Assembly (NCBI GenBank): GCA_025998675.1 | Contig: AP024673.1 | Span: 1,701,221 to 1,765,220 of the forward strand | Length of the DNA stretch: 64,000 bases | Direction of reading: 5' to 3' | Origin: Fimbriimonadales bacterium | Lineage (GTDB): Bacteria; Armatimonadota; Fimbriimonadia; Fimbriimonadales; GBS-DC | Shown: piece by piece, positions 1 to 64,000 of the stretch | Position numbering within the stretch: the stretch's first letter is position 1 | How the letters are laid out: each line of letters starts with the position of its first letter | Program-made: the position numbers and the translations under genes | Notes under the pieces: model-generated | Databases searched by the model: none | What the model was told of the DNA's origin: nothing | The model's input: only the letters and a program-made list of their open reading frames with translations

Positions 1-1
1 T

Positions 2-1063
2 GCAGTCGTCGGCTGGGGATACGACGCCAGCGGGCAGTGGCGCGCCTTCCGCTGGACACAGGAAACCGGCATGCAGCACCTTGGCACACTGGGCGGGGAT
101 GGGAGCATGGCGTATGGCGTCTCGGCGGATGGCGCGGTCGTCGTGGGCTGGGCGTCCAACGCCAGCCAGGAGTGGCGCGCCTTTCGCTGGACCCAAGCAG
201 GTGGCATGCAAGACCTCGGCGACCTCGGCGCTGGTGAGACCCGTGCGTATGGCGTCTCGGCAGACGGCGCGGTGGTCGTCGGTACCTCCAGCAACCGCGC
301 CTTTCGCTGGACCCAAGCGGGTGGCATGCAAGACCTCGGCACACTTGGCGGTTCATGGAGTTCGGCTCATGGCGTTTCGCCCGACGGGAGCGTAGTCGTC
401 GGCTGGGCATACACCAGCACAGGGCAGAGCCGCGCTTTTCGTTGGGTGGGCGCAGCAGAGATGCAAGACCTGGGCGCGCTTTCAGATGCCGATAATAGCT
501 ATGCTCAAGGCGTTTCGGCGGACGGGAATGTAGTCGTCGGCTGGGCAACCAACGCCAGCAATCAATCGCTTGCCTTTCGCTGGACACAGGAAACCGGCAT
601 GCAAAACCTCGGCGCGCTCGGCGGCTGTTGTAGCGAAGCGAGTAGCGTTTCGGCGGACGGCGCGGTCGTCGTGGGATGGGCGCGCAACGCCAACCAAGAG
701 GTGCGCGCTTTTCGCTGGCGAGCGGATACCAGCGCGATGGAAGACCTGAACCATGCCTACGCTAGCCTGCTCCGGAGTGGCTCGTATCTGGAATACGCCA
801 ACGCCATCAGTCCCGACGGGCGTTACATCGTCGGGCAGGGCTATAACTCGGCGCGGGGACGCTATGAGGCCTATTTGCTGGATACGGATTCATCGCGACC
901 TGCGGGCGATGTGGATGGCGACGGCTGCGTGAACGATAGCGACCTGCTCGCCGTGCTGTTCGCGTTCGGCAGCGGCGACGGCGTGGAAGACCTCAACAAC
1001 GACGGCGCGGTAGATGACGCGGACCTGCTGACGGTGTTGTTCAACTTCGGCGGCGGGTGTTAG
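2..1063 (+). CDS. Secreted HAF-repeat protein with C-terminal dockerin-type tail (5' partial)
   Basis: The gene enters from the left edge, so its signal peptide is not visible. The visible part is at least five tandem repeats of about 45 residues with the pattern GVSADG-VVVGW ... AFRWTQ-GGMQDLG-LGG, as in the extracellular HAF repeat family, probably forming a beta-propeller-like structure. The last ~50 residues form a dockerin-type module with two calcium-loop-like segments (DVDGDGCVNDSD and DLNNDGAVDDAD), each followed by DLL-VLF-F. The protein ends in FNFGGGC, with a terminal cysteine. The repeats are also strongly conserved at DNA level, for example near 177 and 297. The molecular role is unknown; it is probably a surface or secreted protein. 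A nearly identical tail occurs on the protein at 2257-4872. Confidence 0.8.
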   Translation, partial: AVVGWGYDASGQWRAFRWTQETGMQHLGTLGGDGSMAYGVSADGAVVVGWASNASQEWRAFRWTQAGGMQDLGDLGAGETRAYGVSADGAVVVGTSSNRAFRWTQAGGMQDLGTLGGSWSSAHGVSPDGSVVVGWAYTSTGQSRAFRWVGAAEMQDLGALSDADNSYAQGVSADGNVVVGWATNASNQSLAFRWTQETGMQNLGALGGCCSEASSVSADGAVVVGWARNANQEVRAFRWRADTSAMEDLNHAYASLLRSGSYLEYANAISPDGRYIVGQGYNSARGRYEAYLLDTDSSRPAGDVDGDGCVNDSDLLAVLFAFGSGDGVEDLNNDGAVDDADLLTVLFNFGGGC

Positions 1064-1065
1064 TG

Positions 1066-1095
1066 GTAGGGGGCGCACTGCCGTGCGCCCCCTAC
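1066..1095. terminator. Perfect 13-bp hairpin between convergent genes
   Basis: GTAGGGGGCGCAC at 1066-1078 pairs perfectly with 1083-1095 around the loop TGCC. It lies just after the stop of the HAF-repeat gene and before the galT stop, so it is placed to terminate in both directions, although neither side has a long T-run. Confidence 0.6.
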
Positions 1096-1162
1096 AATTC
1101 TCCGAATGCGCAGCCGCCTCCCCATTCCGTTGTACGCCAGAAGGCGCCAGTCGCCGCCGCGC

Positions 1163-2140
1163 CTACACCTCAACCGCAATCGCCCGCAACGCCTGCGCCG
1201 TCTCTTCGGGCAGCGTGTCGTTGATGAACACTCCCGCGCCCGACTCGGAGCCTGCAAGGTACTTCAACTTGTCGCGTGTGCGGTAGGGTGGGTAGAACTC
1301 GATATGAAACTGCCAGTAGGGGTACGCCTCGCCGTCGGTCGGGCGTGGGTGCTGCGCCATGATATACGGCATCGAGAAGCCCCAGAGACGGTCGTAGCGC
1401 AGCAGGGTGTCCTTGAGGATGCAGGCAAGCCCCGCAATTTCGTCGTCCGTGAGGTCGGCGAGGTCGCGACGGGGCGATTCGGGCGCCAGATAGACCTCAT
1501 ACGGATACCGCGCGAAAAACGGCACGAACGAGACCCAGCCGCCCCTCTGCTGCACAATCCGCCTGCCGTCCTGCAGCTCGTGGCGCAAAATCTCCAGCAG
1601 CAGGTTGCCGCCCGTCGATTCGTAGTAGCGGCGCATGGCGTCCCGTTCGCGCTCCAGTTTCGGCGGCAGAAACGGATAGGCGTAGATTTGCCCGTGTGGG
1701 TGGCTCAGCGTGACGCCAATCTCGCGCCCCTTGTTCTCGAAGATGAACACATACTGCACTTCGGGGCGCGCGCCAAGTTCAAGATAACGGTCGCGCCAGA
1801 CCGCAATCAGCTGCTCGATGCGATCAAGGGGCAGCTCGGCGAGGGTAGCGTCGTGGTCAGGCGTATACAGCGCCACCTCACACACGCCTTGCGCGGGCAT
1901 CACGGGCGAGAAGGGCGTCGGCGCGACGGCGGGCGTGGGCGGCTCGCGCAGTAGCGATGGGAAGCGGTTCTCGAACACCACAATCTCATAGTCGGGTTCG
2001 GGAACTTCGGTGGGCACGCCTCCGGGGCGCGTCGGACACAGCGGGCAATACTCAGGCGGTGGGTGAAAGGTGCGCTCCTGACGGTGCGTCGCTGTGATGA
2101 CCCACTCCTGCAGCAGCGGATGCCAGCGCAACTCGGACAT
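1163..2140 (-). CDS. galT: Galactose-1-phosphate uridylyltransferase
   Basis: This enzyme exchanges UMP between UDP-glucose and galactose-1-phosphate in the Leloir pathway in the cytoplasm. The 325-residue product begins MSELRWHPLLQEWV, has a CPLC zinc-site motif at residues 32-35, and carries the active-site motif HPHGQIY with histidines at 147 and 149. The C-terminal half also fits the family (YWQFHIEFYPP). The ATG at 2140 is preferred over an upstream in-frame extension because family homology begins there and a TATCCT box lies 9 nt upstream. No other galactose gene is adjacent. It may instead serve general sugar-nucleotide supply. Confidence 0.93.
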   Translation of the reverse strand: MSELRWHPLLQEWVITATHRQERTFHPPPEYCPLCPTRPGGVPTEVPEPDYEIVVFENRFPSLLREPPTPAVAPTPFSPVMPAQGVCEVALYTPDHDATLAELPLDRIEQLIAVWRDRYLELGARPEVQYVFIFENKGREIGVTLSHPHGQIYAYPFLPPKLERERDAMRRYYESTGGNLLLEILRHELQDGRRIVQQRGGWVSFVPFFARYPYEVYLAPESPRRDLADLTDDEIAGLACILKDTLLRYDRLWGFSMPYIMAQHPRPTDGEAYPYWQFHIEFYPPYRTRDKLKYLAGSESGAGVFINDTLPEETAQALRAIAVEV

Positions 2141-2149
2141 GCGCGTATG

Positions 2150-2155
2150 AGGATA
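2150..2155 (-). promoter_or_regulatory. -10-like box for leaderless galT
   Basis: TATCCT read on the minus strand ends 9 nt before the galT ATG. No SD site is present, so transcription probably starts at or next to the start codon. Confidence 0.45.
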
Positions 2156-2197
2156 CCCGTTCTGGGGGTGGATGCGAGGCGTCTCTCGAAGCGAAAA

Positions 2198-2227
2198 CCT
2201 GCTCCCTATCCCAAAATAGGGAGCAGG
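2198..2227 (-). terminator. Terminator of the dockerin-tailed gene
   Basis: CCTGCTCCCTAT at 2198-2209 pairs perfectly with ATAGGGAGCAGG at 2216-2227. Read on the minus strand the stem is followed by TTTT (2197-2194). It lies directly downstream of the gene ending at 2257. Confidence 0.75.
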
Positions 2228-2256
2228 CGATAACGAGATAGGGGTGTCCCCATCTC

Positions 2257-4872
2257 TCAACAACCCGAACCGAAGTTGAACAGCACCTGCAGCAGGTCGG
2301 CGTCGTCGACCACGCTGTCGCAGTTCGTGTCGACGCGTCCGAGATTGCTGCCCGACTGCCCGAAGGCGAACAGCACTGCCAGCAGGTCGGCGTCATCCAC
2401 ACAGCCGTTGTTGTCCACATCGCCGTTGTGCGCGATACAGCAATCGGCGGGGTTGCCTCGCGTGGCGCCCTGCGCGTCCGTGAGGAAGATGGTGTAGATT
2501 CCAGCTGCAGCCGCGCTACCGCTCCAGCCGTTCACACGCGAGGCGGCTTCGGGTCCGTCGGGACACCGCACCGTGCTGAAGGGCGAGTTGTTCCAGATAA
2601 GACCGCCGCCGCAGCCCAGCGCGTCCCGATTGTAGCGGCTGACCGCCAGATAGTAGACCCCAGCAGGACGTCCAGTTAGGCAGCCTGTGGTGTTGTCGAT
2701 ACGGGATTGCAAGCTGCCTGAGTCATCGTTGAACACCACGCCCTTGCCGTCCGAGTCGAACAGCCAGAGCTGAGTATCCACGCTCGCGCCGCCCACGGTG
2801 GTCGCCACGAAGCTGGCAGGGTTCGCCAGGTAAATCGCGTACATGTCCACATCGTCGACACCCAGCACGCCATCCACCTGCGCCAGCGCGCCGCCCGGTG
2901 TGGACTGGGAAGTTTCGGGCAAATCGCCCGCGTCGCCCTGTTCCAGCAGCACGCGCAGGGTACATTGCGAACGGCTCCAGCTAAAGTCGGGGTTAGTGGG
3001 GCAGTAGTTGAACTCCGCGTTGATGATGTGGTTGCCCACGGTGAATCCGCCCGGAATCACATAGTTGAACTGCGCAACGCCCGAAGCATCGGTGAACGCG
3101 CCGCCGACAAAGGCGCCATCCACATAGAAGTCGACGACTGCGCCGCTAATGGCAGCGTTCGTGTCGGCGCGGGTGAGCGTCGCGGAAAGCGTTACAGGGA
3201 ACCCGCGTCGCTCAGCGGCGTCGGCGCAGACCAGATTGCTCCGCACCTTGCGCAGGGTAATCTCGTGGGCGGAGGTGTGCCATGTCCCCGAGCGTGCGTG
3301 TTCCCCTGCCAACCACACCGTGCGGAAGTCGCACGGGTCCAGCTGCGACGCGGAATAGTCGCCCCAGCGATCCGAGGTAGAACCACCCGCGACGCCCGAA
3401 CCGAATCGCAACCCGATGCCAGCCCCGATGTTGGGGTCGCCCTCCAGCCACGGGTAGACGAGGAAGCTGACATAGTAAGGGGCGCTTGCGTCGCCGTTCG
3501 AGGCGTTCAATCCCAGCGCCATATCCTCATCGCGGGTGGCTTCGAGGGTCGGGAAGAAGGCGTCATATGCGGCGTTGAACAGCAGCAGCCCGTCGCGCGG
3601 CGCGGTGTTGTTGGACACATCCAGACGGTAGTATTTACAACCGACCGACTGTCCCGCATTCACGCCCACATGGTGGCTGGTGTAGAGGTAGGGGTAGTTC
3701 AGGCGCGACTTATCGGTAATGCGGCAGTCGACGGTCCACAGCACGCGCCCTCTGCCCGGCTCGCGCGCGTTGGGCGGCGGCGAGTAGGCGCCCACGCCAA
3801 TATCCGCTTGACTCACCAGCGTGGGCGCGCCCGTGCCCTGATGCCATGCGGTGGGGTTCTCGACGCGGTACACCCGCACATAGTTGCCGCCGCCGCCCGG
3901 AATATGCGCCCAGTAGTGGTGGCGGGGACCTATAAGCACCCGATAGCCCTGCGCAGGGGCGATGGTGGCGGGCAGCCCCCAGAAATCGTACCACGCGGCG
4001 CTTTGCGCGTTGTAAATCTGGTTCTTCCAGAGGATGCGCACCTTTGCGTAGCGGAAGCCGCCGCCCACAGTATACATGTTGCCCGCAAGGTAGACCGCCT
4101 CATTATCGTAGCCAAGATGCGGAAAGTCCACCCACTGGTTTTGCTGGGTACTCCCATCAAAGCGGGCGTCGAAGTTGTAGATAATCCAGTTGCCTCGTGG
4201 GTCGGAGTCATCGGAAATCATCAGCGTCCACCACGACCCCTGAGCGCCCAGGGGTGAGCCACGCGCCCGCAGGTACAGAATGAGGTAGCGCCCGTTCCAG
4301 GGATCATACACACAACGCGGGTCAAACATGAAGTCGGTCGTGTTCAGATAGGTCTGGATATCGACGCGGAACTGTTCTGTGCCGTAGCGGTCGTAGATTG
4401 CCCAGTCGTCGTTGGTGGCGACAACCACATGGTTGATGCCCACCGCCACATTGGTGTCGGGCGGTGTGAGGTCGTTGGGACCCATCGCGTCGAACCAGCG
4501 GAAGGCGTCCAGCGCCTGCGGGTAGAAATCGCTGGGGGAGAGTTCGAACACCTGCGCGGCGGTCGAATCGCCCGGCGTCAGGTCGCGCTCTACCTCATGC
4601 TTGGGCGCTTCCTTCTGGCGGAACGGCGCTCTGGGAAGGGGCTTCGCGGGAAACCGCTCGGTGGAGACCACCATCGGCATCACCAGCCCGCTGGAGCCGC
4701 CTTGATACGCAGGGTCATGGGGGATGCCTTCAAATGCAGAGGACGGGAGGTCAACAGTGTATCGCTCGCCGTTCGCAGAAAGCACCTCGCCCTTCTGGTC
4801 AGCATACAACGCAAGCCATCCCCATTGAAGCAGGACGACCGTCATCAGGGTACGTCCAAAGAGTTGGAACAT
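2257..4872 (-). CDS. Large secreted protein with Ig-like, DVUA0089-like and dockerin-type modules
   Basis: The protein has 871 residues. It starts with a signal peptide (MFQLFGRTLMTVVLLQW then ALYA). A ~430-residue region follows that I cannot assign to a named family; it contains repeated aromatic motifs and a VAVGINHVVVATND segment. Next come an Ig-like domain (VTLSATLTRADTNAAISGA) and a pre-peptidase-like beta domain (DVDMYAIYL ... DTQLWLFDSDGKG). A dockerin-type tail (DVDNNGCVDDADLLAVLF) ends in FNFGSGC. The ATG at 4872 has AAGGAGA about 6 nt upstream and a TATACT box further up at about 4914; an in-frame codon at 4932 would lie upstream of that promoter. It is probably exported and anchored or assembled through the tail. 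Confidence 0.82.
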   Translation of the reverse strand: MFQLFGRTLMTVVLLQWGWLALYADQKGEVLSANGERYTVDLPSSAFEGIPHDPAYQGGSSGLVMPMVVSTERFPAKPLPRAPFRQKEAPKHEVERDLTPGDSTAAQVFELSPSDFYPQALDAFRWFDAMGPNDLTPPDTNVAVGINHVVVATNDDWAIYDRYGTEQFRVDIQTYLNTTDFMFDPRCVYDPWNGRYLILYLRARGSPLGAQGSWWTLMISDDSDPRGNWIIYNFDARFDGSTQQNQWVDFPHLGYDNEAVYLAGNMYTVGGGFRYAKVRILWKNQIYNAQSAAWYDFWGLPATIAPAQGYRVLIGPRHHYWAHIPGGGGNYVRVYRVENPTAWHQGTGAPTLVSQADIGVGAYSPPPNAREPGRGRVLWTVDCRITDKSRLNYPYLYTSHHVGVNAGQSVGCKYYRLDVSNNTAPRDGLLLFNAAYDAFFPTLEATRDEDMALGLNASNGDASAPYYVSFLVYPWLEGDPNIGAGIGLRFGSGVAGGSTSDRWGDYSASQLDPCDFRTVWLAGEHARSGTWHTSAHEITLRKVRSNLVCADAAERRGFPVTLSATLTRADTNAAISGAVVDFYVDGAFVGGAFTDASGVAQFNYVIPGGFTVGNHIINAEFNYCPTNPDFSWSRSQCTLRVLLEQGDAGDLPETSQSTPGGALAQVDGVLGVDDVDMYAIYLANPASFVATTVGGASVDTQLWLFDSDGKGVVFNDDSGSLQSRIDNTTGCLTGRPAGVYYLAVSRYNRDALGCGGGLIWNNSPFSTVRCPDGPEAASRVNGWSGSAAAAGIYTIFLTDAQGATRGNPADCCIAHNGDVDNNGCVDDADLLAVLFAFGQSGSNLGRVDTNCDSVVDDADLLQVLFNFGSGC

Positions 4873-5039
4873 AAAATCTCCTTTGCTGCCAAACATCTGC
4901 AGCAAAGGTAGTATACCCCATTTTTTTTGCAAACGCGCGATTCAAGCGTTGTAGGGCATGTGTGTATCGGGCTACCCGATCGGCTGGGGTAGAATTGCCC
5001 TGTGAAGCCCGAACCGACTATTCACGGGGGCAGCGTGGG

Positions 5040-5045
5040 TACAAT
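5040..5045 (+). promoter_or_regulatory. TACAAT -10 box, leaderless arrangement
   Basis: TACAAT ends 9 nt before the ATG at 5055 and no SD site is present, which fits a leaderless transcript. Confidence 0.6.
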
Positions 5046-5054
5046 ACCCATACT

Positions 5055-7031
5055 ATGAAAACCAGCGTTGTTCTGATGGCGTTTCTGGGAATCGCTATCG
5101 TCGCGCTGTGGCAACTGTTCTGGCGCAATAACCCGCGCCTCCCACAGGAGGGTCAATCGATGGAAGGCACCATCAACGCGCCCGACTTCCCCGAAGGCTT
5201 GCAGTGGCTCAACACCGACCGCCCGCTCAGCCTGCGCGAACTGCGGGGCAAAGTCGTGCTGCTCGATTTCTGGACCTATTGCTGTATCAACTGCATGCAC
5301 ATCCTGCCCGACCTGAAACGGCTGGAGCGCAAGTACGCCGACTCGCTGGTGGTGATTGGCGTCCACTCCGCCAAGTTTTTCACTGAGCAGGAGACCGAGA
5401 ACATTCGGCAAGCCATTCTGCGCTACGAGATCGAACATCCCGTCGTGAACGACAACCAGATGATCGTGTGGCAGCAGTACGCGGTGCGCGCATGGCCCAC
5501 GCTCGTGCTGATTGACCCCAGCGGCAAGATTGTCGGCTACCATTCGGGCGAGGGCATCTACGAGATTTTCGACCGCGCCATCGAGGGCGTGATTCGCACG
5601 GCGGAGGCGAAGGGCACGCTCAAGCGCGGCGCGCTTGCCATGCGACTGGAGCGCGACCGCGAGCCGCGCACCGCCCTGCGCTTCCCCGGCAAGGTGCTGG
5701 CGGACGAGCGCACGAACCGCCTGTTTATCGCCGATTCGAACCACCATCGGATCCTGGTCGTCTCGCTGAAGGACAACCGCGTGGAGCAGGTGATTGGCGC
5801 GGGCGCGCCGGGCTTCACCGACGGCGCGTTCGACAAAGCGCAGTTCAACAACCCGCAGGGGATGGCGTATGACCCCGACGCGGACGCGCTCTACATTGCC
5901 GACACGGACAACCACGCGATTCGCAAAGCCGACCTGCGCCAGCGCACGGTGGAGACGCTCGCGGGCACAGGCGAGCAGAGCCGCGCCTACCCCCCGCGCG
6001 CGGGCAAGGGACGCGACATCGCGCTGAATTCACCCTGGGATCTTGTGCTGATAGGCGACATGCTCTACATCGCGATGGCGGGTTCGCACCAGCTCTGGCG
6101 GATGAACCTGAAGACGCTGGAGGCGGAGCCGCACGCAGGCACAGGGCGCGAGGCGTGCATCGACGGCAATCTGCGCGCCTGCGCGCTTGCGCAACCGTCG
6201 GGCATGACGACGGACGGCAAAAAACTCTACTTCGCCGACAGCGAGGTGAGCTGCATCCGCGCCGCCGATATCGACCCGAACGGCGCGCTGGAGACGCTCG
6301 TGGGCGGCGACCTGTTCGAGTTCGGCGATGTGGACAGCTTCGGGCGCGAGGCGCGCCTGCAACACCCGCTCGGCGTGGTGTATGTGGACGGCGTGATTTA
6401 TGTGGCGGACACCTACAACAACAAAATCAAGCGTCTGGATCCTCGCACGCGCAGGATTGAGACTGTGTTCGGCACGGGCGCGGCGGGCGCGCGCGACGGC
6501 GACAACCCCACCTTCGACGAGCCGGGCGGAATCAGCTACGCGCACGGCAAGCTCTACATCGCCGACACGAACAACCACCTGATTCGCGTCGCCGACCTGA
6601 AGAGCCGCCGCGTGGAGACGCTGGTTTTGAAGGGGCTGGAGACCGCCCCGCCGCCTGCCCTGCATCGCGAGCCGCCCCGCCGCACGCTGGAGCCTGTCGC
6701 CGTCGGCGCGGAGTCGCCTACGCTCACGCTGAGCCTGCGCCTGCCAGAGGAACACAAACTCAACCCCAACGCGCAGTCGCAGGCGCGAATCGTCGCGGAG
6801 GGCGCCACGGTGCAGGGCAAAACGGAGCTGGTCGTACCACTGTCCGCGCTGGAGACCGCGCTGCCCGTGCAGCTGAATGCCGACCGCGCGACGCTCAGCC
6901 TGCACCTGCTGATTTACCACTGCCGCGAGGGTCAGGAGGGGCTGTGCTACCTGCACGAGGAGCGCATCACCATCCCAGTGCAACGCGGCGGCGCGGCGAA
7001 TGCTGTCTCCATCAGCGTCGTTGTGAAGTAG
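5055..7031 (+). CDS. NHLRC2-like membrane-anchored thioredoxin / NHL-repeat protein
   Basis: The 658-residue protein has one N-terminal membrane anchor (residues 3-22) followed by a thioredoxin-like domain with the redox pair C77-I-N-C80 in TYCCINCMHILPDL. The wording GVHSAKF and HPVVND matches the human NHLRC2 family. Residues ~220-530 carry NHL propeller repeats (IADSNHHRILVV, IADTDNHAIRKAD, VADTYNNKIKRLD, IADTNNHLIRVAD). A C-terminal beta domain (~560-658) resembles that of the same family. The thioredoxin domain should face outside the cytoplasmic membrane. The substrate is unknown. It is convergent with rtcB, 7 bp away, and no operon partner is visible. Confidence 0.85.
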   Translation: MKTSVVLMAFLGIAIVALWQLFWRNNPRLPQEGQSMEGTINAPDFPEGLQWLNTDRPLSLRELRGKVVLLDFWTYCCINCMHILPDLKRLERKYADSLVVIGVHSAKFFTEQETENIRQAILRYEIEHPVVNDNQMIVWQQYAVRAWPTLVLIDPSGKIVGYHSGEGIYEIFDRAIEGVIRTAEAKGTLKRGALAMRLERDREPRTALRFPGKVLADERTNRLFIADSNHHRILVVSLKDNRVEQVIGAGAPGFTDGAFDKAQFNNPQGMAYDPDADALYIADTDNHAIRKADLRQRTVETLAGTGEQSRAYPPRAGKGRDIALNSPWDLVLIGDMLYIAMAGSHQLWRMNLKTLEAEPHAGTGREACIDGNLRACALAQPSGMTTDGKKLYFADSEVSCIRAADIDPNGALETLVGGDLFEFGDVDSFGREARLQHPLGVVYVDGVIYVADTYNNKIKRLDPRTRRIETVFGTGAAGARDGDNPTFDEPGGISYAHGKLYIADTNNHLIRVADLKSRRVETLVLKGLETAPPPALHREPPRRTLEPVAVGAESPTLTLSLRLPEEHKLNPNAQSQARIVAEGATVQGKTELVVPLSALETALPVQLNADRATLSLHLLIYHCREGQEGLCYLHEERITIPVQRGGAANAVSISVVVK

Positions 7032-7038
7032 TGAAGGT

Positions 7039-9975
7039 TTACCCCTTCACCACGCCAATTGGGCGCAGGCGGGCGACCTTGCGGGCAATCCCCGCGTTGT
7101 GGACGACCTCCACGACATTGGCGACATCCTTGTAGGCGTAGGAGGCTTCCTCCGCGAGGGTCGCCTTGTTCTGCGCGCGCACAATCACGCCCTGCGCCTC
7201 CATCTCTTTCGCGATGTTGCGGTTTCTGGCTTCGCGCAGGGCGCCCTTGCGGCTCATCATCCGCCCCGCTCCGTGGCAGGTCGTGCCGAAGCTCTCGCGC
7301 ATGGCGCCTTCCGTGCCCACCAGCACGAACGAGTAGCGCCCCATATCGCCCGGAATCAGCACGGGCTGCCCAACCGCGCGGTACGCTTCGGGCGTTTCGG
7401 GGTGCCCCGGCGGGAAGGCGCGGGTCGCCCCCTTGCGATGCACGCACACGCGCACCGGTTTGCCCTCCCACTCGTGTTCCTCGATTTTGGCGATGTTGTG
7501 CGCCACATCGTACACCTGATACATGCCGAGGCTTTCGGGGGTGGACTTGAAGATTTTGGCGAACGCCTGGCGCGTCCAGTGGGCAATCGCCTGACGGTTG
7601 GCGAAGGCGAAGTTGGCGGCGCAGTGCATCGCGCGCAGGTAGGTCTGCCCCTCCTCCGACTGGATGGGCGCGCACGCCAGCTGACGGTCGGGCAGGCTGA
7701 TGCCGTACCGATGGTGCGCTTCCTCCATAATGTCCAGATGGTCCTGGCAGGTCTGGTGCCCGAACCCGCGCGAGCCCGTGTGAATCATAATCGTGACCTG
7801 CCCGACCTGCGTGATGCCCATCGCTTCGGCGGCTTTCGGGTCGTAGATTTCGTCCACCACCTGAATCTCGAGGAAATGGTTCCCGCCGCCGAGTGTGCCC
7901 AGCTGGTCTTTGCCGCGCTCGATAGCTTTTTCGGTAATCACATCGGGGTCGGGCATATCGAGCTTGCCGTTCGCTTCGGTATGCGCAAGGTCGTCCGCCC
8001 AGCCGTAGCCGTGTTCGACCATCCACTGCGCGCCTTTGAGCATCACCTGTCGCAGCTCGGCGCGGTTGGTTTTAATCAGTCCCTCGCCGCCGAAGCCCGC
8101 GGGCACATCGCGGAAAATCTGATCTACCAGCTCTTTCAGGCGCGGGCGCACTTTTTGCTCGGTCAGGTCGGTACGCAGCAGCCGCACGCCGCAGTTGGAC
8201 ACCACGAACCCATTCGCGACGAAGTTATGGTCAGGATGCAGAATCGTCAGGTCGTACACGAACGGCTCGGTGTACGCCACAGGCTCGATAGCGGCGATAG
8301 CGTCCCACACCTGTCCGTCGCCAGCGCACGCCTGCTGAGCGAACTCGGCGAAGCTGGGGAAGTCTTTGGGGATACGCGGCGGGGTGCGTCGTCCTTCGTA
8401 CAGGCTACGCTGCACAAACCGCGCGTTGACGCCCAGCGAGGCTGCAATCTGCTCAACAGAAGCGCCTGCGTCGCGAAGCGCTGTCGTGAGGGTCGCCGCT
8501 TGTGTGCGCCGAAGAATTACGCCCTGCTTCATCCGCAGATACGCCACTGCAAGGCAGGCGAGCCGTTGACGCTCAGCATGATACTCGTACCCAATCTGGC
8601 TCCACAGGCGGATAAGGTTTGCATCGTCGCTCAGAATTTGCAGGCGGCAGCGGACGGAGCGCGCGCCTGTGCGCGGGCTGGCGACGATTTCCGTCTGTCG
8701 GTTCAACATGCGCGCGCGAACGCCGAAACGCGCCAGCATCGCCTGCACATCAGCGAGGAACGCCCAGCCTGCCCCGACAAGCGACTCGCGCTTGTTGACG
8801 CTCAGCACAGGCGACTGGAAGGTCGCGGGATGGCGGTTGATCGTGCAGGGCGCGGTGAGTTCCGCGCCGAACAGTGCGGCGAGATAGAGACGCTGCTGCC
8901 ACAACGGCGCGCGCATCAGCCATTCTGGCGCGCGATAGGATTGCGCCGCCTTGTTGCCCAGCGGCGCGCCCAGACACGCCAGCAACGCCACGAACGCGCT
9001 GCTGGAGACGCTGAACGCGCACTCCTGTGTCTCGAAGGTGTAAGTGCGGTAAGGCGACGGCGTGAAGCCCAGGTGCACGATGTCGGCGCGGATACGCTCC
9101 AGGTCGTCAGGCTTGCCGTAGAACACAGCCACCCCCTTGCCCGTGCCGCCGACGAAGCGCATCGTGCCATCGCCCGTCAGGTAGCCCATCAGCTTGAGGA
9201 GATAGGGCAGCAGCGGCGCACTGGTGTGCAGGGGCAGCAGGTTCCGCTGGCGCAGCTGCGCCACAATCTGCAGAATCGCATCCTCCGACTTACCCAGCGC
9301 CGTCAGGCAGGCGCGCAACCGCGCTTCGTCCACCAGTACCTCCTCATGGGCAGGCTCGTAGGGCGCGCCCTCGAACGGATAGATAGCGACAGCCTCGCCC
9401 ACCTGCAGCTGCTCCAGTCGGCGCATGCCGGCAGGCGTCCAGAAGGGATGCTCGCTGGTGGCGATAATCTCGTAGCCCGCGACTGTGCGCAGGCGATAGA
9501 CCCGATTGCGCGGGCGCGCCTGAATCACCGCCCCGACCGCGCCTGAGTCGCGCCCGCCCGCCTGCAGGCGGAAGCAGACCGCCTGTTGCCCCAGCCACGC
9601 TTCTGGCGATTCGCCAATCGTGCGCCAGTAGCCATGCGCGGTCAGAATCCGTGTGTCGGGATGCAAGCAGTTGATATCGTAACCAATCCCTCCGGGCGAG
9701 ATGACCCCCTCTTCCACATCCATCGCCGCCACACCGCCGACAGGGAACCCATAGCCCCAGTGAATGTCGGGCATGGCGATCGAGCAACCCACAATGCCGG
9801 GCAGAAACGCCACATTCGCCACCTGTTCGGGCGCCTGGTCTTGCTTGATTTGCTCGATCATCGACGGGCTGGCGAAAATGAGTCCGTCCACGCGCATGCC
9901 GGGCTTGTAGCTTTTCGGAATGCGCCAGCGGTACTCGTCCACCTGCTCCAGCGGTCCCTTCCAGTAGTTGCTCAT
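7039..9975 (-). CDS. rtcB: RNA-splicing ligase RtcB with in-frame intein
   Basis: RtcB joins 2',3'-cyclic-phosphate or 3'-phosphate RNA ends to 5'-OH ends using GTP and Mn2+. The precursor has 978 residues. The exteins (1-102 and 595-978) make a normal 486-residue RtcB with DIHWGYGFPVGGVAA, the metal-binding Cys in CGVRLLRT, LGGGNHFLE, HTGSRGFG and the C-terminal guanylylated-His region (CHGAGR). The intein interrupts the metal-site motif between GYDIN and CGVRL, so the ligase should be inactive until splicing. The ATG at 9975 has GGGGAG 8 nt upstream and is preferred over a GTG three codons earlier. No archease gene is nearby; the upstream neighbour is gdhA in the same direction. Confidence 0.95.
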   Translation of the reverse strand: MSNYWKGPLEQVDEYRWRIPKSYKPGMRVDGLIFASPSMIEQIKQDQAPEQVANVAFLPGIVGCSIAMPDIHWGYGFPVGGVAAMDVEEGVISPGGIGYDINCLHPDTRILTAHGYWRTIGESPEAWLGQQAVCFRLQAGGRDSGAVGAVIQARPRNRVYRLRTVAGYEIIATSEHPFWTPAGMRRLEQLQVGEAVAIYPFEGAPYEPAHEEVLVDEARLRACLTALGKSEDAILQIVAQLRQRNLLPLHTSAPLLPYLLKLMGYLTGDGTMRFVGGTGKGVAVFYGKPDDLERIRADIVHLGFTPSPYRTYTFETQECAFSVSSSAFVALLACLGAPLGNKAAQSYRAPEWLMRAPLWQQRLYLAALFGAELTAPCTINRHPATFQSPVLSVNKRESLVGAGWAFLADVQAMLARFGVRARMLNRQTEIVASPRTGARSVRCRLQILSDDANLIRLWSQIGYEYHAERQRLACLAVAYLRMKQGVILRRTQAATLTTALRDAGASVEQIAASLGVNARFVQRSLYEGRRTPPRIPKDFPSFAEFAQQACAGDGQVWDAIAAIEPVAYTEPFVYDLTILHPDHNFVANGFVVSNCGVRLLRTDLTEQKVRPRLKELVDQIFRDVPAGFGGEGLIKTNRAELRQVMLKGAQWMVEHGYGWADDLAHTEANGKLDMPDPDVITEKAIERGKDQLGTLGGGNHFLEIQVVDEIYDPKAAEAMGITQVGQVTIMIHTGSRGFGHQTCQDHLDIMEEAHHRYGISLPDRQLACAPIQSEEGQTYLRAMHCAANFAFANRQAIAHWTRQAFAKIFKSTPESLGMYQVYDVAHNIAKIEEHEWEGKPVRVCVHRKGATRAFPPGHPETPEAYRAVGQPVLIPGDMGRYSFVLVGTEGAMRESFGTTCHGAGRMMSRKGALREARNRNIAKEMEAQGVIVRAQNKATLAEEASYAYKDVANVVEVVHNAGIARKVARLRPIGVVKG
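8194..9669 (-). other. Intein in RtcB (492 aa, LAGLIDADG-type endonuclease domain)
   Basis: The insert starts with Cys (CLHPDTRILT), has block B-like TSEHPFWTP with the TxxH motif, and ends with block F (PFVYDLTI) and block G (FVANGFVVSN) before the C-extein Cys. The terminal Asn, and Cys at both splice positions, support an active class 1 intein. The usual penultimate His is Ser here (VVSN), which may slow Asn cyclisation or need compensation. The middle carries LMGYLTGDGTM and a second LYLAALFGAELTAP, resembling the two LAGLIDADG helices, with Glu at the second acidic position. The length of exactly 492 codons keeps the reading frame. Confidence 0.93.
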
Positions 9976-10011
9976 ACCCAGCACTCCCCACAGGAGTATA
10001 CCTGCTGGGTA
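9975..10011 (-). promoter_or_regulatory. rtcB promoter with flanking inverted repeat
   Basis: A TATACT box (plus positions 9995-10000) lies 19 nt upstream of the rtcB ATG. It is enclosed by TACCCAGCA (9975-9983) and its exact complement TGCTGGGTA (10003-10011). The repeat overlaps the start codon and brackets the -10 box and SD, so it could be an operator or an mRNA hairpin. Confidence 0.45.
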
Positions 10012-10020
10012 TCTTGGAAC

Positions 10021-11301
10021 CTACGGATAAATCCCGCGAATGGTGGTTGCTTCCGCCACGCGCTTGACGCCGATGATGTACGCGCCCATGCGCATGTTGA
10101 CCTTGTTCTGCTCGGCGGTCTGGGCGACATGCTGGTAGCTGCGTTGCATCGCCTTCTCCAGCTTGCGGTTGACCTCTTCCTCTTCCCAGAAGAAGGCTTG
10201 CAAATCCTGCACCCACTCGAAGTAGGAGACGACGACTCCGCCCGCGTTCGCCAGGATGTCGGGCACGACCAGCACGCCCTTCTCGTCCAGAATCTCGTCG
10301 GCGTCGGGCGTCACGGGACCGTTGGCGGCTTCCACAATCACGCGCGCTTTGATTCGCTCGGCGTTGTGCCCCGTAATCACGCCGTGCAGCGCGGCGGGCA
10401 CCAGCACATCGCAGGGCAGCTCCAGTAGCTCTTCGTTGGTAATCAGTTCGGCGTCGCGGTACGCCTGAATGCACCCATCGCGCCCGGCGCAGTGCAACAG
10501 CGCAGGGATATTCAGCCCGTTCGGGTTGTAGATGCCGCCGCGCACATCGGAGATGGCGACCACCTTCGCGCCCGCCTGATGCATCAGTTTGGCGGTTGCA
10601 GAGCCGACATTTCCGAAGCCCTGAATGGCGACCGTTGCGCCTTCCAGCTGGCTGCCGATTTGTTGCATCGCGGCGTGCGCCATCACCGTCACCCCGCGTC
10701 CCGTCGCCTCCAGCCGCCCCTCCGAGCCGCCAATCGCAATCGGCTTGCCCGTCACCACCGCTGGCACTGTGTAGCCCTTGTGCATGGAGTAGGTGTCCAT
10801 AATCCACGCCATCACCTGCGGGTTGGTGCCCACATCGGGCGCGGGAATGTCCGATTCGGGACCAATCAGCATCGAGATTTCGGTGATGTAGCGTCGGGTG
10901 AGATTTTCCAGTTCATGTACGGAAAGCCGCTTGGGGTCGCACACCACGCCGCCCTTCGCGCCGCTGTAGGGGATGTTCACCACCGCGCACTTCCAGGTCA
11001 TCCACATCGCCAGCGCGCGGGTCTCGTCCAGCGTGACTTCGGGATGGTAGCGGATGCCGCCTTTTGCGGGACCGCGCGCGGGGTTGTGATGGACACGGTA
11101 GCCCGTAAAGACGCGAATCGAGCCGTCGTCCATCTTCACGGGGAAGTTCACGATGAGTTCCCGACGGGGGTGTTTCAGCACCTCCAGCAGGCTCCGATCC
11201 AAATTCAGGTAGTGCGCCGCCGCCTCCAGCTGGCGTATCGCGATGGCATACGCGCTGCTCTCTTCGGTGTGTCGTTCGCGCTCAATCGTCGTCTGCGCCA
11301 T
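10021..11301 (-). CDS. gdhA: Glutamate dehydrogenase (Glu/Leu/Phe/Val family)
   Basis: The enzyme interconverts glutamate and 2-oxoglutarate plus ammonia. The 426-residue protein has the catalytic-lysine region (GPAKGGIRYHP and WMTWKCAVVNIPYSGAKGGV) and a Rossmann fold (GFGNVGSATAKLM). A NAD-type preference is plausible but cannot be fixed by eye. The ATG at 11301 has AGGAGG 9 nt upstream. It follows mreD by 39 bp in the same direction; a TATCCA-like box in the gap could give its own promoter. Confidence 0.95.
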   Translation of the reverse strand: MAQTTIERERHTEESSAYAIAIRQLEAAAHYLNLDRSLLEVLKHPRRELIVNFPVKMDDGSIRVFTGYRVHHNPARGPAKGGIRYHPEVTLDETRALAMWMTWKCAVVNIPYSGAKGGVVCDPKRLSVHELENLTRRYITEISMLIGPESDIPAPDVGTNPQVMAWIMDTYSMHKGYTVPAVVTGKPIAIGGSEGRLEATGRGVTVMAHAAMQQIGSQLEGATVAIQGFGNVGSATAKLMHQAGAKVVAISDVRGGIYNPNGLNIPALLHCAGRDGCIQAYRDAELITNEELLELPCDVLVPAALHGVITGHNAERIKARVIVEAANGPVTPDADEILDEKGVLVVPDILANAGGVVVSYFEWVQDLQAFFWEEEEVNRKLEKAMQRSYQHVAQTAEQNKVNMRMGAYIIGVKRVAEATTIRGIYP

Positions 11302-11340
11302 TGCAGTGTCGCCTCCTAAGTTGGATACTGCACATCTGTG

Positions 11341-11880
11341 TTATTTGTTCCATAAAAGCGTGTCATCTTCGCTCACGGGCGGTAGGATACGCATCATGAG
11401 CCAGTACACAGGTATCGCCAACGCCATATTATACACCATGCTTCCCAGACTCGTCCACCCGAACGCGCTGGGGTCCACGACGGGCGCGGCGAGATACAGG
11501 AATCCCTGCGCCATCAGGGTCAGCAACGCGACGGCGGGGAGAATACTCAGCGGGTGGCGCGGCGAGAGCAGCATCGGCAGGTACGCGACGGCGGTCGCCG
11601 CCAGCACTCGGCTGACAATCAGGCTGCCGACGGTCTGCTCCAGCATGCTGGCGTGCAGCAGCCCCGTAAAGAAGCCCGCCCATGCGGCGATGCTGGGGGT
11701 TGTGCGCATGGCGATACAGGCGAGAGTCAGCAGCGGCAAGTCGGGCGTCATGCCGCCAATCGCCATTCGAGGCGCCCACACGCCCTGCGCCACCGCCGCC
11801 AACGCCACAGGCAGCAGCCAGCGGAGCGTGCTTCGCCAGCCGCCTGAGAGAATCGCCCGCGTGAGCCAGTGGGGCTGCAC
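11341..11880 (-). CDS. mreD: Rod shape-determining protein MreD (probable)
   Basis: This is a small polytopic inner-membrane protein of about 179 residues with four to five hydrophobic segments (TLRWLLPVALAAVAQGVW, DLPLLTLACIAM, VLAATAVAYLPMLL, LPAVALLTLMAQGFLYLA) and a C-terminal YWLMMRILPP. It scaffolds MreC and the elongasome. The assignment rests on topology plus position downstream of mreB-mreC. The GTG at 11880 is the first standard in-frame start. GGGAGG lies well upstream, near 11928, so a non-standard start a few codons earlier is possible. A TATACT box lies at about 11935-11940. Confidence 0.75.
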   Translation of the reverse strand: MQPHWLTRAILSGGWRSTLRWLLPVALAAVAQGVWAPRMAIGGMTPDLPLLTLACIAMRTTPSIAAWAGFFTGLLHASMLEQTVGSLIVSRVLAATAVAYLPMLLSPRHPLSILPAVALLTLMAQGFLYLAAPVVDPSAFGWTSLGSMVYNMALAIPVYWLMMRILPPVSEDDTLLWNK

Positions 11881-11943
11881 GCGCTCGAAGTCGTAGCGTG
11901 CGTTGCCGATGGGTTGCGTTCCTCCCGCCTGTAGTATACTCGA

Positions 11944-12582
11944 CTACCCGAAGGCGCGCTGGGTCTGCTCCTTGAGAAACGCCTTCACCGTCCGCCACGA
12001 GAGATGTGTGCGCATGCGGGGCGTCGGCTCCGCGTCAGCGTCCGCGAAGTAGGTCAGCGCGTAGACCAGCGAGCCTCCCGCGGCTGCGCCATACTTTCGG
12101 GTGTAGAGCGCGAGGGCGCGTTCCAGCGGGATGTCCTGCAACAGGTAGTACAGATCGATAAAATCGCGTTTCGCACCCCGCTGCTGGATCGCCGCCAGTT
12201 TCATGCAAATCAGGTCTTCGCGCGACGCCAGCCACGCGCCATAATCCTCCCAGAAGACTCGTTCCGCCAGAAGTGGGTAGGGATAGACGAACAGGCTGAC
12301 CTTCGTCGCACGCACCTGCCCGATGAGCGTTCCTTCCGAGAGAACGGTAGGGGTCAGCGGAATGCCGTGCTGTGTGAGCTGTGCATGGAGCGACAACGGC
12401 TCAAAAGGCGCGTCGCGAAACCAATCCAGGTCTACCGAGCGGCGATGCCCGTAGTAGAGCGCGACCGCCGTGCCGCCCGCGAGGTAGAACCCCTCCGCGC
12501 TCAGGACGGGCGCAACCGCTTCGAACACGCGCTGCATCGGCGCGGGCATCACCTCGAGGTGGAATCGATTTTCGGCGGCCAT
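11944..12582 (-). CDS. AbiEii-type nucleotidyltransferase (toxin-like)
   Basis: The 212-residue protein has the nucleotidyltransferase signature GGTAVALYYGHRRSVDLDWF (residues ~36-55), with the acidic pair DLD. It also has the downstream motif MKLAAIQQRGAKRDFIDLYYLL typical of AbiEii/AbiGii-type proteins. Such proteins act as NTP transferases, some as toxins that modify tRNA. The start overlaps the upstream DUF6922 gene by 34 bp, so the two are probably translated together. The pair sits inside the mre operon, between mreC and mreD. The real activity is not shown by sequence. Confidence 0.85.
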   Translation of the reverse strand: MAAENRFHLEVMPAPMQRVFEAVAPVLSAEGFYLAGGTAVALYYGHRRSVDLDWFRDAPFEPLSLHAQLTQHGIPLTPTVLSEGTLIGQVRATKVSLFVYPYPLLAERVFWEDYGAWLASREDLICMKLAAIQQRGAKRDFIDLYYLLQDIPLERALALYTRKYGAAAGGSLVYALTYFADADAEPTPRMRTHLSWRTVKAFLKEQTQRAFG

Positions 12583-12878
12583 GGGGGTTCCGTGCGTTCG
12601 CGCAGCCAGCGATTCACGGTGCGCGCGGGAATCTCCAGCATCATCGCCCAGAAGTTCAGGGCGCGCGGGCTAACGCCGCGTCCCCGCCGCGCCATCAGCC
12701 ACTGGCGCAGGCGCGGCTTGCCGTAGTAGCGCACCATCCAGCGCAGGGCGTCCAGGTCGCCATGCTCGATAATGCGCAGGCAGATGAAGCTCTGATGCCG
12801 TTCGGGGCAGAGGGTGCGGAATTCCACATCCCAGAACAGGGGGCGCAGGCTTTCGGGCAGGCGTGCGCGAGTCTCCAT
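12549..12878 (-). CDS. DUF6922-like protein, partner of the AbiEii-type gene
   Basis: The 109-residue protein contains LRPLFWDVEF, IIEHGDLDALRWMVRYYG and SPRALNFWAMMLEI, a pattern I recognise from DUF6922 proteins usually encoded just upstream of AbiEii-type nucleotidyltransferases. A DNA-binding antitoxin role is plausible but inferred. The ATG at 12878 is 2 bp past the mreC stop, and translation probably couples to mreC. The C-terminus (NRWLRERTEPPWPP) is basic then proline-rich. Confidence 0.75.
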   Translation of the reverse strand: METRARLPESLRPLFWDVEFRTLCPERHQSFICLRIIEHGDLDALRWMVRYYGKPRLRQWLMARRGRGVSPRALNFWAMMLEIPARTVNRWLRERTEPPWPPKIDSTSR

Positions 12879-12880
12879 CG

Positions 12881-13699
12881 TTATCGCCCCCGCTTGACCA
12901 GCGCGACGCTGAGCCGTTCGTAGTCCACCGCAGGGCGCACCCACGCTTTTTTGACCGAGTATTGCCGATCGAGCCACACGCGCTCCACCACGCCGACGGT
13001 CAGATTCGGCGGGTATTTGCCGCCCAGCCCCGCCGTGACGACCCGATCGCCTGCCTGGAGCGGCGCTTCAGGGGGGATGAAGTTGAGCAGCAGCATGCTT
13101 TCGCCGCGCCCTTCGCACACGCCTGTGCTGACCTTCTGCGCGTTGAGCGCCTTCACGCTGACCGCCATGCGCGGCGCGGTAAGCATGCGCACGATGCTAC
13201 TGGCGGCGTCGGCGCGTTCGACCACCCCAATCAGCCCATCGCCTGCCAGCACAGGCGCGCCCGCCAGCACGCCGTCGCGCGACCCGCGGTCGATAATCAG
13301 CGTCTGTTGCCCCGCCTGCGGATAGATCGCCAGCACGCGGCAGCCGAGCCAGTCGCCTGCCAGTTGCGGGCGCAGGTTCAGCAGCGCGCGCAACGATTCG
13401 TTCTCGGCGGCGACTGTGCGCATCTGCGCCAGTTCCTGCTTCAGGCGGGCGTTCTCCAGCGCGAGGTGGTCGTACTCGCGCAGCGCCTCGCGCGCCTGCG
13501 TCAGCGTCGCAAAAAACTGGCTTGCGCCCTCGGTGGTGGAGTGCGCGGTGCGTTGCAGGGGCGTCAGCATGCCACGAATCAGCGCGGTAATCGGGTTCAC
13601 CTCGCCGTGATGGACGCGATGGTTGTGGTAGACGCCCAGCAGCATCCCCGCAACCGCCAGAACCGCCCATGTCCAGCGTCGGCGTCGCATCGCGCTCAC
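12881..13699 (-). CDS. mreC: Rod shape-determining protein MreC
   Basis: MreC is a periplasmic scaffold of the elongasome. The ~272-residue protein has one N-terminal membrane segment ([16 protein letters not shown]), a coiled coil ([20 protein letters not shown]) and the double beta-barrel core ([19 protein letters not shown] ... [11 protein letters not shown]). Its GTG start overlaps the mreB stop (GTGA). An internal ATG at 13690 has AGAGG at good spacing and may be the real start. Confidence 0.93.
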
Positions 13700-14751
13700 C
13701 TCTTGCGCGGCGCCTGCGCGGTCTGCAGCACCTTGCGCAACATCGGGTTGCTCTCCAGCTCCTCCAGCACCTTGCCTGTGCCCAGCACGACCGCCGAAGT
13801 GGGGTCGCTGGCGACATAGACGGGCATCTGCGTCTCGTGCTGGAGCAGTTTATCGAGCCCGCGCAGCAGCCCGCCGCCGCCGCACAGCACGATGCCGTAG
13901 TTCATGATGTCCGCCGCCAGCTCTGGCGGGGTGACCTCCAGCGTCTGCTTGACCGCCTCCACAATCGCGTTCACGGGTTCGGCGATGGCGTGGCGGATTT
14001 CTTCGGAGGTAATCACCACACTGCGCGGCAGCCCGCTAATCAGGTCGCGCCCCTTGACCTCCATCGTCAGCTCCTCTTCCAGCGGGAACGCGGAGCCGAT
14101 TTCGATTTTGACCTGCTCGGCGGTGCGCTCCCCGATGAACAGGTTGTAGGTGCGGCGCACATAGTTGACGATGGCTTCGTCGATCTCGTCGCCTGCGATT
14201 CGGATACTGCGGCTGGCGACGATTCCCGCTAAGGAGATGACGGCGACTTCCGTCGTGCCCCCGCCGATATCGACTACCATCGAGCCTGTCGGTTCGACGA
14301 CGGGCAGCCCGACTCCAATCGCCGCCGCCATCGGCTCTTCAATCACATACGCTTCCCGCGCCCCCGCGCGCATGGCTGCCTGCAGCACGGCGCGCCGCTC
14401 CACCTCCGTGACGCCGCTGGGAATGCCCACCACCATGCGCGGCGGAATCCAGCGATGGCGCGAGACCTTGCTGGCGTAATATTGCAGCATCTTCTCGGTC
14501 TGCTCGAAATCGGCAATCACGCCGTCCTTGAGAGGGCGCACGGCGATAATGTTGGCGGGGGTGCGTCCCAGCATGCGCTTAGCTTCCTCGCCGACCGCCA
14601 GCACCTTGCGCGTGTCCTGATCGATGGCAATCACCGACGGCTCACGCAACATAATGCCCCTGCCGCGCACATGCACCAGCGTGGTCGCCGTGCCCAGATC
14701 GATTCCCAGGTCGCGCCCAAAGCGCCCGAACAGTTTAGAAACGAAAAACAC
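13696..14751 (-). CDS. mreB: Rod shape-determining protein MreB
   Basis: MreB is the bacterial actin that organises cell-wall elongation. The 351-residue product has the actin ATP-site motifs [33 protein letters not shown] and [15 protein letters not shown]. The GTG at 14751 is chosen because it has GGAGG 9-10 nt upstream and fits the usual family length; a longer in-frame ATG at 14817 lies upstream of the promoter box. It heads the mreB-mreC-DUF6922-AbiEii-mreD operon. Confidence 0.96.
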
Positions 14752-14772
14752 GCCCCGATAGCCTCCACTTAA

Positions 14773-14778
14773 AGTGTA
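14773..14778 (-). promoter_or_regulatory. -10-like box for mreB
   Basis: TACACT on the minus strand lies 21 nt before the mreB GTG, with GGAGG between them. Confidence 0.4.
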
Positions 14779-14860
14779 CCCGCTGGAGGAGCGTAGCGTC
14801 CAACTCCGATGTTTCAACGCCTCTCTGGAGACCTCATTGACAATCCATCGGCAAAAAGTG

Positions 14861-14869
14861 TGCTATAAT
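14861..14869 (+). promoter_or_regulatory. Extended -10 promoter (TGCTATAAT)
   Basis: TGCTATAAT has the TGn extended -10 form. A TTGACA occurs at 14837-14842, but the 21-bp spacer is too long for a standard promoter, so the extended -10 probably carries the activity. It drives the gene at 15005 with a ~130-nt leader. Confidence 0.6.
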
Positions 14870-15004
14870 AGAGATGGTATCGTCAAGAGAAGACAGAGCT
14901 GACGGCGAGACTCAAGAGGCGCCAGCAACACCTATTCTGAGCCAGATGTCCTCAGACCTTCTCCTGTGAATCGATGCCCAATTCCAGAATGGAGGATTCG
15001 TCGC

Positions 15005-16393
15005 ATGCGAACGATGAGCTGCGGTATAGGGCTTGTGATGATGCTGGCGCTTGCGTGCGCCCAGCCGTTCACCTATCAGGGGTTCCTGCGCGTGAGCGGC
15101 AACCCCGCGAACGGGACTTTCGATTTTCGCTTCCGACTGTACGACGCCTCTTCAGGCGGAACACAGGTCGGCACAGACCAGTTTGCGAATGACCTGACCG
15201 TGCAGAATGGGTTGTTCACGACGGCGATCGACTTTGGAGCGGTGTGGACAGGCGCGGACCGGTATCTGGAGATTGCGGTGCGTCCTGGCAGCAGCACAGG
15301 CGGCTATCAGGAGCTTTTGCCCCGTGTGAGGATTAGCCCGACGCCGTACGCGATTCGCGCGGCGACGGCGGGCGCGGCGAACCCGATTGGCGCAGCGGGG
15401 GGCGATTTGAGCGGCAGCTACCCGAACCCGACGGTGGCGCGGTTGCAGGGGCGCGCGGTGTCGTCGGCGGCGCCGAGCAGCGGGCAGGCGCTGAAGTGGA
15501 ACGGCAGCGCGTGGGCGCCTGCGAACGACGACACGGGCGCGAGCCTCTGGCAGGCGTCGGGGAGCAACATCTTCTACAACGCGGGGAATGTGGGGATTGG
15601 CGTGAGCAATCCTCTTTATCATTTGCATGTGGAGACGAACGCGAGCGCTCTTGCCATCTACGGGCTTCATACCGCCACCAGCGGCACGACCTACGGCGTT
15701 TTTGGGCTAAGCGCCAGCACCTCTGGCAGGGGCGTGGTCGGCTTGGCAATCGCCGCCAGCGGCTTTACCTACGGCGTGTTGGGGCAAAGTGACAGCCCCA
15801 ATGGCATAGGCGTGGTCGGCTTGGCAACCGCGACCAGCGGACTCACTTACGGCGTGTCTGGGCAAAGCGGCAGCCCTGATGGATACGGGGTCTACTCGTG
15901 GGGACGTTTCGCCGCCACAGGCACGAAGTCGTTCCAGATTGACCACCCGCTCCGCCCCGAAACGCACTACCTGAACCACTTCTGCGCCGAAGGTCCCGAA
16001 CCCTACAACCTCTATCGGGGCACGGTGGTGCTGGACGCGCGCGGCGAAGCATGGGTGCAACTGCCCGACTACTTTGAAGCCATCAACCGTGACCCGACCA
16101 TCAGCCTCACGCCTGTAGGCACGCCGATGCCGAACCTGCATGTGACGGCGGATGTCCACAACAATCGCTTCAAGATAGCAGGCGGCGCGCCTGGCAAGAA
16201 GGTCTTCTGGCGCGTGGAAGCGATCCGCAACGACCGCTGGGTGCAGCAGTACGGCTACCAGACCGAGCAGGAGAAGGAGGAGGAGATCAAGGGCAAGTAC
16301 CTCCACCCTGAACTCTACGGTCAGCCGAAGGAGCGCGGGATTCACTACCGCCCCGACCCCGAACCCGCGCCAAAGGAGACGGGTAAGCCGTAA
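15005..16393 (+). CDS. Secreted fibre-like protein
   Basis: The 462-residue protein starts with a signal peptide (MRTMSCGIGLVMMLALACAQ). An N-terminal ~130-residue domain (FTYQGFLRVSGNPANG ... ISPTPYAIRA) leads to the LSGSYPNPTVARLQG motif known from phage-tail-fibre-like and bacterial surface proteins. A run of GVxGL/TYGV repeats follows (~210-305). The C-terminal ~150 residues (KSFQIDHPLRPETHYLNH) form a conserved domain seen on fibre-like proteins of planctomycete-type bacteria. The charged end is rich in Glu and Pro. The ATG at 15005 has GGAGG 8 nt upstream. It is likely a trimeric surface fibre; the ligand is unknown. Confidence 0.75.
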   Translation: MRTMSCGIGLVMMLALACAQPFTYQGFLRVSGNPANGTFDFRFRLYDASSGGTQVGTDQFANDLTVQNGLFTTAIDFGAVWTGADRYLEIAVRPGSSTGGYQELLPRVRISPTPYAIRAATAGAANPIGAAGGDLSGSYPNPTVARLQGRAVSSAAPSSGQALKWNGSAWAPANDDTGASLWQASGSNIFYNAGNVGIGVSNPLYHLHVETNASALAIYGLHTATSGTTYGVFGLSASTSGRGVVGLAIAASGFTYGVLGQSDSPNGIGVVGLATATSGLTYGVSGQSGSPDGYGVYSWGRFAATGTKSFQIDHPLRPETHYLNHFCAEGPEPYNLYRGTVVLDARGEAWVQLPDYFEAINRDPTISLTPVGTPMPNLHVTADVHNNRFKIAGGAPGKKVFWRVEAIRNDRWVQQYGYQTEQEKEEEIKGKYLHPELYGQPKERGIHYRPDPEPAPKETGKP

Positions 16394-16618
16394 TACCAAT
16401 CGGCGGATCATAGTTCGTAAACCAGCGTTGTATGTAGCCCTCACCCCCTTTGTCCCCCTCTCCCAACGGGTTGGGAGAGGGGGATAGCGCGTCGCGCGCT
16501 GCACACACGGCTCCCCTCTCCCGCCGTGCGGGAGAGGGGCTGGGGGTGAGGGCTACAGGGCGCACGGCTCTGGCGGTAGACGCACGGGAATTACGAAGTC
16601 TGACCCGCCAATTGGTAT
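16393..16618. repeat. Palindromic element A (226 bp, CCCTCACCCC-type core)
   Basis: Imperfect ~27-bp terminal inverted repeats begin ATACCAAT and end ATTGGTAT, and include TTCGTAA near their inner ends. The core is two hairpins (CCCCTCTCCCAACGGGTTGGGAGAGGGG type, and CTCCCCTCTCCCG paired to CGGGAGAGGGG) inside an outer GCCCTCACCCC / GGGGTGAGGGC stem. It starts at the stop codon of the upstream gene. No coding capacity. It matches the copy at 26215-26441. Confidence 0.8.
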
Positions 16619-16827
16619 AAGAGACTGTCTAGGTTTTTCGCTTGAGTCCAGACGGGTGAACCCGTTCCTACGAAACGAAGCCAGCCTGCGCTGGCTATTT
16701 TATACCAATCCGCCAGTCAAACTTTGGAAATACAGGCTGCGTCGCGAAGATGACCCGAATCCCTCCTAAGGTTCCCCCTGCGCGCAGGGGGAACCGAGTC
16801 CTGGTTCCCCTCGCTTGCGGGGGGACC
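16619..16827. repeat. Repeat pile-up: hairpin spacer, half terminus and two GGTTCCCC hairpins
   Basis: After element A come the short hairpins ACGGGTGAACCCGT (about 16650) and GCCAGC-CTGC-GCTGGC (about 16680). At 16702 a decayed copy of the element terminus follows (ATACCAATCCGCCAGTCAA). Then comes the perfect palindromic arm GGTTCCCCCTGCG...GAACC (16770-16795) and a weaker one at 16803-16827. The rest of the gap to 16941 shows no gene. Confidence 0.6.
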
Positions 16828-16941
16828 TTCAAAGGCGCGCCGCTGCACGCGCTTAATCCGCAATCCCCCGCGCTGTCCCGTGCGCGTCTCCCTCAAGAGC
16901 CTCGCAATCGTTGCCGACAATTCCCCACGCGGAGGCGAGCG

Positions 16942-18900
16942 ATGACGGCAACAAAAGAACATTCGCAACAAAAATGGAGTTTTTCGGTAAATCAAACGCG
17001 CGCCCAGTGGGACCACAGATTCACATGGATACTCTGGGCGCATTTTGGGGTGTCGTTGCTGCTGGCGTTCTGGTACCGCACCTTCGAGGAGGCGTTCCTG
17101 ATAGGGTTCACCACTTCGGCGGTGGCTGCCTACTTCACCCGCACGCAGTCGGGCAGTTTGCTCACCCGACTGGTGATCGGCGCGGCGTTTATGGTCTATT
17201 CGGGGTTGTTTATCCATCAGTGCCGCGGCGTGACGGAGTTGCACTTCCATGTGTTCGCGTCGCTGGCAATTCTGGGGGTCTATCGCGACTGGCGGGTGAT
17301 TGTGACGGCGGCGGGCGTAATTGCGGTGCATCATGCCAGCTTCGCCCTGCTCCAGTGGCTGGGACTCCCTGTCTATGTCTACACGACCAACCTGAATTAT
17401 TTTGTGCTGACGCTGATTCACGCGCTGTTTGTGGTGATGGAATCGGCGATTCTGGTCTGGCAGGCGATTCAGGGCGAGTCGGAGTGGCGTCAGGCGGAAG
17501 AGTTGAGTCAGCTGGGGCACGAGCTGGGCAGCGAGCGGTTTGCGGGCAACGACCTCACCGCGCAGATTGCGTGGAACGAGCAGTCGCCGCTGTGGGGAAC
17601 CGTGCGCGTGATTAACCAGCTCATGGCGCGCCTGAACCACAATATCGCCCAGTCCAAGCAAGCGGCGCGCTCGATTGTCGCTCAGACCGAGAGCGTGCGC
17701 GAGGAGACCGCCCAGATTAATCGTTTGGGTGAGGTGGTACTGCGCTCCATCGAAGAGGTCAGTGAAGGCGCACGCGCACAGGCGCAGCAGATTGAGCAAT
17801 CCGCCGCACAGATGCACCAGATTGCCCAGCTGGCGCAGGAGGCGCGCGCGCAAGCCGAGCGGCAGCTGCTGGAGGTGGAGCAGGTCGCGGGGCAGGCGCA
17901 GAGCGTCGCACACAACGCCGACGCGATTGTGCAGTCCAGTCTCCAGCAGCGCACGGCGGCGATGAACGCCAGCGAGGCAGCCAGCCAGTCCGCCCACGCC
18001 GTGACTCAGGCGATTCAGGCAGTGCAGCAACTGAGCGCGACGACCGAAGCCATCCTGCGCCAGGTGAATCAAGCGCAGGCGTCGCTGGAGGAGGCGGTGC
18101 AACGCGCAAGCGAGCAGGCAGACACGCTGGGCGCCCGCTCGTCGGACATTCGCTCGATTCTGACCACCATCACCGAAATCGCGCGCCAGACGAACCTGCT
18201 TGCGCTCAACGCCGCGATAGAAGCCGCGCGCGCCGGCGAGCATGGCAAGGGGTTTGCAGTGGTCGCCGACGAAGTGCGCGCGCTGGCGAACCGTTCCGCC
18301 GACGCCGCCAAGCAAATCGACGCGGTGGTGCATGAGATGACGCGCGATATTCAGGGCATCATCGTGCGCATGCGGGGCGACGAACGGCAACAGGGGCTGC
18401 GCGATGTCGCCACACACGCGCTGCAGCAGGTCGTCGGCGCGTTCCAGAACCTGCGCGCGCAACTGCAGGGCGTCGAAACCGCCGCGCAGGGCGTCCAGCA
18501 GGCAAGCGAGCTGGTCATTCAGCAGTGCCGCGCTATCGAGGACGCCGCCCAGCAGAACGCGGACCGCGCCGCCGAAAGCCAGCATATTCTCCGACAGATC
18601 GCCCACGAGATGGAGACGCTGCTTGCCACCGTGCGCGCAGGGCTCGAATCGACCGCCAACACCACGCATCAGGTGGAGATGATTAACGAGATTATTCACG
18701 GCGTCGCGGCGATTAGCGAGCAGACGACCGCATCAGCGCAGGAGGTGCAGCAAGCCATTCGCCAGCAGTTCGAGGCGGTGCGCAACCTGCTGACCCAGAT
18801 CGAGATGACCGACCAGACCGCGCGCGCGGTGTTCGAACGGCTGAACCAGTTCCAGACCAGCGACGCAGAGCCGTCCTTCGCGACGCCGCTGGCAGCATAG
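16942..18900 (+). CDS. Methyl-accepting chemotaxis protein with His-rich membrane sensor
   Basis: The chemoreceptor has 652 residues. Residues ~25-180 contain five to six hydrophobic segments rather than the usual periplasmic loop. They carry conserved-looking histidines in [23 protein letters not shown] and AVHHASF, a pattern I associate with a membrane sensor shared by some chemoreceptors and diguanylate cyclases. A long coiled coil follows, and the signalling tip [21 protein letters not shown] sits in the middle of it. The ATG at 16942 has GGAGG 6 nt upstream. No CheA/CheW genes are in the window. The ligand is unknown; metal or haem binding by the His cluster is speculation. Confidence 0.88.
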
Positions 18901-18912
18901 CCTACCGATAGC

Positions 18913-18944
18913 GTGGGACGGCGGCTATTCGCTGTCCGTCCCAC
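18913..18944 (+). terminator. Hairpin after the chemoreceptor gene
   Basis: GTGGGACGG (18913-18921) pairs perfectly with CCGTCCCAC (18936-18944). It lies 12 bp after the stop and 14 bp before the next start. There is no T-run, so it may terminate poorly or act as an mRNA end-protecting stem. Confidence 0.5.
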
Positions 18945-18957
18945 ACGCCTGAAACCC

Positions 18958-19587
18958 ATGCGCACACGAACGCTGATTACCGGGCTCATCCTCGCCTTCT
19001 GGCTCGCGCTCATCGGGATTACCTACTGGCGGATGGAGTTGCGCTTCCTGACGCCAGTCGCGCGTCCTGCGGGCGCCGTTGAGATAGACCCCGCGTCTCA
19101 ACCGCCCGCGCCTGTCCAGCGCCTGCACACCGATTCGGGCATCTATCCCCTGCGCGGCGCGATTACGCTGCTGAACTTCTGGTCGCCTGAATGCGCCTGC
19201 TCGCGATTTATGGAGCCCCATGTGCGCACGCTGGTCGATCGCTTCCAGCCGCGCGGCGTGCGGTTTATCACGGTGATTCTGGCGGACGACCCGCGCGCCA
19301 GCGACGCGGCGGTTCTGGAGCGGTGGCGCGCTCGCGCTATTCCGACGCCTGCGCTGGTGGATCGGGGCGGCGCGTTCGCACGACAATTCGGCGTGTGGGC
19401 GGGACCCGCGGCGGTGATTGTGGACGCGCGGGGGCGGATTGTCTACACGGGCGCGTACAACATCGGGCGCTACTGCGACAGCGAGCGCACTGCCTACGCG
19501 CAGCAGGCGCTGGAAGCCACGCTGGAAGGGCGCGCGCCGCCGCGCGCCAGTACGCCCTTCTACGGCTGCAAGCTCCCCGACAACTGA
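18958..19587 (+). CDS. Membrane-anchored redoxin, DUF6436-like
   Basis: The 209-residue protein has one N-terminal membrane segment (LITGLILAFWLALIGITYW) and a thioredoxin fold facing outward: ITLLNFWSPECACSRFMEPH has the cysteine pair C-A-C rather than CxxC. The C-terminal motif FYGCKLP adds a third cysteine typical of the DUF6436 type. It probably handles thiols outside the cytoplasmic membrane. The ATG at 18958 is chosen because it directly precedes the membrane segment; no good SD is seen. It is convergent with prfA, 6 bp away. Confidence 0.72.
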   Translation: MRTRTLITGLILAFWLALIGITYWRMELRFLTPVARPAGAVEIDPASQPPAPVQRLHTDSGIYPLRGAITLLNFWSPECACSRFMEPHVRTLVDRFQPRGVRFITVILADDPRASDAAVLERWRARAIPTPALVDRGGAFARQFGVWAGPAAVIVDARGRIVYTGAYNIGRYCDSERTAYAQQALEATLEGRAPPRASTPFYGCKLPDN

Positions 19588-19593
19588 GCCGCG

Positions 19594-20682
<1,089 letters not shown>

Positions 20683-20689
20683 CGCGCGA

Positions 20690-20695
20690 ATTGTA
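20690..20695 (-). promoter_or_regulatory. TACAAT -10 box for leaderless prfA
   Basis: TACAAT on the minus strand ends 7 nt before the prfA ATG; the gap to the upstream stop codon is only 30 bp. Confidence 0.6.
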
Positions 20696-20712
20696 CCATG
20701 CGCCCTTGCTAG

Positions 20713-21780
20713 TTATCGCCTGCGATTGGGTTGTCGGGGCGCGGGGCGCGCGGGCTGTCGGGTCGGCGCGGCGGGCGTCTGCTCTTCTGCCAGCGTCTGA
20801 CGGAAGGTCGCCTGCGCCTCCCATTCTGCCCACTCCTCGACAGGCTCCCACTCACGGATGGTCTGCGGGTCGTACTCGGCGCGGAGCTTGAGCTTCTCGT
20901 AGCCCGACGCCTGTACCAGCGAGCCGTCCGAGAGCGCGTAATAGTAGTCGATTTCGCCTTTGATCGTGCCCGTGATTCTGCCGCGCGGGATGTTGCGGTC
21001 GCGCAGGCGCGAAATCTCAATCAGCAGGTCGTCGAGGCGGATGTCTATCTGCGCATCGGTGATTTGCTTGACATGCAGCACGGGGCGTCCCTTGATTTCG
21101 GTGGCGCCGACCACGCGCACAGTGGCTGGGTAAGTGTAGACCGTTGCCTGTTCCAGCGAGAGTTTGCCCCCACGCGTGTCGATGAACGGCGTCGGGTAGC
21201 GCACCTGCCACTCGTCGCCCTCGCGCACCGAACCGGGCGGCAACGGCGCGAAGGGTCCAGGCACCACATTCAGCCCGACCAGTTGCAGGAAATACGACGG
21301 CGGCAGCAGGAAATCCAGACCGGGGAAGCTCGGCTCCTCGCGCGTCTCCTCGGACTCTTTCTTCTCGCCGCGCTTGACCCGTTGCACCACGCGCTCGGCG
21401 TCGTCCTCACTGGGGAAGCCCGACGGGGTCACCTTCACGGTCTCGGTGTAGGGCGGCGGCAGTTCGGTCTCGGCGAAGTAATCGACGCTCTGTTTGACAT
21501 AGCGCGACGCGACGCGCATGCGCGCCTGACCGTTTTCCAGCACCTGCAGCACTTCGGTATCGAAGCGCAACTGGGCGTCCACAGCAATCGGCAGGCTCTG
21601 TTCGAAGGTCGACGAACGCGTGTCGCCCCGCAGCGTATAGACGGCGTTGAATCGCTGCTTCTGCCCCGGCTCATACAGGCGGCGCACCACATAACTGCGC
21701 ACGCCCGCCTGCGCCCATGCCGACGCCACACACGCCCAGCACACAAGGAGCAGTCCCCACAGTAGTATCCATCGGCTCAT
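20713..21780 (-). CDS. Secreted protein, DUF6263-like architecture
   Basis: The 355-residue protein has a signal peptide (MSRWILLWGLLLVCWACVASAWA). A beta-rich body with YEPGQKQRFNAVYTLRGDT, VREGDEWQV and a late GTIKGEIDYYYALSDGSLVQASG segment follows, and then a charged, Pro/Arg-rich C-terminus (PTRQPARPAPRQPNRRR). The layout (a 'require KGD-W' motif, then signal conversion) resembles the protein at 50720-51412, which fits DUF6263 better. The role is unknown. The ATG has AGGTGAG about 6 nt upstream. It is divergent from nusA. Confidence 0.65.
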   Translation of the reverse strand: MSRWILLWGLLLVCWACVASAWAQAGVRSYVVRRLYEPGQKQRFNAVYTLRGDTRSSTFEQSLPIAVDAQLRFDTEVLQVLENGQARMRVASRYVKQSVDYFAETELPPPYTETVKVTPSGFPSEDDAERVVQRVKRGEKKESEETREEPSFPGLDFLLPPSYFLQLVGLNVVPGPFAPLPPGSVREGDEWQVRYPTPFIDTRGGKLSLEQATVYTYPATVRVVGATEIKGRPVLHVKQITDAQIDIRLDDLLIEISRLRDRNIPRGRITGTIKGEIDYYYALSDGSLVQASGYEKLKLRAEYDPQTIREWEPVEEWAEWEAQATFRQTLAEEQTPAAPTRQPARPAPRQPNRRR

Positions 21781-21856
21781 AGCGACTCACCTGTGCCTAA
21801 ATACGGCGTCCCGCGCGATGTTCCTGCCGCCGTTCTCAAAACAGACAGTGGTGGGG

Positions 21857-21862
21857 TATACT
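21857..21862 (+). promoter_or_regulatory. -10 box of nusA
   Basis: TATACT in GGGGTATACTCTGG lies 88 nt upstream of the nusA ATG, giving a leader of about 80 nt, unlike the leaderless genes nearby. Confidence 0.55.
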
Positions 21863-21886
21863 CTGGATGGGCGGCGCGGATGAGAG

Positions 21887-21916
21887 AAGAGTGGGATTCT
21901 GCCCACTCTTTTCTTT
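21887..21916 (+). terminator. Intrinsic terminator-like hairpin in the nusA leader
   Basis: AAGAGTGGG (21887-21895) pairs perfectly with CCCACTCTT (21902-21910) around a 6-nt loop and is followed by TTCTTT. It lies between the promoter and the gene, so it could act as an attenuator. Confidence 0.6.
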
Positions 21917-21924
21917 AACCACCG

Positions 21925-21945
21925 ATACGCCCCCAAAGGGGGTAT
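21925..21945 (+). promoter_or_regulatory. Hairpin sequestering the nusA Shine-Dalgarno
   Basis: ATAC-G-CCCCC pairs with GGGGGTAT around the loop AAA. The GGGGG arm is the SD for the ATG at 21951, so folding would hide it. Confidence 0.5.
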
Positions 21946-21950
21946 GCGCA

Positions 21951-23048
21951 ATGGTTTGCAACGAAATTGTGGAGGTATTGAAGCAGTTAGAGCGCGAGCG
22001 TGGGATTCCCTACGCGGATCTGGTGGCGACTCTGGAGGGCGCGTTCGCGAATGCGTATCGCAAGCAGATGCACCTGCCCCAGAATGCGCGGGTGCACGCC
22101 CGGTTCACGCCCGACCAGCCGAACTGTTTCCGCATCTTTGTTGAGAAAGAGGTGGTCGGCGTGGTGACCGACGAGAGTGTGCAGATTCCGCTGGAGGAGG
22201 CGCAGAAGTTGAACCCCGCGCTGGAAGTGGGCGACACGGTGCAGATGGAAGCCTCCATCGAGCAGTTCGGGCGCATCGCGGTGCAGAACGCCTTTCAGGT
22301 GCTGACGCAGCGGCTGCGCGAGCTGGAGCGGGAACACGCAATGCGCGAGTTGAACGCCAGCGTCGGCGATGTGATTACCGCACGGATTGAACGCTTTATC
22401 GGTCCGAAAGTGTTGCTTTCCTACGGGCGCATCGAGGTGGTGTTGCCCGAGAAGCATCAAAGCCCGCGCGACACCTATGAAATCGGGCAGCCGCTGAAGG
22501 TGCTGGTGCTGGAGGTCAAAGCGCCTCCGACCGAGCGCGGGCGCGAGCCCCGCCTGCGCGATATGAAGGTCATCGCCTCGCGCACCGAGCCGCTGCTGGT
22601 GGCGCGCCTGCTCGCGCAGGAAGCCCCGGAAGTCGCCAGCGGGGATGTGGAGATCAAAGCCGTCGCGCGTGAACCCGGCGAGCGCTCCAAAGTCGCCGTG
22701 CATTCCAAAAACCCGCTCATCGACGCCGTCGGCGCGTGTCTGGGGCAGCGCGGCATGCGCGTGCAAGCCATCACCAACGAACTGTTCGGCGAGCATATCG
22801 ATGTGATTGAATGGAGCAGCGACCCCGTGCAATTCATTCGCGACGCGCTGAACCCCGCCCGTGTGAACCGCGTGATTCTGGACAAGGCGAATAAGAGCGC
22901 GCTGGTGGTGGTGCCGAACAACCAGCTGCGTCAGGCGGTCGGGCGCGGCGGCGTGAATGTGCGCCTCGCGGAGCAGCTGACTGGTTGGAGCCTCGAGGTG
23001 CGCTCGGAGGAAGAGATTGCCAAAGCGGAGAAAGAGAAGTCCGCATGA
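21951..23048 (+). CDS. nusA: Transcription termination/antitermination factor NusA
   Basis: NusA binds RNA polymerase and nascent RNA and affects pausing, termination and antitermination. The 365-residue protein has the N-terminal RNAP-binding domain (EIVEVLKQLERERGIPYADLV), an S1 domain (GDVITARIERFIGPKVLLSYGRIE) and tandem KH domains (GACLGQRGMRVQAITNELFGE and RQAVGRGGVNVRLAEQLTGW). No C-terminal acidic repeats are present. The ATG at 21951 has AAGGGGG upstream inside a hairpin. ylxR overlaps its 3' end. rimP and infB, common neighbours, are absent here. Confidence 0.96.
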   Translation: MVCNEIVEVLKQLERERGIPYADLVATLEGAFANAYRKQMHLPQNARVHARFTPDQPNCFRIFVEKEVVGVVTDESVQIPLEEAQKLNPALEVGDTVQMEASIEQFGRIAVQNAFQVLTQRLRELEREHAMRELNASVGDVITARIERFIGPKVLLSYGRIEVVLPEKHQSPRDTYEIGQPLKVLVLEVKAPPTERGREPRLRDMKVIASRTEPLLVARLLAQEAPEVASGDVEIKAVAREPGERSKVAVHSKNPLIDAVGACLGQRGMRVQAITNELFGEHIDVIEWSSDPVQFIRDALNPARVNRVILDKANKSALVVVPNNQLRQAVGRGGVNVRLAEQLTGWSLEVRSEEEIAKAEKEKSA

Positions 23049-23304
23049 CCCCATTCGGCGGTGCGCTGCGTGTCGGCGCGCCGCCCCCAAACACGAACTC
23101 CTGCGTTTCGCACGCCATCCGCACACCCAACAGGTCGCTTTTGACCCTGACCAGCGCATGCCCGGACGCGGCGCGTACCTGTGCCCCAGCGCGGATTGCT
23201 TCCGAATCGCCCGCAAACGCAACAGTCTTGCGCGTGCGCTAAAAACGACGGTGGATGCCCGCGTGCTGGAAGCGGCGCAGGCATATGCAACGCCCCACCA
23301 CTGA
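23017..23304 (+). CDS. ylxR: YlxR (DUF448) RNA-binding protein
   Basis: The 95-residue basic protein has the family signature RRCAACR, ELLRF, MPGRGAYLCP and KRNSLARAL. YlxR-family proteins (RnpM) bind RNA and, in Bacillus, RNase P RNA. The start chosen is TTG at 23017, which has GGAGG 6 nt upstream and overlaps nusA by 32 bp; no ATG exists in frame before the conserved region. Translational coupling to nusA is likely. Confidence 0.88.
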   Translation: MPKRRKRSPHDPIRRCAACRRAAPKHELLRFARHPHTQQVAFDPDQRMPGRGAYLCPSADCFRIARKRNSLARALKTTVDARVLEAAQAYATPHH

Positions 23305-23636
23305 GTGAAGAGCGCCGTGTTCAGGCAGTGTCCCAGAGAGCGTTCACAGGCTGCGCCCACAAACGCTCCCCGAAAGGAAGCGTGGTCGCGCCCGTATAAA
23401 ACACAACGCCCACCTGCCAGCGGTCGCGCGTGAGCGACTGCCCAAAATCACAGCAGAGGGTATGCCCAATTGATGGTGGAAAATCCGCCACCAAGTGGCG
23501 GATTTTCCACCACCAGAGAGACTGCATACGATGCGCCGTACACACGCTCTAATTGCAGCATACATCGCCTTCACCTGCGAGAGGGAATCGCGCGTATTCC
23601 GTCGAATCTTTTATCTGGCTTTAAGGAGGTCAACCA
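23305..23636. other. 332-bp intergenic region without a supported gene
   Basis: A minus-strand reading frame (23321-23545, ~75 codons) covers part of it and reads CCDFGQSLTRDRWQVGVVFY, but has no SD and no recognised family; it could be a gene remnant. The region also holds the long palindrome at 23474-23512. The last ~100 bp lead into the SD AAGGAGG of the peptidase gene. Confidence 0.4.
23474..23512. repeat. 18-bp perfect inverted repeat, 3-nt loop
   Basis: TGGTGGAAAATCCGCCAC (23474-23491) is the exact complement of GTGGCGGATTTTCCACCA (23495-23512), separated by CAA. It has no T-run on either side. It could be a folded RNA, an operator or a repeat remnant. Confidence 0.75.
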
Positions 23637-26195
23637 ATGCGTTTTATTCGTGGGTTTTTCGGATTATTGCTTGTGGCAGGCGCGTTTGCACTGGCGCACG
23701 CACAAGCCCCCAGTATGCTACAGGCGCAAGCAGAACTGGCGCAACGGCTCCAGCGCGAGTATCCGGGCGTGCTGGTCTACACGGAAGGCGATCAGGTGCG
23801 CCGTGTGTGGGGCAAACCGTTCGGCTACGGCAGCTCCGCCCTTGACACGGCGCAGGCGTTCGTGAACCAGTACGCGGAGCTGTTCGCGCCCGGCGCCAGC
23901 ACGCTGACGCTGAACGGCGTACAGGATGTGATGCGCGGCAAGTTCACCGCCGTCTATTTCCAGCAGGTGGTGGACGGTATCCCCGTCGACAAAGGCGAGC
24001 TGACGCTGCTGGTACGCGAGACGGAGGGCTACCCGCTGGCGCTGGCGAGCAGCGCCGTGCGGTTCGTGAACCCCGTGTCGACGACGCCCAAGCTCGACCC
24101 CGACGCGGCGGTAGCAATCGTGCAGAAGCTGCGCCCCGACCTGCATGCCGACACGAAGCCTGAACTAATGGTCTACCCCGCCGAAGAGGCGACGCACCTG
24201 GCGTGGGCGTTCTCGGTGGATCGCCATTCGCTGGAGAATCCTGAACGCTATCGCGTGTTTGTGGACGCGCACACGGGCGCGCTGCTGGAGTGGCGTTCTG
24301 AGATTTACTACGCCGACATCACGGGTCAGACGCGCGGCTACGCGACGCCCGGACTGCGCCCCGACACAACGGCGAACCCGCCCCAGCTGCGCACGATACC
24401 GAAGCTGCGCGTGAGCGTGGTCGGCGGCAATAGCATCTTCAGCGGCATCGACGGCGCGTTCACCCTGCCCTTCAGCGGAACAGGGAGCGCGACCGTGCGC
24501 GCCGAACTCATCGGCACAGGCGTGCGCGTGAGCAATCAGGCGGGCAGCACCCTCGTGCTGGAGCAGACCGTCAACCCGCCCGCGTTCGTCGACTTCCTGT
24601 TCAACAGCACACCCACCGAACTCAACACCGCGCAAATCAACGGGCTGATTCACACCCAGATTGTGTACGACTTCGTGAAGTCCATCAACCCGAACTACCC
24701 CGGCGTGGACATCCAGATTCCGTGCAATGTGAACATCAACAACACCTGCAACGCCTACTACAGTAACCGCACGATTAACTTCTACCGTGCGGGCGGCAGC
24801 TGCGTGAACACATGCTACTCGACGGTGGTGTACCACGAATACGGGCACTTCGTGATTGCGATGGGACACCCCAACGCCAGCGGCGACTATCATGAGGGCA
24901 TCGCCGATGTGACGGCGGCGTTCCTGACGGTGGACCCGTGCCTGGGCATCGAGTTTCAGGGCGTCGGCACGGGCTGTATTCGCAACTCGGTGAACAACCG
25001 CACGCATCCGTGTTCGGGCGGCGTGCATTTCTGTGGACAGGTAATCAGCGGGGCGTTCTGGCAGACCTGGCTGGAGATGCGCAACCGCTACGCAAGCAAT
25101 CCGCAGTACGCGCTGGAGCGCGTGCGCGAGTGGTATCTGAACAGTATCCTGATTCGTCCGACGGGCATTTCGCCGCAGATCACCATCGATGTGCTGACGC
25201 TGGACGACAACGACGGCGACATCTACAACGGCACGCCGCACTACCAGCAGATTGCGACGGGCTTCGCGCGACACAACCTGCCCGCGCCGCAGATCGACTG
25301 GGTGCGCATCGAGCCTGTGTCGCTGCCGGGCGCGTTCGTCGTCCCCGCTGCGCCGGGTGGGTTTGCGCTGCCGTTGATGCGCTTTGCCGTTCGCGTAAAC
25401 GATCTTGTGGGGCAACGCGATATGAACGCCGTGTTCCTGCACTATCGCGTCAATCGCGGCGCGTGGCAGACCGTGCGGATGAACCGCGTGGGTACGAATG
25501 GCGCAATGACTGCTGTGCCCGTGCCGCCCTGTGGCAGCAGCTTCGAATATTACTTTGAGGCGCGCGACACGCAGGCGCGCGCGACCTACTACCCCCGCGG
25601 GGGCGCCAACGCGCCGCTGAGTACGCTCGCCGCACTGGAGATGGCGGTCGTATTTGAAGACACCTTCGAGACCAGTCTGGGCTGGAGCACACAGAACGAC
25701 TCGTCGCTGACGGCGGGCGCGTGGACACGCGACATCCCACGCGGCACAACCCAGAATGGGCTTCAGGCGAACCCGGGCGCCGATTCGCCCGATACGGGCA
25801 GTCGCTGCGCCTTCACGGGACAGGGAAGCGTGGGCGGCGCTGTCGGTGAAGCGGATGTGGACGGCGGACCGACCTACCTCATCTCGCCTGTCCTCAACCT
25901 CGCGGGCGGCGACGCCATCATTGAGTATTACCGCTGGTTCTACAACGGCACACAGCTCAACGACACCTTCTGGGTGGAAATCTCCAACGATAACGGGGCG
26001 ACCTGGACGCGCGTGGAGACCGTCGCCTTTACAGGCAGCGAGAACCGCTGGGTGCCGCGTCGCTTCCGCGTGAGCGACTATGTCGCGCCAACCGCGCAGG
26101 TGCGTGTGCGATTCGGTACCAGCGATAACCCCAACGACTCCGTCGTGGAGGCGGGGGTGGATCACTTCGTGGTGCGTCGGATCGTCTGTCCGTGA
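23637..26195 (+). CDS. Secreted zinc metallopeptidase, M36/fungalysin-like
   Basis: The 852-residue preproenzyme has a signal peptide (MRFIRGFFGLLLVAGAFALAHA) and an FTP/PepSY-type propeptide (VVDGIPVDKGELTLLVRE ... YRVFVDAHTGALLEW). The peptidase domain has the zinc motif HEYGH, at about residue 400, and the third ligand region YHEGIADVTAAF. Several Cys residues around the active site suggest disulfides. The C-terminal ~230 residues are beta-rich, with a jelly-roll-like final domain (FEDTFETSLGWSTQND). The ATG has AAGGAGG 7 nt upstream. It probably degrades extracellular protein; the propeptide keeps it inactive until export. Confidence 0.87.
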   Translation: MRFIRGFFGLLLVAGAFALAHAQAPSMLQAQAELAQRLQREYPGVLVYTEGDQVRRVWGKPFGYGSSALDTAQAFVNQYAELFAPGASTLTLNGVQDVMRGKFTAVYFQQVVDGIPVDKGELTLLVRETEGYPLALASSAVRFVNPVSTTPKLDPDAAVAIVQKLRPDLHADTKPELMVYPAEEATHLAWAFSVDRHSLENPERYRVFVDAHTGALLEWRSEIYYADITGQTRGYATPGLRPDTTANPPQLRTIPKLRVSVVGGNSIFSGIDGAFTLPFSGTGSATVRAELIGTGVRVSNQAGSTLVLEQTVNPPAFVDFLFNSTPTELNTAQINGLIHTQIVYDFVKSINPNYPGVDIQIPCNVNINNTCNAYYSNRTINFYRAGGSCVNTCYSTVVYHEYGHFVIAMGHPNASGDYHEGIADVTAAFLTVDPCLGIEFQGVGTGCIRNSVNNRTHPCSGGVHFCGQVISGAFWQTWLEMRNRYASNPQYALERVREWYLNSILIRPTGISPQITIDVLTLDDNDGDIYNGTPHYQQIATGFARHNLPAPQIDWVRIEPVSLPGAFVVPAAPGGFALPLMRFAVRVNDLVGQRDMNAVFLHYRVNRGAWQTVRMNRVGTNGAMTAVPVPPCGSSFEYYFEARDTQARATYYPRGGANAPLSTLAALEMAVVFEDTFETSLGWSTQNDSSLTAGAWTRDIPRGTTQNGLQANPGADSPDTGSRCAFTGQGSVGGAVGEADVDGGPTYLISPVLNLAGGDAIIEYYRWFYNGTQLNDTFWVEISNDNGATWTRVETVAFTGSENRWVPRRFRVSDYVAPTAQVRVRFGTSDNPNDSVVEAGVDHFVVRRIVCP

Positions 26196-26214
26196 GGGGT
26201 GTGCAGGACGAGTG

Positions 26215-26441
26215 ATACCAAATGCGCAGTCAGAGTTCGCAAATCGCCGACGCAAGTAGCCCTCACCCCCTTTATCCCCCTCTCCCAACGGGTTGGGAGA
26301 GGGGGAGAGCGCGTCGCGCGCCGTACACACGGCTCCCCTCTCCCGCATGGCGGGAGAGGAGCTGGGGGTGAGGGCTAAAAAGCGCGCGGTTCTGGCGGTA
26401 GGTCACACGGCAATTACGAACTCTGATGGCGCAGTTGGTAT
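26215..26441. repeat. Palindromic element B (227 bp, CCCTCACCCC-type core)
   Basis: The termini are ATACCAAATGCGCAGTCAG, with AGAGTTCG inside, and the complement at the right end (CGAACTCTGATGGCG ... TTGGTAT). The core matches element A (16393-16618): GCCCTCACCCC, two nested hairpins, GGGGTGAGGGC. It lies between the peptidase gene and the globin-coupled receptor and has no coding capacity. Confidence 0.85.
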
Positions 26442-26450
26442 GAGAAGCAG

Positions 26451-26476
26451 TAGGGGCGAGGCATGCCGCGCCCCTA
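26451..26476 (-). terminator. Terminator-like hairpin after the globin-coupled receptor
   Basis: TAGGGGCG (26451-26458) pairs with CGCCCCTA (26469-26476), 15 bp downstream of the minus-strand stop codon at 26491. Confidence 0.5.
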
Positions 26477-26490
26477 TTTGAACCTATCTG

Positions 26491-28017
26491 CTATGCAGCG
26501 CGGATGCCAGTGGTCTGGGTGTCGCGTCGATGGAACGCGCTGAGCGCGTGGTTGAGCCGTTCGGCAATCTGATACAGCTCGTTCGCCCAGCGGGCGACCT
26601 CCTGCGCCTGCGCGGCAAGCTCCTGACTGGACGCGCTGACCTCCTGCGCCGCGGCGCTGGTCTGCTCGCCGGAGCTGGCGACCTCGTCCATCGCTGTGCG
26701 TACTTGATCCGCGCTCTGCGCCATCTGGTGCGCAACCGCCCGATACTGCTCCACCACGCGGCTGACCTCGCGCACGGCGACGACCAGCTCCTGCTCGAAC
26801 TGCTGGGTGGACTGCTCCATCGCGCTGACCGCATCGCCGACCACCTGTCGAACCTGGTTCACCAGCTGCCCAACATCTTTGGCGGATTGGGCGGAGCGTT
26901 CGGCGAGCTGTTGCACCTCTTTGGCGACGACGGCGAAGCCGCGTCCTGCCTCGCCCGCGCGCGCCGCCTCAATCGCCGCGTTGAGCGCAAGCAGATGCGT
27001 CTGGAACGCAATCTGGTTCACTACCTCAATCATCTCGCCAATGCGCTGGGAATGCTCGCCCATCGTGCGCACACGCTCGGCAGTGGCGCGGATTTTGTCG
27101 CCCACCTGGTCGATGACCTGCGTGGCGCGCTGCACCGCCTGCGCCTGCTCTTCCACCCCGCGCGAGACGGTCTGCACGCCCTCGTTCAGCGTGCGCGTCG
27201 ACTCGGCGGCGTGGTGAATCTGCGTCGCCTGGTGGGTGGTCGCTCGCGCAACTTGTTCAATCGCCGAGGCAATCTGCCCCACCGCCAGCTGGGTCTGCTC
27301 GGTGGTCTCCTTAAGGTTGGACGACGCCCGTAGAATCTCGTCGCTGGCGTCAATCGACGAGCCAATCGCCTCCGCGAACAAGCGACGCACATCGCCCAGA
27401 TACTCGGAAATGTCCTGACTTGGCGACTGCACCTGAATTGTAGTGGTGTCCAGCCCGAAGTCCTGCAGCAGCATCACCAGGAACGAATCGACGACGGCTT
27501 GCATGTCATAGAAAAACACGCGCAACACCGCCTGGAACAATTCGCGCCCTTCTTCGGGAGGGATCTCCTCGTTTTCGCGGATGTATTTCGCCAGCAGGTC
27601 GGCGTGCAAGCCGTAGCTGCCCAGATACCACTTCATCGGCAGGTCGATTACATTATGCACATAGCCGATGCGCAGCCGTCGGGTGAAAAAGTCCAGTCCG
27701 AACTCGCCGCCCCGTTGCGCCTCGCGAAAAATATCCAGCAGGTAGCCCCCCTGAGACTGCTCCAGCCCCGCACGGAGCTGGGCAAGCGAGACGCCCTTTT
27801 TGAGGGCATAGCGTTCGAAAAAGGCGCGCGTCTCAGGGAAACTGAACTGGAAGTCGTAGAATTCGCGGGCATAGCCGGGGGCGATTTTTTCCGCCCATGA
27901 GGCGTATTTGCGCAGCAACTCCGCTTCGTGCTGTGTCAGGCGCAAGAACTGTTTGCGCTGGCGCAGGTTCTGCTCGCTGATGCGCAGCATGTCCGCAAGG
28001 TTCGTTGTATTTTGCAT
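26491..28017 (-). CDS. Globin-coupled sensor chemoreceptor (HemAT-like)
   Basis: The soluble 508-residue receptor has no membrane segment. Residues ~20-175 form a protoglobin-type sensor: the likely proximal haem ligand is His121 in [20 protein letters not shown]. The rest is a coiled-coil signalling domain with the tip [21 protein letters not shown]. HemAT proteins bind O2 at haem and signal to CheA. The ATG at 28017 has GAGAGGG close by. No che genes lie nearby, so it must use a CheA encoded elsewhere. It is divergent from the S66 peptidase. Confidence 0.93.
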
Positions 28018-28110
28018 ATCCCTCTCTGCCTCTTCAGAGAATTATTGGCGTACGCGCGATGTTTATAGAGGGGGCAGGAGAGCGCGCCTGTGCGGCGTAT
28101 TGGGGGAGTT

Positions 28111-29052
28111 ATGGATTTGCTACGACCGAAAGCAATTGCGCCGGGCATGACGCTGGGGGTGGTCTCGCCCTCCAGCGCGATTGAGGCGGAGGATCTGGAA
28201 AAGGGGCTTGCGCCGTTTTATGCGCGCGGCTACAGGATTGTGCTGGGCGAGTACGCGCTGGCGCGGCGGGGCTATCTGGCAGGCACGGATGAGCAGCGCG
28301 CCCGCGATTTGATGGCGATGTTTGCCCGCGACGATGTGGACGCGGTATTGTGTTCGCGCGGCGGCTACGGCGCAGCGCGACTGATCCCCTATCTTGACCC
28401 TGCGGTGTTTCGCAATCACCCCAAACTGCTGATTGGCTACAGCGACATCACGGTGTTGCACCTGTGGCTGCTGCGGCAGGTGGGGCTGGTGGGGCTGTAC
28501 GCGCCGATGCCCATCACCATGACGCGCCATATCCCCGACCATGCGATGGAAGTCTTCTGGCGCGCGCTGGAGGTTCCCGAACCGCTGGGCGAGCTGCCTA
28601 CATGGAATGCGCCTTACCGCACGATTGTTCCCGGCAGAGCGCAGGGACGCATCACGGGCGGCTGTCTCTGCCTGATGGCGGACTCCATCGGCACGTCCTA
28701 CGAACTCGACACGCGCGACGCCATCGTGATTATCGAGGATGTCGATGAACCGCCCTACCGACTGGATGCGATGCTGAACCACCTCAAACTCGCAGGCAAG
28801 TGGGACGCCTGTCGCGGAATCGCCTTCAGCGAGGACACGCGCTGGGAGCAGCATGTCAAGGAAGGCGAGCAGACGCTCACGCCCGATGAGCTGCTGGACG
28901 ACTACTTCGGCGCGCTGCCGCAGCCCTCGATGGCGGGCTTCCCCTTCGGACACATCAAAGACCCCCTCACGCTGCCCTATGGCGTGCTGGCGGAGCTGGA
29001 CAGCGAGCGGGGCAAACTCATAATCTTAGAGTCGGCGACGGTACGGGCATAG
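28111..29052 (+). CDS. LD-carboxypeptidase, S66 family
   Basis: The family cleaves the L,D bond releasing the terminal D-Ala of muropeptides, in peptidoglycan recycling. The 313-residue protein has the nucleophile region LLIGYSDITVLH (catalytic Ser), the N-terminal LGVVSPSSAIEAEDLEKG and CSRGGYGAARLIPYLD, and the C-terminal ITGGCLCLMADSIGTSYELD, EDVDEPPYRLDAML and GFPFGHIKDPLTLPYG. The ATG at 28111 has GGGGGAG 2-3 nt upstream. Members of this family also act on microcin C, so the substrate is not certain. Confidence 0.92.
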   Translation: MDLLRPKAIAPGMTLGVVSPSSAIEAEDLEKGLAPFYARGYRIVLGEYALARRGYLAGTDEQRARDLMAMFARDDVDAVLCSRGGYGAARLIPYLDPAVFRNHPKLLIGYSDITVLHLWLLRQVGLVGLYAPMPITMTRHIPDHAMEVFWRALEVPEPLGELPTWNAPYRTIVPGRAQGRITGGCLCLMADSIGTSYELDTRDAIVIIEDVDEPPYRLDAMLNHLKLAGKWDACRGIAFSEDTRWEQHVKEGEQTLTPDELLDDYFGALPQPSMAGFPFGHIKDPLTLPYGVLAELDSERGKLIILESATVRA

Positions 29053-29155
29053 GGACGGCAGGCAGAGACACCGCAAGTCGCTCTGGGGTGCATCTGGGGC
29101 GGACTCGGTGTCTTTGCACTGTAATTACAACATGCATGCACAGCGCTGTCCGTAT

Positions 29156-29208
29156 GGAGTGCGGAAGCGGAGCTTCCGCGCATGCTGAAGCTCCCGCTTC
29201 AGCACTCC
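29156..29208. repeat. Three-way-junction hairpin repeat, copy 1
   Basis: An outer stem GGAGTGC / GCACTCC encloses two hairpins, GCGGAAGC-GGA-GCTTCCGC and GCTGAAGC-TCCC-GCTTCAGC, so single-stranded DNA or RNA could fold into a three-way junction. Close copies occur at 47088-47139 and 50515-50566, and a short one at 38424-38453. Confidence 0.85.
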
Positions 29209-29234
29209 AAATGACGCGCATGCAGGATACTGCT

Positions 29235-29250
29235 GAAAACTTTCTGCAAC
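29235..29250 (+). promoter_or_regulatory. Shared motif GAAAACTTTCTGCAAC upstream of the gene at 29301
   Basis: This 16-mer lies 50 nt before the ATG. A near copy lies 47 nt before the start of the gene at 46992 (minus). Its start resembles ECF-sigma -35 elements (GAAAC). Function is inferred from conservation only. Confidence 0.45.
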
Positions 29251-29300
29251 GACGCTTAAACGCTAAATATCTGCCCCCCTCTGCCGAAAATTCCTGTGGC

Positions 29301-30161
29301 ATGCGGGTGTATCCTCTCCTCTGGGTTGCGCCGACGCTATTGGCGGGCGTGTGCGTGGCAGGCGCGCTGGTTCGGCTGGCGACGCCGTACCATACGCAGC
29401 GCGCAGAGACGCTGGACGCGCTCACGGTCTACGACAAAAAGGCGCTGGCGTCGGTGATGGGCGAGTTTCGCGGCAGCGTGGCGGGCTACCTGTGGGCGAA
29501 GACCGACGAGTATACGCACGGCGGCGTGCGCATGCGCCCGATGACCGAACGCGAAAAGCAGCACGGCGCCGCCCACGCCGCCCGCAGCGCGGATGGACTG
29601 GACACCCACCACGACGAGACGGGCGTCATCCCCGAACCTGAACGCGACCCGCGCTGGCTCTGGGGCAATATTGAACGCAATATCAAGCCGTACTTCGATG
29701 TGCGCCATCATTTCCACCGCCCCGTGCGCGAGGTGCTGCCCCTGTACCGATTCATGACATGGGTGGACCCGACTTTCATCCCGGGCTACCTGGTGGGCGC
29801 GCAAATGATTTTGTTCGATAACCCGAAGAATCTCCCACAGGCGCTGGCGTTTCTGGAGGAAGGCGCGCGCAATAACCCGAAAAGCATCGCGATTTTCACC
29901 GAACTGGGGCGCTACCACCTGCTGTATACCAGGCGGTACGATCGGAGCGAGCAGTACCTGCTCCGGGCGATTGAGAACGGCGCAGAATGGACGCCCAGCA
30001 ACCCGTTTGAACGCGAGGGGCTGCTGCACGCCTACCGCTGGCTTGCGCTCAAGGCGTACAAGCAGGGCGAGCTGGGCAAGATGCGCACATGGGCATGGCG
30101 CGGGCTGCAACGCTTCCCCGACGACGGCGCGCTGCAGATGCTGATGGAAAAACAAGAGTAA
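29301..30161 (+). CDS. Membrane-anchored TPR-like protein of unknown function
   Basis: The 286-residue protein has an N-terminal membrane segment (VYPLLWVAPTLLAGVCVAGALV). A His-rich, charged region follows (MTEREKQHGAAHAARSADGLDTHHDE), then a helical-repeat half with TPR-like spacing (PQALAFLEEGARNNPKSIAIFTELGRYHLLYTR). EVLPLYRFMTWVDPTFIPGYLVGAQMILFDNP links the two. I do not recognise the family beyond TPR-like. The ATG at 29301 is chosen because it directly precedes the hydrophobic segment; no clear SD is present. It is convergent with the Uma2 gene, 8 bp away. Confidence 0.6.
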   Translation: MRVYPLLWVAPTLLAGVCVAGALVRLATPYHTQRAETLDALTVYDKKALASVMGEFRGSVAGYLWAKTDEYTHGGVRMRPMTEREKQHGAAHAARSADGLDTHHDETGVIPEPERDPRWLWGNIERNIKPYFDVRHHFHRPVREVLPLYRFMTWVDPTFIPGYLVGAQMILFDNPKNLPQALAFLEEGARNNPKSIAIFTELGRYHLLYTRRYDRSEQYLLRAIENGAEWTPSNPFEREGLLHAYRWLALKAYKQGELGKMRTWAWRGLQRFPDDGALQMLMEKQE

Positions 30162-30169
30162 ACGGCACG

Positions 30170-30829
30170 CTACTCCAGCTCGCTGGGATCGACGCCCAGC
30201 TCGCGCAGCCGTTGCGCAAACCGTTCCGCGCGGATACGCTCCTGCTCCGCCCGCAGCTCCAGCGCCTCGAAGGTCAGAAACGGACGCAGATTGGGGCGAC
30301 GCAAGCCGGGGTACTCACGCACGCCGTGTCCGAACACAATCCCCAGCAGCGGACTGCGCCAGCCATCCATCGGTCGCACGCGCGTCAGCCGACGCCCCCG
30401 ACGCACCCAGCCCTGCCATAAGCCCGTGTCAGGGTCATACACATAATACTCCTGAACCCCGTACTTTGCGTAGAACCGACGCTTGGCGTTCATCGCCGCT
30501 TTGCGATTGCCTGGCGACAGCACCTCAAACACCACCTGCGGCGCGACGCCCCCCTCTTCCCACTGCTTGTACGAGCCGCGATGCCCTTTCGGACGCCCCA
30601 GCGCGACCATCACATCGGGCGCGACGCGAATGCGCGGGTTGCCCTCCACAGGATACCAGAGCAAATCCATCGCCACGAACACATTCGGGTCATCGGCGAA
30701 CATCGCGCGCAGGTTGTTGTAGATAATCGTCATCGCATCCGCCTGCAGCGTGTTGTCTGCCATCGGTTTGCCATCCGAGTCGGGATAGATGATTTCGGTC
30801 GGTTTCTGCTTCGTGACGGTGGTCGCCAT
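30170..30829 (-). CDS. Uma2-family protein (PD-(D/E)XK-type fold)
   Basis: The 219-residue protein has the family core RVAPDVMVALGRPKG, QVVFEVLSPGNRKAAMNAKRRFYAKYGVQEYYVYDP. The pattern D ... E-V-x-S ... K fits a PD-(D/E)XK nuclease fold. These proteins are common in multicopy families in cyanobacteria and related thermophiles; some are restriction-like, most have no tested role. A Glu/Arg-rich coiled tail ends the protein. A TATAGT box lies 17 nt before the ATG. It is probably a single-gene transcript. Confidence 0.85.
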   Translation of the reverse strand: MATTVTKQKPTEIIYPDSDGKPMADNTLQADAMTIIYNNLRAMFADDPNVFVAMDLLWYPVEGNPRIRVAPDVMVALGRPKGHRGSYKQWEEGGVAPQVVFEVLSPGNRKAAMNAKRRFYAKYGVQEYYVYDPDTGLWQGWVRRGRRLTRVRPMDGWRSPLLGIVFGHGVREYPGLRRPNLRPFLTFEALELRAEQERIRAERFAQRLRELGVDPSELE

Positions 30830-30854
30830 CTCACATCACCGTGTGTACTATACC

Positions 30855-32147
30855 TCAAGCGCTGTCGTCGCGATGGACAAGCGCGCCCCCCACAAAGGTC
30901 TCGCGCGCCTTGCCGACCAGTTCCCAGCCGTTGAACGGCGTGTTGCGACTGCGCGAGCGCATGCGGGCGGCGTCCACCATCCAGCGTCGGTTGGGGTCAA
31001 TCACCACCACATCGGCGGGCGCGCCCCTCTGGAGCGTCCCTGCGGGCAGTCCCATCAGCCGCGCAGGCGCGGTACTCATCAGGTTCACAATCTGGAGGGG
31101 CGCAAGCGGCTGGGGCAGCTGACGGTTCCAGTGCAGGATGCACCCCAGCGCGGTCTCCAGCCCCAGAATGCCGAACGGCGCGCTGGGGAACGGCTGCGCT
31201 TTTTCGAACGGCGCGTGCGGCGCGTGGTCGGTCGCGATGCAGTCGATGACGCCCTCCAGCACGCCCTGTGTGAGCGCGTCGCAATCCGCCTCTGTACGCA
31301 GGGGCGGGTTCATCTTGGCGTCGGTATCGAACGCGGCGCACGCCTCGTCGGTCAGCAGCAGATGATGCGGGGCGACCTCCGTCGTAAGGCGCACACCCAG
31401 CCCTTTGAAAAAGCGCACGAGCGCGACGCCCAGCGCGGTGGAGAGGTGCTGCACATGCAGATGGCAGCCTGTCTCGTGCGCCAGCAGCGCGTTGCGGGCA
31501 ATCTGCACCGTCTCGGCGGAGGCGGGCGCGCCCTTGAGCCCCAGCCGCGCGCTGACCGCGCCCGCGTGCATACTCGCGCCCTCGCTGAGCGACTTATCCT
31601 CGCAGTGCGTCACCACGGGTAGCCCATACGCGGCGCAGCCGAGCATCGCACGGCGCATCACCTCCGCCGACTGCACGGGGAAGGCGTCGTCGGAGCAGGC
31701 GACCGCGCCCGCCTGCTTGAGCGCGTGGTAGTCGCAGGGCGTCTCGCCGCGCATGCCCTGCGTGAGCGCGGCGACCACATAGACCCTGCAGGGCGATTCG
31801 CGTTCCGCACGGGCGTAAATCTCGCGTACAAGCGTCGGGCTGTCCAGCGGCGGCTCGGTATTGGGCATACAGCACACGCTGGTGAACCCGCCCGCGACTG
31901 CCGCCGCGCCGCCCGTTTGCAGAGTCTCCTTGTGGCTCTGTCCCGGCTCGCGCAGATGCACATGAATATCGACCAGTCCGGGCGCGACCCAGCATTCGGT
32001 ACAGTCAATCACGGTCTCGCCGGGTTCGGGCGTGAGCGCGTCGCCCCTTTCGGCGATACGCCCGTCGCGCAGGCGCAGGTCGCCCCGCGCATCCAGCGAT
32101 TGCGACGGGTCGAGCAGGCGTCCGTTTTTCAGCAGATAGCGGTTCAT
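30855..32147 (-). CDS. pyrC: Dihydroorotase
   Basis: The enzyme cyclises carbamoyl aspartate to dihydroorotate in pyrimidine synthesis. The 430-residue type I protein has the metal motif DIHVHLREPG, the lysine region and SVCCMPNT, and late motifs HVQHLSTA and DCIATDHAPH. The ATG overlaps the folP stop (ATGA), so it is translationally coupled in the TPR-folP-pyrC operon. Other pyr genes are not here. Confidence 0.95.
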   Translation of the reverse strand: MNRYLLKNGRLLDPSQSLDARGDLRLRDGRIAERGDALTPEPGETVIDCTECWVAPGLVDIHVHLREPGQSHKETLQTGGAAAVAGGFTSVCCMPNTEPPLDSPTLVREIYARAERESPCRVYVVAALTQGMRGETPCDYHALKQAGAVACSDDAFPVQSAEVMRRAMLGCAAYGLPVVTHCEDKSLSEGASMHAGAVSARLGLKGAPASAETVQIARNALLAHETGCHLHVQHLSTALGVALVRFFKGLGVRLTTEVAPHHLLLTDEACAAFDTDAKMNPPLRTEADCDALTQGVLEGVIDCIATDHAPHAPFEKAQPFPSAPFGILGLETALGCILHWNRQLPQPLAPLQIVNLMSTAPARLMGLPAGTLQRGAPADVVVIDPNRRWMVDAARMRSRSRNTPFNGWELVGKARETFVGGALVHRDDSA

Positions 32148-32992
32148 GGTCGGCAGAGTGCGTCGGCGATGCGCATGGCGCGTACCGCGGCTTGCACATC
32201 ATGCACGCGCACGATGTCCGCGCCCCACGCAACGGCGAGCGCGAGCGTCGCCAGCGTGCCCTCCAGCCGCTCTTCGGGGGGCAATCCGCCCAGCAGCTGC
32301 CCGATGAACGACTTGCGCGAGGTTCCAATCAGAATCGGGTAGCCCAGCGACTTGAGCGCGGGCAGGTTGCGCAGCAGCTGCAGGTTATGCTCCAGCGTCT
32401 TGCCAAAGCCGATGCCCGGATCCAGCCAGATGTTCTCGCGAGGGACGCCCGCCTGCTCCACGCGCGTGGCGTGTGTATGTAAAGCGTCGCGCACCTCGGC
32501 GACCACATCGATGTAGGTGGGGTTCTGCTGCATCGTGCGCGGCGTGCCCTGAATGTGCATCAGCACGACCAGCGCGCCCGCCTGCGCCGCGACCGCCGCC
32601 ATGCGCGGGTCAAAGGTCATCCCGCTGATGTCGTTGATGATGCACGCGCCCGCCTGCAGCGCCCGCTCCGCGACACGGCTCTTGGTAGTGTCGATGGACA
32701 GCACGGCGTTGGGGTAGCGCGCGGCAATCGCTTCAATGAGCGGGAGGGTGCGCCGCAGCTCCTCCACTTCGGGCACGGGTTCCGCGCCCGGGCGGGTCGA
32801 TTCGCCGCCGATGTCGAGGATGTCCGCGCCTTCGTCGAGCATCTGTTCCGCGCGGGCGAGCGCGGCGTCGAGATGATCGTACTTCCCGCCGTCGTAGAAA
32901 CTATCGGGCGTGGCGTTCAGCACCCCCATCACGAGCGTGCGTGCGCCCAGCGCGCGACGAATGGATTGCAGTCGCTCAGCTATAGCCTGCAT
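32144..32992 (-). CDS. folP: Dihydropteroate synthase
   Basis: The enzyme condenses pterin pyrophosphate with p-aminobenzoate in folate synthesis; it is the sulfonamide target. The ~282-residue protein has the signature MGVLNATPDSFYDGG, DIGGESTRPGA, the Asn-containing IINDISG, LMHIQGTP and the C-terminal GTSRKSFIG. The ATG start chosen begins MQAIAERLQ and overlaps the upstream TPR gene by about 16 bp. Confidence 0.95.
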   Translation of the reverse strand: MQAIAERLQSIRRALGARTLVMGVLNATPDSFYDGGKYDHLDAALARAEQMLDEGADILDIGGESTRPGAEPVPEVEELRRTLPLIEAIAARYPNAVLSIDTTKSRVAERALQAGACIINDISGMTFDPRMAAVAAQAGALVVLMHIQGTPRTMQQNPTYIDVVAEVRDALHTHATRVEQAGVPRENIWLDPGIGFGKTLEHNLQLLRNLPALKSLGYPILIGTSRKSFIGQLLGGLPPEERLEGTLATLALAVAWGADIVRVHDVQAAVRAMRIADALCRP

Positions 32993-33758
32993 AGCGGCGC
33001 GGGGGGCGCGGCATCTCGCGCAAGAGGGCGTCGGGCAGCGTCTCCAGCAGCAGCTCGCCAACGCGACTGAAAGTGAATCCGCGTTCACGCGCAGCGCCCT
33101 TCGGGTCGCGCATGAACTTCACCCAGAACACGGCGTCTTCCGTCAGTAAGCGCATCACCTGGTGCATCTGCAGCTGGTCGAGCCGTTCCAGTTCGTGGCT
33201 TGCCCAGACCGTGATTTCCAGAGGCGCGCCTGATTCGTAGGCGAGCCGCTCATAGTCGCTGACGGCTTCGGCGTGTCGTCCGAGGTTATCCAGCAGGCGT
33301 GCGCGACGCATGCGGTAATGCGCGGCGCACGGTTGCAGCCGCACCAGATGATTCGCCACCCGAAGCGCGCGCCCATAATCCATAGCCTGCCAGTAGGCGT
33401 CCAGCAGATGCTCCAGTGGGATGGGGTGATCGGGCGTCTCCTGAAGCCAGCGCTCGCACTCGGCGACGGCTTCCGCCGTGTGCCCGCTCTCCAGCAGGAG
33501 TTCGACCAGCTGCTCACGCGCGGCGATGGAGTCAGGCTGGCGCTGCAGCGCTGCGCGGATGGCTTCGATGGCGCCGTTCCAATTCTCTTGCAATCGGTAC
33601 ACCTCTGCCAGGCGCAGATAGCATTCCAGGGACGCTTCGCCCGATTGCATGGCGCGGCGCAGCACCCGCGCCGCCTGTTTCAGCCGTCCACGCTGCAGGT
33701 ACGCCTCCGCCTGTTGCAGGGTCGTAGATTTCATCACGCGCTCTCCACTTTCGCCCAT
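32976..33758 (-). CDS. TPR-repeat protein
   Basis: The ~260-residue soluble protein has tandem tetratricopeptide units (AEAYLQRGRLKQAARVLRRA, LRLAEVYRLQENWNGAIEAI, LLESGHTAEAVAECERWLQ, LLDNLGRHAEAVSDYERLAY). The C-terminal part (FWVKFMRDPKGAARERGFTF) is not TPR. It is the first gene of the operon with folP and pyrC, which suggests only co-transcription. The ATG at 33758 (or the GTG just before it) lies 7-10 nt after a TATAAT box, so it is probably leaderless; a later ATG at 33734 has GGAGAG upstream and is an alternative. Confidence 0.8.
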   Translation of the reverse strand: MGESGERVMKSTTLQQAEAYLQRGRLKQAARVLRRAMQSGEASLECYLRLAEVYRLQENWNGAIEAIRAALQRQPDSIAAREQLVELLLESGHTAEAVAECERWLQETPDHPIPLEHLLDAYWQAMDYGRALRVANHLVRLQPCAAHYRMRRARLLDNLGRHAEAVSDYERLAYESGAPLEITVWASHELERLDQLQMHQVMRLLTEDAVFWVKFMRDPKGAARERGFTFSRVGELLLETLPDALLREMPRPPRRYAGYS

Positions 33759-33768
33759 CACACCCCTT

Positions 33769-33774
33769 ATTATA
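33769..33774 (-). promoter_or_regulatory. TATAAT -10 box of the TPR-folP-pyrC operon
   Basis: TATAAT on the minus strand ends 7 nt before an in-frame GTG (33761) and 10 nt before ATG (33758), fitting a leaderless transcript. Confidence 0.6.
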
Positions 33775-33804
33775 ATCCGTTCAGGGCACGGGCGAGTTCA
33801 GTAT

Positions 33805-35838
33805 TTATGCGATATTTTCGCAGGCGACGACCCGATTCCTGCCGCTCCGCTTGGCGGTTTCGAGCGCTTCATCCGCTTTTTCCAGCAATTCAACGGGGTT
33901 CTGGGTGCTGTTGGGGTAGGCGGCGACGCCAATGCTGAGCGAGATGGTGAATCGGGGAGCGCCCTGGGTGTCCTGAAACCGCGTCTCGCGCACTGCCTGG
34001 AGCAGGCGGTTCGCCGCCGTCACGCCCCCCTGCAAATTCGTGGACGGCATCAGTACCACGAACTCGTCGCCGCCGTAGCGAGCAATCAACTCCGTGTTGC
34101 GAAGCGTCCCTCGAAGCACATCTGCCAGCTGCACCAGCAGGTAGTCGCCCTCCAGATGTCCGTAGGTGTCGTTTACCTGTTTGAAGCGGTCCAGATCGAT
34201 GAGCATGACGGCAAGCGGATGCTGATAGCGTCGGCACAGGTTCACCTCCTCCCGATACCGATCCTGAAAGTGGCGATAGTTATACAATCCTGTCAGCCCG
34301 TCGGTAACGGCGAGCCGTTCGAGGTCGCTCAGCAGCGTCGCGCGCTCCAGCACGCTGGTCAACTGGAACGCCAGCGTCTGGAGCAGTTCGAGGTCAAGCG
34401 CGTTGAAGGGGGGCAGTTCGGTACGCCCCAGCGCGAGGAATCCCTGCGCGCGCATCCCCCCGCGCAAGGGAACGACCATCACGCTTGTGGCGGGCGCCAG
34501 CGACTCGACCAGCGCGTGGCTCGCGTCGTACACGCACGCCTGCACAGGCGCATCGGGGTCGCTCAGGTTTGGCAGAACCTCCTGCAGCGGCGGCATCAAG
34601 CCCTCGCGCGCCACAAGCGCCAGCTGCTTTTCGTTCCGGAGCAGCAGCTGCGCATGTTCGTAGGGGAGCAGGGAACGAAGCACGGTCAGCGCGCGCTGCG
34701 GCAGCAGACGCGGATTTTCCGCACTGAAAAGCAGGTTCTCCAGGTCGTAGAGCGTCTGGGTTTCTGCGAGGCGCACGCTCATCAGGCGCATCTGATCCAT
34801 CAGCGTCAGGAGCGCGGCGAGGTGCGGCGCGAGCGCACGCAGGCGTGTGCGCTGTTCCGGGCTGAACCCGTTCTGCGCGCGCGTGGTCAGCGCAAGCACG
34901 CCCAGCATACGCCCATCGCCCATCAGGGGAACGACTATCGCGTCGGCGCGATCCGCAGATTCGCCGTGTGCGTCCGCGATGCGCTCGGTACCCTGCACGG
35001 CGGCGCGAATCTGGTTGACCAGCGGCTGCACATCGGGCGGTTTGTGAAACGGGCGTTTGGGCGTTGTGAGGGCGGTTTTCTCCAGTTGGGCGAGCGCGCC
35101 TGTCGCCTGCGCCGCCTGCAGGATGGCTCCCGTCTCGTCCGTCAAGTAAATCACCGCGCCCGATGCGCCGAACCGCGCCCGCAACCGCTCCAGCAGCGCG
35201 TGCATCAGCGACTCCGTATCGCGCGCCTGCTGCAGCGCGTGCAGCAGTTCTGCGGCGTCCTGCAGGGCGGTCAGGTGTTCCTCCAGCCGATGGTAATGGT
35301 ACGCCAGTTCACGGTAGCTTTCGCGAATGCGTCGCTCGGCGGTCTCACTCTGCTCTACCGCGCGCGCGGCTTCTTCCAGCAGGGCGTTCTGGTCGGCTTG
35401 CACGCGCCGTTGCCAGAGCCACCCCAGCGCCGCGCCCAACCCCGCGACGCCCCCAGCCCAGCTCAGGGTAGTCATCTGGGCAGGCGGTTCGCCTGTGCGT
35501 AGCCAATCGGTCAGGTAGACCGCCGCGCCGCCCAGCGCGCCGCCCCACCACGCGCCCGACGCCCCCGACCGATGAGTCGCGTACAGCAACGGCAATACAA
35601 AGAGCCAGTAGGCAACCGATGCGCCTCCCAGCGCCCACACCACCGCCCCAGCCAGCGCGTTATCGACAAGCAGCGCCGCAACTGTCATGCGCGGCGACGC
35701 CCCACGACGCTCCAGTAGGCTCACCGTTAGCGCGCCCAGCACCAACCCCCCGAAACCCGCCCACGCCGCACTTGACGACGCCTGCGCCCAGAGCGCGCTC
35801 CCTAAATAGGCTATCCCAAACGCCCGCAACGCCCACAC
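33805..35838 (-). CDS. Membrane GAF-GGDEF diguanylate cyclase
   Basis: The protein has about 677 residues. The first ~150 are four to six hydrophobic helices (GFGGLVLGALTVSLL, ALAGAVVWALGGASVAYWLFVLPLL, AGGVAGLGAALGWLW). A coiled coil follows, then two GAF-like regions (ESLMHALLERLRARFGASGAVIYLTD, and a second near MSVRLAETQTLYDL). The C-terminal GGDEF domain has the intact signature RYGGDEFVVLMP and DGLTGLYNYRHFQDR. The inhibitory site reads R-N-T-E instead of RxxD. It should synthesise c-di-GMP at the membrane. The GTG start at 35838 is the first codon of the hydrophobic region. Confidence 0.9.
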   Translation of the reverse strand: MWALRAFGIAYLGSALWAQASSSAAWAGFGGLVLGALTVSLLERRGASPRMTVAALLVDNALAGAVVWALGGASVAYWLFVLPLLYATHRSGASGAWWGGALGGAAVYLTDWLRTGEPPAQMTTLSWAGGVAGLGAALGWLWQRRVQADQNALLEEAARAVEQSETAERRIRESYRELAYHYHRLEEHLTALQDAAELLHALQQARDTESLMHALLERLRARFGASGAVIYLTDETGAILQAAQATGALAQLEKTALTTPKRPFHKPPDVQPLVNQIRAAVQGTERIADAHGESADRADAIVVPLMGDGRMLGVLALTTRAQNGFSPEQRTRLRALAPHLAALLTLMDQMRLMSVRLAETQTLYDLENLLFSAENPRLLPQRALTVLRSLLPYEHAQLLLRNEKQLALVAREGLMPPLQEVLPNLSDPDAPVQACVYDASHALVESLAPATSVMVVPLRGGMRAQGFLALGRTELPPFNALDLELLQTLAFQLTSVLERATLLSDLERLAVTDGLTGLYNYRHFQDRYREEVNLCRRYQHPLAVMLIDLDRFKQVNDTYGHLEGDYLLVQLADVLRGTLRNTELIARYGGDEFVVLMPSTNLQGGVTAANRLLQAVRETRFQDTQGAPRFTISLSIGVAAYPNSTQNPVELLEKADEALETAKRSGRNRVVACENIA

Positions 35839-35932
35839 AAGAGACCCCAGCCGTTATAATTAAGTATACCTCTGCTGGCAGAATGAGCATTCAAGAGGGG
35901 ATAATGTCGCGCATGCTGTATCTGCTTTTGGG

Positions 35933-35938
35933 TATAAT
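35933..35938 (+). promoter_or_regulatory. TATAAT -10 box of the HerA-type gene
   Basis: TATAAT in GGGTATAATGCC lies 14 nt before an in-frame GTG (35953) and 17 nt before ATG (35956), predicting a very short leader of 5-10 nt. Confidence 0.55.
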
Positions 35939-35955
35939 GCCACATATAGCGGGTG

Positions 35956-38010
35956 ATGACCATGCAGACCCAATCGTTAGCAGATACACAGCGGAATGGC
36001 GCGCAGTCATCCAGCAGCGAACCAATCGGGCGCGTTGTGGCGACCGAGCGACAACCCAACACCGCGTACGAGTTCCATTTCTGGGCGACGAAAGACGCGC
36101 CGCTGGGGATTGGCACCCTTATTAAGGTCGATGCAGGCAAGCACAAAGTGTGGGGAGTCGTGACGGAAGGCTACTTCTATAACGATGTCGCCAACCCGCT
36201 GGCGGACTATCTGGGCTTCGACGGCAATCCCCAACTCCAGCCGCCCACCCAGCGCACCGAGATTCGGCTCTATCGCGCGGCGGTGCTACGCCATTATCCT
36301 GAGCAGCCCGTGCAGCCCGCGCCGATTGCGCCCGTCTACCTCGCGACAGAGCAGGATGTGCATCACGCTCTGCGCATCGACGAGATTCCCCTGCCGCGCC
36401 GTATCCCCGTCGGCGTCTATGAGAGCGGGACAACCCTCGTGCCCATCTACCTCGACGCCGACTTCCTGCTGGGACCCGAAGCGGGGCATCTCAATGTCAC
36501 GGGCACGAGCGGACTTGCCGCCAAAACGAGCGCTATCCAGTTCCTGCTGACCGCCATCTTTCAGAAAGCGAGCAAGAGCGTGGCGGTGGTCTGCTTCAAT
36601 GTGAAGGGCGGCGACCTGCTGTTTATTGACCATGAGCCGTTGCACGAACTGAGTGAACGCGACCTCGAGGTGTATCGGGCGGTGGGCATCGAGCCGAAGC
36701 CGTTCCCGCGCGTGGAGTATTACGCGCCCTACAAGCCCGACCGTGTGAACCTCGCCACCCTGCGCACGCACCCCGACCTGCGGCATAATGTACGCCCGAT
36801 GCTCTGGGGCATGAAGGAAGTGATGCGCTATGTGGAGGTGCTGCTCAACAAGGACGATGTGGACGCCAAAGCGGACGCCTTTCTGCAGTTCCTGCGCCAG
36901 CGCGTGATTGAGCCTGAGGTGTTCGAATTTGTGGGCGAGGAGGCAGAAATTCTCAACGCACGCAACCTGCCCACCCAGATGCGCGTGCGCAGTTTTGGCG
37001 ACCTTGTGCAGTGGTTCGAAATCGTGCTGAAGTATCTGGAAGCGAAGAATCAGAAACAGTGGCGCAGCTTCGCCGTGGAGACCATCCGCAAGATTCAGAA
37101 CCGCCTGGTGAACCTGACGACTCGCTTCGCGGGGCTGGTGGGCGAGTGTGAGACGCCCTCCGACCTGCCATGGGGCAAATTTGAAGATCGCACGGTCTAT
37201 GTAATCGATGTGGCGAACATGTCGGCGGAGGCGCAGGATTTGATTTTCACGCGCGTGATTGCCGAGCTGCGCGAGCGGATGGAACAGCGCGATCTGGGCG
37301 TCGAATCGGTGGTCGTGGTGGTGGACGAGCTGAACCAGTACGCGCCGAACACCAACCGCGAGACCTATGTGATGCGCACGCTGCGCGACATCTGCGCGCG
37401 CGGACGCTATCTGGGGCTGGTGCTGTTTGGGGCGCAGCAGTTCCGTTCGCAGGTAGACCGTCAGGTAGTGGGCAACTGTTCCACCGCGCTGTATGGGCGC
37501 ATCGAGATGGAGGAGCTGGCGCAGCCGGGGTACGCCATTTTTGGCGACGCGGCGAAGGAGAAGCTCGGCGCGCTCGCGCCGGGCGAGATGCTGGTGCGCC
37601 ATCCGTACTTCAACCAGCCGATTTTCGTGCGCTTCCCGCGCCCTGCGCTCATGCGCGGTCAGGACGGCTTGAGCCGCTACCCCGCCACGCCCGACCTGCC
37701 GCTGGAGGACGCCGTGTGGCACAACCTGCGCCCGCTGAACCCCGCGCTGGCGCGCAACGATGTCGCCGACCTGATTGCACGCACGCGCAACGGCAACGGC
37801 GAACCGAACCGCGACGCTGTCGTCAGCGCGATGCACAGGGTGCTGGTGAGCAAGCCCGCGCCCGAATCGGTGCTGCGCGAATTCGAACGCGCGCTTCCCA
37901 GGGTGGTCGCGACGCGCCGCGTCGAGGCTGAACCGCTCCCCACGGACGGTCAGCCGCCTGTGGACCCGCCGCTCGGCTCGCTGGACGATGAGGACGACCC
38001 ATTCCTCTGA
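35956..38010 (+). CDS. HerA-type (DUF87) hexameric ATPase
   Basis: The 684-residue protein begins with a HAS-barrel-like domain (IGRVVATERQPNTAYEFHF ... KVWGVVTEGYFYND). The P-loop is GTSGLAAKTSAIQFLL, one residue longer and with Ala in place of the last Gly of the classic HerA GxxGxGK[ST]. The Walker B-like VVVVVDELNQYAP and the arginine-finger region (GLVLFGAQQFRSQVDRQVVGN) are present. HerA-type ATPases translocate DNA with the NurA nuclease or work as other DNA motors. No NurA gene lies in the window. The last ~40 residues are acidic. ATG at 35956 and 35962 are both possible; a weak GGTGA precedes the second. Confidence 0.8.
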   Translation: MTMQTQSLADTQRNGAQSSSSEPIGRVVATERQPNTAYEFHFWATKDAPLGIGTLIKVDAGKHKVWGVVTEGYFYNDVANPLADYLGFDGNPQLQPPTQRTEIRLYRAAVLRHYPEQPVQPAPIAPVYLATEQDVHHALRIDEIPLPRRIPVGVYESGTTLVPIYLDADFLLGPEAGHLNVTGTSGLAAKTSAIQFLLTAIFQKASKSVAVVCFNVKGGDLLFIDHEPLHELSERDLEVYRAVGIEPKPFPRVEYYAPYKPDRVNLATLRTHPDLRHNVRPMLWGMKEVMRYVEVLLNKDDVDAKADAFLQFLRQRVIEPEVFEFVGEEAEILNARNLPTQMRVRSFGDLVQWFEIVLKYLEAKNQKQWRSFAVETIRKIQNRLVNLTTRFAGLVGECETPSDLPWGKFEDRTVYVIDVANMSAEAQDLIFTRVIAELRERMEQRDLGVESVVVVVDELNQYAPNTNRETYVMRTLRDICARGRYLGLVLFGAQQFRSQVDRQVVGNCSTALYGRIEMEELAQPGYAIFGDAAKEKLGALAPGEMLVRHPYFNQPIFVRFPRPALMRGQDGLSRYPATPDLPLEDAVWHNLRPLNPALARNDVADLIARTRNGNGEPNRDAVVSAMHRVLVSKPAPESVLREFERALPRVVATRRVEAEPLPTDGQPPVDPPLGSLDDEDDPFL

Positions 38011-38034
38011 AACTTTTCATACGGCAATTGCGTA
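38008..38034 (+). promoter_or_regulatory. ECF-sigma-like promoter overlapping the HerA-type stop codon
   Basis: TGAAAC (38008-38013), whose TGA is the stop codon, and CGTA (38031-38034) are 17 bp apart, close to the TGAAAC-N16-CGTA consensus of sigma-W-type ECF factors. It leads into the gene at 38061. Confidence 0.4.
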
Positions 38035-38060
38035 GGCTCTAAATGAGGAGGTCAGAACTC

Positions 38061-38246
38061 ATGCAACCGAATGTTGGCGGCGCAGATCGTGTGCTACGGA
38101 TTGTGCTGGGCGCGGCGATTATCGGCTGGGGCGTCTATGCCCAGAGCTGGTGGGGGCTGATAGGCGCGCCCCTGTTGCTCTCAGGGCTGGTCGGGCAGTG
38201 TTTCCTTTACAAGCTCATCGGCGTTTCCACCTGTAAAGTGAGGTAA
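38061..38246 (+). CDS. Small membrane protein, DUF2892 (YgaP-like)
   Basis: The 61-residue protein has MQPNVGGADRVLRIVLG, then two hydrophobic segments (AAIIGWGVYAQSWWGLIGAPLLLSGLVGQ broken by WW) and the final CFLYKLIGVSTC. The N-P-G-DR pattern and closing CxxxxxxGxxTC match DUF2892 proteins, often linked to rhodanese or redox genes. The ATG at 38061 has AGGAGG 8 nt upstream. No rhodanese is adjacent. Confidence 0.85.
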   Translation: MQPNVGGADRVLRIVLGAAIIGWGVYAQSWWGLIGAPLLLSGLVGQCFLYKLIGVSTCKVR

Positions 38247-38370
38247 TCTCTATCGGCGCGGCGGAGTTCGTAAATATCCTTCGCAGGCAGCGAGCGTCGA
38301 GCGCGTTGTAGCCCTCACCCCCATCCCCTCTCTCGCAAGCGAGAGAGGGGAAGTGTTTGGCACGATTGGT
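38247..38370. repeat. Decayed palindromic element D
   Basis: GGAGTTCGTAAAT near 38262 resembles the left inner terminus, GCCCTCACCCC and CCTCTCTCGCAAGCGAGAGAGG the core hairpin, and ATTGGTACT near 38361 the right end; the right inner terminus is missing. No coding capacity. Confidence 0.55.
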
Positions 38371-38423
38371 ACTAAGTGCCTCCGCGCTCTATTTGCAACA
38401 TGTGCGCGCATCACCGTCTGTAT

Positions 38424-38453
38424 GGAGTGCGGAAGCTGACGCTTCAGCACTCC
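38424..38453. repeat. Short form of the GGAGTGC hairpin repeat
   Basis: GGAGTGCGGAAGC then GCTTCAGCACTCC: one inner hairpin is replaced by a short TGAC loop. It lies between element D and the etfA stop codon. Confidence 0.7.
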
Positions 38454-38521
38454 AAAAGGCGTCGTGCGCCCTGCGCACTTTGACCGATAGCGGCGCAGTT
38501 GACGATCTAATGCAAAGGCTT

Positions 38522-39481
38522 TTAGCCCTTACTATTCTTCAGCAGCTCGGTCAGTTCGGGCACGACCTGATAAAGGTCCGCCACCAGCCCGTAGTCTGCC
38601 ACCTGGAAGATGGGCGCTTCGGGGTCGGTGTTGATGGCGACGATGACCTTGGAGTCCTTCATGCCCGCCAGGTGTTGCACCGAGCCGGACACCGCGACGG
38701 CGATGTAGAGTTCGGGGGCGACGGTCTTGCCCGTTTGCCCGACCTGCAGTTCGTTGGGCGCGATGCCTGAGTCCACTGCCGCGCGGGTTGCGCCGACGGC
38801 GCCGCCCAGAGCGTCCGCAAGTCCGCCGATATATTTTTCGAAGGTTTCGGGGTCTTTCAGCGGGCGTCCGCCGGAGACGACCACGCGCGCCTGCGTCAGG
38901 TCGGGGCGTCCGCCGCCGCCGCCTTGCAGGCTCACCCACTCGGAGCGCATAGGAATCTCGGCGGGCGCGTCGGCAGCCTGCACGGGCGACTCCGCGCCCT
39001 TCGGCTCAGGCTTGCCCCACGCAGGACCGCGCACGGTCATCACCACAGGAGCGCCTTCCACTTCAAAAGCGCCAATCAGGTTCGCCGAGTAGATGGGGCG
39101 TTTGGCGACCAGTTTGCCGTCGGTTTGCTCCAGCGCGATGATGTCGCTGAGCATCGGGGCGTCCAGCAGCCCGGCGACACGCGCCAGCACATCGCGACTG
39201 AAGGTGGTGGTCGTCGCGACGACGGCGTCCGCGCCGAGCTGTCGCGCATAATGGGCGACCACGGGCGCGTAGCGCTCCGCCAGCGGCTTCGACAGCGCGG
39301 GATGGTTCACGGTCAGCACCGCCTGTGCGCCGTATCCCGTGAGCGTCTCCACACCCTGCAGAGCGTCGCCAATCGCCAGCACGGTGAATTCGGACGCCTT
39401 CTGCTGCGCAAACGCAATTGCGGGCAGGCTCTTCTCCGAGACGCGCCCGCCGTCCGTTTCTGCCAGTACGAGTATCTTCAT
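38522..39481 (-). CDS. etfA: Electron transfer flavoprotein alpha subunit
   Basis: EtfA binds FAD and passes electrons from acyl-CoA dehydrogenases toward the quinone pool. The 319-residue protein has the N-terminal [18 protein letters not shown] and the C-terminal FAD-binding region ([56 protein letters not shown]). The ATG at 39481 has AGGAGG upstream, 11 bp past the etfB stop. Confidence 0.96.
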
Positions 39482-39492
39482 CGCCAAGCCTC

Positions 39493-40242
39493 CTAAATCA
39501 CGCGCGCCTCTTCTCGCAACAGGCGCACCAGTTCATGCACATCGTTGACGCGCTTGCCTGCCTTACGCGCGGGGGGCGCTTCGACTCCCGTCAGGCGCAC
39601 GCGCGCACGGGGCTGCACGCCGAGGTCGGCAGGGGTCAGCGTCTCGAGCGGCTTGCTGCGCGCGCGCACGATTCCCGTCAGGGCGACATAGCGCGGCTCG
39701 TTCAGGCGCAAGTCCGCCGTGATAATCGCGGGCAGGGATACTTTGATGGTCTCGATGCCGTTGTCCGTCTCGCGCTCGACAAGCGCACTGCCGTTCTCGA
39801 CGCTTACTTTTGAGGCGAAGGTCGCCTGCGGCAGGTCTAAAATCGCCGCCAGCATCTGTCCGACCTGGTTCTCGTCCATATCGATGGCTTGCTTGCCCAT
39901 CAGCATCAGGTTCGGCTGCTCGCGCTGGTAGACGGCGGCGAGCAATCGGGCGACGCTGGGGGCGTCGAGCGGTTCGTCGGTCTGCACGAGGATGGCACGA
40001 TCCGCGCCCATCGCCAGCGCGGTGCGCAACTGCTCCTGCGACTCCGCGCCGCCAATCGACACGGCGACCACTTCAGTGGCTTTACCCGCTTCCTTAAGGC
40101 GTATCGCTTCCTCTAATGCAATCTCATCGAAGGGGTTCACCGCCATCTGCAGCCCGTCGCGATTGATGTCGGTTCCCGCCGCGTTGGGAGTGATTTTCGC
40201 ATACGGGTCAGGCACACGCTTCACTGAAACCAATATCTTCAT
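39493..40242 (-). CDS. etfB: Electron transfer flavoprotein beta subunit
   Basis: EtfB pairs with EtfA and holds the AMP-type nucleotide. The 249-residue protein begins MKILVSVKRVPDPYAKI and has NPFDEIALEEAIRLKE and MGADRAILVQTDE. The ATG at 40242 has GAGGAGG about 8 nt upstream and a TATAAT box further up. First gene of the etfB-etfA operon; convergent with nothing, divergent from comM. Confidence 0.96.
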   Translation of the reverse strand: MKILVSVKRVPDPYAKITPNAAGTDINRDGLQMAVNPFDEIALEEAIRLKEAGKATEVVAVSIGGAESQEQLRTALAMGADRAILVQTDEPLDAPSVARLLAAVYQREQPNLMLMGKQAIDMDENQVGQMLAAILDLPQATFASKVSVENGSALVERETDNGIETIKVSLPAIITADLRLNEPRYVALTGIVRARSKPLETLTPADLGVQPRARVRLTGVEAPPARKAGKRVNDVHELVRLLREEARVI

Positions 40243-40266
40243 CGATAAATTGCCTCCTCGCGTCAG

Positions 40267-40272
40267 ATTATA
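40267..40272 (-). promoter_or_regulatory. TATAAT -10 box of etfBA
   Basis: TATAAT on the minus strand lies 24 nt before the etfB ATG, with GAGGAGG in the leader. Confidence 0.6.
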
Positions 40273-40355
40273 CCCAAGCGGCGCGGAATTTGACTCGCTG
40301 TTCGAAAAATCGGGGCGGCAGGAAATGGGCAACGCGCGTGGAATGGAGTCGCGCC

Positions 40356-41894
40356 ATGTTCGCTCGCGTGGAGAGCGCCGCGCTGCACGGAATCGACGCC
40401 TTCACCGTGCAGATTGAGGTAGACCTGCAGCAGGGCACGCCGTTCTGGACGCTGGTGGGCTTGCCTGACACGGCGGTGCAGGAGTCGCGCGACCGTGTGC
40501 GCACGGCGATTCGCAATTCGGGGCTTTACTTCCCGCTGCTCAAGCTCACAGTGAACCTCGCGCCTGCCGATGTGCGCAAAGAGGGTCCCGCCTACGACCT
40601 GCCGATGGCGGTGGGCATTCTGGCGGTCTCGGAGCAGGTACCGCCGGACGCGCTGGAGGACACACTGATTGTGGGCGAGTTGTCGCTGGACGGCGGCGTG
40701 CGCCCGGTGAACGGCGTGCTGTCGATTGCGATGCACGCCCGCGATTCGGGCAAGCGGCGGCTGATTGTGCCGCAGGCGAACGCGGAGGAGGCGGCGGTCG
40801 TCGGCGGCATCGAGGTGTACGGGGTGGAGACGCTGCTGGACGCCGTGCAGTTGCTGATTAACCCCGCGCACAAGTCGCCCACGCGCGTGGATGTGAACGC
40901 GCTGCTGCGCCAGCCTGCGGAGTACGAGGTGGACTTCTCGGAGATTCGCGGGCAGGAGCAGGCGAAGCGCGCGCTGGAGATTGCGGCGGCGGGCGGGCAT
41001 AATGTGCTGCTGATTGGTCCGCCGGGGTCGGGCAAGACGATGCTGGCGCGTCGGCTGCCAACGATTCTGCCGCCGCTTACGCTGGAGGAGGCGTTGCAGA
41101 CCACGCGCCTGTATAGCGCGGCGGGCTTGCTGCCCCCCAAAACCGGGCTGATGACCGCGCGCCCGTTCCGCTCGCCGCACCACACCACCTCCTACGCCGC
41201 GCTGGTGGGCGGCGGCAGCATCCCGCGTCCGGGCGAAATCTCGCTCGCGCACAACGGCGTGCTGTTTCTGGACGAGCTGCCCGAATTCAAGCGCGATGTG
41301 CTGGAGGCGATGCGCCAGCCCTTAGAAGACGGCGTGGTGTCCGTCTCGCGCGTGCAGGCGGCGGTGCAGTTCCCCGCGCGGTGCATGCTCGTCGCCGCGA
41401 TGAACCCCTGCCCCTGCGGCTTCTACGGCGACACACACCAGACCTGCCAGTGCAACCCCACGATGATTCGCAAATACCTGCAGCGCATTTCGGGACCACT
41501 ACTGGATCGGATTGACATCCACCTCGAAGTGCCGCGCCTCAAGCAGGACGAGTTGCTGAGCCTTCAGGCAGGCGAGCGTTCGGCGGCAATCCGCGAGCGG
41601 GTCGTGCGCGCCCGTGAGCGTCAGCTGGAGCGGCTGCGCCCCTACGGAATCGTGTGCAACGCGCAGATGAGTTCGAAGCTGGTGCGCGAACACTGTCGGG
41701 TGGGCGAGGACGCGCAGAGCTACCTGCGCACGGCGGTGAATCGGCTGGGGCTGAGCGCGCGCGCCTACGACCGTATCCTCAAAATCGCCCGCACCATCGC
41801 CGACCTGGAGGGTGCGGAGGCGATTCTGCTGCCCCACATCGCTGAAGCCGTGCAGTACCGCAGCATCGATCGGCGGTTCTGGGGGAGCGGGTAG
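40356..41894 (+). CDS. comM: YifB/ComM-family AAA+ ATPase (Mg-chelatase-like)
   Basis: ComM is a helicase-like AAA+ protein that helps branch migration during natural transformation. The 512-residue protein has the N-terminal Lon-like domain (GLPDTAVQESRDRVRTAIRNSG), Walker A GPPGSGKTMLARRLP, Walker B LFLDELPEF, NPCPCGFYGD, and the C-terminal YRSIDRRFW. The ATG at 40356 has GGAG upstream. comEA and a ComEC-like hydrolase are 13-15 kb away, fitting a competent organism. Confidence 0.95.
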   Translation: MFARVESAALHGIDAFTVQIEVDLQQGTPFWTLVGLPDTAVQESRDRVRTAIRNSGLYFPLLKLTVNLAPADVRKEGPAYDLPMAVGILAVSEQVPPDALEDTLIVGELSLDGGVRPVNGVLSIAMHARDSGKRRLIVPQANAEEAAVVGGIEVYGVETLLDAVQLLINPAHKSPTRVDVNALLRQPAEYEVDFSEIRGQEQAKRALEIAAAGGHNVLLIGPPGSGKTMLARRLPTILPPLTLEEALQTTRLYSAAGLLPPKTGLMTARPFRSPHHTTSYAALVGGGSIPRPGEISLAHNGVLFLDELPEFKRDVLEAMRQPLEDGVVSVSRVQAAVQFPARCMLVAAMNPCPCGFYGDTHQTCQCNPTMIRKYLQRISGPLLDRIDIHLEVPRLKQDELLSLQAGERSAAIRERVVRARERQLERLRPYGIVCNAQMSSKLVREHCRVGEDAQSYLRTAVNRLGLSARAYDRILKIARTIADLEGAEAILLPHIAEAVQYRSIDRRFWGSG

Positions 41895-41898
41895 ACGC

Positions 41899-42759
41899 TC
41901 ACTTCAGCGTCAGCTCGTCCACCTTCACGGTGGGCGCGTGGCGGAAGGCGCGGGGCGTCTTGCCGAACCGCTCGCGGAACACGCGCGAGAAGTGGCTCAG
42001 GCTCAGATATCCCACCTCCAGCGCAATCTCGGAGACCGACAGGTTCGTGCTGACCAGCAGCGTCGCCGCGCGGCGCAGGCGCAGTTCAGTCAGGTACTCC
42101 GACGGCGAGCAGCCCATCGCGACTCGGAACAGCCGCTGGCACTGGCGCGGGCTGACGCACAGCCGCTCGGAGACCTTCTGCAGCGCGTTCGGGTCGCTCA
42201 GGTGCTGCTGCAGGTACTCCAGCGCGTCGCGCAGGCGGGCGTCGTCCTGCACGGCGACCACTTCTGGCTCCGCGAAGCACAGGAACGCGACCAGCTCGCG
42301 CAGTTTGCCCTCATAAAACAGGCGCAGGCTGCCCACGGGCGGCGGCATCAGCAGCGACTCCACCACCCCATGCAGTAGCGGGTTGTCCACCAGCAGGTAG
42401 AGGGTGCGCGGGAAGGGCGCACCGTCGCGCACAAACGGCTGCAATTCTGGCAGCACGCGCGCGCTCTCGGGCGCGAGCAGACGGCGCAGATAGTCGGGCG
42501 ACAGGCGCGCCACCAGATGATGGTGCAGGTAGCGCACATCGCTGCGCAGCGTGCGCGGGCACACGAGATGCTCCGCGTCGGGCGGGCGCAGGCTCAACAC
42601 GAACTCTGCCCAGTCCGTGTCGCTTTCGAACTCCTGCGCGGCGAGCGGGTCATCCGAGTAGAATCTGCGCTCGTACACCAGCGCGTGCGCGCTCTGATAG
42701 AGTAGCCTCGCCCCTGCCGGCGCGTGCGCCTCCGCAGGCGGCGGTAGCGTCGCGTGCAT
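41899..42759 (-). CDS. AraC-family transcriptional regulator
   Basis: The 286-residue protein has a C-terminal double HTH (LRDALEYLQQHLSDPNALQKVSERLCVSPRQCQRLF, then ISEIALEVGYLSLSHFSRVFRERFGKTP). The N-terminal ~180 residues have no clear ligand-binding fold. It follows the DUF4058 gene by 4 bp in the same direction, so they are probably co-transcribed. The ATG at 42759 is the first that fits; no strong SD is visible. Confidence 0.9.
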   Translation of the reverse strand: MHATLPPPAEAHAPAGARLLYQSAHALVYERRFYSDDPLAAQEFESDTDWAEFVLSLRPPDAEHLVCPRTLRSDVRYLHHHLVARLSPDYLRRLLAPESARVLPELQPFVRDGAPFPRTLYLLVDNPLLHGVVESLLMPPPVGSLRLFYEGKLRELVAFLCFAEPEVVAVQDDARLRDALEYLQQHLSDPNALQKVSERLCVSPRQCQRLFRVAMGCSPSEYLTELRLRRAATLLVSTNLSVSEIALEVGYLSLSHFSRVFRERFGKTPRAFRHAPTVKVDELTLK

Positions 42760-42763
42760 CGCC

Positions 42764-43564
42764 CTATAGGATACCCTGTGCGTGCAAATGTTGGCGCACC
42801 CACGCGCGCGATTCGTCGCTGAGGGGCGCGGGCGGCTCCGCCGAGTAGTCGAGCAGCTCGTGATAGCGTCCCTGCAGGTAGACCGCGTCGATTGCCGCCT
42901 GCAGGTCCAGCACAACAGCAGGGTCTTCGGGCAGCAAGGGCACGCACACGCGCGGCAACCGTTCGGGCAGGTTCACAAACCAGACCTCGCCCGTGTGCAG
43001 ACCCTCGCCCGCACGGTGCAGGGCAATCAGGTAATCCCACGCAGCTCGCTCGCGCCGCAACGCCTCGCGCGGCAGGAACACGGTATGTTCGCCGTAGTGC
43101 AGCAGGTCAATCTCCAGCAGGTGCGCCGTGCTTTGCAGAAGGTCGCGCTGTTTCTGCAGGTAGCGGCGTCGCCCTTCCGCATGGAGCGTCTTATTGGCAG
43201 GACTCAGCGCCTCGATGACCGCGACGAGTGTACGCGGCTTGTTGCGCACCGAGACGATTTGCAAAAATGGCTCGGTAATCGGGTCGTGCAGTTCAATGCG
43301 CACGGGCGGGTCGGCAACGGCGGCATGGGCAGGCGTCGCCTGCGAGGCTTCGGCGCGCGTGCGCGCAACCAGCACATCGGGCACATACTGCTGGTACGCC
43401 TCGCCTGTCTCCAGGTAGATACGCTCCTCCACCAGCGCGATATAGCCTTCGGGCAGGCGCTGATTCAGCTGCTGATGCATCGCGCTGATCAGCAGATGAT
43501 GCACCCCACCCCACAGTGCAGGGTCTTCCAGATACGGGTTCATGCCCGGAAACGGATTGCCCAT
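42764..43564 (-). CDS. DUF4058 protein
   Basis: The 266-residue protein starts with the hallmark PFPGMNPYLEDPALWGGVHHLLI and contains YVPDVLVARTRAE, RTLVAVIEALSPANKTLHAEGRRRYLQKQRDLL. The E-A-L-SPxNK segment resembles a PD-(D/E)XK nuclease core. Function unknown; common in cyanobacteria, Chloroflexi and similar groups. A TATAAT box lies 19 nt upstream of the ATG at 43564 with GGGTGAG between. Confidence 0.88.
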   Translation of the reverse strand: MGNPFPGMNPYLEDPALWGGVHHLLISAMHQQLNQRLPEGYIALVEERIYLETGEAYQQYVPDVLVARTRAEASQATPAHAAVADPPVRIELHDPITEPFLQIVSVRNKPRTLVAVIEALSPANKTLHAEGRRRYLQKQRDLLQSTAHLLEIDLLHYGEHTVFLPREALRRERAAWDYLIALHRAGEGLHTGEVWFVNLPERLPRVCVPLLPEDPAVVLDLQAAIDAVYLQGRYHELLDYSAEPPAPLSDESRAWVRQHLHAQGIL

Positions 43565-43583
43565 CGCGCGCTCACCCGGAGCG

Positions 43584-43589
43584 ATTATA
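43584..43589 (-). promoter_or_regulatory. TATAAT -10 box of the DUF4058-AraC pair
   Basis: TATAAT on the minus strand lies 19 nt before the DUF4058 ATG. Confidence 0.5.
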
Positions 43590-43622
43590 CCTGTCAGGGT
43601 CTCCTGTGCGGATGCGCGCGCC

Positions 43623-45212
43623 TCAGTTGTGCAGCAGGTCGCGGCTGGTCGCCAGCACCTGCATGTCGGCGTCGGCAATCTGTTCGGGCGGGTGCGACAG
43701 CATCATAAAGCGCGCCTGCTTGCCCGGCGCGAGGCTGCCAATCGAGTCGTCGTTTGTGACATACGCCGCGCCGACGGTGAACATCTGCAGAGCGGCGAGC
43801 GGGTCTAACGCCTCTTCGGGGTTGAGGCATGTCCCATCGCGGCTGGTGCGCGTCACGGCGGCGCGCCAGCCCAGAATCGGCTCGCCCGGCACGACGGGCT
43901 GGTCGGAGCTGAAGCCCTGCGCGACGCCCGCCTGCAGCCAGCTGCGGAACGGCATCAGCGACACGGCGCGCGCGCCCAGCCCCTTCAGGTACGCCCCCGT
44001 GAGCCACCACAGGAACTCTGGCTGCGGCACAACCGCCACGCCCAGCGCCTGCATTTCTGCGAGCAGGTCGTCCGCCATCAGCATCGCATGCTCGATTCGG
44101 TGGCGATGGTGCGGACGCGGGTACGCCTCCAGCGCGCGGCGGTAGCCCTGCAGCACAATCTCAATCGCGCGGTCGCCAATCGCATGCACGGCGCACTGCC
44201 AGCCCGCGCGATGGACGGTCATAATGCGCTCCATCAAATCTTCGGGTTCGTACATCAGCACGCCTGTGGTGGGCGTGTCGGCGTAGGGTTCGCGCAGGGC
44301 GGCGGTGCGCGTGGTGAACGCGCCGTCGGCGAAGAGCTTGACCGCGCCCCAGCGCAGGTCGGGATGCGGGCTGGCGGGTTGCGGGCTGAACCCCGTCGCC
44401 TCGCCTGCCTGCTCGCTGTGGTCCAGCCAGCCCGCGCGTTTGGCGGCGCCGAACAGGGGCATCAGCGTCATGCGCACGGGCGCGCCTTCCGCCAGCGCCT
44501 GCGCGTAGGCGGCGGTTTCCGCCTCCAGATCGTGCCAGCCTGTGGAGGCGTCGCTGGCGGCGAGTATCCCCCGCCGCGCGAGGTCGTCGCACGCGCGATG
44601 CACCGCCTGCACCAGCTCCGCCTGCGTCGGTTTGGGGATGTGGCGCGAGACGAGGCTCGCCGCGCTCTCCAGCAAAATGCCCGTCGGCTCGCCGCGCTCG
44701 TCGCGCACAATCACGCCGTCTGAGGGGTCGGGCGTGTCGCGCGTCATGCCCGCAATTTGCAGCGCGCGCGTGTTCGCCGCCGCGCCATGCTTGCTCACAT
44801 GATTCAGGTAAATTGGGCGGTCGGCGCACACGGCGTCCAAGTCGTGGCGCGTCAGGTGCTTGCCGTCGGGCAGCAGGTTCTGGTCGTAGGCGCGTCCCAG
44901 AATCCATGGCGCGTCGGGATGGGAGTCCATCCAGTCGCGCAGGCGTTGCTGAATCTCGGCGACGCTTGTGCAGCCGCGCAAATCCGCCTTGCCGAGATCG
45001 ATCCCCAGCGGCAGGATGTGCATATGGCAGTCGTTGAAGGCGGGCGTGATGGCTTTGCCGTCGACGGCGATTCGCTTCGCGTCGGGGTAGCGCGCGGCGA
45101 GGTCGTTTTTCGAGCCCACCGCCACGATGCGCCCCTCGTGAACCACCATCGCCCCTGCCAGCGGCATTTCGTCCCAGAAGGTGTAAATCGGCGCGCCGTA
45201 AATCAGGTGCAT
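43623..45212 (-). CDS. Amidohydrolase, YtcJ-like
   Basis: The 529-residue metal-dependent hydrolase has the N-terminal composite domain (GAMVVHEGRIVAVGSKNDL), the metal motif NDCHMHILPLG, GWQCAVHAIGDRAIEIVL, HRIEHAMLM and the late FSSDQPV and SIGSLAPGKQARFMML. No signal peptide, so cytoplasmic. Substrate unknown. It follows the DUF4838 gene by 46 bp in the same direction. Confidence 0.88.
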   Translation of the reverse strand: MHLIYGAPIYTFWDEMPLAGAMVVHEGRIVAVGSKNDLAARYPDAKRIAVDGKAITPAFNDCHMHILPLGIDLGKADLRGCTSVAEIQQRLRDWMDSHPDAPWILGRAYDQNLLPDGKHLTRHDLDAVCADRPIYLNHVSKHGAAANTRALQIAGMTRDTPDPSDGVIVRDERGEPTGILLESAASLVSRHIPKPTQAELVQAVHRACDDLARRGILAASDASTGWHDLEAETAAYAQALAEGAPVRMTLMPLFGAAKRAGWLDHSEQAGEATGFSPQPASPHPDLRWGAVKLFADGAFTTRTAALREPYADTPTTGVLMYEPEDLMERIMTVHRAGWQCAVHAIGDRAIEIVLQGYRRALEAYPRPHHRHRIEHAMLMADDLLAEMQALGVAVVPQPEFLWWLTGAYLKGLGARAVSLMPFRSWLQAGVAQGFSSDQPVVPGEPILGWRAAVTRTSRDGTCLNPEEALDPLAALQMFTVGAAYVTNDDSIGSLAPGKQARFMMLSHPPEQIADADMQVLATSRDLLHN

Positions 45213-45258
45213 AGGCGCGTGATTCGCGCATGTGCAGGAGAATCCTGCCGACTGCCGC

Positions 45259-46992
45259 CTATCGCTGCAGCACCCGGTTCACAAACTGCTCAGGAGTCAA
45301 GCCCCCTTCATTCACATGGGTGATGGGTTGCCAGCCGCTGGGACCGGGGGCAGTGGCGCGTTCGAGCCAGCGTTCGGCGAGGGTCTTTTTGTCCGCGAGC
45401 GGCTGCCAGGGCATGTTCGCCTCGCGCGCCTGCGCCTCCAATCGCTCCCAGTTCACCAGCCACGCATACCAGGGCGACAGTCGCTCCATCTGCACCCGCC
45501 AGCGCAGGTCGGGATTGCTCTGCACGGCGCGTTCGGCGCGTTCCCATAGCGTCTCCGCCTGCCGCAACACAGGGTAGCGCAGGTAAGGCGCCTCGGCGGG
45601 GTTGGTGAAGCAGGTCATTTTGAAGTCGCGCGCCGCGTTCGCCATCAGGCGCAGGTACTGCCCCACAAAGCGCGCCGCCGCGCCGAAATAGCCTCGCAAA
45701 AACTCGTCAATCAGCCGCGCATCGTCCTGATAGGGGTTCCACAGCAGCTGCGCCAGCAGCCACGCCTTCAACGCCGCCATCTCGCCCCCGTGCGACTGGT
45801 ACGCGCCCTGTTCGAACACCCCGCGCACATGGTGTTTATGGAAAAAGCGCAGGTTCGCCCCCAGCACGAAGTAGTTCGGATGGGGCAGCAGGTAGTGCGA
45901 GAAGTTCGTCGTGTAGTCCCACACATAGAGCCGCTGGCAGCGTTCGCTCCAGCCGCGGATATCGTCGGCGAAGCCCGCGTTGTCGGGGCGTTCCAGCGGT
46001 TGCGCGAAGCTACACTCTATCGAACAGAGTCGCACAATCACATTCGGGCGCGGGCGCAGGGCGCGCGTCGGCTTGCGCGTGTACCAGTACGCCAGGGTGT
46101 CGAAGGCGACATGGGGGAACTCGCGCTCCAGCCGCTCGGCGATGAGGTTCACCGTCTCCAGAATGGGCGCGACCGCGCTGCCCTCGCGCTCCTCGACGGC
46201 GCGGCAGCGGTCGCACTGGCACGCGCCTGTCCAGTCCTCCTGTGAGATGGAGATAATCTGCGCCTGCGGGTTCTCGCGCAGAATCTGGCGCACGCGCTCG
46301 ATGAGAAACGCCCGCAGTTCGGGGTTCGTCCAGCACAGTTGCGCCTTCTCCCAGCGGCGTTTGCCGTCGATGAGACTGTACCAGTCAGGGTGCGCCTCGA
46401 AGTGCGTCTGCGGCGGAACCAGCCAGAACGAGGTATGCACGAAACCGACATACTCGATTTTGCCCCCGTGGCGGCTGCCGAGGGCGGGGCGGTGTCCGTT
46501 GGAGTAGTGGCGCGCCGCCCAGTCGCCGTCGAAGGCGTGGTACCAGAACGGCTCGCGGTATTCAAACGCGGGCTGCTCACGCTGGCTCTGCGCGGGGATG
46601 CTGAGGTCGCGCCGCTGGGGAACCTGCATCGCCCATGGCGTCCACCAGCGCACGCCCAGCCCGTGCAGGAATCGGTACACAGCGTAGAGCGTCCCGCGCG
46701 GGCGACCGCCCGTTAGCAGGAGGTGGTTCTCTTTGCACTCGATAATCGCCTCTTCCCCGCCCAGACGGTTCGGGTTCAGGTCCGGGCGCAGGCGTTCGGT
46801 GAGCGCGCCGTGCCCAATCACAATCGCGCGTTCGGGCATCGCGTCCGCTTCACGCACTTCGAAGGGCGCGCCTGTGATTTGCGTGAGGCGCTGGCGCAGT
46901 TCTTCGGCGGCGTACCGTTCCGTTTCAGTCGCCCCGCGCGACACGACGAGGGGCGCCAACGGCTTGCCCCGACGGCTCAGGTGAAAACGCAT
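45259..46992 (-). CDS. DUF4838 glycoside-hydrolase-like protein
   Basis: The 577-residue protein has an N-terminal alpha-glucuronidase-like domain (YAAEELRQRLTQITGAPFEVRE, TLYAVYRFLHGLGVRWWTP) and a DUF4838 body (ISISQEDWTGACQCDRCRAVEEREG, VWDYTTNFSHYLLPHPN, GVFEQGAYQSHGGEMAALKAW). CxxC (CQCDRC) is typical. DUF4838 proteins resemble GH67/GH115-type TIM barrels; the substrate is unknown. No signal peptide is visible. The ATG at 46992 is chosen because homology begins there; the frame stays open upstream but runs through a hairpin repeat. Confidence 0.82.
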   Translation of the reverse strand: MRFHLSRRGKPLAPLVVSRGATETERYAAEELRQRLTQITGAPFEVREADAMPERAIVIGHGALTERLRPDLNPNRLGGEEAIIECKENHLLLTGGRPRGTLYAVYRFLHGLGVRWWTPWAMQVPQRRDLSIPAQSQREQPAFEYREPFWYHAFDGDWAARHYSNGHRPALGSRHGGKIEYVGFVHTSFWLVPPQTHFEAHPDWYSLIDGKRRWEKAQLCWTNPELRAFLIERVRQILRENPQAQIISISQEDWTGACQCDRCRAVEEREGSAVAPILETVNLIAERLEREFPHVAFDTLAYWYTRKPTRALRPRPNVIVRLCSIECSFAQPLERPDNAGFADDIRGWSERCQRLYVWDYTTNFSHYLLPHPNYFVLGANLRFFHKHHVRGVFEQGAYQSHGGEMAALKAWLLAQLLWNPYQDDARLIDEFLRGYFGAAARFVGQYLRLMANAARDFKMTCFTNPAEAPYLRYPVLRQAETLWERAERAVQSNPDLRWRVQMERLSPWYAWLVNWERLEAQAREANMPWQPLADKKTLAERWLERATAPGPSGWQPITHVNEGGLTPEQFVNRVLQR

Positions 46993-47039
46993 AGCAAGAG
47001 GATGGTTCGCGGGCGCGGCAGAGATTCCTATAAAGTGCT

Positions 47040-47055
47040 GTTGCAGAAAGTTTCC
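47040..47055 (-). promoter_or_regulatory. Shared motif GGAAACTTTCTGCAAC upstream of the DUF4838 gene
   Basis: Read on the minus strand it matches 15 of 16 bases of the motif at 29235-29250 and lies 47 nt before the ATG, almost the same distance as there (50 nt). Confidence 0.45.
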
Positions 47056-47087
47056 CGCACTCTCTCCGTCCACACTGCGCCTAATTG

Positions 47088-47139
47088 GGAGTGCTGAAGC
47101 GGGAGCTTTAGCGTCGCGGAAGCTCCGCTTCCGCACTCC
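47088..47139. repeat. Three-way-junction hairpin repeat, copy 2
   Basis: The same GGAGTGC / GCACTCC outer stem and two inner hairpins as at 29156-29208, in inverted genomic orientation but in the same orientation relative to the downstream gene. It lies about 32 bp upstream of the shared motif. Confidence 0.85.
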
Positions 47140-47210
47140 ATAAAACGGCGATTCGCACACATGCCGCTATTCTAACGCGAAGACACTTAGCAGATGCGTC
47201 CCGTTCGTGG

Positions 47211-47216
47211 TACAAT
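47211..47216 (+). promoter_or_regulatory. TACAAT -10 box for leaderless DedA-family gene
   Basis: TACAAT ends 9 nt before the ATG at 47226 and directly abuts an in-frame TTG at 47217; no SD is present. Confidence 0.6.
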
Positions 47217-47225
47217 TTGGCGGAT

Positions 47226-47843
47226 ATGCACGCGCTAAAGGAATGGGCGTTCGGGCTGATTCAGCAGTATGGGATGGCGGGGCTGTTTGGGGTGGCGTTT
47301 ATCGAGTCGTCGTTTTTCCCCGTGCCGCCCGATGTGCTGGTGATTGCGCTGCTGCTGGCGCCCGACGCGCCGTCGCCGTTCTGGGTAGCGACGGTCTGCA
47401 CGATTGGGAGCGTGCTGGGCGCGGGGCTGGGCTGGGTCATCGGCGCGTATGGGGGCTACCCGCTGCTGCGGCGAATGTTCAAGGCGGACAAGATTGAGGC
47501 GGTCGAGCGGCTCTACACGCGCTACGGCGTCTATACGATTTTCATCGCCGCGTTCACGCCCATTCCGTACAAGGTGTTCACGGTCGCCAGCGGGGTGTTC
47601 CGCTACAATATGCTGACGATGATGGGGGTCAGCGTGGTGGGGCGCGGCGCGCGCTTTTTCGCCGTGGCGTATCTGGTGCACTGGTTCGGCGACGCGGTGG
47701 TCAAGCAGTTCGACCGCGCGCTGCTGGTGGGCACCGCGCTGTTTCTGGTGGGGGCGGGCGTCTACATCTATTACCGCACGCGCTACAGCAAGGTGAAGCG
47801 CCTTGCGCGGCAGATGGTTCAGAACGAATCGACGGGCGAGTAG
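47226..47843 (+). CDS. DedA/VTT-family membrane protein
   Basis: The 205-residue integral membrane protein has the VTT-domain pattern: FGVAFIESSFFPVPPDVLVIALLLA, GSVLGAGLGWVIGAYGGYPLL, FTPIPYKVFTVASGVFRYN, and GRGARFFAVAYLVHWFGD. These proteins act as lipid scramblase-like or transport proteins; the YqaA branch is likely because of its short, single-domain form. The 3' end overlaps the convergent GNAT gene by 25 bp. Confidence 0.88.
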   Translation: MHALKEWAFGLIQQYGMAGLFGVAFIESSFFPVPPDVLVIALLLAPDAPSPFWVATVCTIGSVLGAGLGWVIGAYGGYPLLRRMFKADKIEAVERLYTRYGVYTIFIAAFTPIPYKVFTVASGVFRYNMLTMMGVSVVGRGARFFAVAYLVHWFGDAVVKQFDRALLVGTALFLVGAGVYIYYRTRYSKVKRLARQMVQNESTGE

Positions 47844-48901
47844 CAGGCGGGGCGCAGCGGGTAGCGGGCGCGCCATTCGGCGGGCAGGTTGACCTGCGGC
47901 GGTTCGGGTAGCCCCAGCAGCAACGCGAGCGCGCCTGCCTGCCCTGCCCGCGCAAGACCCTCAGGCGCAGGCGCGTTCAGCGACTCCAGCGCATCGTAGA
48001 GGGTCTGCCAGCAACACACGCGCGCCATCGCGCTGCCCTGACCGACCCACCGCACATCGGGCAACAGTGGGCGCGCCCAGCGTTCGATGTCCGATTCGGG
48101 CAGGAAAATCTCCAGCCGCGCGCCCGCCATGTGCGCCGTCTGGCTGGCGAACCCGATCAGCATGCGCACGGCTTCGTCGTCGCGGGGGTCTGCGCCCAGT
48201 TCCGCCAGACTGACGCTCTCGACGCAGGGGTTGCCCTGCGCGTCCCTGCCGTGATGGGTCTCCAGCGCGAGGTAGCCGCGCAGGTTGCCTGCGGGGTCTT
48301 CCGCGAGGTAGAACTTCGCCCGCCAGTTGGGGTCGTCCCAGCGCGTCCACACGCGCCAGTAGGCGTCGTCGCGCGCGACGCACAGCGCGTGGTCGGCGTA
48401 GAAGGCGTCGTACCAGCGTTGCACGCGCGCCAGGTCGTCGGGCGCCGCGACGCGAAACCGCCAGCCGTTCAGGTCTACGGGCGCGGGAGTCGCCTGATAG
48501 AGGGGCAGCGGCAGCCGTTCCCAGCCCAACCGCGCGTAGAACTCGTGGATGCCTGTGAACAGCAGCCCGAAAGCGAAATCTTCGGCGTCCATCACCGCGT
48601 GCAGGTCGCGCAACAGTTGCGAGGCGAAGCCGTGTCCCCGATATTCGGGCAGGGTCGCGACATTGGCAATCCCCGCCATCCAGAGCGTCGCGCCGTTGGG
48701 CAATCGCACGGGGCGGCGCACCACCTGCATCGCCGCCACGATGCGCCCCTCCACGAGGCATACGCGCGTGTAATCGGGCTTCCAGAGCGAGTCGCGAAAG
48801 TACCGCTCGAAGTAGTCGTGTCCGGGCGAAAACACGCGCGCCCACACCTCGAGGCACGCTGCCTGCTCTTCGGGGCGCAGGGCGCGGAACTGGGGCGCCA
48901 T
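47819..48901 (-). CDS. GNAT-family N-acetyltransferase, Eis-like
   Basis: The 360-residue protein has an N-terminal GNAT domain (FRALRPEEQAACLEVWARVFSPG; IVAAMQVVRRPVRLPNG; ANVATLPEYRGHGFASQLLRDL, the acetyl-CoA loop) and a second GNAT-like and SCP-like region toward the C-terminus. Eis-type enzymes acetylate amines such as aminoglycosides or lysines; the substrate here is unknown. The ATG overlaps the stop of the zinc-ribbon gene (TGATG), so translation is probably coupled. Confidence 0.85.
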   Translation of the reverse strand: MAPQFRALRPEEQAACLEVWARVFSPGHDYFERYFRDSLWKPDYTRVCLVEGRIVAAMQVVRRPVRLPNGATLWMAGIANVATLPEYRGHGFASQLLRDLHAVMDAEDFAFGLLFTGIHEFYARLGWERLPLPLYQATPAPVDLNGWRFRVAAPDDLARVQRWYDAFYADHALCVARDDAYWRVWTRWDDPNWRAKFYLAEDPAGNLRGYLALETHHGRDAQGNPCVESVSLAELGADPRDDEAVRMLIGFASQTAHMAGARLEIFLPESDIERWARPLLPDVRWVGQGSAMARVCCWQTLYDALESLNAPAPEGLARAGQAGALALLLGLPEPPQVNLPAEWRARYPLRPACYSPVDSF

Positions 48902-49188
48902 CACTCTTCAGGCTCTTCGTCGAGGTCGGCGTCGAACAGGTCGTCGTCGCCCACCAGTCGCTTGCGGTCGCGCTTCTCCAGCTCTTCGAGGCTCACCTCG
49001 CCCTCCACGAAGGCGGTGTCCTCATCGCGCACCAGCGGCTTGTCCTCCTCATCCTCATCCAGAGTGGGGGGCAGCCAGTGCTGGGGGTTCACCTTGCGAC
49101 AAGCGTCGCAGACAAAACGGATATTCACCGTGCTGTACCAGGACGGCACCTTGTCCAGGGGTTTGCCGCACTCGGCGCATGTAATCAT
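48901..49188 (-). CDS. Small zinc-ribbon protein with acidic tail
   Basis: The 95-residue protein starts MITCAECGKPLDKVPSWYST and then VCDACRK, giving two CxxC pairs (C4/C7 and C29/C32). The C-terminal ~60 residues are very acidic (DEDEEDKPLVRDED ... DLDEEPEE). The ATG is coupled to the upstream membrane gene by an ATGA overlap and also has AGGAGG upstream. A metal-binding, protein- or nucleic-acid-contacting adaptor is plausible; family unknown. Confidence 0.78.
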   Translation of the reverse strand: MITCAECGKPLDKVPSWYSTVNIRFVCDACRKVNPQHWLPPTLDEDEEDKPLVRDEDTAFVEGEVSLEELEKRDRKRLVGDDDLFDADLDEEPEE

Positions 49189-49442
49189 TGTGTGGTCGCC
49201 TCCTGTTGACTGGGTTTGGTCTGTTTGGCTTTCAGCGCCTCCTGTTCGCGCAGGTACTGTTTGTGCGACAGGATCCCGTTGATGAGCATAATCACTGCGG
49301 CGACGAGATAGAGCCACGCGAGGCGCGGGTCTACATCCTGCCCCGGATCGGCAATCGCTTCGTTGCCGCGCGCGAAGCCAACGATGCTAATTGCGAACAA
49401 GATGAACGCAATCCAGAAGTCAGTTTTTTTCCACCAGCCCAT
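49185..49442 (-). CDS. Small two-helix membrane protein
   Basis: The 85-residue protein has two hydrophobic segments (FWIAFILFAISIVGFARG and LAWLYLVAAVIMLINGIL) and a charged C-terminal tail (KQYLREQEALKAKQTKP). First gene of an operon with the zinc-ribbon and GNAT genes. The ATG at 49442 is 9 nt from a TATAAT box with no SD (leaderless). No known family. Confidence 0.75.
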   Translation of the reverse strand: MGWWKKTDFWIAFILFAISIVGFARGNEAIADPGQDVDPRLAWLYLVAAVIMLINGILSHKQYLREQEALKAKQTKPSQQEATTQ

Positions 49443-49450
49443 GCGGGGGG

Positions 49451-49457
49451 TATTATA
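49451..49457. promoter_or_regulatory. Shared overlapping -10 boxes of a divergent leaderless gene pair
   Basis: The 7-bp stretch TATTATA contains TATTAT on the plus strand (49451-49456, 7 nt before GTG 49464) and TATAAT on the minus strand (plus 49452-49457, 9 nt before ATG 49442). The two start codons are only 21 bp apart. Confidence 0.65.
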
Positions 49458-49463
49458 CCATGC

Positions 49464-50453
49464 GTGAACAGAGCGTGGCTTGCGGAGCCTGCGCCGGATC
49501 GCGATGTGGTGATTTCGGGGCGCGTGCGCCTGGCGCGGAACCTGCTGCACTATCCGTTCCCCCATCAGGCGGACTCCCAGCAGTTGCAGGCGATTGCCCA
49601 ACAGATTCGGGACGCGCTGGGGGCGCTGGGGCTGACCCATGCGATTGAACTCAGTTCGCTCAGCCTGCAGGCGCGCGCGCATCTGGTCGGCGCACGGGTG
49701 ATCAGCCCCGCGCTGCTGGAGGCGCAGCCGAATCGCTGGGCGCTGCTGAACGCCGACGGGAGCGTCGTCGCCGCCGTCAACGAGGAAGACCACCTGCGCC
49801 TGCAAATCACCTGCGCGGGCTGGCAGCCCGACCGCCTGCAGCGCGAGCTACTTCACTGGGAGCGCGCGCTGCAGGCGACGCCGCTGGTGTGGGCGCGCGC
49901 CCCGAAGCTGGGCTACCTGACCGCCTCGCCCATCAATCTTGGTTCGGGACTGCGGCTGGGGCTGCTGCTGCACCTGATGGGGCTGCAGCGCGCCCGACAG
50001 ATTACCCGCTGGCTGGAAGCGCTGCAGACGCTCGGCTGCCACACGCGCGGGCTGTATGGCGAGGGAAGCCTCGCCTTCGAGGGCTATGTGCAAATCTCGC
50101 TGCTGGGCAAGCATGACCCGCTGGACGAATTGCTGGCGCGGCTACGGGGCACGCTGCGCACGCTGATTGACGCCGAGCGCGAGGCGCGCGACCGAATCGA
50201 CCGCGACGCGCTGGAGGAGGAATGGCGCGAGTTGCAGGCGACGCTCCGCCACGCGGAAAGCCTCTCGTTGGGAACCACGCTGCGCGCGCTCGCCGTGTAC
50301 CGTATGCGCGGCATGCTGGGCGAAAACGCCGCGATGCGCGACGCAGCCGACCAGATGCTCTTCGAAGCGGCAGTCTACCCTCCGCCCGAACCCGAACACG
50401 CCGCCGCCGACCGCGCCGCATGGATGCGCGAACGCCTGTGGGGTAGTGAATAG
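49464..50453 (+). CDS. McsB-like protein-arginine kinase (variant)
   Basis: The 329-residue protein has the McsB/ATP:guanido phosphotransferase motifs SGRVRLARNLLHYPFP, NEEDHLRLQ and the signature loop GYLTASPINLGSGLRLG, then CHTRGLYGEGSLAFEGYVQIS. In typical McsB the loop reads CPTNxGT; here the Cys is Ser and Thr is Ser. McsB phosphorylates arginines that mark proteins for ClpCP in Firmicutes. The C-terminal ~100 residues are helical. The start is GTG at 49464, since TATTAT lies 7 nt upstream and the nearby ATG at 49460 is out of frame. No clpC, ctsR or mcsA is adjacent. Confidence 0.85.
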   Translation: MNRAWLAEPAPDRDVVISGRVRLARNLLHYPFPHQADSQQLQAIAQQIRDALGALGLTHAIELSSLSLQARAHLVGARVISPALLEAQPNRWALLNADGSVVAAVNEEDHLRLQITCAGWQPDRLQRELLHWERALQATPLVWARAPKLGYLTASPINLGSGLRLGLLLHLMGLQRARQITRWLEALQTLGCHTRGLYGEGSLAFEGYVQISLLGKHDPLDELLARLRGTLRTLIDAEREARDRIDRDALEEEWRELQATLRHAESLSLGTTLRALAVYRMRGMLGENAAMRDAADQMLFEAAVYPPPEPEHAAADRAAWMRERLWGSE

Positions 50454-50473
50454 GGGGCAAAGGGGAGGAATTA

Positions 50474-50621
50474 ATACCAACCTGCTAATCATAGTTCGCA
50501 AAACGGCGACTTATGGAGTGCGGAAGCGGAGCTTCCGCGCATGCTGAAGCTGCGCTTCAGCACTCCATAGTAGCAGGGCGCGTGCGAGGCAATTAACGAA
50601 CTCTGACTGCGCAGCTGGTAT
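50474..50621. repeat. Palindromic element C (148 bp) with GGAGTGC core
   Basis: It has the termini of elements A and B (ATACCAACCTGC, with AGTTCGCAAA inside; right end CGAACTCTGACTGCGCAGC then TGGTAT) but the core is the GGAGTGC three-way-junction repeat (50515-50566) instead of the CCCTCACCCC hairpins. No coding capacity. Confidence 0.85.
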
Positions 50622-50659
50622 TAGCCAACTGCGCCTGTTGACGCCCGCACCTGCGAAAA

Positions 50660-50689
50660 CGCCCCTCCCCAGTCGATTGGGAAGGGGCG
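50660..50689 (-). terminator. Hairpin after the DUF6263-like gene
   Basis: CGCCCCTCCCCA pairs with TGGGAAGGGGCG around GTCGAT with one mismatch. Read on the minus strand it is followed by TTTTCGCAGG, and it lies about 30 bp past the stop at 50720. Confidence 0.65.
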
Positions 50690-50719
50690 GATAAATGGGT
50701 CAGCCGTGTGATAAACGCG

Positions 50720-51412
50720 TTATTTCACCAGCTCCATCTTCAGCGTGCCATCGATGGGCATCGGCGCGCCTTCCACCTGCCAGCCCTTGATCTGCATCTC
50801 GGACTTGACCAGCATGCCCGTTTTGGGATCAATCCAGACATGCCCGGAGCCCGAGAACCCCTCGCCCTCTTTGGCGTTGACCGCGCGTACAGAGACTTTT
50901 ACCTTCACCGACTCTATGTCGGCAACCTTCTCGGTTCCAACCAGCTCGTAGGTCGTCTCGATATCGGGCGAGCCGTTCTGCCCCTTCGTCGTGTTGCTCC
51001 ACTTATCGCCCACTTTCACGGGTTTATCGGGGAAGAAGGTGCTGGATGCGTTCGTGGGGAGCGGTCCCTGTGCATTTTCCATTTTGGCAATCTCACCATT
51101 AGGCTTGTAGGTCATCTTGGTCGCTGGAGGCGCGGGCTGGGGCATCTCCTGGTCGCCGAACTTGATAATCAGCTCGCCCGACGCGGATTCCACCTCCACA
51201 TTCCCGTTTTCCTCGACCTTCAGCACCTTGTTGGTGACAGTGGTGGTCGCCAGCAGGTTTTGTCCCCCGAAGTCGATCTCCATGGTCATGCGGTACTTGA
51301 ATGTGTCGCCCTCTTTGACATTCAGCTTGAGGGTGTATTCCTGCGAGGTTGCCGCGTTCAGACTCATCAGCGCGCACGCGGTTAGCAGCGTTGCTCGAAA
51401 CACTCGTCTCAT
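50720..51412 (-). CDS. Secreted DUF6263-like protein
   Basis: The 230-residue protein has a signal peptide (MRRVFRATLLTACALMSLNAA) followed by a beta-rich body with LKLNVKEGDTFKYRMTMEI, FFPDKPVKVGDKWSNTTKG, GHVWIDPKTGMLVKSEMQIKG. This layout of a 'KEGDTF-Y' opener, 'KVGDKW' centre and 'DPKTGMLVKSE' end fits DUF6263. Function unknown. The ATG has AGGAGG upstream and a TATAAT box about 37 nt away. It shares the divergent promoter region with bcp. Confidence 0.8.
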   Translation of the reverse strand: MRRVFRATLLTACALMSLNAATSQEYTLKLNVKEGDTFKYRMTMEIDFGGQNLLATTTVTNKVLKVEENGNVEVESASGELIIKFGDQEMPQPAPPATKMTYKPNGEIAKMENAQGPLPTNASSTFFPDKPVKVGDKWSNTTKGQNGSPDIETTYELVGTEKVADIESVKVKVSVRAVNAKEGEGFSGSGHVWIDPKTGMLVKSEMQIKGWQVEGAPMPIDGTLKMELVK

Positions 51413-51448
51413 CGGTTTTGCCTCCTGTTGCGCACCTGGCGCGGCGCG

Positions 51449-51454
51449 ATTATA
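51449..51454 (-). promoter_or_regulatory. TATAAT -10 box of the DUF6263-like gene
   Basis: TATAAT on the minus strand lies 36 nt before the ATG at 51412; the leader carries AGGAGG. Confidence 0.6.
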
Positions 51455-51467
51455 CCCAACCAGTCGG

Positions 51468-51473
51468 TATAAT
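51468..51473 (+). promoter_or_regulatory. TATAAT -10 box for leaderless bcp
   Basis: TATAAT ends 9 nt before the ATG at 51483 with no SD; it lies back-to-back with the minus-strand TATAAT, 13 bp away. Confidence 0.65.
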
Positions 51474-51482
51474 TGGCATGCT

Positions 51483-51977
51483 ATGGCTATCCTAACGAAT
51501 GGTTCGATGGCGCCCGACTTCAGCCTTCCCGATCAGCATGGCAACACGGTTCGCCTGAGCGACTATCGGGGGCGGTGGGTCGTGCTGTATTTCTATCCGA
51601 AAGATATGACGCCGGGCTGCACACAGGAGGCGTGTTCGTTTCGCGATGTTCACGCGGACCTGGTGCAGGAGGGCGCGGTGGTGCTGGGCGTTAGCGCGGA
51701 CGATGTGCAGAGCCACCGCAAATTTGCCGATAAATATGAATTGCCGTTCCCGTTGCTGGCGGACACCGACCACACCGTGAGCGACGCCTACGGCGCGTGG
51801 CGCAAGAAGCACATGTACGGCAAGGAGTTCTGGGGCGTGGATCGCATCACCTACCTGATTGCGCCCGACGGAACCGTGCATCGGGCGTTCGCGAAGGTCA
51901 AACCCGCCACTCACGGCGATGAGGTGTTGACCGCCCTTCGACAGGCGAAACAGGATGAACTCAGTGGTGCTGATTGA
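51483..51977 (+). CDS. bcp: Thioredoxin-dependent peroxiredoxin, BCP family
   Basis: The enzyme reduces peroxides using thioredoxin. The 164-residue protein has the peroxidatic Cys46 in DMTPGCTQEACSF and a resolving Cys51 five residues on, as in classic BCP, plus GVSADDVQSHRKFADKY and FWGVDRITYLI. It overlaps the downstream ABC gene by 23 bp. Confidence 0.95.
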   Translation: MAILTNGSMAPDFSLPDQHGNTVRLSDYRGRWVVLYFYPKDMTPGCTQEACSFRDVHADLVQEGAVVLGVSADDVQSHRKFADKYELPFPLLADTDHTVSDAYGAWRKKHMYGKEFWGVDRITYLIAPDGTVHRAFAKVKPATHGDEVLTALRQAKQDELSGAD

Positions 51978-52671
51978 GGCGCACGAGGCGTCGCTGATTT
52001 ACCGCGACGGCGAGCGCGAGGTGCGCGCTGTCGATTCGGTGAGCCTGCAGGTGCGCCCCAGCGAGTTCGTGGGGATTGTGGGACCGTCAGGATCGGGCAA
52101 GAGTTCGCTGCTGTACCTCCTGAGCGGGCTGAAGTTGCCCACCCACGGCGCGGTGCGCTATCGCGGGCGGTGCTACACGCAGGCGTCCGACGCGGAGCGC
52201 AGCGCGATGCGGCGCGAGCGGTTCGGCTTCGTGTTCCAGCAGCCCTACCTGCTGGGCTACCTGACGGTGCTGGAGAATGTGGTGGTCGGCGCGCCTGATG
52301 TGCATGCCTATCGTGAGCGCGCGCTGTGGCTGCTGGAGCAGCTGGGACTGGCGGACAAAGCGCATCGCTACCCCTCCGCGCTGTCGGGCGGCGAGCGTCA
52401 GCGGGCGTGTGTGGCGCGCGCGTTGCTGATGGAGCCAGAGGTTATCTTCGCTGATGAACCCACCGCCGCGCTGGATCAGGCGACGGGGCTCCATGTGCTG
52501 GATTTGCTGGAGCAGCATCGCGGGAGCGGCGCGGTCGTGCTGGTCACGCACGATCCTCTGATGTTGCGCTACTGTGATACGGTCTACAGACTGCGTAATG
52601 GACAGGTGGAGTCGGTAGAGACGGCGCAGGGCAAGGTGCTGGAACGCGCCGCGCCGCCCAGAACGCAATAA
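51955..52671 (+). CDS. ABC transporter ATP-binding protein, LolD/MacB type
   Basis: The 238-residue ATPase has Walker A GPSGSGKSSLL, the Q-loop FVFQQPYLLGYLTVLENV, the signature LSGGERQR and Walker B VIFADEPTAALD. The pattern matches LolD/MacB/FtsE-type exporters. No permease gene is next to it; an orphan ATPase or a partner elsewhere is needed. Its start lies within bcp, so translation is probably coupled. Confidence 0.9.
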   Translation: MNSVVLIEAHEASLIYRDGEREVRAVDSVSLQVRPSEFVGIVGPSGSGKSSLLYLLSGLKLPTHGAVRYRGRCYTQASDAERSAMRRERFGFVFQQPYLLGYLTVLENVVVGAPDVHAYRERALWLLEQLGLADKAHRYPSALSGGERQRACVARALLMEPEVIFADEPTAALDQATGLHVLDLLEQHRGSGAVVLVTHDPLMLRYCDTVYRLRNGQVESVETAQGKVLERAAPPRTQ

Positions 52672-52828
52672 ACCCCATCGCGAGCCACCAGCCCGCGAGC
52701 GTCGCACCAGAAAGGTAGGGCGTGCCTGCTATGCCTGCAAATAGAACCGCGTTCACCCAGAGCCAGCGGTCGCGCAGGCGCGCCCCCAGCCACGCACACA
52801 GAATTGCCATACACACAAAGAAGAGCAT
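52544..52828 (-). CDS. Possible small membrane protein, antisense-overlapping the ABC gene
   Basis: The 94-residue frame starts MLFFVCMAILCAWLGARL and has three hydrophobic segments (LWVNAVLFAGIAGTPYLSGATL and LAGWWLAMGFIAFWAA). GGGGAGG lies 6 nt upstream of the ATG. Its last 128 bp overlap the 3' end of the ABC ATPase gene on the other strand. The C-terminus (PAPSLPTPPVHYAVCRPY), which lies in the overlap, looks less protein-like. The 52672-52999 gap contains no other gene. Confidence 0.5.
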   Translation of the reverse strand: MLFFVCMAILCAWLGARLRDRWLWVNAVLFAGIAGTPYLSGATLAGWWLAMGFIAFWAARRVPAPCPAPSLPTPPVHYAVCRPYHSSATSEDRA

Positions 52829-52999
52829 CACGAACCTCCCCGAACCGATTGTTCCACAAATGGCTCCAATTCCCCTGAATACGCGAAAATTCCCAGCGTT
52901 TGGCACAAAAGTTGCTGTAATAGGAGGTGGCATCGCCGACGCGCTGGCTTGCTCTGACAGTGCGCCGACGGGATGCCACACACTGCAAAGGAGGATACG

Positions 53000-53644
53000 A
53001 TGCGACGCATACTGTATTCGTTAGTGATGAGCGCGGCGCTCACTGCAGGGGCGCACGCCTGGACGGTTACGATTATCAACAGCTCGGGACAGCTGAACCC
53101 CGGCGCTGTGGCGACGAATGTGCCCGCGGTGGTGATTAACAACCCACTGCCTCAGGTCACTTTCCTGACGGCGGCGGGCGTGCCGAACCCGATACTGGTG
53201 GGCGACGGTACCAGCTTCACGAACGGTACCTTCAGCGCGACCTACTCGATTGCCCCGAACCCCGGACCTGCTAATCAGCTGACGGGCTTCAACTTCATCA
53301 TCGCGGGGTTCGTGCAGGGCGGCGCCCAGATTCAGTGGCAGAAGAAGGTTGTGCGCAACTCGGACAACGCGATTCTGTATCTGGATTCGGGCGTGATTAA
53401 CGGCTCTGGACTGGGCGGCAGCGACGGGGCGTTCAGCCTGAACATCACGGGCGTGCTGAGCCAGCCTGCGGACGATGTGACGGTCTACGAGAACTTCGTG
53501 CTGTTCGTCACGGGCGCGGCGCCGGGCGTTGACACGGCGTCGCTGTTGCTGGTGGAGCAGGACTGGGTGCCTGAGCCTGCGAGCCTGATTGCGCTGGGCG
53601 CGGGGCTGGCGGGTCTGATGGGGCTGCGCCGCCGCGTGCGCTAA
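53000..53644 (+). CDS. PEP-CTERM-anchored secreted protein
   Basis: The 214-residue protein has a signal peptide (MRRILYSLVMSAALTAGAHA) and a beta-rich body with repeated Asn/Gly motifs. The C-terminus VPEPASLIALGAGLAGLMGLRRRVR has the PEP motif, a hydrophobic stretch and a basic end, the sorting signal recognised by exosortases. It should be exported and processed. The exosortase gene is not in this window. The ATG has AAAGGAGG 6 nt upstream. Confidence 0.85.
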   Translation: MRRILYSLVMSAALTAGAHAWTVTIINSSGQLNPGAVATNVPAVVINNPLPQVTFLTAAGVPNPILVGDGTSFTNGTFSATYSIAPNPGPANQLTGFNFIIAGFVQGGAQIQWQKKVVRNSDNAILYLDSGVINGSGLGGSDGAFSLNITGVLSQPADDVTVYENFVLFVTGAAPGVDTASLLLVEQDWVPEPASLIALGAGLAGLMGLRRRVR

Positions 53645-53673
53645 CCGACGCGCATCACAGAGGTCAACCTGAG

Positions 53674-53700
53674 GGGCTGGCAACCGCGCCAGCCCTTTTT
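53674..53700 (+). terminator. Intrinsic terminator after the PEP-CTERM gene
   Basis: GGGCTGGC (53674-53681) pairs with GCCAGCCC (53688-53695), followed by TTTTT. Confidence 0.85.
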
Positions 53701-53715
53701 GCGTATTAACCCTTG

Positions 53716-54096
53716 ATGGCTGCCTCCGTTCACTGGGTGCTGTGGGACGGCGCGTGCGATTTCTGTGCGTGGTCGGTGGCGCGCCTGCGTCGACGCGATG
53801 TGCATGGGCGGTTCCGTATCGCGCCGTTCCAGAGCGCGCCGCCAGAGCTGCTGCAACGCACTTCGCTGAGCGCCCTGCGGCGCGGCGTGCATGTGATTAC
53901 CGCCGATGGGCGTGTGCTGCGCGGCGGACGCGCCGTGCTGTTTATTGGCGAGCAACTGGGCTACGGCTGGCTGACCCGCCCGCTGAGCCTGCCCCCGATG
54001 ATCTGGGCAGTAGAAGGGGTATACTGGGTCATTGCCCGATTGCGCGGCAAACTGAGCCGATGGCTACGCTTGAGCGAGACGGAATGCCCCCGATGA
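53716..54096 (+). CDS. DCC-family thiol-disulfide oxidoreductase-like protein (DUF393)
   Basis: The 126-residue protein has the DCC signature WDGACDFCAWSVARLRRRD, a CxxC-type pair (C14 and C17) in a thioredoxin-like fold, and the C-terminal WAVEGVYWVIARLRGKLSRW. Function in thiol exchange is inferred. TATTAA ends 6 nt before the ATG, so it may be leaderless. It overlaps the DUF2071 gene by ATGA. Confidence 0.85.
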   Translation: MAASVHWVLWDGACDFCAWSVARLRRRDVHGRFRIAPFQSAPPELLQRTSLSALRRGVHVITADGRVLRGGRAVLFIGEQLGYGWLTRPLSLPPMIWAVEGVYWVIARLRGKLSRWLRLSETECPR

Positions 54097-54824
54097 GCGA
54101 GCGTGAGTGGCGCCCTGTGCTGAGTATGCGCTGGAAGCACTTGCTGTTTGTTCACTGGCGCGTGCCCGCCGCGAGCCTGCGTCCGCTGATTCCTGAGCCG
54201 CTGCAGGTGGATACCTATGACGGCGCGGCGTGGGTGGGCTTTGTACCGTTCGTGATGGAGAGCGTGCGCCCCGTGTGGCTGCCGCCCATCCCCAGACTGC
54301 TCGACTTCCCAGAGGCGAATATCCGCACCTATGTGCGCTACGGCGAACAGCGCGGTGTATGGTTTTTCAGCCTGGACGCGGCGCATCGGCTGGGCGTGTG
54401 GGTCGCGCGACGATTCTGGAAACTGCCCTATTACCATGCCCGAATGGCGTGGGCGATGCCCGCGCCCAACGAGATAGCCTACACGACCCTCCGCCGCGCG
54501 CGTCCGCCGGCGTCTGCCCGCGTGCGCTACCGCTTCAGCGGCGAGCCGCGCGAGACCGAGCCGAACACGCTGGAGCATTTCCTAGTGGAGCGCTATGTGC
54601 TGTTCACGGCGCATCAGGGCGCGGTCTATCGCGGGGAGGTGGCGCATCTACCCTACGCCATTCAGCCCGCGCAGATTCTCGAGCTGGAGCAGACTCTGAC
54701 CGACGCGGCGGGGGTTGCGGTGCAGGGCGCGCCCGACTCGGCGTTTTACGCGCCGGGCTTCGGGGTGCTGGCGTCCGCCCTGCAGCCGCTGTCTATCGCC
54801 AACGCCACCGGGCGCGCGGGTTAG
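54093..54824 (+). CDS. DUF2071 (YqjF-like) protein
   Basis: The 243-residue protein has the family features MRWKHLLFVHWRVPAASLRPLIPEPLQVDTYDG, AWVGFVPFVMESVRP, FPEANIRTYVRYGEQRGVWFFSLDA and PNTLEHFLVERYVLF. Function unknown. The ATG at 54093 overlaps the stop of the DCC gene; ATGs at 54060 and 54084 in the same frame are alternatives. The pairing of DCC and DUF2071 genes suggests a shared, unknown role. Confidence 0.82.
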   Translation: MSEREWRPVLSMRWKHLLFVHWRVPAASLRPLIPEPLQVDTYDGAAWVGFVPFVMESVRPVWLPPIPRLLDFPEANIRTYVRYGEQRGVWFFSLDAAHRLGVWVARRFWKLPYYHARMAWAMPAPNEIAYTTLRRARPPASARVRYRFSGEPRETEPNTLEHFLVERYVLFTAHQGAVYRGEVAHLPYAIQPAQILELEQTLTDAAGVAVQGAPDSAFYAPGFGVLASALQPLSIANATGRAG

Positions 54825-54845
54825 CCGATGGGGTTTAATAGGGCT

Positions 54846-55964
54846 ATGCGCATGCGGCTGGGGTTGCTGACGGTGGCGTTGCTGGCGTTTGTCGCCTGCA
54901 GCGCGCCGCCCAAACGCACAACGACGGCGTCCGCGCCCCCTGCGCCTGCCGCCTCAGGCGCGCTGGAGCCTGCGCCGCAGGGCGCGCTTCAGGTCGCCTT
55001 TCTCGATGTCGGGCAGGGCGACAGCGCGCTGGTGAGCTTCCCCAACGGCAAGACGATGCTCATCGACGGCGGCGAGACCGATCAGGGCGTCGCGCTGGTG
55101 GGCAAACTGCGACGGCTGGGCGTGCAACAGATCGACTGGCTGGTCGCGACGCACCCCCACAGCGATCACATCGGCGGGCTTATCGCCGTGCTGAACGCCT
55201 TTCCCGTCGGCGAAGTGTGGGATATTGGCATGCCGTTCGAATCGCCTGTGTATCGCGATTTCCTGCTTGCGGCGCGGCGTGCGAAGTCGCCCAGCGGCGA
55301 ACGCCCCAGATTCCGCGTCGTGCGGCGAGGGCTGACACTGGAGCCTGCGCCGAATGTGCGCCTGAGTGTGCTGGCGCCCAGCGACCCGCTGCTGCAGGGC
55401 ACGCGCTCCGACCCGAACAACAACAGCCTCGTGCTGCGCATCGACGCGCCCGGCGGGAGTTTCCTGTTCACGGGCGATCTGGAGCGCGAGGGTAGGCGGC
55501 GTCTGTACGAATCGCGCCCCAACTTGCGCGCCGATGTGCTGAAAGTCGCCCACCACGGCGCGGAGAACGGCACTGACCGCGCCTTTCTGAATCGCGTGAA
55601 CCCAGCAGCGGCGGTAATCCCAGTCGGCGCAGGCAACCGCTACGGACACCCCCATCGCGAGACGCTTGCCCTGCTGCAGGGCAGGCGCGTGTACCGCACC
55701 GACCTGCATGGCGACATCGTGATGCGCCTGAACACGGACAGGAAACTCCAGATAACGACCACGCGCCGCCCGCCGACGCAGGCGACTGCTTCAGCGAAGC
55801 CTGCCCCGACGGTAGGCGCAGTCATCGGCAACCGCAATAGCAAGGTGTACCACACGCCCGACTGCAGCCAGCTGCCCAAGCCCGCCAACCAGCTTCGATT
55901 CCGCTCAGCGCGGGAGGCGGAACGGGCAGGCTACCGCCCGCACAAGTGCGTGCAGGGCGAGTAG
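54846..55964 (+). CDS. ComEC-like metallo-beta-lactamase-fold lipoprotein with C-terminal zinc-like domain
   Basis: The protein has ~372 residues. It starts with a lipoprotein signal (MRMRLGLLTVALLAFVACSA, lipobox VAC). The MBL fold shows LQVAFLDVGQGDSALVSFPNGKTMLIDGGE, ATHPHSDHIGGLIAVL, NNNSLVLRI and LKVAHHGAENGT, as in the ComEC hydrolase domain. The C-terminal ~45 residues (VIGNRNSKVYHTPDCSQLPKPANQ ... RPHKC) resemble the small Ada-like metal-binding fold of secreted nucleases. TTTAAT ends 6 nt before this ATG; an ATG at 54828 lies upstream. It is convergent with comEA. Confidence 0.82.
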   Translation: MRMRLGLLTVALLAFVACSAPPKRTTTASAPPAPAASGALEPAPQGALQVAFLDVGQGDSALVSFPNGKTMLIDGGETDQGVALVGKLRRLGVQQIDWLVATHPHSDHIGGLIAVLNAFPVGEVWDIGMPFESPVYRDFLLAARRAKSPSGERPRFRVVRRGLTLEPAPNVRLSVLAPSDPLLQGTRSDPNNNSLVLRIDAPGGSFLFTGDLEREGRRRLYESRPNLRADVLKVAHHGAENGTDRAFLNRVNPAAAVIPVGAGNRYGHPHRETLALLQGRRVYRTDLHGDIVMRLNTDRKLQITTTRRPPTQATASAKPAPTVGAVIGNRNSKVYHTPDCSQLPKPANQLRFRSAREAERAGYRPHKCVQGE

Positions 55965-55967
55965 TCG

Positions 55968-56681
55968 CTACTTCACCGTCACATAGGGACGCATATTCTC
56001 CAGCCGCTTCGCGCCGATGCCGTGAACCTCCAGCAGGTCGTCCACCGACTGAAACCTGCCGTGCGTCTGGCGGTACTCGATAATCCGCTGCGCCAGCACG
56101 GGACCGATGCCCGGAATGGCTTCCAGCTGCTCGGCGTCAGCGGTGTTGAGGTTGATGGGGAACTGGGGCGCGGCGGCAGTGGGTTTCGGCGCGCTGCGGG
56201 AGGCGCGGGACGCAGAATTGCTTGCAAGGGCAGGCGCGGGCGTTTCGCCCTTGCGCGGTACATGGATTTGCTGCCCGTCGTGAAGGGGCTCTGCGAGGTT
56301 GAGCGCGTCGAGGTCGGCGTGTTCGGTTGCGCCGCCTGCCTGCTCAATCGCGTCCGCGACGCGGCTGTCGGGCGCGAGGCGGTACACCCCTGCTTTTTTA
56401 ACCGCACCCGACACATGCACCACTGCCTCAGCAGGCGGCGATTCAGGGGCGACGGGCGACTCGGCGTTTGCAGGCGCGGCTTCGGGGTTGGGCGGCTGGG
56501 TGAGGTCAATCACTTCCGCCCCGCCCTGCGCGCCGACGCCTGCTGCTTGCAGCGGACTCCCTGCGCCGCTGCTGCGTCCCCAGCCATAGCCCAGCGTCCA
56601 CACCAGCGCGAGCGACGCCAGATAGACGCTAATCAGTGCAGCGCGCTCCTTTGGCGACAGCTTCTCCCAGACCGCATACAT
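55968..56681 (-). CDS. comEA: Competence protein ComEA (helix-hairpin-helix DNA-binding)
   Basis: ComEA binds DNA outside the cytoplasmic membrane during transformation. The 237-residue protein has one N-terminal membrane segment (AALISVYLASLALVWTLGYGWG), a Pro/Ala linker, an SLBB domain (VHVSGAVKKAGVYRLAPDSRVADAIEQAGG) and a final tandem HhH (INLNTADAEQLEAIPGIGPVLAQRIIEYRQTHG). The SD GAGGGG lies in the right arm of the upstream terminator hairpin. Confidence 0.95.
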   Translation of the reverse strand: MYAVWEKLSPKERAALISVYLASLALVWTLGYGWGRSSGAGSPLQAAGVGAQGGAEVIDLTQPPNPEAAPANAESPVAPESPPAEAVVHVSGAVKKAGVYRLAPDSRVADAIEQAGGATEHADLDALNLAEPLHDGQQIHVPRKGETPAPALASNSASRASRSAPKPTAAAPQFPINLNTADAEQLEAIPGIGPVLAQRIIEYRQTHGRFQSVDDLLEVHGIGAKRLENMRPYVTVK

Positions 56682-56684
56682 ACA

Positions 56685-56726
56685 AACTCCCCTCGCCAGA
56701 GCGATTCGCTCTGCGCGAGGGGAGTT
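56685..56726 (-). terminator. Terminator hairpin of the pseudopilin operon, overlapping the comEA SD
   Basis: AACTCCCCTCGC (56685-56696) pairs perfectly with GCGAGGGGAGTT (56715-56726), with an inner AGAGCG / CGCTCT stem. It lies 20 bp past the pseudopilin stop; its final arm (minus strand) contains the comEA SD, 5 nt from the comEA ATG. Confidence 0.8.
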
Positions 56727-56746
56727 CCTGCCAGATTTGGCGTCGC

Positions 56747-57700
56747 TTACAGGTTAGGATTGTCGGCGCTTGGATCCTGGTTCAGGCGGGTGGTGCGCCC
56801 ACCTGCGGACGGTACAGACGGGTGCTGATCCATGAACACCGTGTGCGGGAGGTTTTTCGCGTGCCCGTCGGCAAACGCCACATTCCAGTTTTCAGGGATG
56901 GGGCCGCCGTTGGGACCTTTAGAGGTTCCGTGCCACATGGCGAAGGCGTCGAAGATGAGGATGATGTCCGCGGGGCGCGCCACCGCCGCCAGCGTTTTGG
57001 GGTTCAGCGTCCACTGGCTGGAGCTGCCGCCGCGCAGCACATCCGAGTAGTTGTAGATGAGCCATGTGTTATACATGTAGTCGTGCCCGAAGACCTGATA
57101 GTGGCGCAGTCCCGTCAGCTCGAAGAGCGAGTTCTCGCCGCCGTTCGCCACGACGGTGGTCGAGTCGGCAGGGCAGTACCAGATGCCCCGCACGGTGCGC
57201 GACTGCATGATTTCCTGACGATCCTGAGCGACGCCCGCCTTGATGTAGGGGTCTACCAGTCGATGGATGTAGAAGGGGTAGGGCGCGGTTGACGGGAGAC
57301 CCGCCGGGCGGGGCGGCGCGTTGCCGACCATCTGACCAATCGGCAGGTAGCGCAAGCCCGCGATATTGTTGCCGCTGTTGTAGCACTGGATGCCGCGCGG
57401 GTCGATCCAGCAGGCGGTTGTGCGCACCCACGGGTTGCGCATGGCGGGCGGCGTGTTCGCGTTGAACGGCTCCGCTGGACCGCCGCTCACATTCACGCCC
57501 ATCGGCATCCGCTCGTCGTAGTCCTGCACATACATCAGCGCGCCGAGCGCAATCTGCTTGACATTGTTCAGGCACTGTGTGCGCGCTGCCGACTCGCGCG
57601 CCCGTGCGAACACCGGGAACAGAATCGCCGCCAGAATAGCGATAATCGCGATAACGACCAATAACTCTATCAGTGTGAATCCACGAGAGTGTCTCATCAT
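56747..57700 (-). CDS. Pseudopilin-like DUF1559 protein (H-X9-DG type), copy 1
   Basis: The 317-residue protein has the type IV pilin-like N-terminus [27 protein letters not shown], with the prepilin peptidase site G-F-T-L-I-E, and the C-terminal [14 protein letters not shown] of the DUF1559 family. A globular Cys-containing region lies between ([12 protein letters not shown]). Such proteins are abundant in planctomycetes and Armatimonadota and probably assemble as pseudopili or secretion filaments. The ATG has AAGGGGG upstream. Last gene of the pseudopilin operon. Confidence 0.93.
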
Positions 57701-57714
57701 AAAACCCCCTTAAC

Positions 57715-57888
57715 TTAGAGTAGCTGTCCTTGCCCTTCGTTCGGGTTCTGCTGGGCGGGCGGGGGCGTCACCGGCTCCACATTCGGTTCAGGTGTGCGCA
57801 TGAACAGGAACCAGCTCAGGAACACTGCCGCCAGTGCAACGACCAGTAGCCCAATCGCGAGGGCGGGTTTGTCACGAAAGGTCTGCAT
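57715..57888 (-). CDS. Small single-pass membrane protein between two pseudopilin genes
   Basis: The 57-residue protein has MQTFRDKPALAIGLLVVALAA, one membrane segment (ALAIGLLVVALAAVFLSWFLF) and a Pro/Gln/Asn-rich outward tail (EPNVEPVTPPPAQQNPNEGQG). TAGGAGG lies 5 nt upstream of the ATG at 57888, and spacing to both pilin genes is short (9 and 14 bp), so it is co-transcribed. It may be an accessory or inner-membrane partner of the pseudopilus; no family recognised. Confidence 0.8.
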   Translation of the reverse strand: MQTFRDKPALAIGLLVVALAAVFLSWFLFMRTPEPNVEPVTPPPAQQNPNEGQGQLL

Positions 57889-57897
57889 GCATGCCTC

Positions 57898-58731
57898 CTA
57901 CAAGCAGCGGTTCCAGATGAGCCAGCGCGTGTTGGCGGTGTTGAAGTCGCGCAGCTCTTCGTTGTTCGAGCAGCCGCCCTGCGGGAACAGGCGCGGGTTC
58001 GGAATGACAGCTTCCAGCCGGAACCACTTGGTGTGCGAGTCGGCGAAGGTGAGGTTCAGCCCGCTGCGATGGCGCGCCATAATCGGGGCGTAGCCTGCCG
58101 TGCCGCTGCGCGCCAGCCCCTGAATCACCTGTCGGAACTGGGTTGTGCCCTCGCAGCCGCCGTAGGAGTTGTTGTCCGCCGAGAAGCCGAAGCAGTTGCC
58201 GCCCTGCTGCGGCGAGCGCCCGTTCGCCGTGTCCGCCAGCAGCACGAACTGTCCCGCTTCGCGGATCATCGCGAGGTTCGGCACCATAATCGTATGTTCG
58301 CCGCTGGGCAGGTCGCCGCCAATCCAGTACCAGCCCGCAATATGCGTGTTGTAGCCCACGGAGAGCCAGCCGCGCGCCGCCCAATCGTTCAGGTTGAAGT
58401 CTGCTGGGGGCTTCTCCGCATTCGGGCAGAAGTAGACATCCTTGTTCTTCACATACGGATCAATCAGCGCCGCCCATGTGCGCCGCGCGGGGTCGGGCAA
58501 GCCGCCGCCCCCCGGACCCAGCACCACGCGGTTCATCGGCAGTGTCTGCTCGTGGTCCGCGGCGTACATCTGGATCGCCTTCACCAGCTGGTTCATGTTA
58601 GAGGCACAGGTCGTCTGACGCGCCGACTCGCGCGCCTGCGCAAACACCGGGAACAGGATCGCCGCCAGAATGGCGATAATCGCGATGACTACCAGCAACT
58701 CGATCAGGGTAAACCCTCTGCCATAACGCAT
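57898..58731 (-). CDS. Pseudopilin-like DUF1559 protein, copy 2
   Basis: The 277-residue protein has the same prepilin N-terminus ([27 protein letters not shown]) and a DUF1559 body ([21 protein letters not shown]). At the C-terminal motif [17 protein letters not shown] the usual D-G is D-S. The ATG at 58731 has AAAGGAGG upstream and a TGTATAAT promoter about 72 nt away. First gene of the operon pilin-small membrane protein-pilin. Confidence 0.92.
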
Positions 58732-58803
58732 GAGTGTTGCCTCCTTTGACCCCTACAGGACAATCAAAATAAGAACACCTGCGCAGGGTCGGATATATCA
58801 CCT

Positions 58804-58809
58804 ATTATA
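58804..58809 (-). promoter_or_regulatory. Extended -10 promoter of the pseudopilin operon
   Basis: TGTATAAT on the minus strand (TATAAT at plus 58804-58809) lies 72 nt before the first pilin ATG; an SD leader follows. Confidence 0.6.
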
Positions 58810-58891
58810 CATCGATTTTTACCAGATTCCTGCTATCGAACTCCCTGGCGAGGGGCAAAATTCGCCTGAATTGCCCGCTTGTAGCGGGGGG

Positions 58892-58897
58892 TATAAT
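58892..58897 (+). promoter_or_regulatory. TATAAT -10 box for leaderless polX
   Basis: TATAAT ends 6 nt before the ATG at 58904 with no SD. Confidence 0.65.
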
Positions 58898-58903
58898 CCT
58901 GCT

Positions 58904-60622
58904 ATGTCCAACGAGGCGATAGCCCAGCAGTTTCTGGAACTCGCCGACCTGACCGAGTTTGTGGGGGATAGTCCGTTCAAGGCGCGCGCCTATCGTCAGG
59001 CGGCGCAACTGCTGGAATCGCTTCAGACGCCCATCGAAAGCCTGGCAGAACGCGGCAGGGAAGCCCTCGCTGCGTTGCCCGGCGTCGGCGACGCCATCGC
59101 CGACAAGATTCTCGCATACTTACAGACGGGCGCCATCCCCAAGCGTGAGCAGCTGCTGCAGACGGTTCCCGCTGGCGTGCTGGAGGTGATGGCGGTTCCG
59201 GGCATCGGCGCGAAGACGGCGCGGCTGCTTTATGAACAGCTGGGCGTTCACGACCTTGCCAGCCTGCGCGACGCGCTGATGAGCGGCGCGGTGGACCGTC
59301 TGCCCCATTTCAGCCCGCGCAAGCGGGAGCGGCTGCTGCGGCTGGTCGAACTCAAGCACAAGTCGCAACGGCGCACGCCGCTGGGGCTTGCGCTCCCGCG
59401 CGGACGCGAGTTGTTGCAGGCAATCCAGTCGCTTGATGGCGTGCAGCAGGCGATGCTGTGCGGCTCGGCGCGGCGCATGCAGGAAGATGTGGGCGACCTG
59501 GACTACCTCGTGGCGTCCGATACGCCGCAGGCGGCAACGCAGGCGTTCGTGAACCTGCCCGCCGTCGCCGAAGTGTACGCGCAGGGCGCCACGCGCGCGC
59601 AGGTGTTTTTGAAGAGTGGGCTGCAGGTAGACCTCAAGGTCGCGCCGTCTGAGCGGTGGGGCGCGGGGATGTTGTACCTCACGGGGTCGCGCGCCCACTC
59701 GATTCGCCTGCGCCAGCGCGCGCTGGAACGCGGGCTGAAGCTGAATGAGTATGGTGTGTGGCGCGGCGCGGAATGCCTCGCCGCCGACACGGAAGAGGCG
59801 GTCTATGCCGCGCTGGGGCTGCCGTGGATCCCACCGCCCCTGCGCGAGGACACAGGCGAACTCGAAGCCGCCGAGCAAGGGCGACTGCCCCGCCTCGTCG
59901 AGCGGCAGGACATCCGCGGCGACCTGCAGAGCCATTCGCACTGGTCGGACGGTCTGGACACGCTGGAGACGATGGCGCAGGCGGCGGACGCGCTGGGCTA
60001 TGAATACCTCGCGATTACCGACCATGCGCACCAGTTCGCCGACCGCGAGGCGTTTGAGCAGCGGAGGCGCGCCATTGAGCAGCTCAATCAGCGCAGGGGT
60101 GGACGCCCCTACCTGCTGAACGCCATCGAGGTGAACATCCTGCCCGATGGCAGCCTGCACGCGCCCGACTGGATGCTGCGCGCGGCGCAGTTTGTGCTGG
60201 CGGGCGTTCACGAGGCGCACGGGCAACCCGCCCCGCAGATGACCGCGCGGCTGATTCGTGCGCTGGAGCATCCCGCCGTCGACGCGCTGGCGCACCCGAC
60301 CGGCAGACGCTACGGCAAGCGCCCGCCCAACGACGCCGACTGGGCGCGCATCTTTGAGTGCGCCCGCGCGCTGGGCAAAGCGATCGAGATTAACGGCTAC
60401 CCGACGCGCATGGACCCACCGACGCCCCTCGCGCGCGTGCTGGTCGAAAGCGGCGCATGGGTTTGCTTGGGCACAGACGCGCACGCGGCGCGCGACCTGG
60501 GGGCGATGGAGCTGGCGGTGGGACTGGCGCAGCGCGGCTGGGCGACGCCCGAACGCATTCTCAACACGCGCCCCCTCGATGCGCTGATGCACTGGCTGGC
60601 ACAGAGGAGAGAAAACCCATGA
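58904..60622 (+). CDS. polX: Family X DNA polymerase with PHP domain
   Basis: The enzyme fills short gaps in base excision repair; the PHP domain gives 3'-5' exonuclease or phosphatase activity. The 572-residue protein has the HhH region (LPGVGDAIADKILAYLQTG; VPGIGAKTARLLYEQLG), the polymerase site GSARRMQEDVGDLDYLV with the GDxD pair and VDLKV, and the PHP motifs LQSHSHWSDG, ITDHAH, HPTGR and CLGTDAH. The downstream DUF3006 start overlaps its stop (ATGA). Confidence 0.95.
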   Translation: MSNEAIAQQFLELADLTEFVGDSPFKARAYRQAAQLLESLQTPIESLAERGREALAALPGVGDAIADKILAYLQTGAIPKREQLLQTVPAGVLEVMAVPGIGAKTARLLYEQLGVHDLASLRDALMSGAVDRLPHFSPRKRERLLRLVELKHKSQRRTPLGLALPRGRELLQAIQSLDGVQQAMLCGSARRMQEDVGDLDYLVASDTPQAATQAFVNLPAVAEVYAQGATRAQVFLKSGLQVDLKVAPSERWGAGMLYLTGSRAHSIRLRQRALERGLKLNEYGVWRGAECLAADTEEAVYAALGLPWIPPPLREDTGELEAAEQGRLPRLVERQDIRGDLQSHSHWSDGLDTLETMAQAADALGYEYLAITDHAHQFADREAFEQRRRAIEQLNQRRGGRPYLLNAIEVNILPDGSLHAPDWMLRAAQFVLAGVHEAHGQPAPQMTARLIRALEHPAVDALAHPTGRRYGKRPPNDADWARIFECARALGKAIEINGYPTRMDPPTPLARVLVESGAWVCLGTDAHAARDLGAMELAVGLAQRGWATPERILNTRPLDALMHWLAQRRENP

Positions 60623-60855
60623 GACGCCTGTTCGTGGATCGGATTGAGACCACCGAGCGCGGCGAGTCTATCGCCGTGTTGCTTGTGCCCGTCGGCGAGG
60701 GCGACTACCTGCACTGGCTCTGCCCGCTGGAGTGGCTGCCGCCCGACACACGCGAGGGACAGTGGCTGCGCGTCGAATTCACGCCCGACGAGGAAACCCA
60801 ATCCGAACTGCGCCACGAAATCGAGAGCCTCCTGCAGGAATTGCAGGGGGAATGA
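60619..60855 (+). CDS. DUF3006-like small protein
   Basis: The 78-residue protein begins RRLFVDRIETTERGESIAVLLVPVGEGDYLHWLCPLEWLP. This short beta-strand pattern with VDRIE and WLP matches DUF3006. It is coupled to polX by an ATGA overlap; in other genomes such proteins sit near secreted MBL or nuclease genes. Function unknown. Confidence 0.75.
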   Translation: MRRLFVDRIETTERGESIAVLLVPVGEGDYLHWLCPLEWLPPDTREGQWLRVEFTPDEETQSELRHEIESLLQELQGE

Positions 60856-60861
60856 ATTGGG

Positions 60862-60867
60862 TATAAT
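60862..60867 (+). promoter_or_regulatory. TATAAT -10 box of DUF1015-kdsB
   Basis: TATAAT in GGGTATAATTCA lies 49 nt before the ATG; the leader carries GAGGGAG. Confidence 0.6.
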
Positions 60868-60916
60868 TCAGTACCTAAAGAAGAGGGTTATTCTCCGTTG
60901 CGAGGGAGCAAACTGT

Positions 60917-62137
60917 ATGGCTACTGTAAGAGCGTTTCGAGCAACTCGTTTCGCGCGACTTATCCCGGAAGTAGTAGCGCCGCCGTATGATGTGATTGAC
61001 GACTCCTTGCGCCAGGAACTGGCGGCGCGTAATCCGTACAATATCGTGCATTTGACCTTGCCTGCTGGCGATGACGACCGTTATGCGCGCGCCGCGCGCC
61101 TGTTGCAACACTGGCTTGCCGAGGGCGTGCTGCGTCAGGACCCCGACCCCGCAATTTACCGCTACACGCAGCGATTCGTCGATCCGCTGTCCGGCGACGC
61201 CCGCACCCGCACGGGCTATTTCGTGCTGTTGCACACGGAGCCTTACGAGAACGGCGTCGTGCTGCCCCACGAGCAGACCTTCCCCGGTGTGAAGGAAGAC
61301 CGCTACCGCTTGCTGCAGGCGGCGCGCACGCACATGGAGACCATCTTCGGGCTGTTTGAAGACACGCCCGCGTTTCAGGAAGCCATCAGCGACCTGATGT
61401 GGGAGCCGCTGGCGCAGGTGGAAGGCGACGAGCTGCCCGAAGGCGTGTTTCACAAGCTGGAGCGAATCGTGAACCCGGTGGCGGTCGCGCGATTCGAGCG
61501 TGCGTTCGAGAACGCGCGCGTGTGGATTGCTGATGGGCATCACCGCTACGAGACCGCGCTGCGCTTCGGGCAGACCTACGGCTCGGACGGCTCGCCCGAA
61601 CGGTTCGTGCCCATCCTGCTCGTGCCGATGGACGACCCCGGTCTGGTGATTCTGCCCACGCATCGCGTGCTGGCAGAGCTGCCGCCGGGCGCGCCCGACG
61701 AGTGGCAGGCGCGTCTGCAGGAGGGGTTTGAATGTATCCCCGTGTCGCATGAGACGATTCTGGCGCAGATGGCGCCGCTGGGCGGCGAGGCGATTGGGTT
61801 CGTGTGGCGCGAGGGCGCATGGTTGATTCGCCCAAAGGCGTACCCCCCGGTACCGGGCGCGCCCGATGCGCTCACACGGCTCGACTCGTGGGTGCTGCAT
61901 GAGCGGGTGATGCCCGCGCTGGGCTATCACGAGCCACAGAAGAGCTACACGCGCTCGGCGGAGGACGCGCTGCAGGCGGTGCGCACAGGCGCGGCGCAGG
62001 CGGCGTTCCTGCTCAATCCGCCCCCGCTGCGCGCGCTGCAGCAAATCGCCAGCACGGGCGGCAAGATGCCCCACAAGTCCACCTACTTCCATCCCAAAGT
62101 GCTGTCGGGGCTGATTCTCTGGCAGGTGGGCGCATGA
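60917..62137 (+). CDS. DUF1015 protein
   Basis: The 406-residue protein opens MATVRAFRATRFARLIPEVVAPPYDVIDD and has NPYNIVHLTLP, HEQTFPGVKEDRYRLLQAARTHMETIFGLF, VWIADGHHRYETALRFG and VLPTHRVLAELPPG, all typical of DUF1015. An HxxY-type site (DGHHRYE) suggests a hydrolase or kinase-like role; not established. It overlaps kdsB by ATGA. Confidence 0.9.
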   Translation: MATVRAFRATRFARLIPEVVAPPYDVIDDSLRQELAARNPYNIVHLTLPAGDDDRYARAARLLQHWLAEGVLRQDPDPAIYRYTQRFVDPLSGDARTRTGYFVLLHTEPYENGVVLPHEQTFPGVKEDRYRLLQAARTHMETIFGLFEDTPAFQEAISDLMWEPLAQVEGDELPEGVFHKLERIVNPVAVARFERAFENARVWIADGHHRYETALRFGQTYGSDGSPERFVPILLVPMDDPGLVILPTHRVLAELPPGAPDEWQARLQEGFECIPVSHETILAQMAPLGGEAIGFVWREGAWLIRPKAYPPVPGAPDALTRLDSWVLHERVMPALGYHEPQKSYTRSAEDALQAVRTGAAQAAFLLNPPPLRALQQIASTGGKMPHKSTYFHPKVLSGLILWQVGA

Positions 62138-62865
62138 AAGTCATCGGCGTTATTCCTGCGCGCCTGGCGGCGACGCGCTTGCCCAACAAGCCCCTGCTGG
62201 ACATCGCGGGCAAACCGATGATTCAGTGGGTGTGGGAACGCGCGTCGCAGGCGCGCACCCTGCACGAACTCTACATCGCCACGCCCGACCCCGAAATCGT
62301 GGCGGCGGCGCAGGCGTTCGGCGCACAGGCGAGGCTCACCAGCCACGCGCACCGCTCGGGCACCGACCGCATGGCGGAGGTCGCCCGCAACACCGACGGC
62401 GAGATTTATGTGAACATCCAGGGCGACGAGCCGCTGGTGAACCCCGACGCGATTGACCGCGCCGTGCAGCCCCTGCTGGACGACCCGCAGGTGATGATGA
62501 GCAGCCTCTACTGTCACGCCCAGCCCGAAGACTACGAGGCGCCCAGCGTGGTGAAGGTGGTCATCGACCGCAACGGCGACGCGCTCTACTTCTCCCGCTC
62601 GCGAATTCCGTACCCGCGCGAGGCGACGGAAGCGCCTGTGCTGCGCCATATCGGGCTGTATGTGTTTCGCAAGCCCCTGCTGCTGCAATACGCCCAGTGG
62701 GCGCCGACGCCGCTGGAACGCACCGAGATGCTGGAGCAGTTGCGCGTGCTGGAACACGGCTACAGGATTCGGATGGTCTATTTCCCCAAGCCGTCCATCG
62801 CGGTGGATACGGAGACGGACCTGCAGCGGGTGCGCACGATACTCTCCAGCGCGGGTTCGATGTAG
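62134..62865 (+). CDS. kdsB: 3-deoxy-manno-octulosonate cytidylyltransferase (CMP-KDO synthetase)
   Basis: The enzyme activates KDO for lipid A-KDO assembly. The 243-residue protein has the start PARLAATRLPNKPLLDIAGKPM, the NIQGDEPLVNPD motif and the end PKPSIAVDTETDLQRVR. It indicates an outer membrane with KDO. It overlaps DUF1015 upstream, and its last 88 bp overlap the convergent apbE gene. Confidence 0.94.
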   Translation: MKVIGVIPARLAATRLPNKPLLDIAGKPMIQWVWERASQARTLHELYIATPDPEIVAAAQAFGAQARLTSHAHRSGTDRMAEVARNTDGEIYVNIQGDEPLVNPDAIDRAVQPLLDDPQVMMSSLYCHAQPEDYEAPSVVKVVIDRNGDALYFSRSRIPYPREATEAPVLRHIGLYVFRKPLLLQYAQWAPTPLERTEMLEQLRVLEHGYRIRMVYFPKPSIAVDTETDLQRVRTILSSAGSM

Positions 62866-63644
62866 AGCGCGGTGCTGAGCGCGTCGCACAGGGTCGGGTC
62901 GTCGCCAATCACCGCCACGGGCGGGCGCGACGGCGCAGGGTAGCCCGTGCGCGGGTCGAGAATGTGCCCGTAGCGGACGCCGTTCACCTCGAAAAACTGC
63001 TCGGCGTCGCCGGATACCCCCAGCGCGGCGTCGCGCAGTAGGATTTCGCTCCCGTCGGGCAGGCGCGTGCGCCAGCCGTCGGCGCCCATCGGCGCGCCCA
63101 GCGCGTAGAGCGTGCTGCCGCCCGCGTCTACGAGGGCGCTGGGAACTCCCAGCTGCCGCAGTATCCGCACGCACTGCGCGACCGCCCAGCCCTTGCCAAT
63201 CGCGCCGAAACTCAACTCAACGCCCCGCAGCGCGTAATAGACCCAGCAGCCGTTCGGCTCCAGCAGCACCAGCTCCATGCCCACGCGCTCCAGCGTCTCG
63301 GCAATAGTGTCGGGGTCGGGCGCGCGGTACTGTTTGTCCACAAAGCCCCACAGGCGTAGCAGGGGCGTAATGGTCGGGTCGAACGCGCCTTGCGTGAGCG
63401 CGTGCAACGACTGGCAGGTCTGCAGGAGCTGAAACAGTTCAGGCTCCACGCGCACGGGATGCAGGTGCGCGTGGGCGTTCAGGTAGCACAGGTCGCTGTC
63501 GGGCAGGTAGAGGCTGAGCTGGCGTTCGAGGCGGCGCGTCTCCTCCTGTAGCTCGCCAGCGACGCCCGCCGCCCAGTGCGCCTCGCCCTCAGGCAGGTAG
63601 AGTGTGAACTCTGTGCCCATCGCGCGCCAGCGGAAGTGGTGCAT
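62778..63644 (-). CDS. apbE: FAD:protein FMN transferase
   Basis: ApbE attaches FMN to threonines of target flavoproteins, such as subunits of Rnf or NQR complexes. The 288-residue protein has AMGTEFTLYLPEGE, GAFDPTITPLLRLWGF, LSFGAIGKGWAVAQCVRILRQLG, DAGGSTLYALG and GHILDPRTGYPAP. No signal peptide or lipobox is seen. The ATG at 63644 is 7 nt from TACAAT with no SD. Confidence 0.94.
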   Translation of the reverse strand: MHHFRWRAMGTEFTLYLPEGEAHWAAGVAGELQEETRRLERQLSLYLPDSDLCYLNAHAHLHPVRVEPELFQLLQTCQSLHALTQGAFDPTITPLLRLWGFVDKQYRAPDPDTIAETLERVGMELVLLEPNGCWVYYALRGVELSFGAIGKGWAVAQCVRILRQLGVPSALVDAGGSTLYALGAPMGADGWRTRLPDGSEILLRDAALGVSGDAEQFFEVNGVRYGHILDPRTGYPAPSRPPVAVIGDDPTLCDALSTALYIEPALESIVRTRCRSVSVSTAMDGLGK

Positions 63645-63651
63645 CGCGGGG

Positions 63652-63657
63652 ATTGTA
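63652..63657 (-). promoter_or_regulatory. TACAAT -10 box for leaderless apbE
   Basis: TACAAT on the minus strand ends 7 nt before the ATG at 63644. Confidence 0.65.
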
Positions 63658-63700
63658 CCCTGCTTCTGGGCTATCGGGTATCCTGTCGGGGGAGGCGACG

Positions 63701-64000
63701 ATGCGTGTCTGGGTACTGTTGGGGGCGTGCTGGCTGCTGATTGCATGCCAGCCGAGGCAGGTGGAGAATGGGAGCGGCGAATGGGTTCCCCGTCTGCGTG
63801 TGGTCGAGCGGGCGCCCACGCATGAGACCGTGCGCTACGAACGCGACCGAGTGCCCCTGTACGCCGAGATTTATCGCCCTGCAGGCAAGCGTCGCGCGCC
63901 GTCGGTGGTGTTGCTGCCCGGGGGCTTTGTGGGCGTGAACGCCAGTCATCGGGCGACGGCGCGGCGACTGGCGCAGGCGGGCTACCTGGTCGCGCTGCCC
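63701..64000 (+). CDS. Alpha/beta-hydrolase-like lipoprotein (3' partial)
   Basis: The gene runs off the right edge; 100 codons are visible. The N-terminus MRVWVLLGACWLLIACQP is a lipoprotein signal with lipobox LIAC. The body (VRYERDRVPLYAEIYRPAGKRR ... VVLLPGGFVGVNASHRATARRLAQAGYLVALP) has the oxyanion-loop pattern LLPGG of dienelactone-hydrolase-like enzymes; the catalytic Ser lies beyond the window. GGGGGAGG lies about 5 nt upstream of the ATG. It is divergent from apbE. Confidence 0.78.
   Translation, partial: MRVWVLLGACWLLIACQPRQVENGSGEWVPRLRVVERAPTHETVRYERDRVPLYAEIYRPAGKRRAPSVVLLPGGFVGVNASHRATARRLAQAGYLVALP

Follow-up and report, generated by a model that had tools for sequence, protein, structure and literature searches.

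Genes and signals at the locus

We have analyzed a window (the whole stretch of DNA studied, 64,000 nucleotides long) from the genome of a Fimbriimonadales bacterium, a single contig of 2.99 Mb. Two divergent genes are separated here by a gap of only 21 bp (49443..49463). On the plus strand, a mcsB-like gene (49464..50453, 329 aa) starts with the GTG at 49464; its product matches PF00217 (E 3.6e-29) and has Ser155 in place of the active-site Cys. On the minus strand, the first gene (49185..49442, 85 aa, with the A of its ATG at 49442) codes for a small membrane protein, a nature judged from the sequence, and a Pfam search with it gave nothing over the cut-off. It overlaps by 4 nt (ATGA) with a gene for a zinc-ribbon protein (48901..49188, 95 aa) that has two CxxC pairs, CAEC-x19-CDAC, and an acidic tail. 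Third in the operon is a GNAT acetyltransferase gene (47819..48904, 361 aa, Acetyltransf_9, PF13527 E 1.6e-20). The GNAT gene converges with a VTT-domain gene, with an overlap of 25 nt at 47819-47843, and this order is kept in most of the genus genomes examined. A dispersed repeat, TATGGAGTGCGGAAGCGGAGCTTCCGC, is found at 29153-29179, 47116-47142, 50512-50538 and 50543-50569, with an inverted near-copy beside the one at 50512.

The gap holds a near-palindrome, GGTATTATACC, at 49449-49459. On the minus strand it contains TATAAT (49452..49457), an extended -10 (TGGTATAAT) located 9 nt from the ATG of the membrane gene and recognized both from the DNA and from its recurrence in the family. On the plus strand it contains TATTAT (49451..49456), a candidate -10 for mcsB, 7 nt from the GTG. 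The nominal -35 regions of both strands fall within the opposite gene. A possible -35 for mcsB, TTTCCA (49428..49433, plus strand, inside the membrane-protein gene), is weak, with a 4/6 match and a 17-bp spacer, and the closest relative has CTTCCA at this site. Direct reading of the 21-bp gap revealed no Shine-Dalgarno (SD) sequence before either start. Reading the DNA confirmed this layout, i.e., both starts, one near-palindrome without SD, boxes 9 and 7 nt from the starts and -35 regions inside the opposite genes, just as it had been described in an earlier note on this DNA.

There is also an out-of-frame ATG at 49460, between the TATTAT box and the GTG of mcsB. A plus-strand transcript might be translated from this ATG, which lies 3 nt after the box and opens a frame of 62 codons, into a 62-residue peptide that modulates mcsB. 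We consider this extremely improbable, given that the coding score of the frame is negative (-13.8) and that 3 nt is short as a distance from a -10 to a start site.

Conservation of the box and of its neighborhood

In the genomes of family f1 that we compared, the membrane gene has a GGTATAAT-like box ~8-11 nt ahead of its ATG, both with mcsB adjacent and without it. Since the box recurs before the membrane gene whatever lies upstream, it belongs to the membrane operon. This conservation gives good support to its role as operon promoter: the membrane, zinc-ribbon and GNAT genes would all be driven by one symmetric sigma70-type -10 box, and the mRNA would be leaderless or nearly so. Throughout the order the membrane gene is paired with the zinc-ribbon gene, and this holds also for two genomes, G018 and G023, in which mcsB was not detected. 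The zinc-ribbon gene was found in 37 of the 41 genomes searched, some of the matches (including some among the most distant) having marginal E-values. The GNAT gene is the next one after this pair in most of the family f1 genera compared.

Conservation of the neighborhood had been proposed in the earlier note as a check of its reading, and for mcsB the check fails. The gene adjoins the membrane/zinc-ribbon operon in only eight genomes, all of genus g1, and three genomes of the same genus (G001, G003 and G005) have the operon with no mcsB upstream. The start of mcsB is 7-16 nt from the other face of the box in this species (G000) and its congeners G008, G009 and G011, and the distance is ~50-700 bp in G004, G006, G010 and G007. 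In G007, an intact PIN/VapC-like gene and a putative antitoxin gene lie between the membrane gene and mcsB (L025:1053-1734). The PIN/VapC-like gene is the second of this cassette, and the putative antitoxin gave no family match. The cassette is decayed in G010, and the trees for the order of the gap events (gain or loss of the VapBC-like cassette) were poorly supported.

Start signals and divergent pairs in the rest of the genome

We have compared the counts of several motifs 5-10 nt before candidate starts with those expected. AGGAGG was found 59 times (2.0 expected), TATAAT 18 times (0.6), TACAAT 12 times (0.5) and TATACT also 12 times (0.5), i.e., each was 20-30 times enriched, and the pattern TATAATAN{3,9}RTG gave 90 matches genome-wide against 16 for a control pattern. 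This genome mixes SD-led and -10-led starts. Three identical TATAATACCAAATG sites, 226 bp apart, were found on the minus strand at G000:C1:292354, 292580 and 292806.

Rough gene calls over 450 kb of the genome gave 49 divergent pairs. One shared -10 box, or overlapping boxes, appeared in three cases in these 450 kb and in none in the reversed sequence. Coding-like starts on both sides were present at only 4 of the 95 TATAATA sites examined, the gap box included. Among these four is also a second candidate shared -10, catGGGCTATAATAAAGGCatg (L232, G000:C1:2908565), over which a folC-like and an outer-membrane-protein-like gene diverge, both names being judged from the sequences without a family search. 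One of the three shared-box cases in the 450 kb, L014 17562/17579, was discarded; its minus-strand ORF looks non-coding, with a low-complexity translation.

Possible bidirectional use of the box

The -7T and -11A of both strands coincide reciprocally at 49456/49452, which makes the gap box a symmetric -10. In passages of PMC10268837 and PMC12825309, on the prokaryotic bidirectional promoters studied by Warman, Grainger and colleagues, the commonest geometry is precisely this reciprocal -7/-11, with start sites 18 bp apart. The gap box matches these promoters in the symmetric -10 with reciprocal -7T/-11A, in start sites predicted ~18 bp apart and in its location between divergent genes. It differs from those described in these passages in that both start codons are at or next to the predicted transcription start sites, and because of this both mRNAs would be leaderless. 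A divergent pair that is leaderless on both sides is not described in the passages of PMC12825309 and PMC10268837 on which we draw. There is also a likeness to TA-led (leaderless) genes (PMC3160421), in which the same TANNNT box is found ~10 nt before the start codon without an SD, with the difference that here one box is common to two divergent genes. It is physically reasonable that the two directions exclude each other at the box; PMC12825309, however, tested five E. coli bidirectional promoters and found their basal transcription too low for competition.

Alternatively, the box could be a one-way promoter of the operon, with a weaker site elsewhere driving mcsB, or with plus-strand transcription being mainly antisense noise, and the closeness of both genes incidental. 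This would agree with the behavior of TATTAT, found four times at 5-10 nt and four times at 30-35 nt before starts and therefore without positional signal, and with the other short divergent gaps (37-49 bp) of the 450 kb, which usually carry two separate -10 boxes. It would also agree with the symmetric box of G003 and G007, where no mcsB abuts it. However, mcsB is under purifying selection (dN/dS 0.10-0.28 among relatives) and has no SD, and the box keeps the bidirectional geometry as given in the passages cited above, so we regard the one-way promoter as rather unlikely. Given the 7-16 nt that separate the box from the mcsB start, in this species as in three congeners, a promoter that already served the operon probably also drives mcsB from its antisense face, and the mcsB transcript would have little or no leader. 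Of the shared promoter that the earlier note had claimed, the side of the membrane operon is strengthened by the recurrence of the box across family f1, while the use of the TATTAT face by mcsB is no more than plausible. If the box does drive both genes, a non-coding stretch of ~20 bp would suffice to express a divergent pair leaderless in both directions, and the locus would be a simple example of a gene borrowing the promoter of its neighbor.

A McsA-like gene far from mcsB

The earlier note had also put forward, as a hypothesis, a functional module of the kinase, the zinc ribbon and the acetyltransferase, with the zinc ribbon as the counterpart of McsA. The zinc ribbon would then replace McsA as the activator of McsB, and the shared promoter would coordinate the kinase and its partner. 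The adjacency in the eight genus g1 genomes, the two CxxC pairs and the acidic tail speak in favor of this. However, when tried as a McsA the adjacent zinc ribbon was rejected: it lacks GCxxCY, and with it the second-finger form CxxC ... GCxxCY, and its hhalign probability against a McsA zinc finger 2 profile was 5%. Besides, its gene is present in genomes in which mcsB was not detected (G018 and G023), is not linked with mcsB except in the genus subset and does not co-occur significantly with McsB (p 0.27), and a McsA-like gene exists elsewhere in the genome. We therefore hold this module to be very unlikely.

Searches for the UVR domain never gave more than two matches in any one genome of the relatives. 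In this genome there were only two, and the open frames that hold them, 850 and 662 aa long, correspond by size to UvrB and UvrC. The reading that McsA is missing was nevertheless rejected, because UVR-less McsA-like genes exist in the phylum and the zinc-finger-2 profile found one here. In other Armatimonadota orders, 29 of 30 McsB loci are immediately preceded by a CxxC gene, in several cases a short one, and the profile was built from these genes. It detected a McsA-like gene of 88 aa, with two zinc fingers and without UVR domain, that starts at G000:C1:1142442 (minus strand, L141), 608 kb from mcsB, and overlaps with its start the end of a branched-chain-aminotransferase-like (ilvE-like) gene. 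Its product has the second finger in the form CxxC ... GCxxCY and an hhalign probability of 96.5% (E 1e-9), its best PDB match is McsA 8wtb_B (E 1.7e-5), and the match to the NCBIfam McsA model has an E of 5e-4, far below the cut-off.

The McsA zinc-finger profile had matches in 90 of the 101 order genomes searched. Counting the order genomes with both results, the McsA-like gene was found in 66 of the 69 with McsB and in none of the four without it (p 3e-5, kinship being ignored). Inclusion of G031, a genome 91% complete with the McsA-like gene and no McsB detected, changes the latter figure to one of five. McsB is present without a McsA-like match in G025, G029, G037 and G256. With a better zinc-finger partner candidate encoded at a distant site of the genome, mcsB and the operon look like chance neighbors and not like a kinase and its partner. 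We see here a known kind of divergent arrangement, unusually compact and set over a symmetric -10, rather than a kinase-partner module.

The McsB-like protein

The phosphagen-kinase domain of the mcsB-like product is over the cut-off of PF00217. In Foldseek, its AF2 model (pLDDT 93) had the McsB structures 6tv6 and 6fh1 as top matches, full-length and with a TM of ~0.84, and the protein is thus predicted to have the full McsB fold, including the catalytic and dimerisation domains. The match to NCBIfam McsB had an E of 1.1e-43, yet the scores were far under the cut-offs (149.8 against 500 bits for NF053707 and 160.1 against 385 for NF002194). Ser155 aligns with the catalytic Cys (C167 in B. subtilis) and the NEEDH and GEGS motifs are kept. 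Across the order, Ser is nearly invariant at this column. The positions of the pArg-receptor R337/D338 are AA in an alignment made by eye without a reference sequence over the C terminus. The C167S McsB of B. subtilis has been called kinase-inactive (PMC7235348), and in S. aureus the McsA zinc finger positions the catalytic Cys of McsB (PMC12467219). With Ser at the place of the catalytic Cys the kinase activity of the McsB-like protein is uncertain, and the sequence suggests that it may be reduced. One likely reading is that it is a kinase-weak adaptor for ClpC.

In four genomes of the sister family f5 (L038, L044, L049 and L051), clpC is directly downstream of mcsB. Based on this adjacency and on the co-occurrence described above, we infer that McsB more likely partners ClpC and the minimal McsA-like zinc-finger protein encoded separately. 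Like in the Bacillota McsB/McsA/ClpC system, the McsB fold and NEEDH/GEGS are found, and proteins with the ClpC N-terminal domain are present. The differences are the Ser for the catalytic Cys and a McsA-like protein that has no UVR and is unlinked; no CtsR was found in this comparison. The single LMW phosphatase found was, judging from its CVGNSCRSQMAEG motif, nearer to arsenate reductase than to YwlE.

Altogether, we think it probable that the shared box serves the operon and, on its antisense face, mcsB, that both units are chance neighbors and that McsB works with the distant McsA-like protein. A more ambitious proposal, that in Fimbriimonadales a natural C-to-S McsB and a UVR-less minimal McsA act in ClpC proteolysis, with mcsB expressed leaderless from the antisense face at this locus, is possible though still doubtful. 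We find in the natural C-to-S McsB the more interesting lead. A McsB with Ser for Cys across an entire order, together with a detached minimal McsA, would test the need for the Cys in McsB function.

A strict link between the active-site Ser and the loss of McsA was rejected, because other Armatimonadota orders without the Cys keep the McsA-like gene upstream. Five of the 30 McsB loci from outside Fimbriimonadales (L106, L108, L116, L122 and L128) have CPTN at the active site, and five or six UVR matches were found in each of the genomes concerned.
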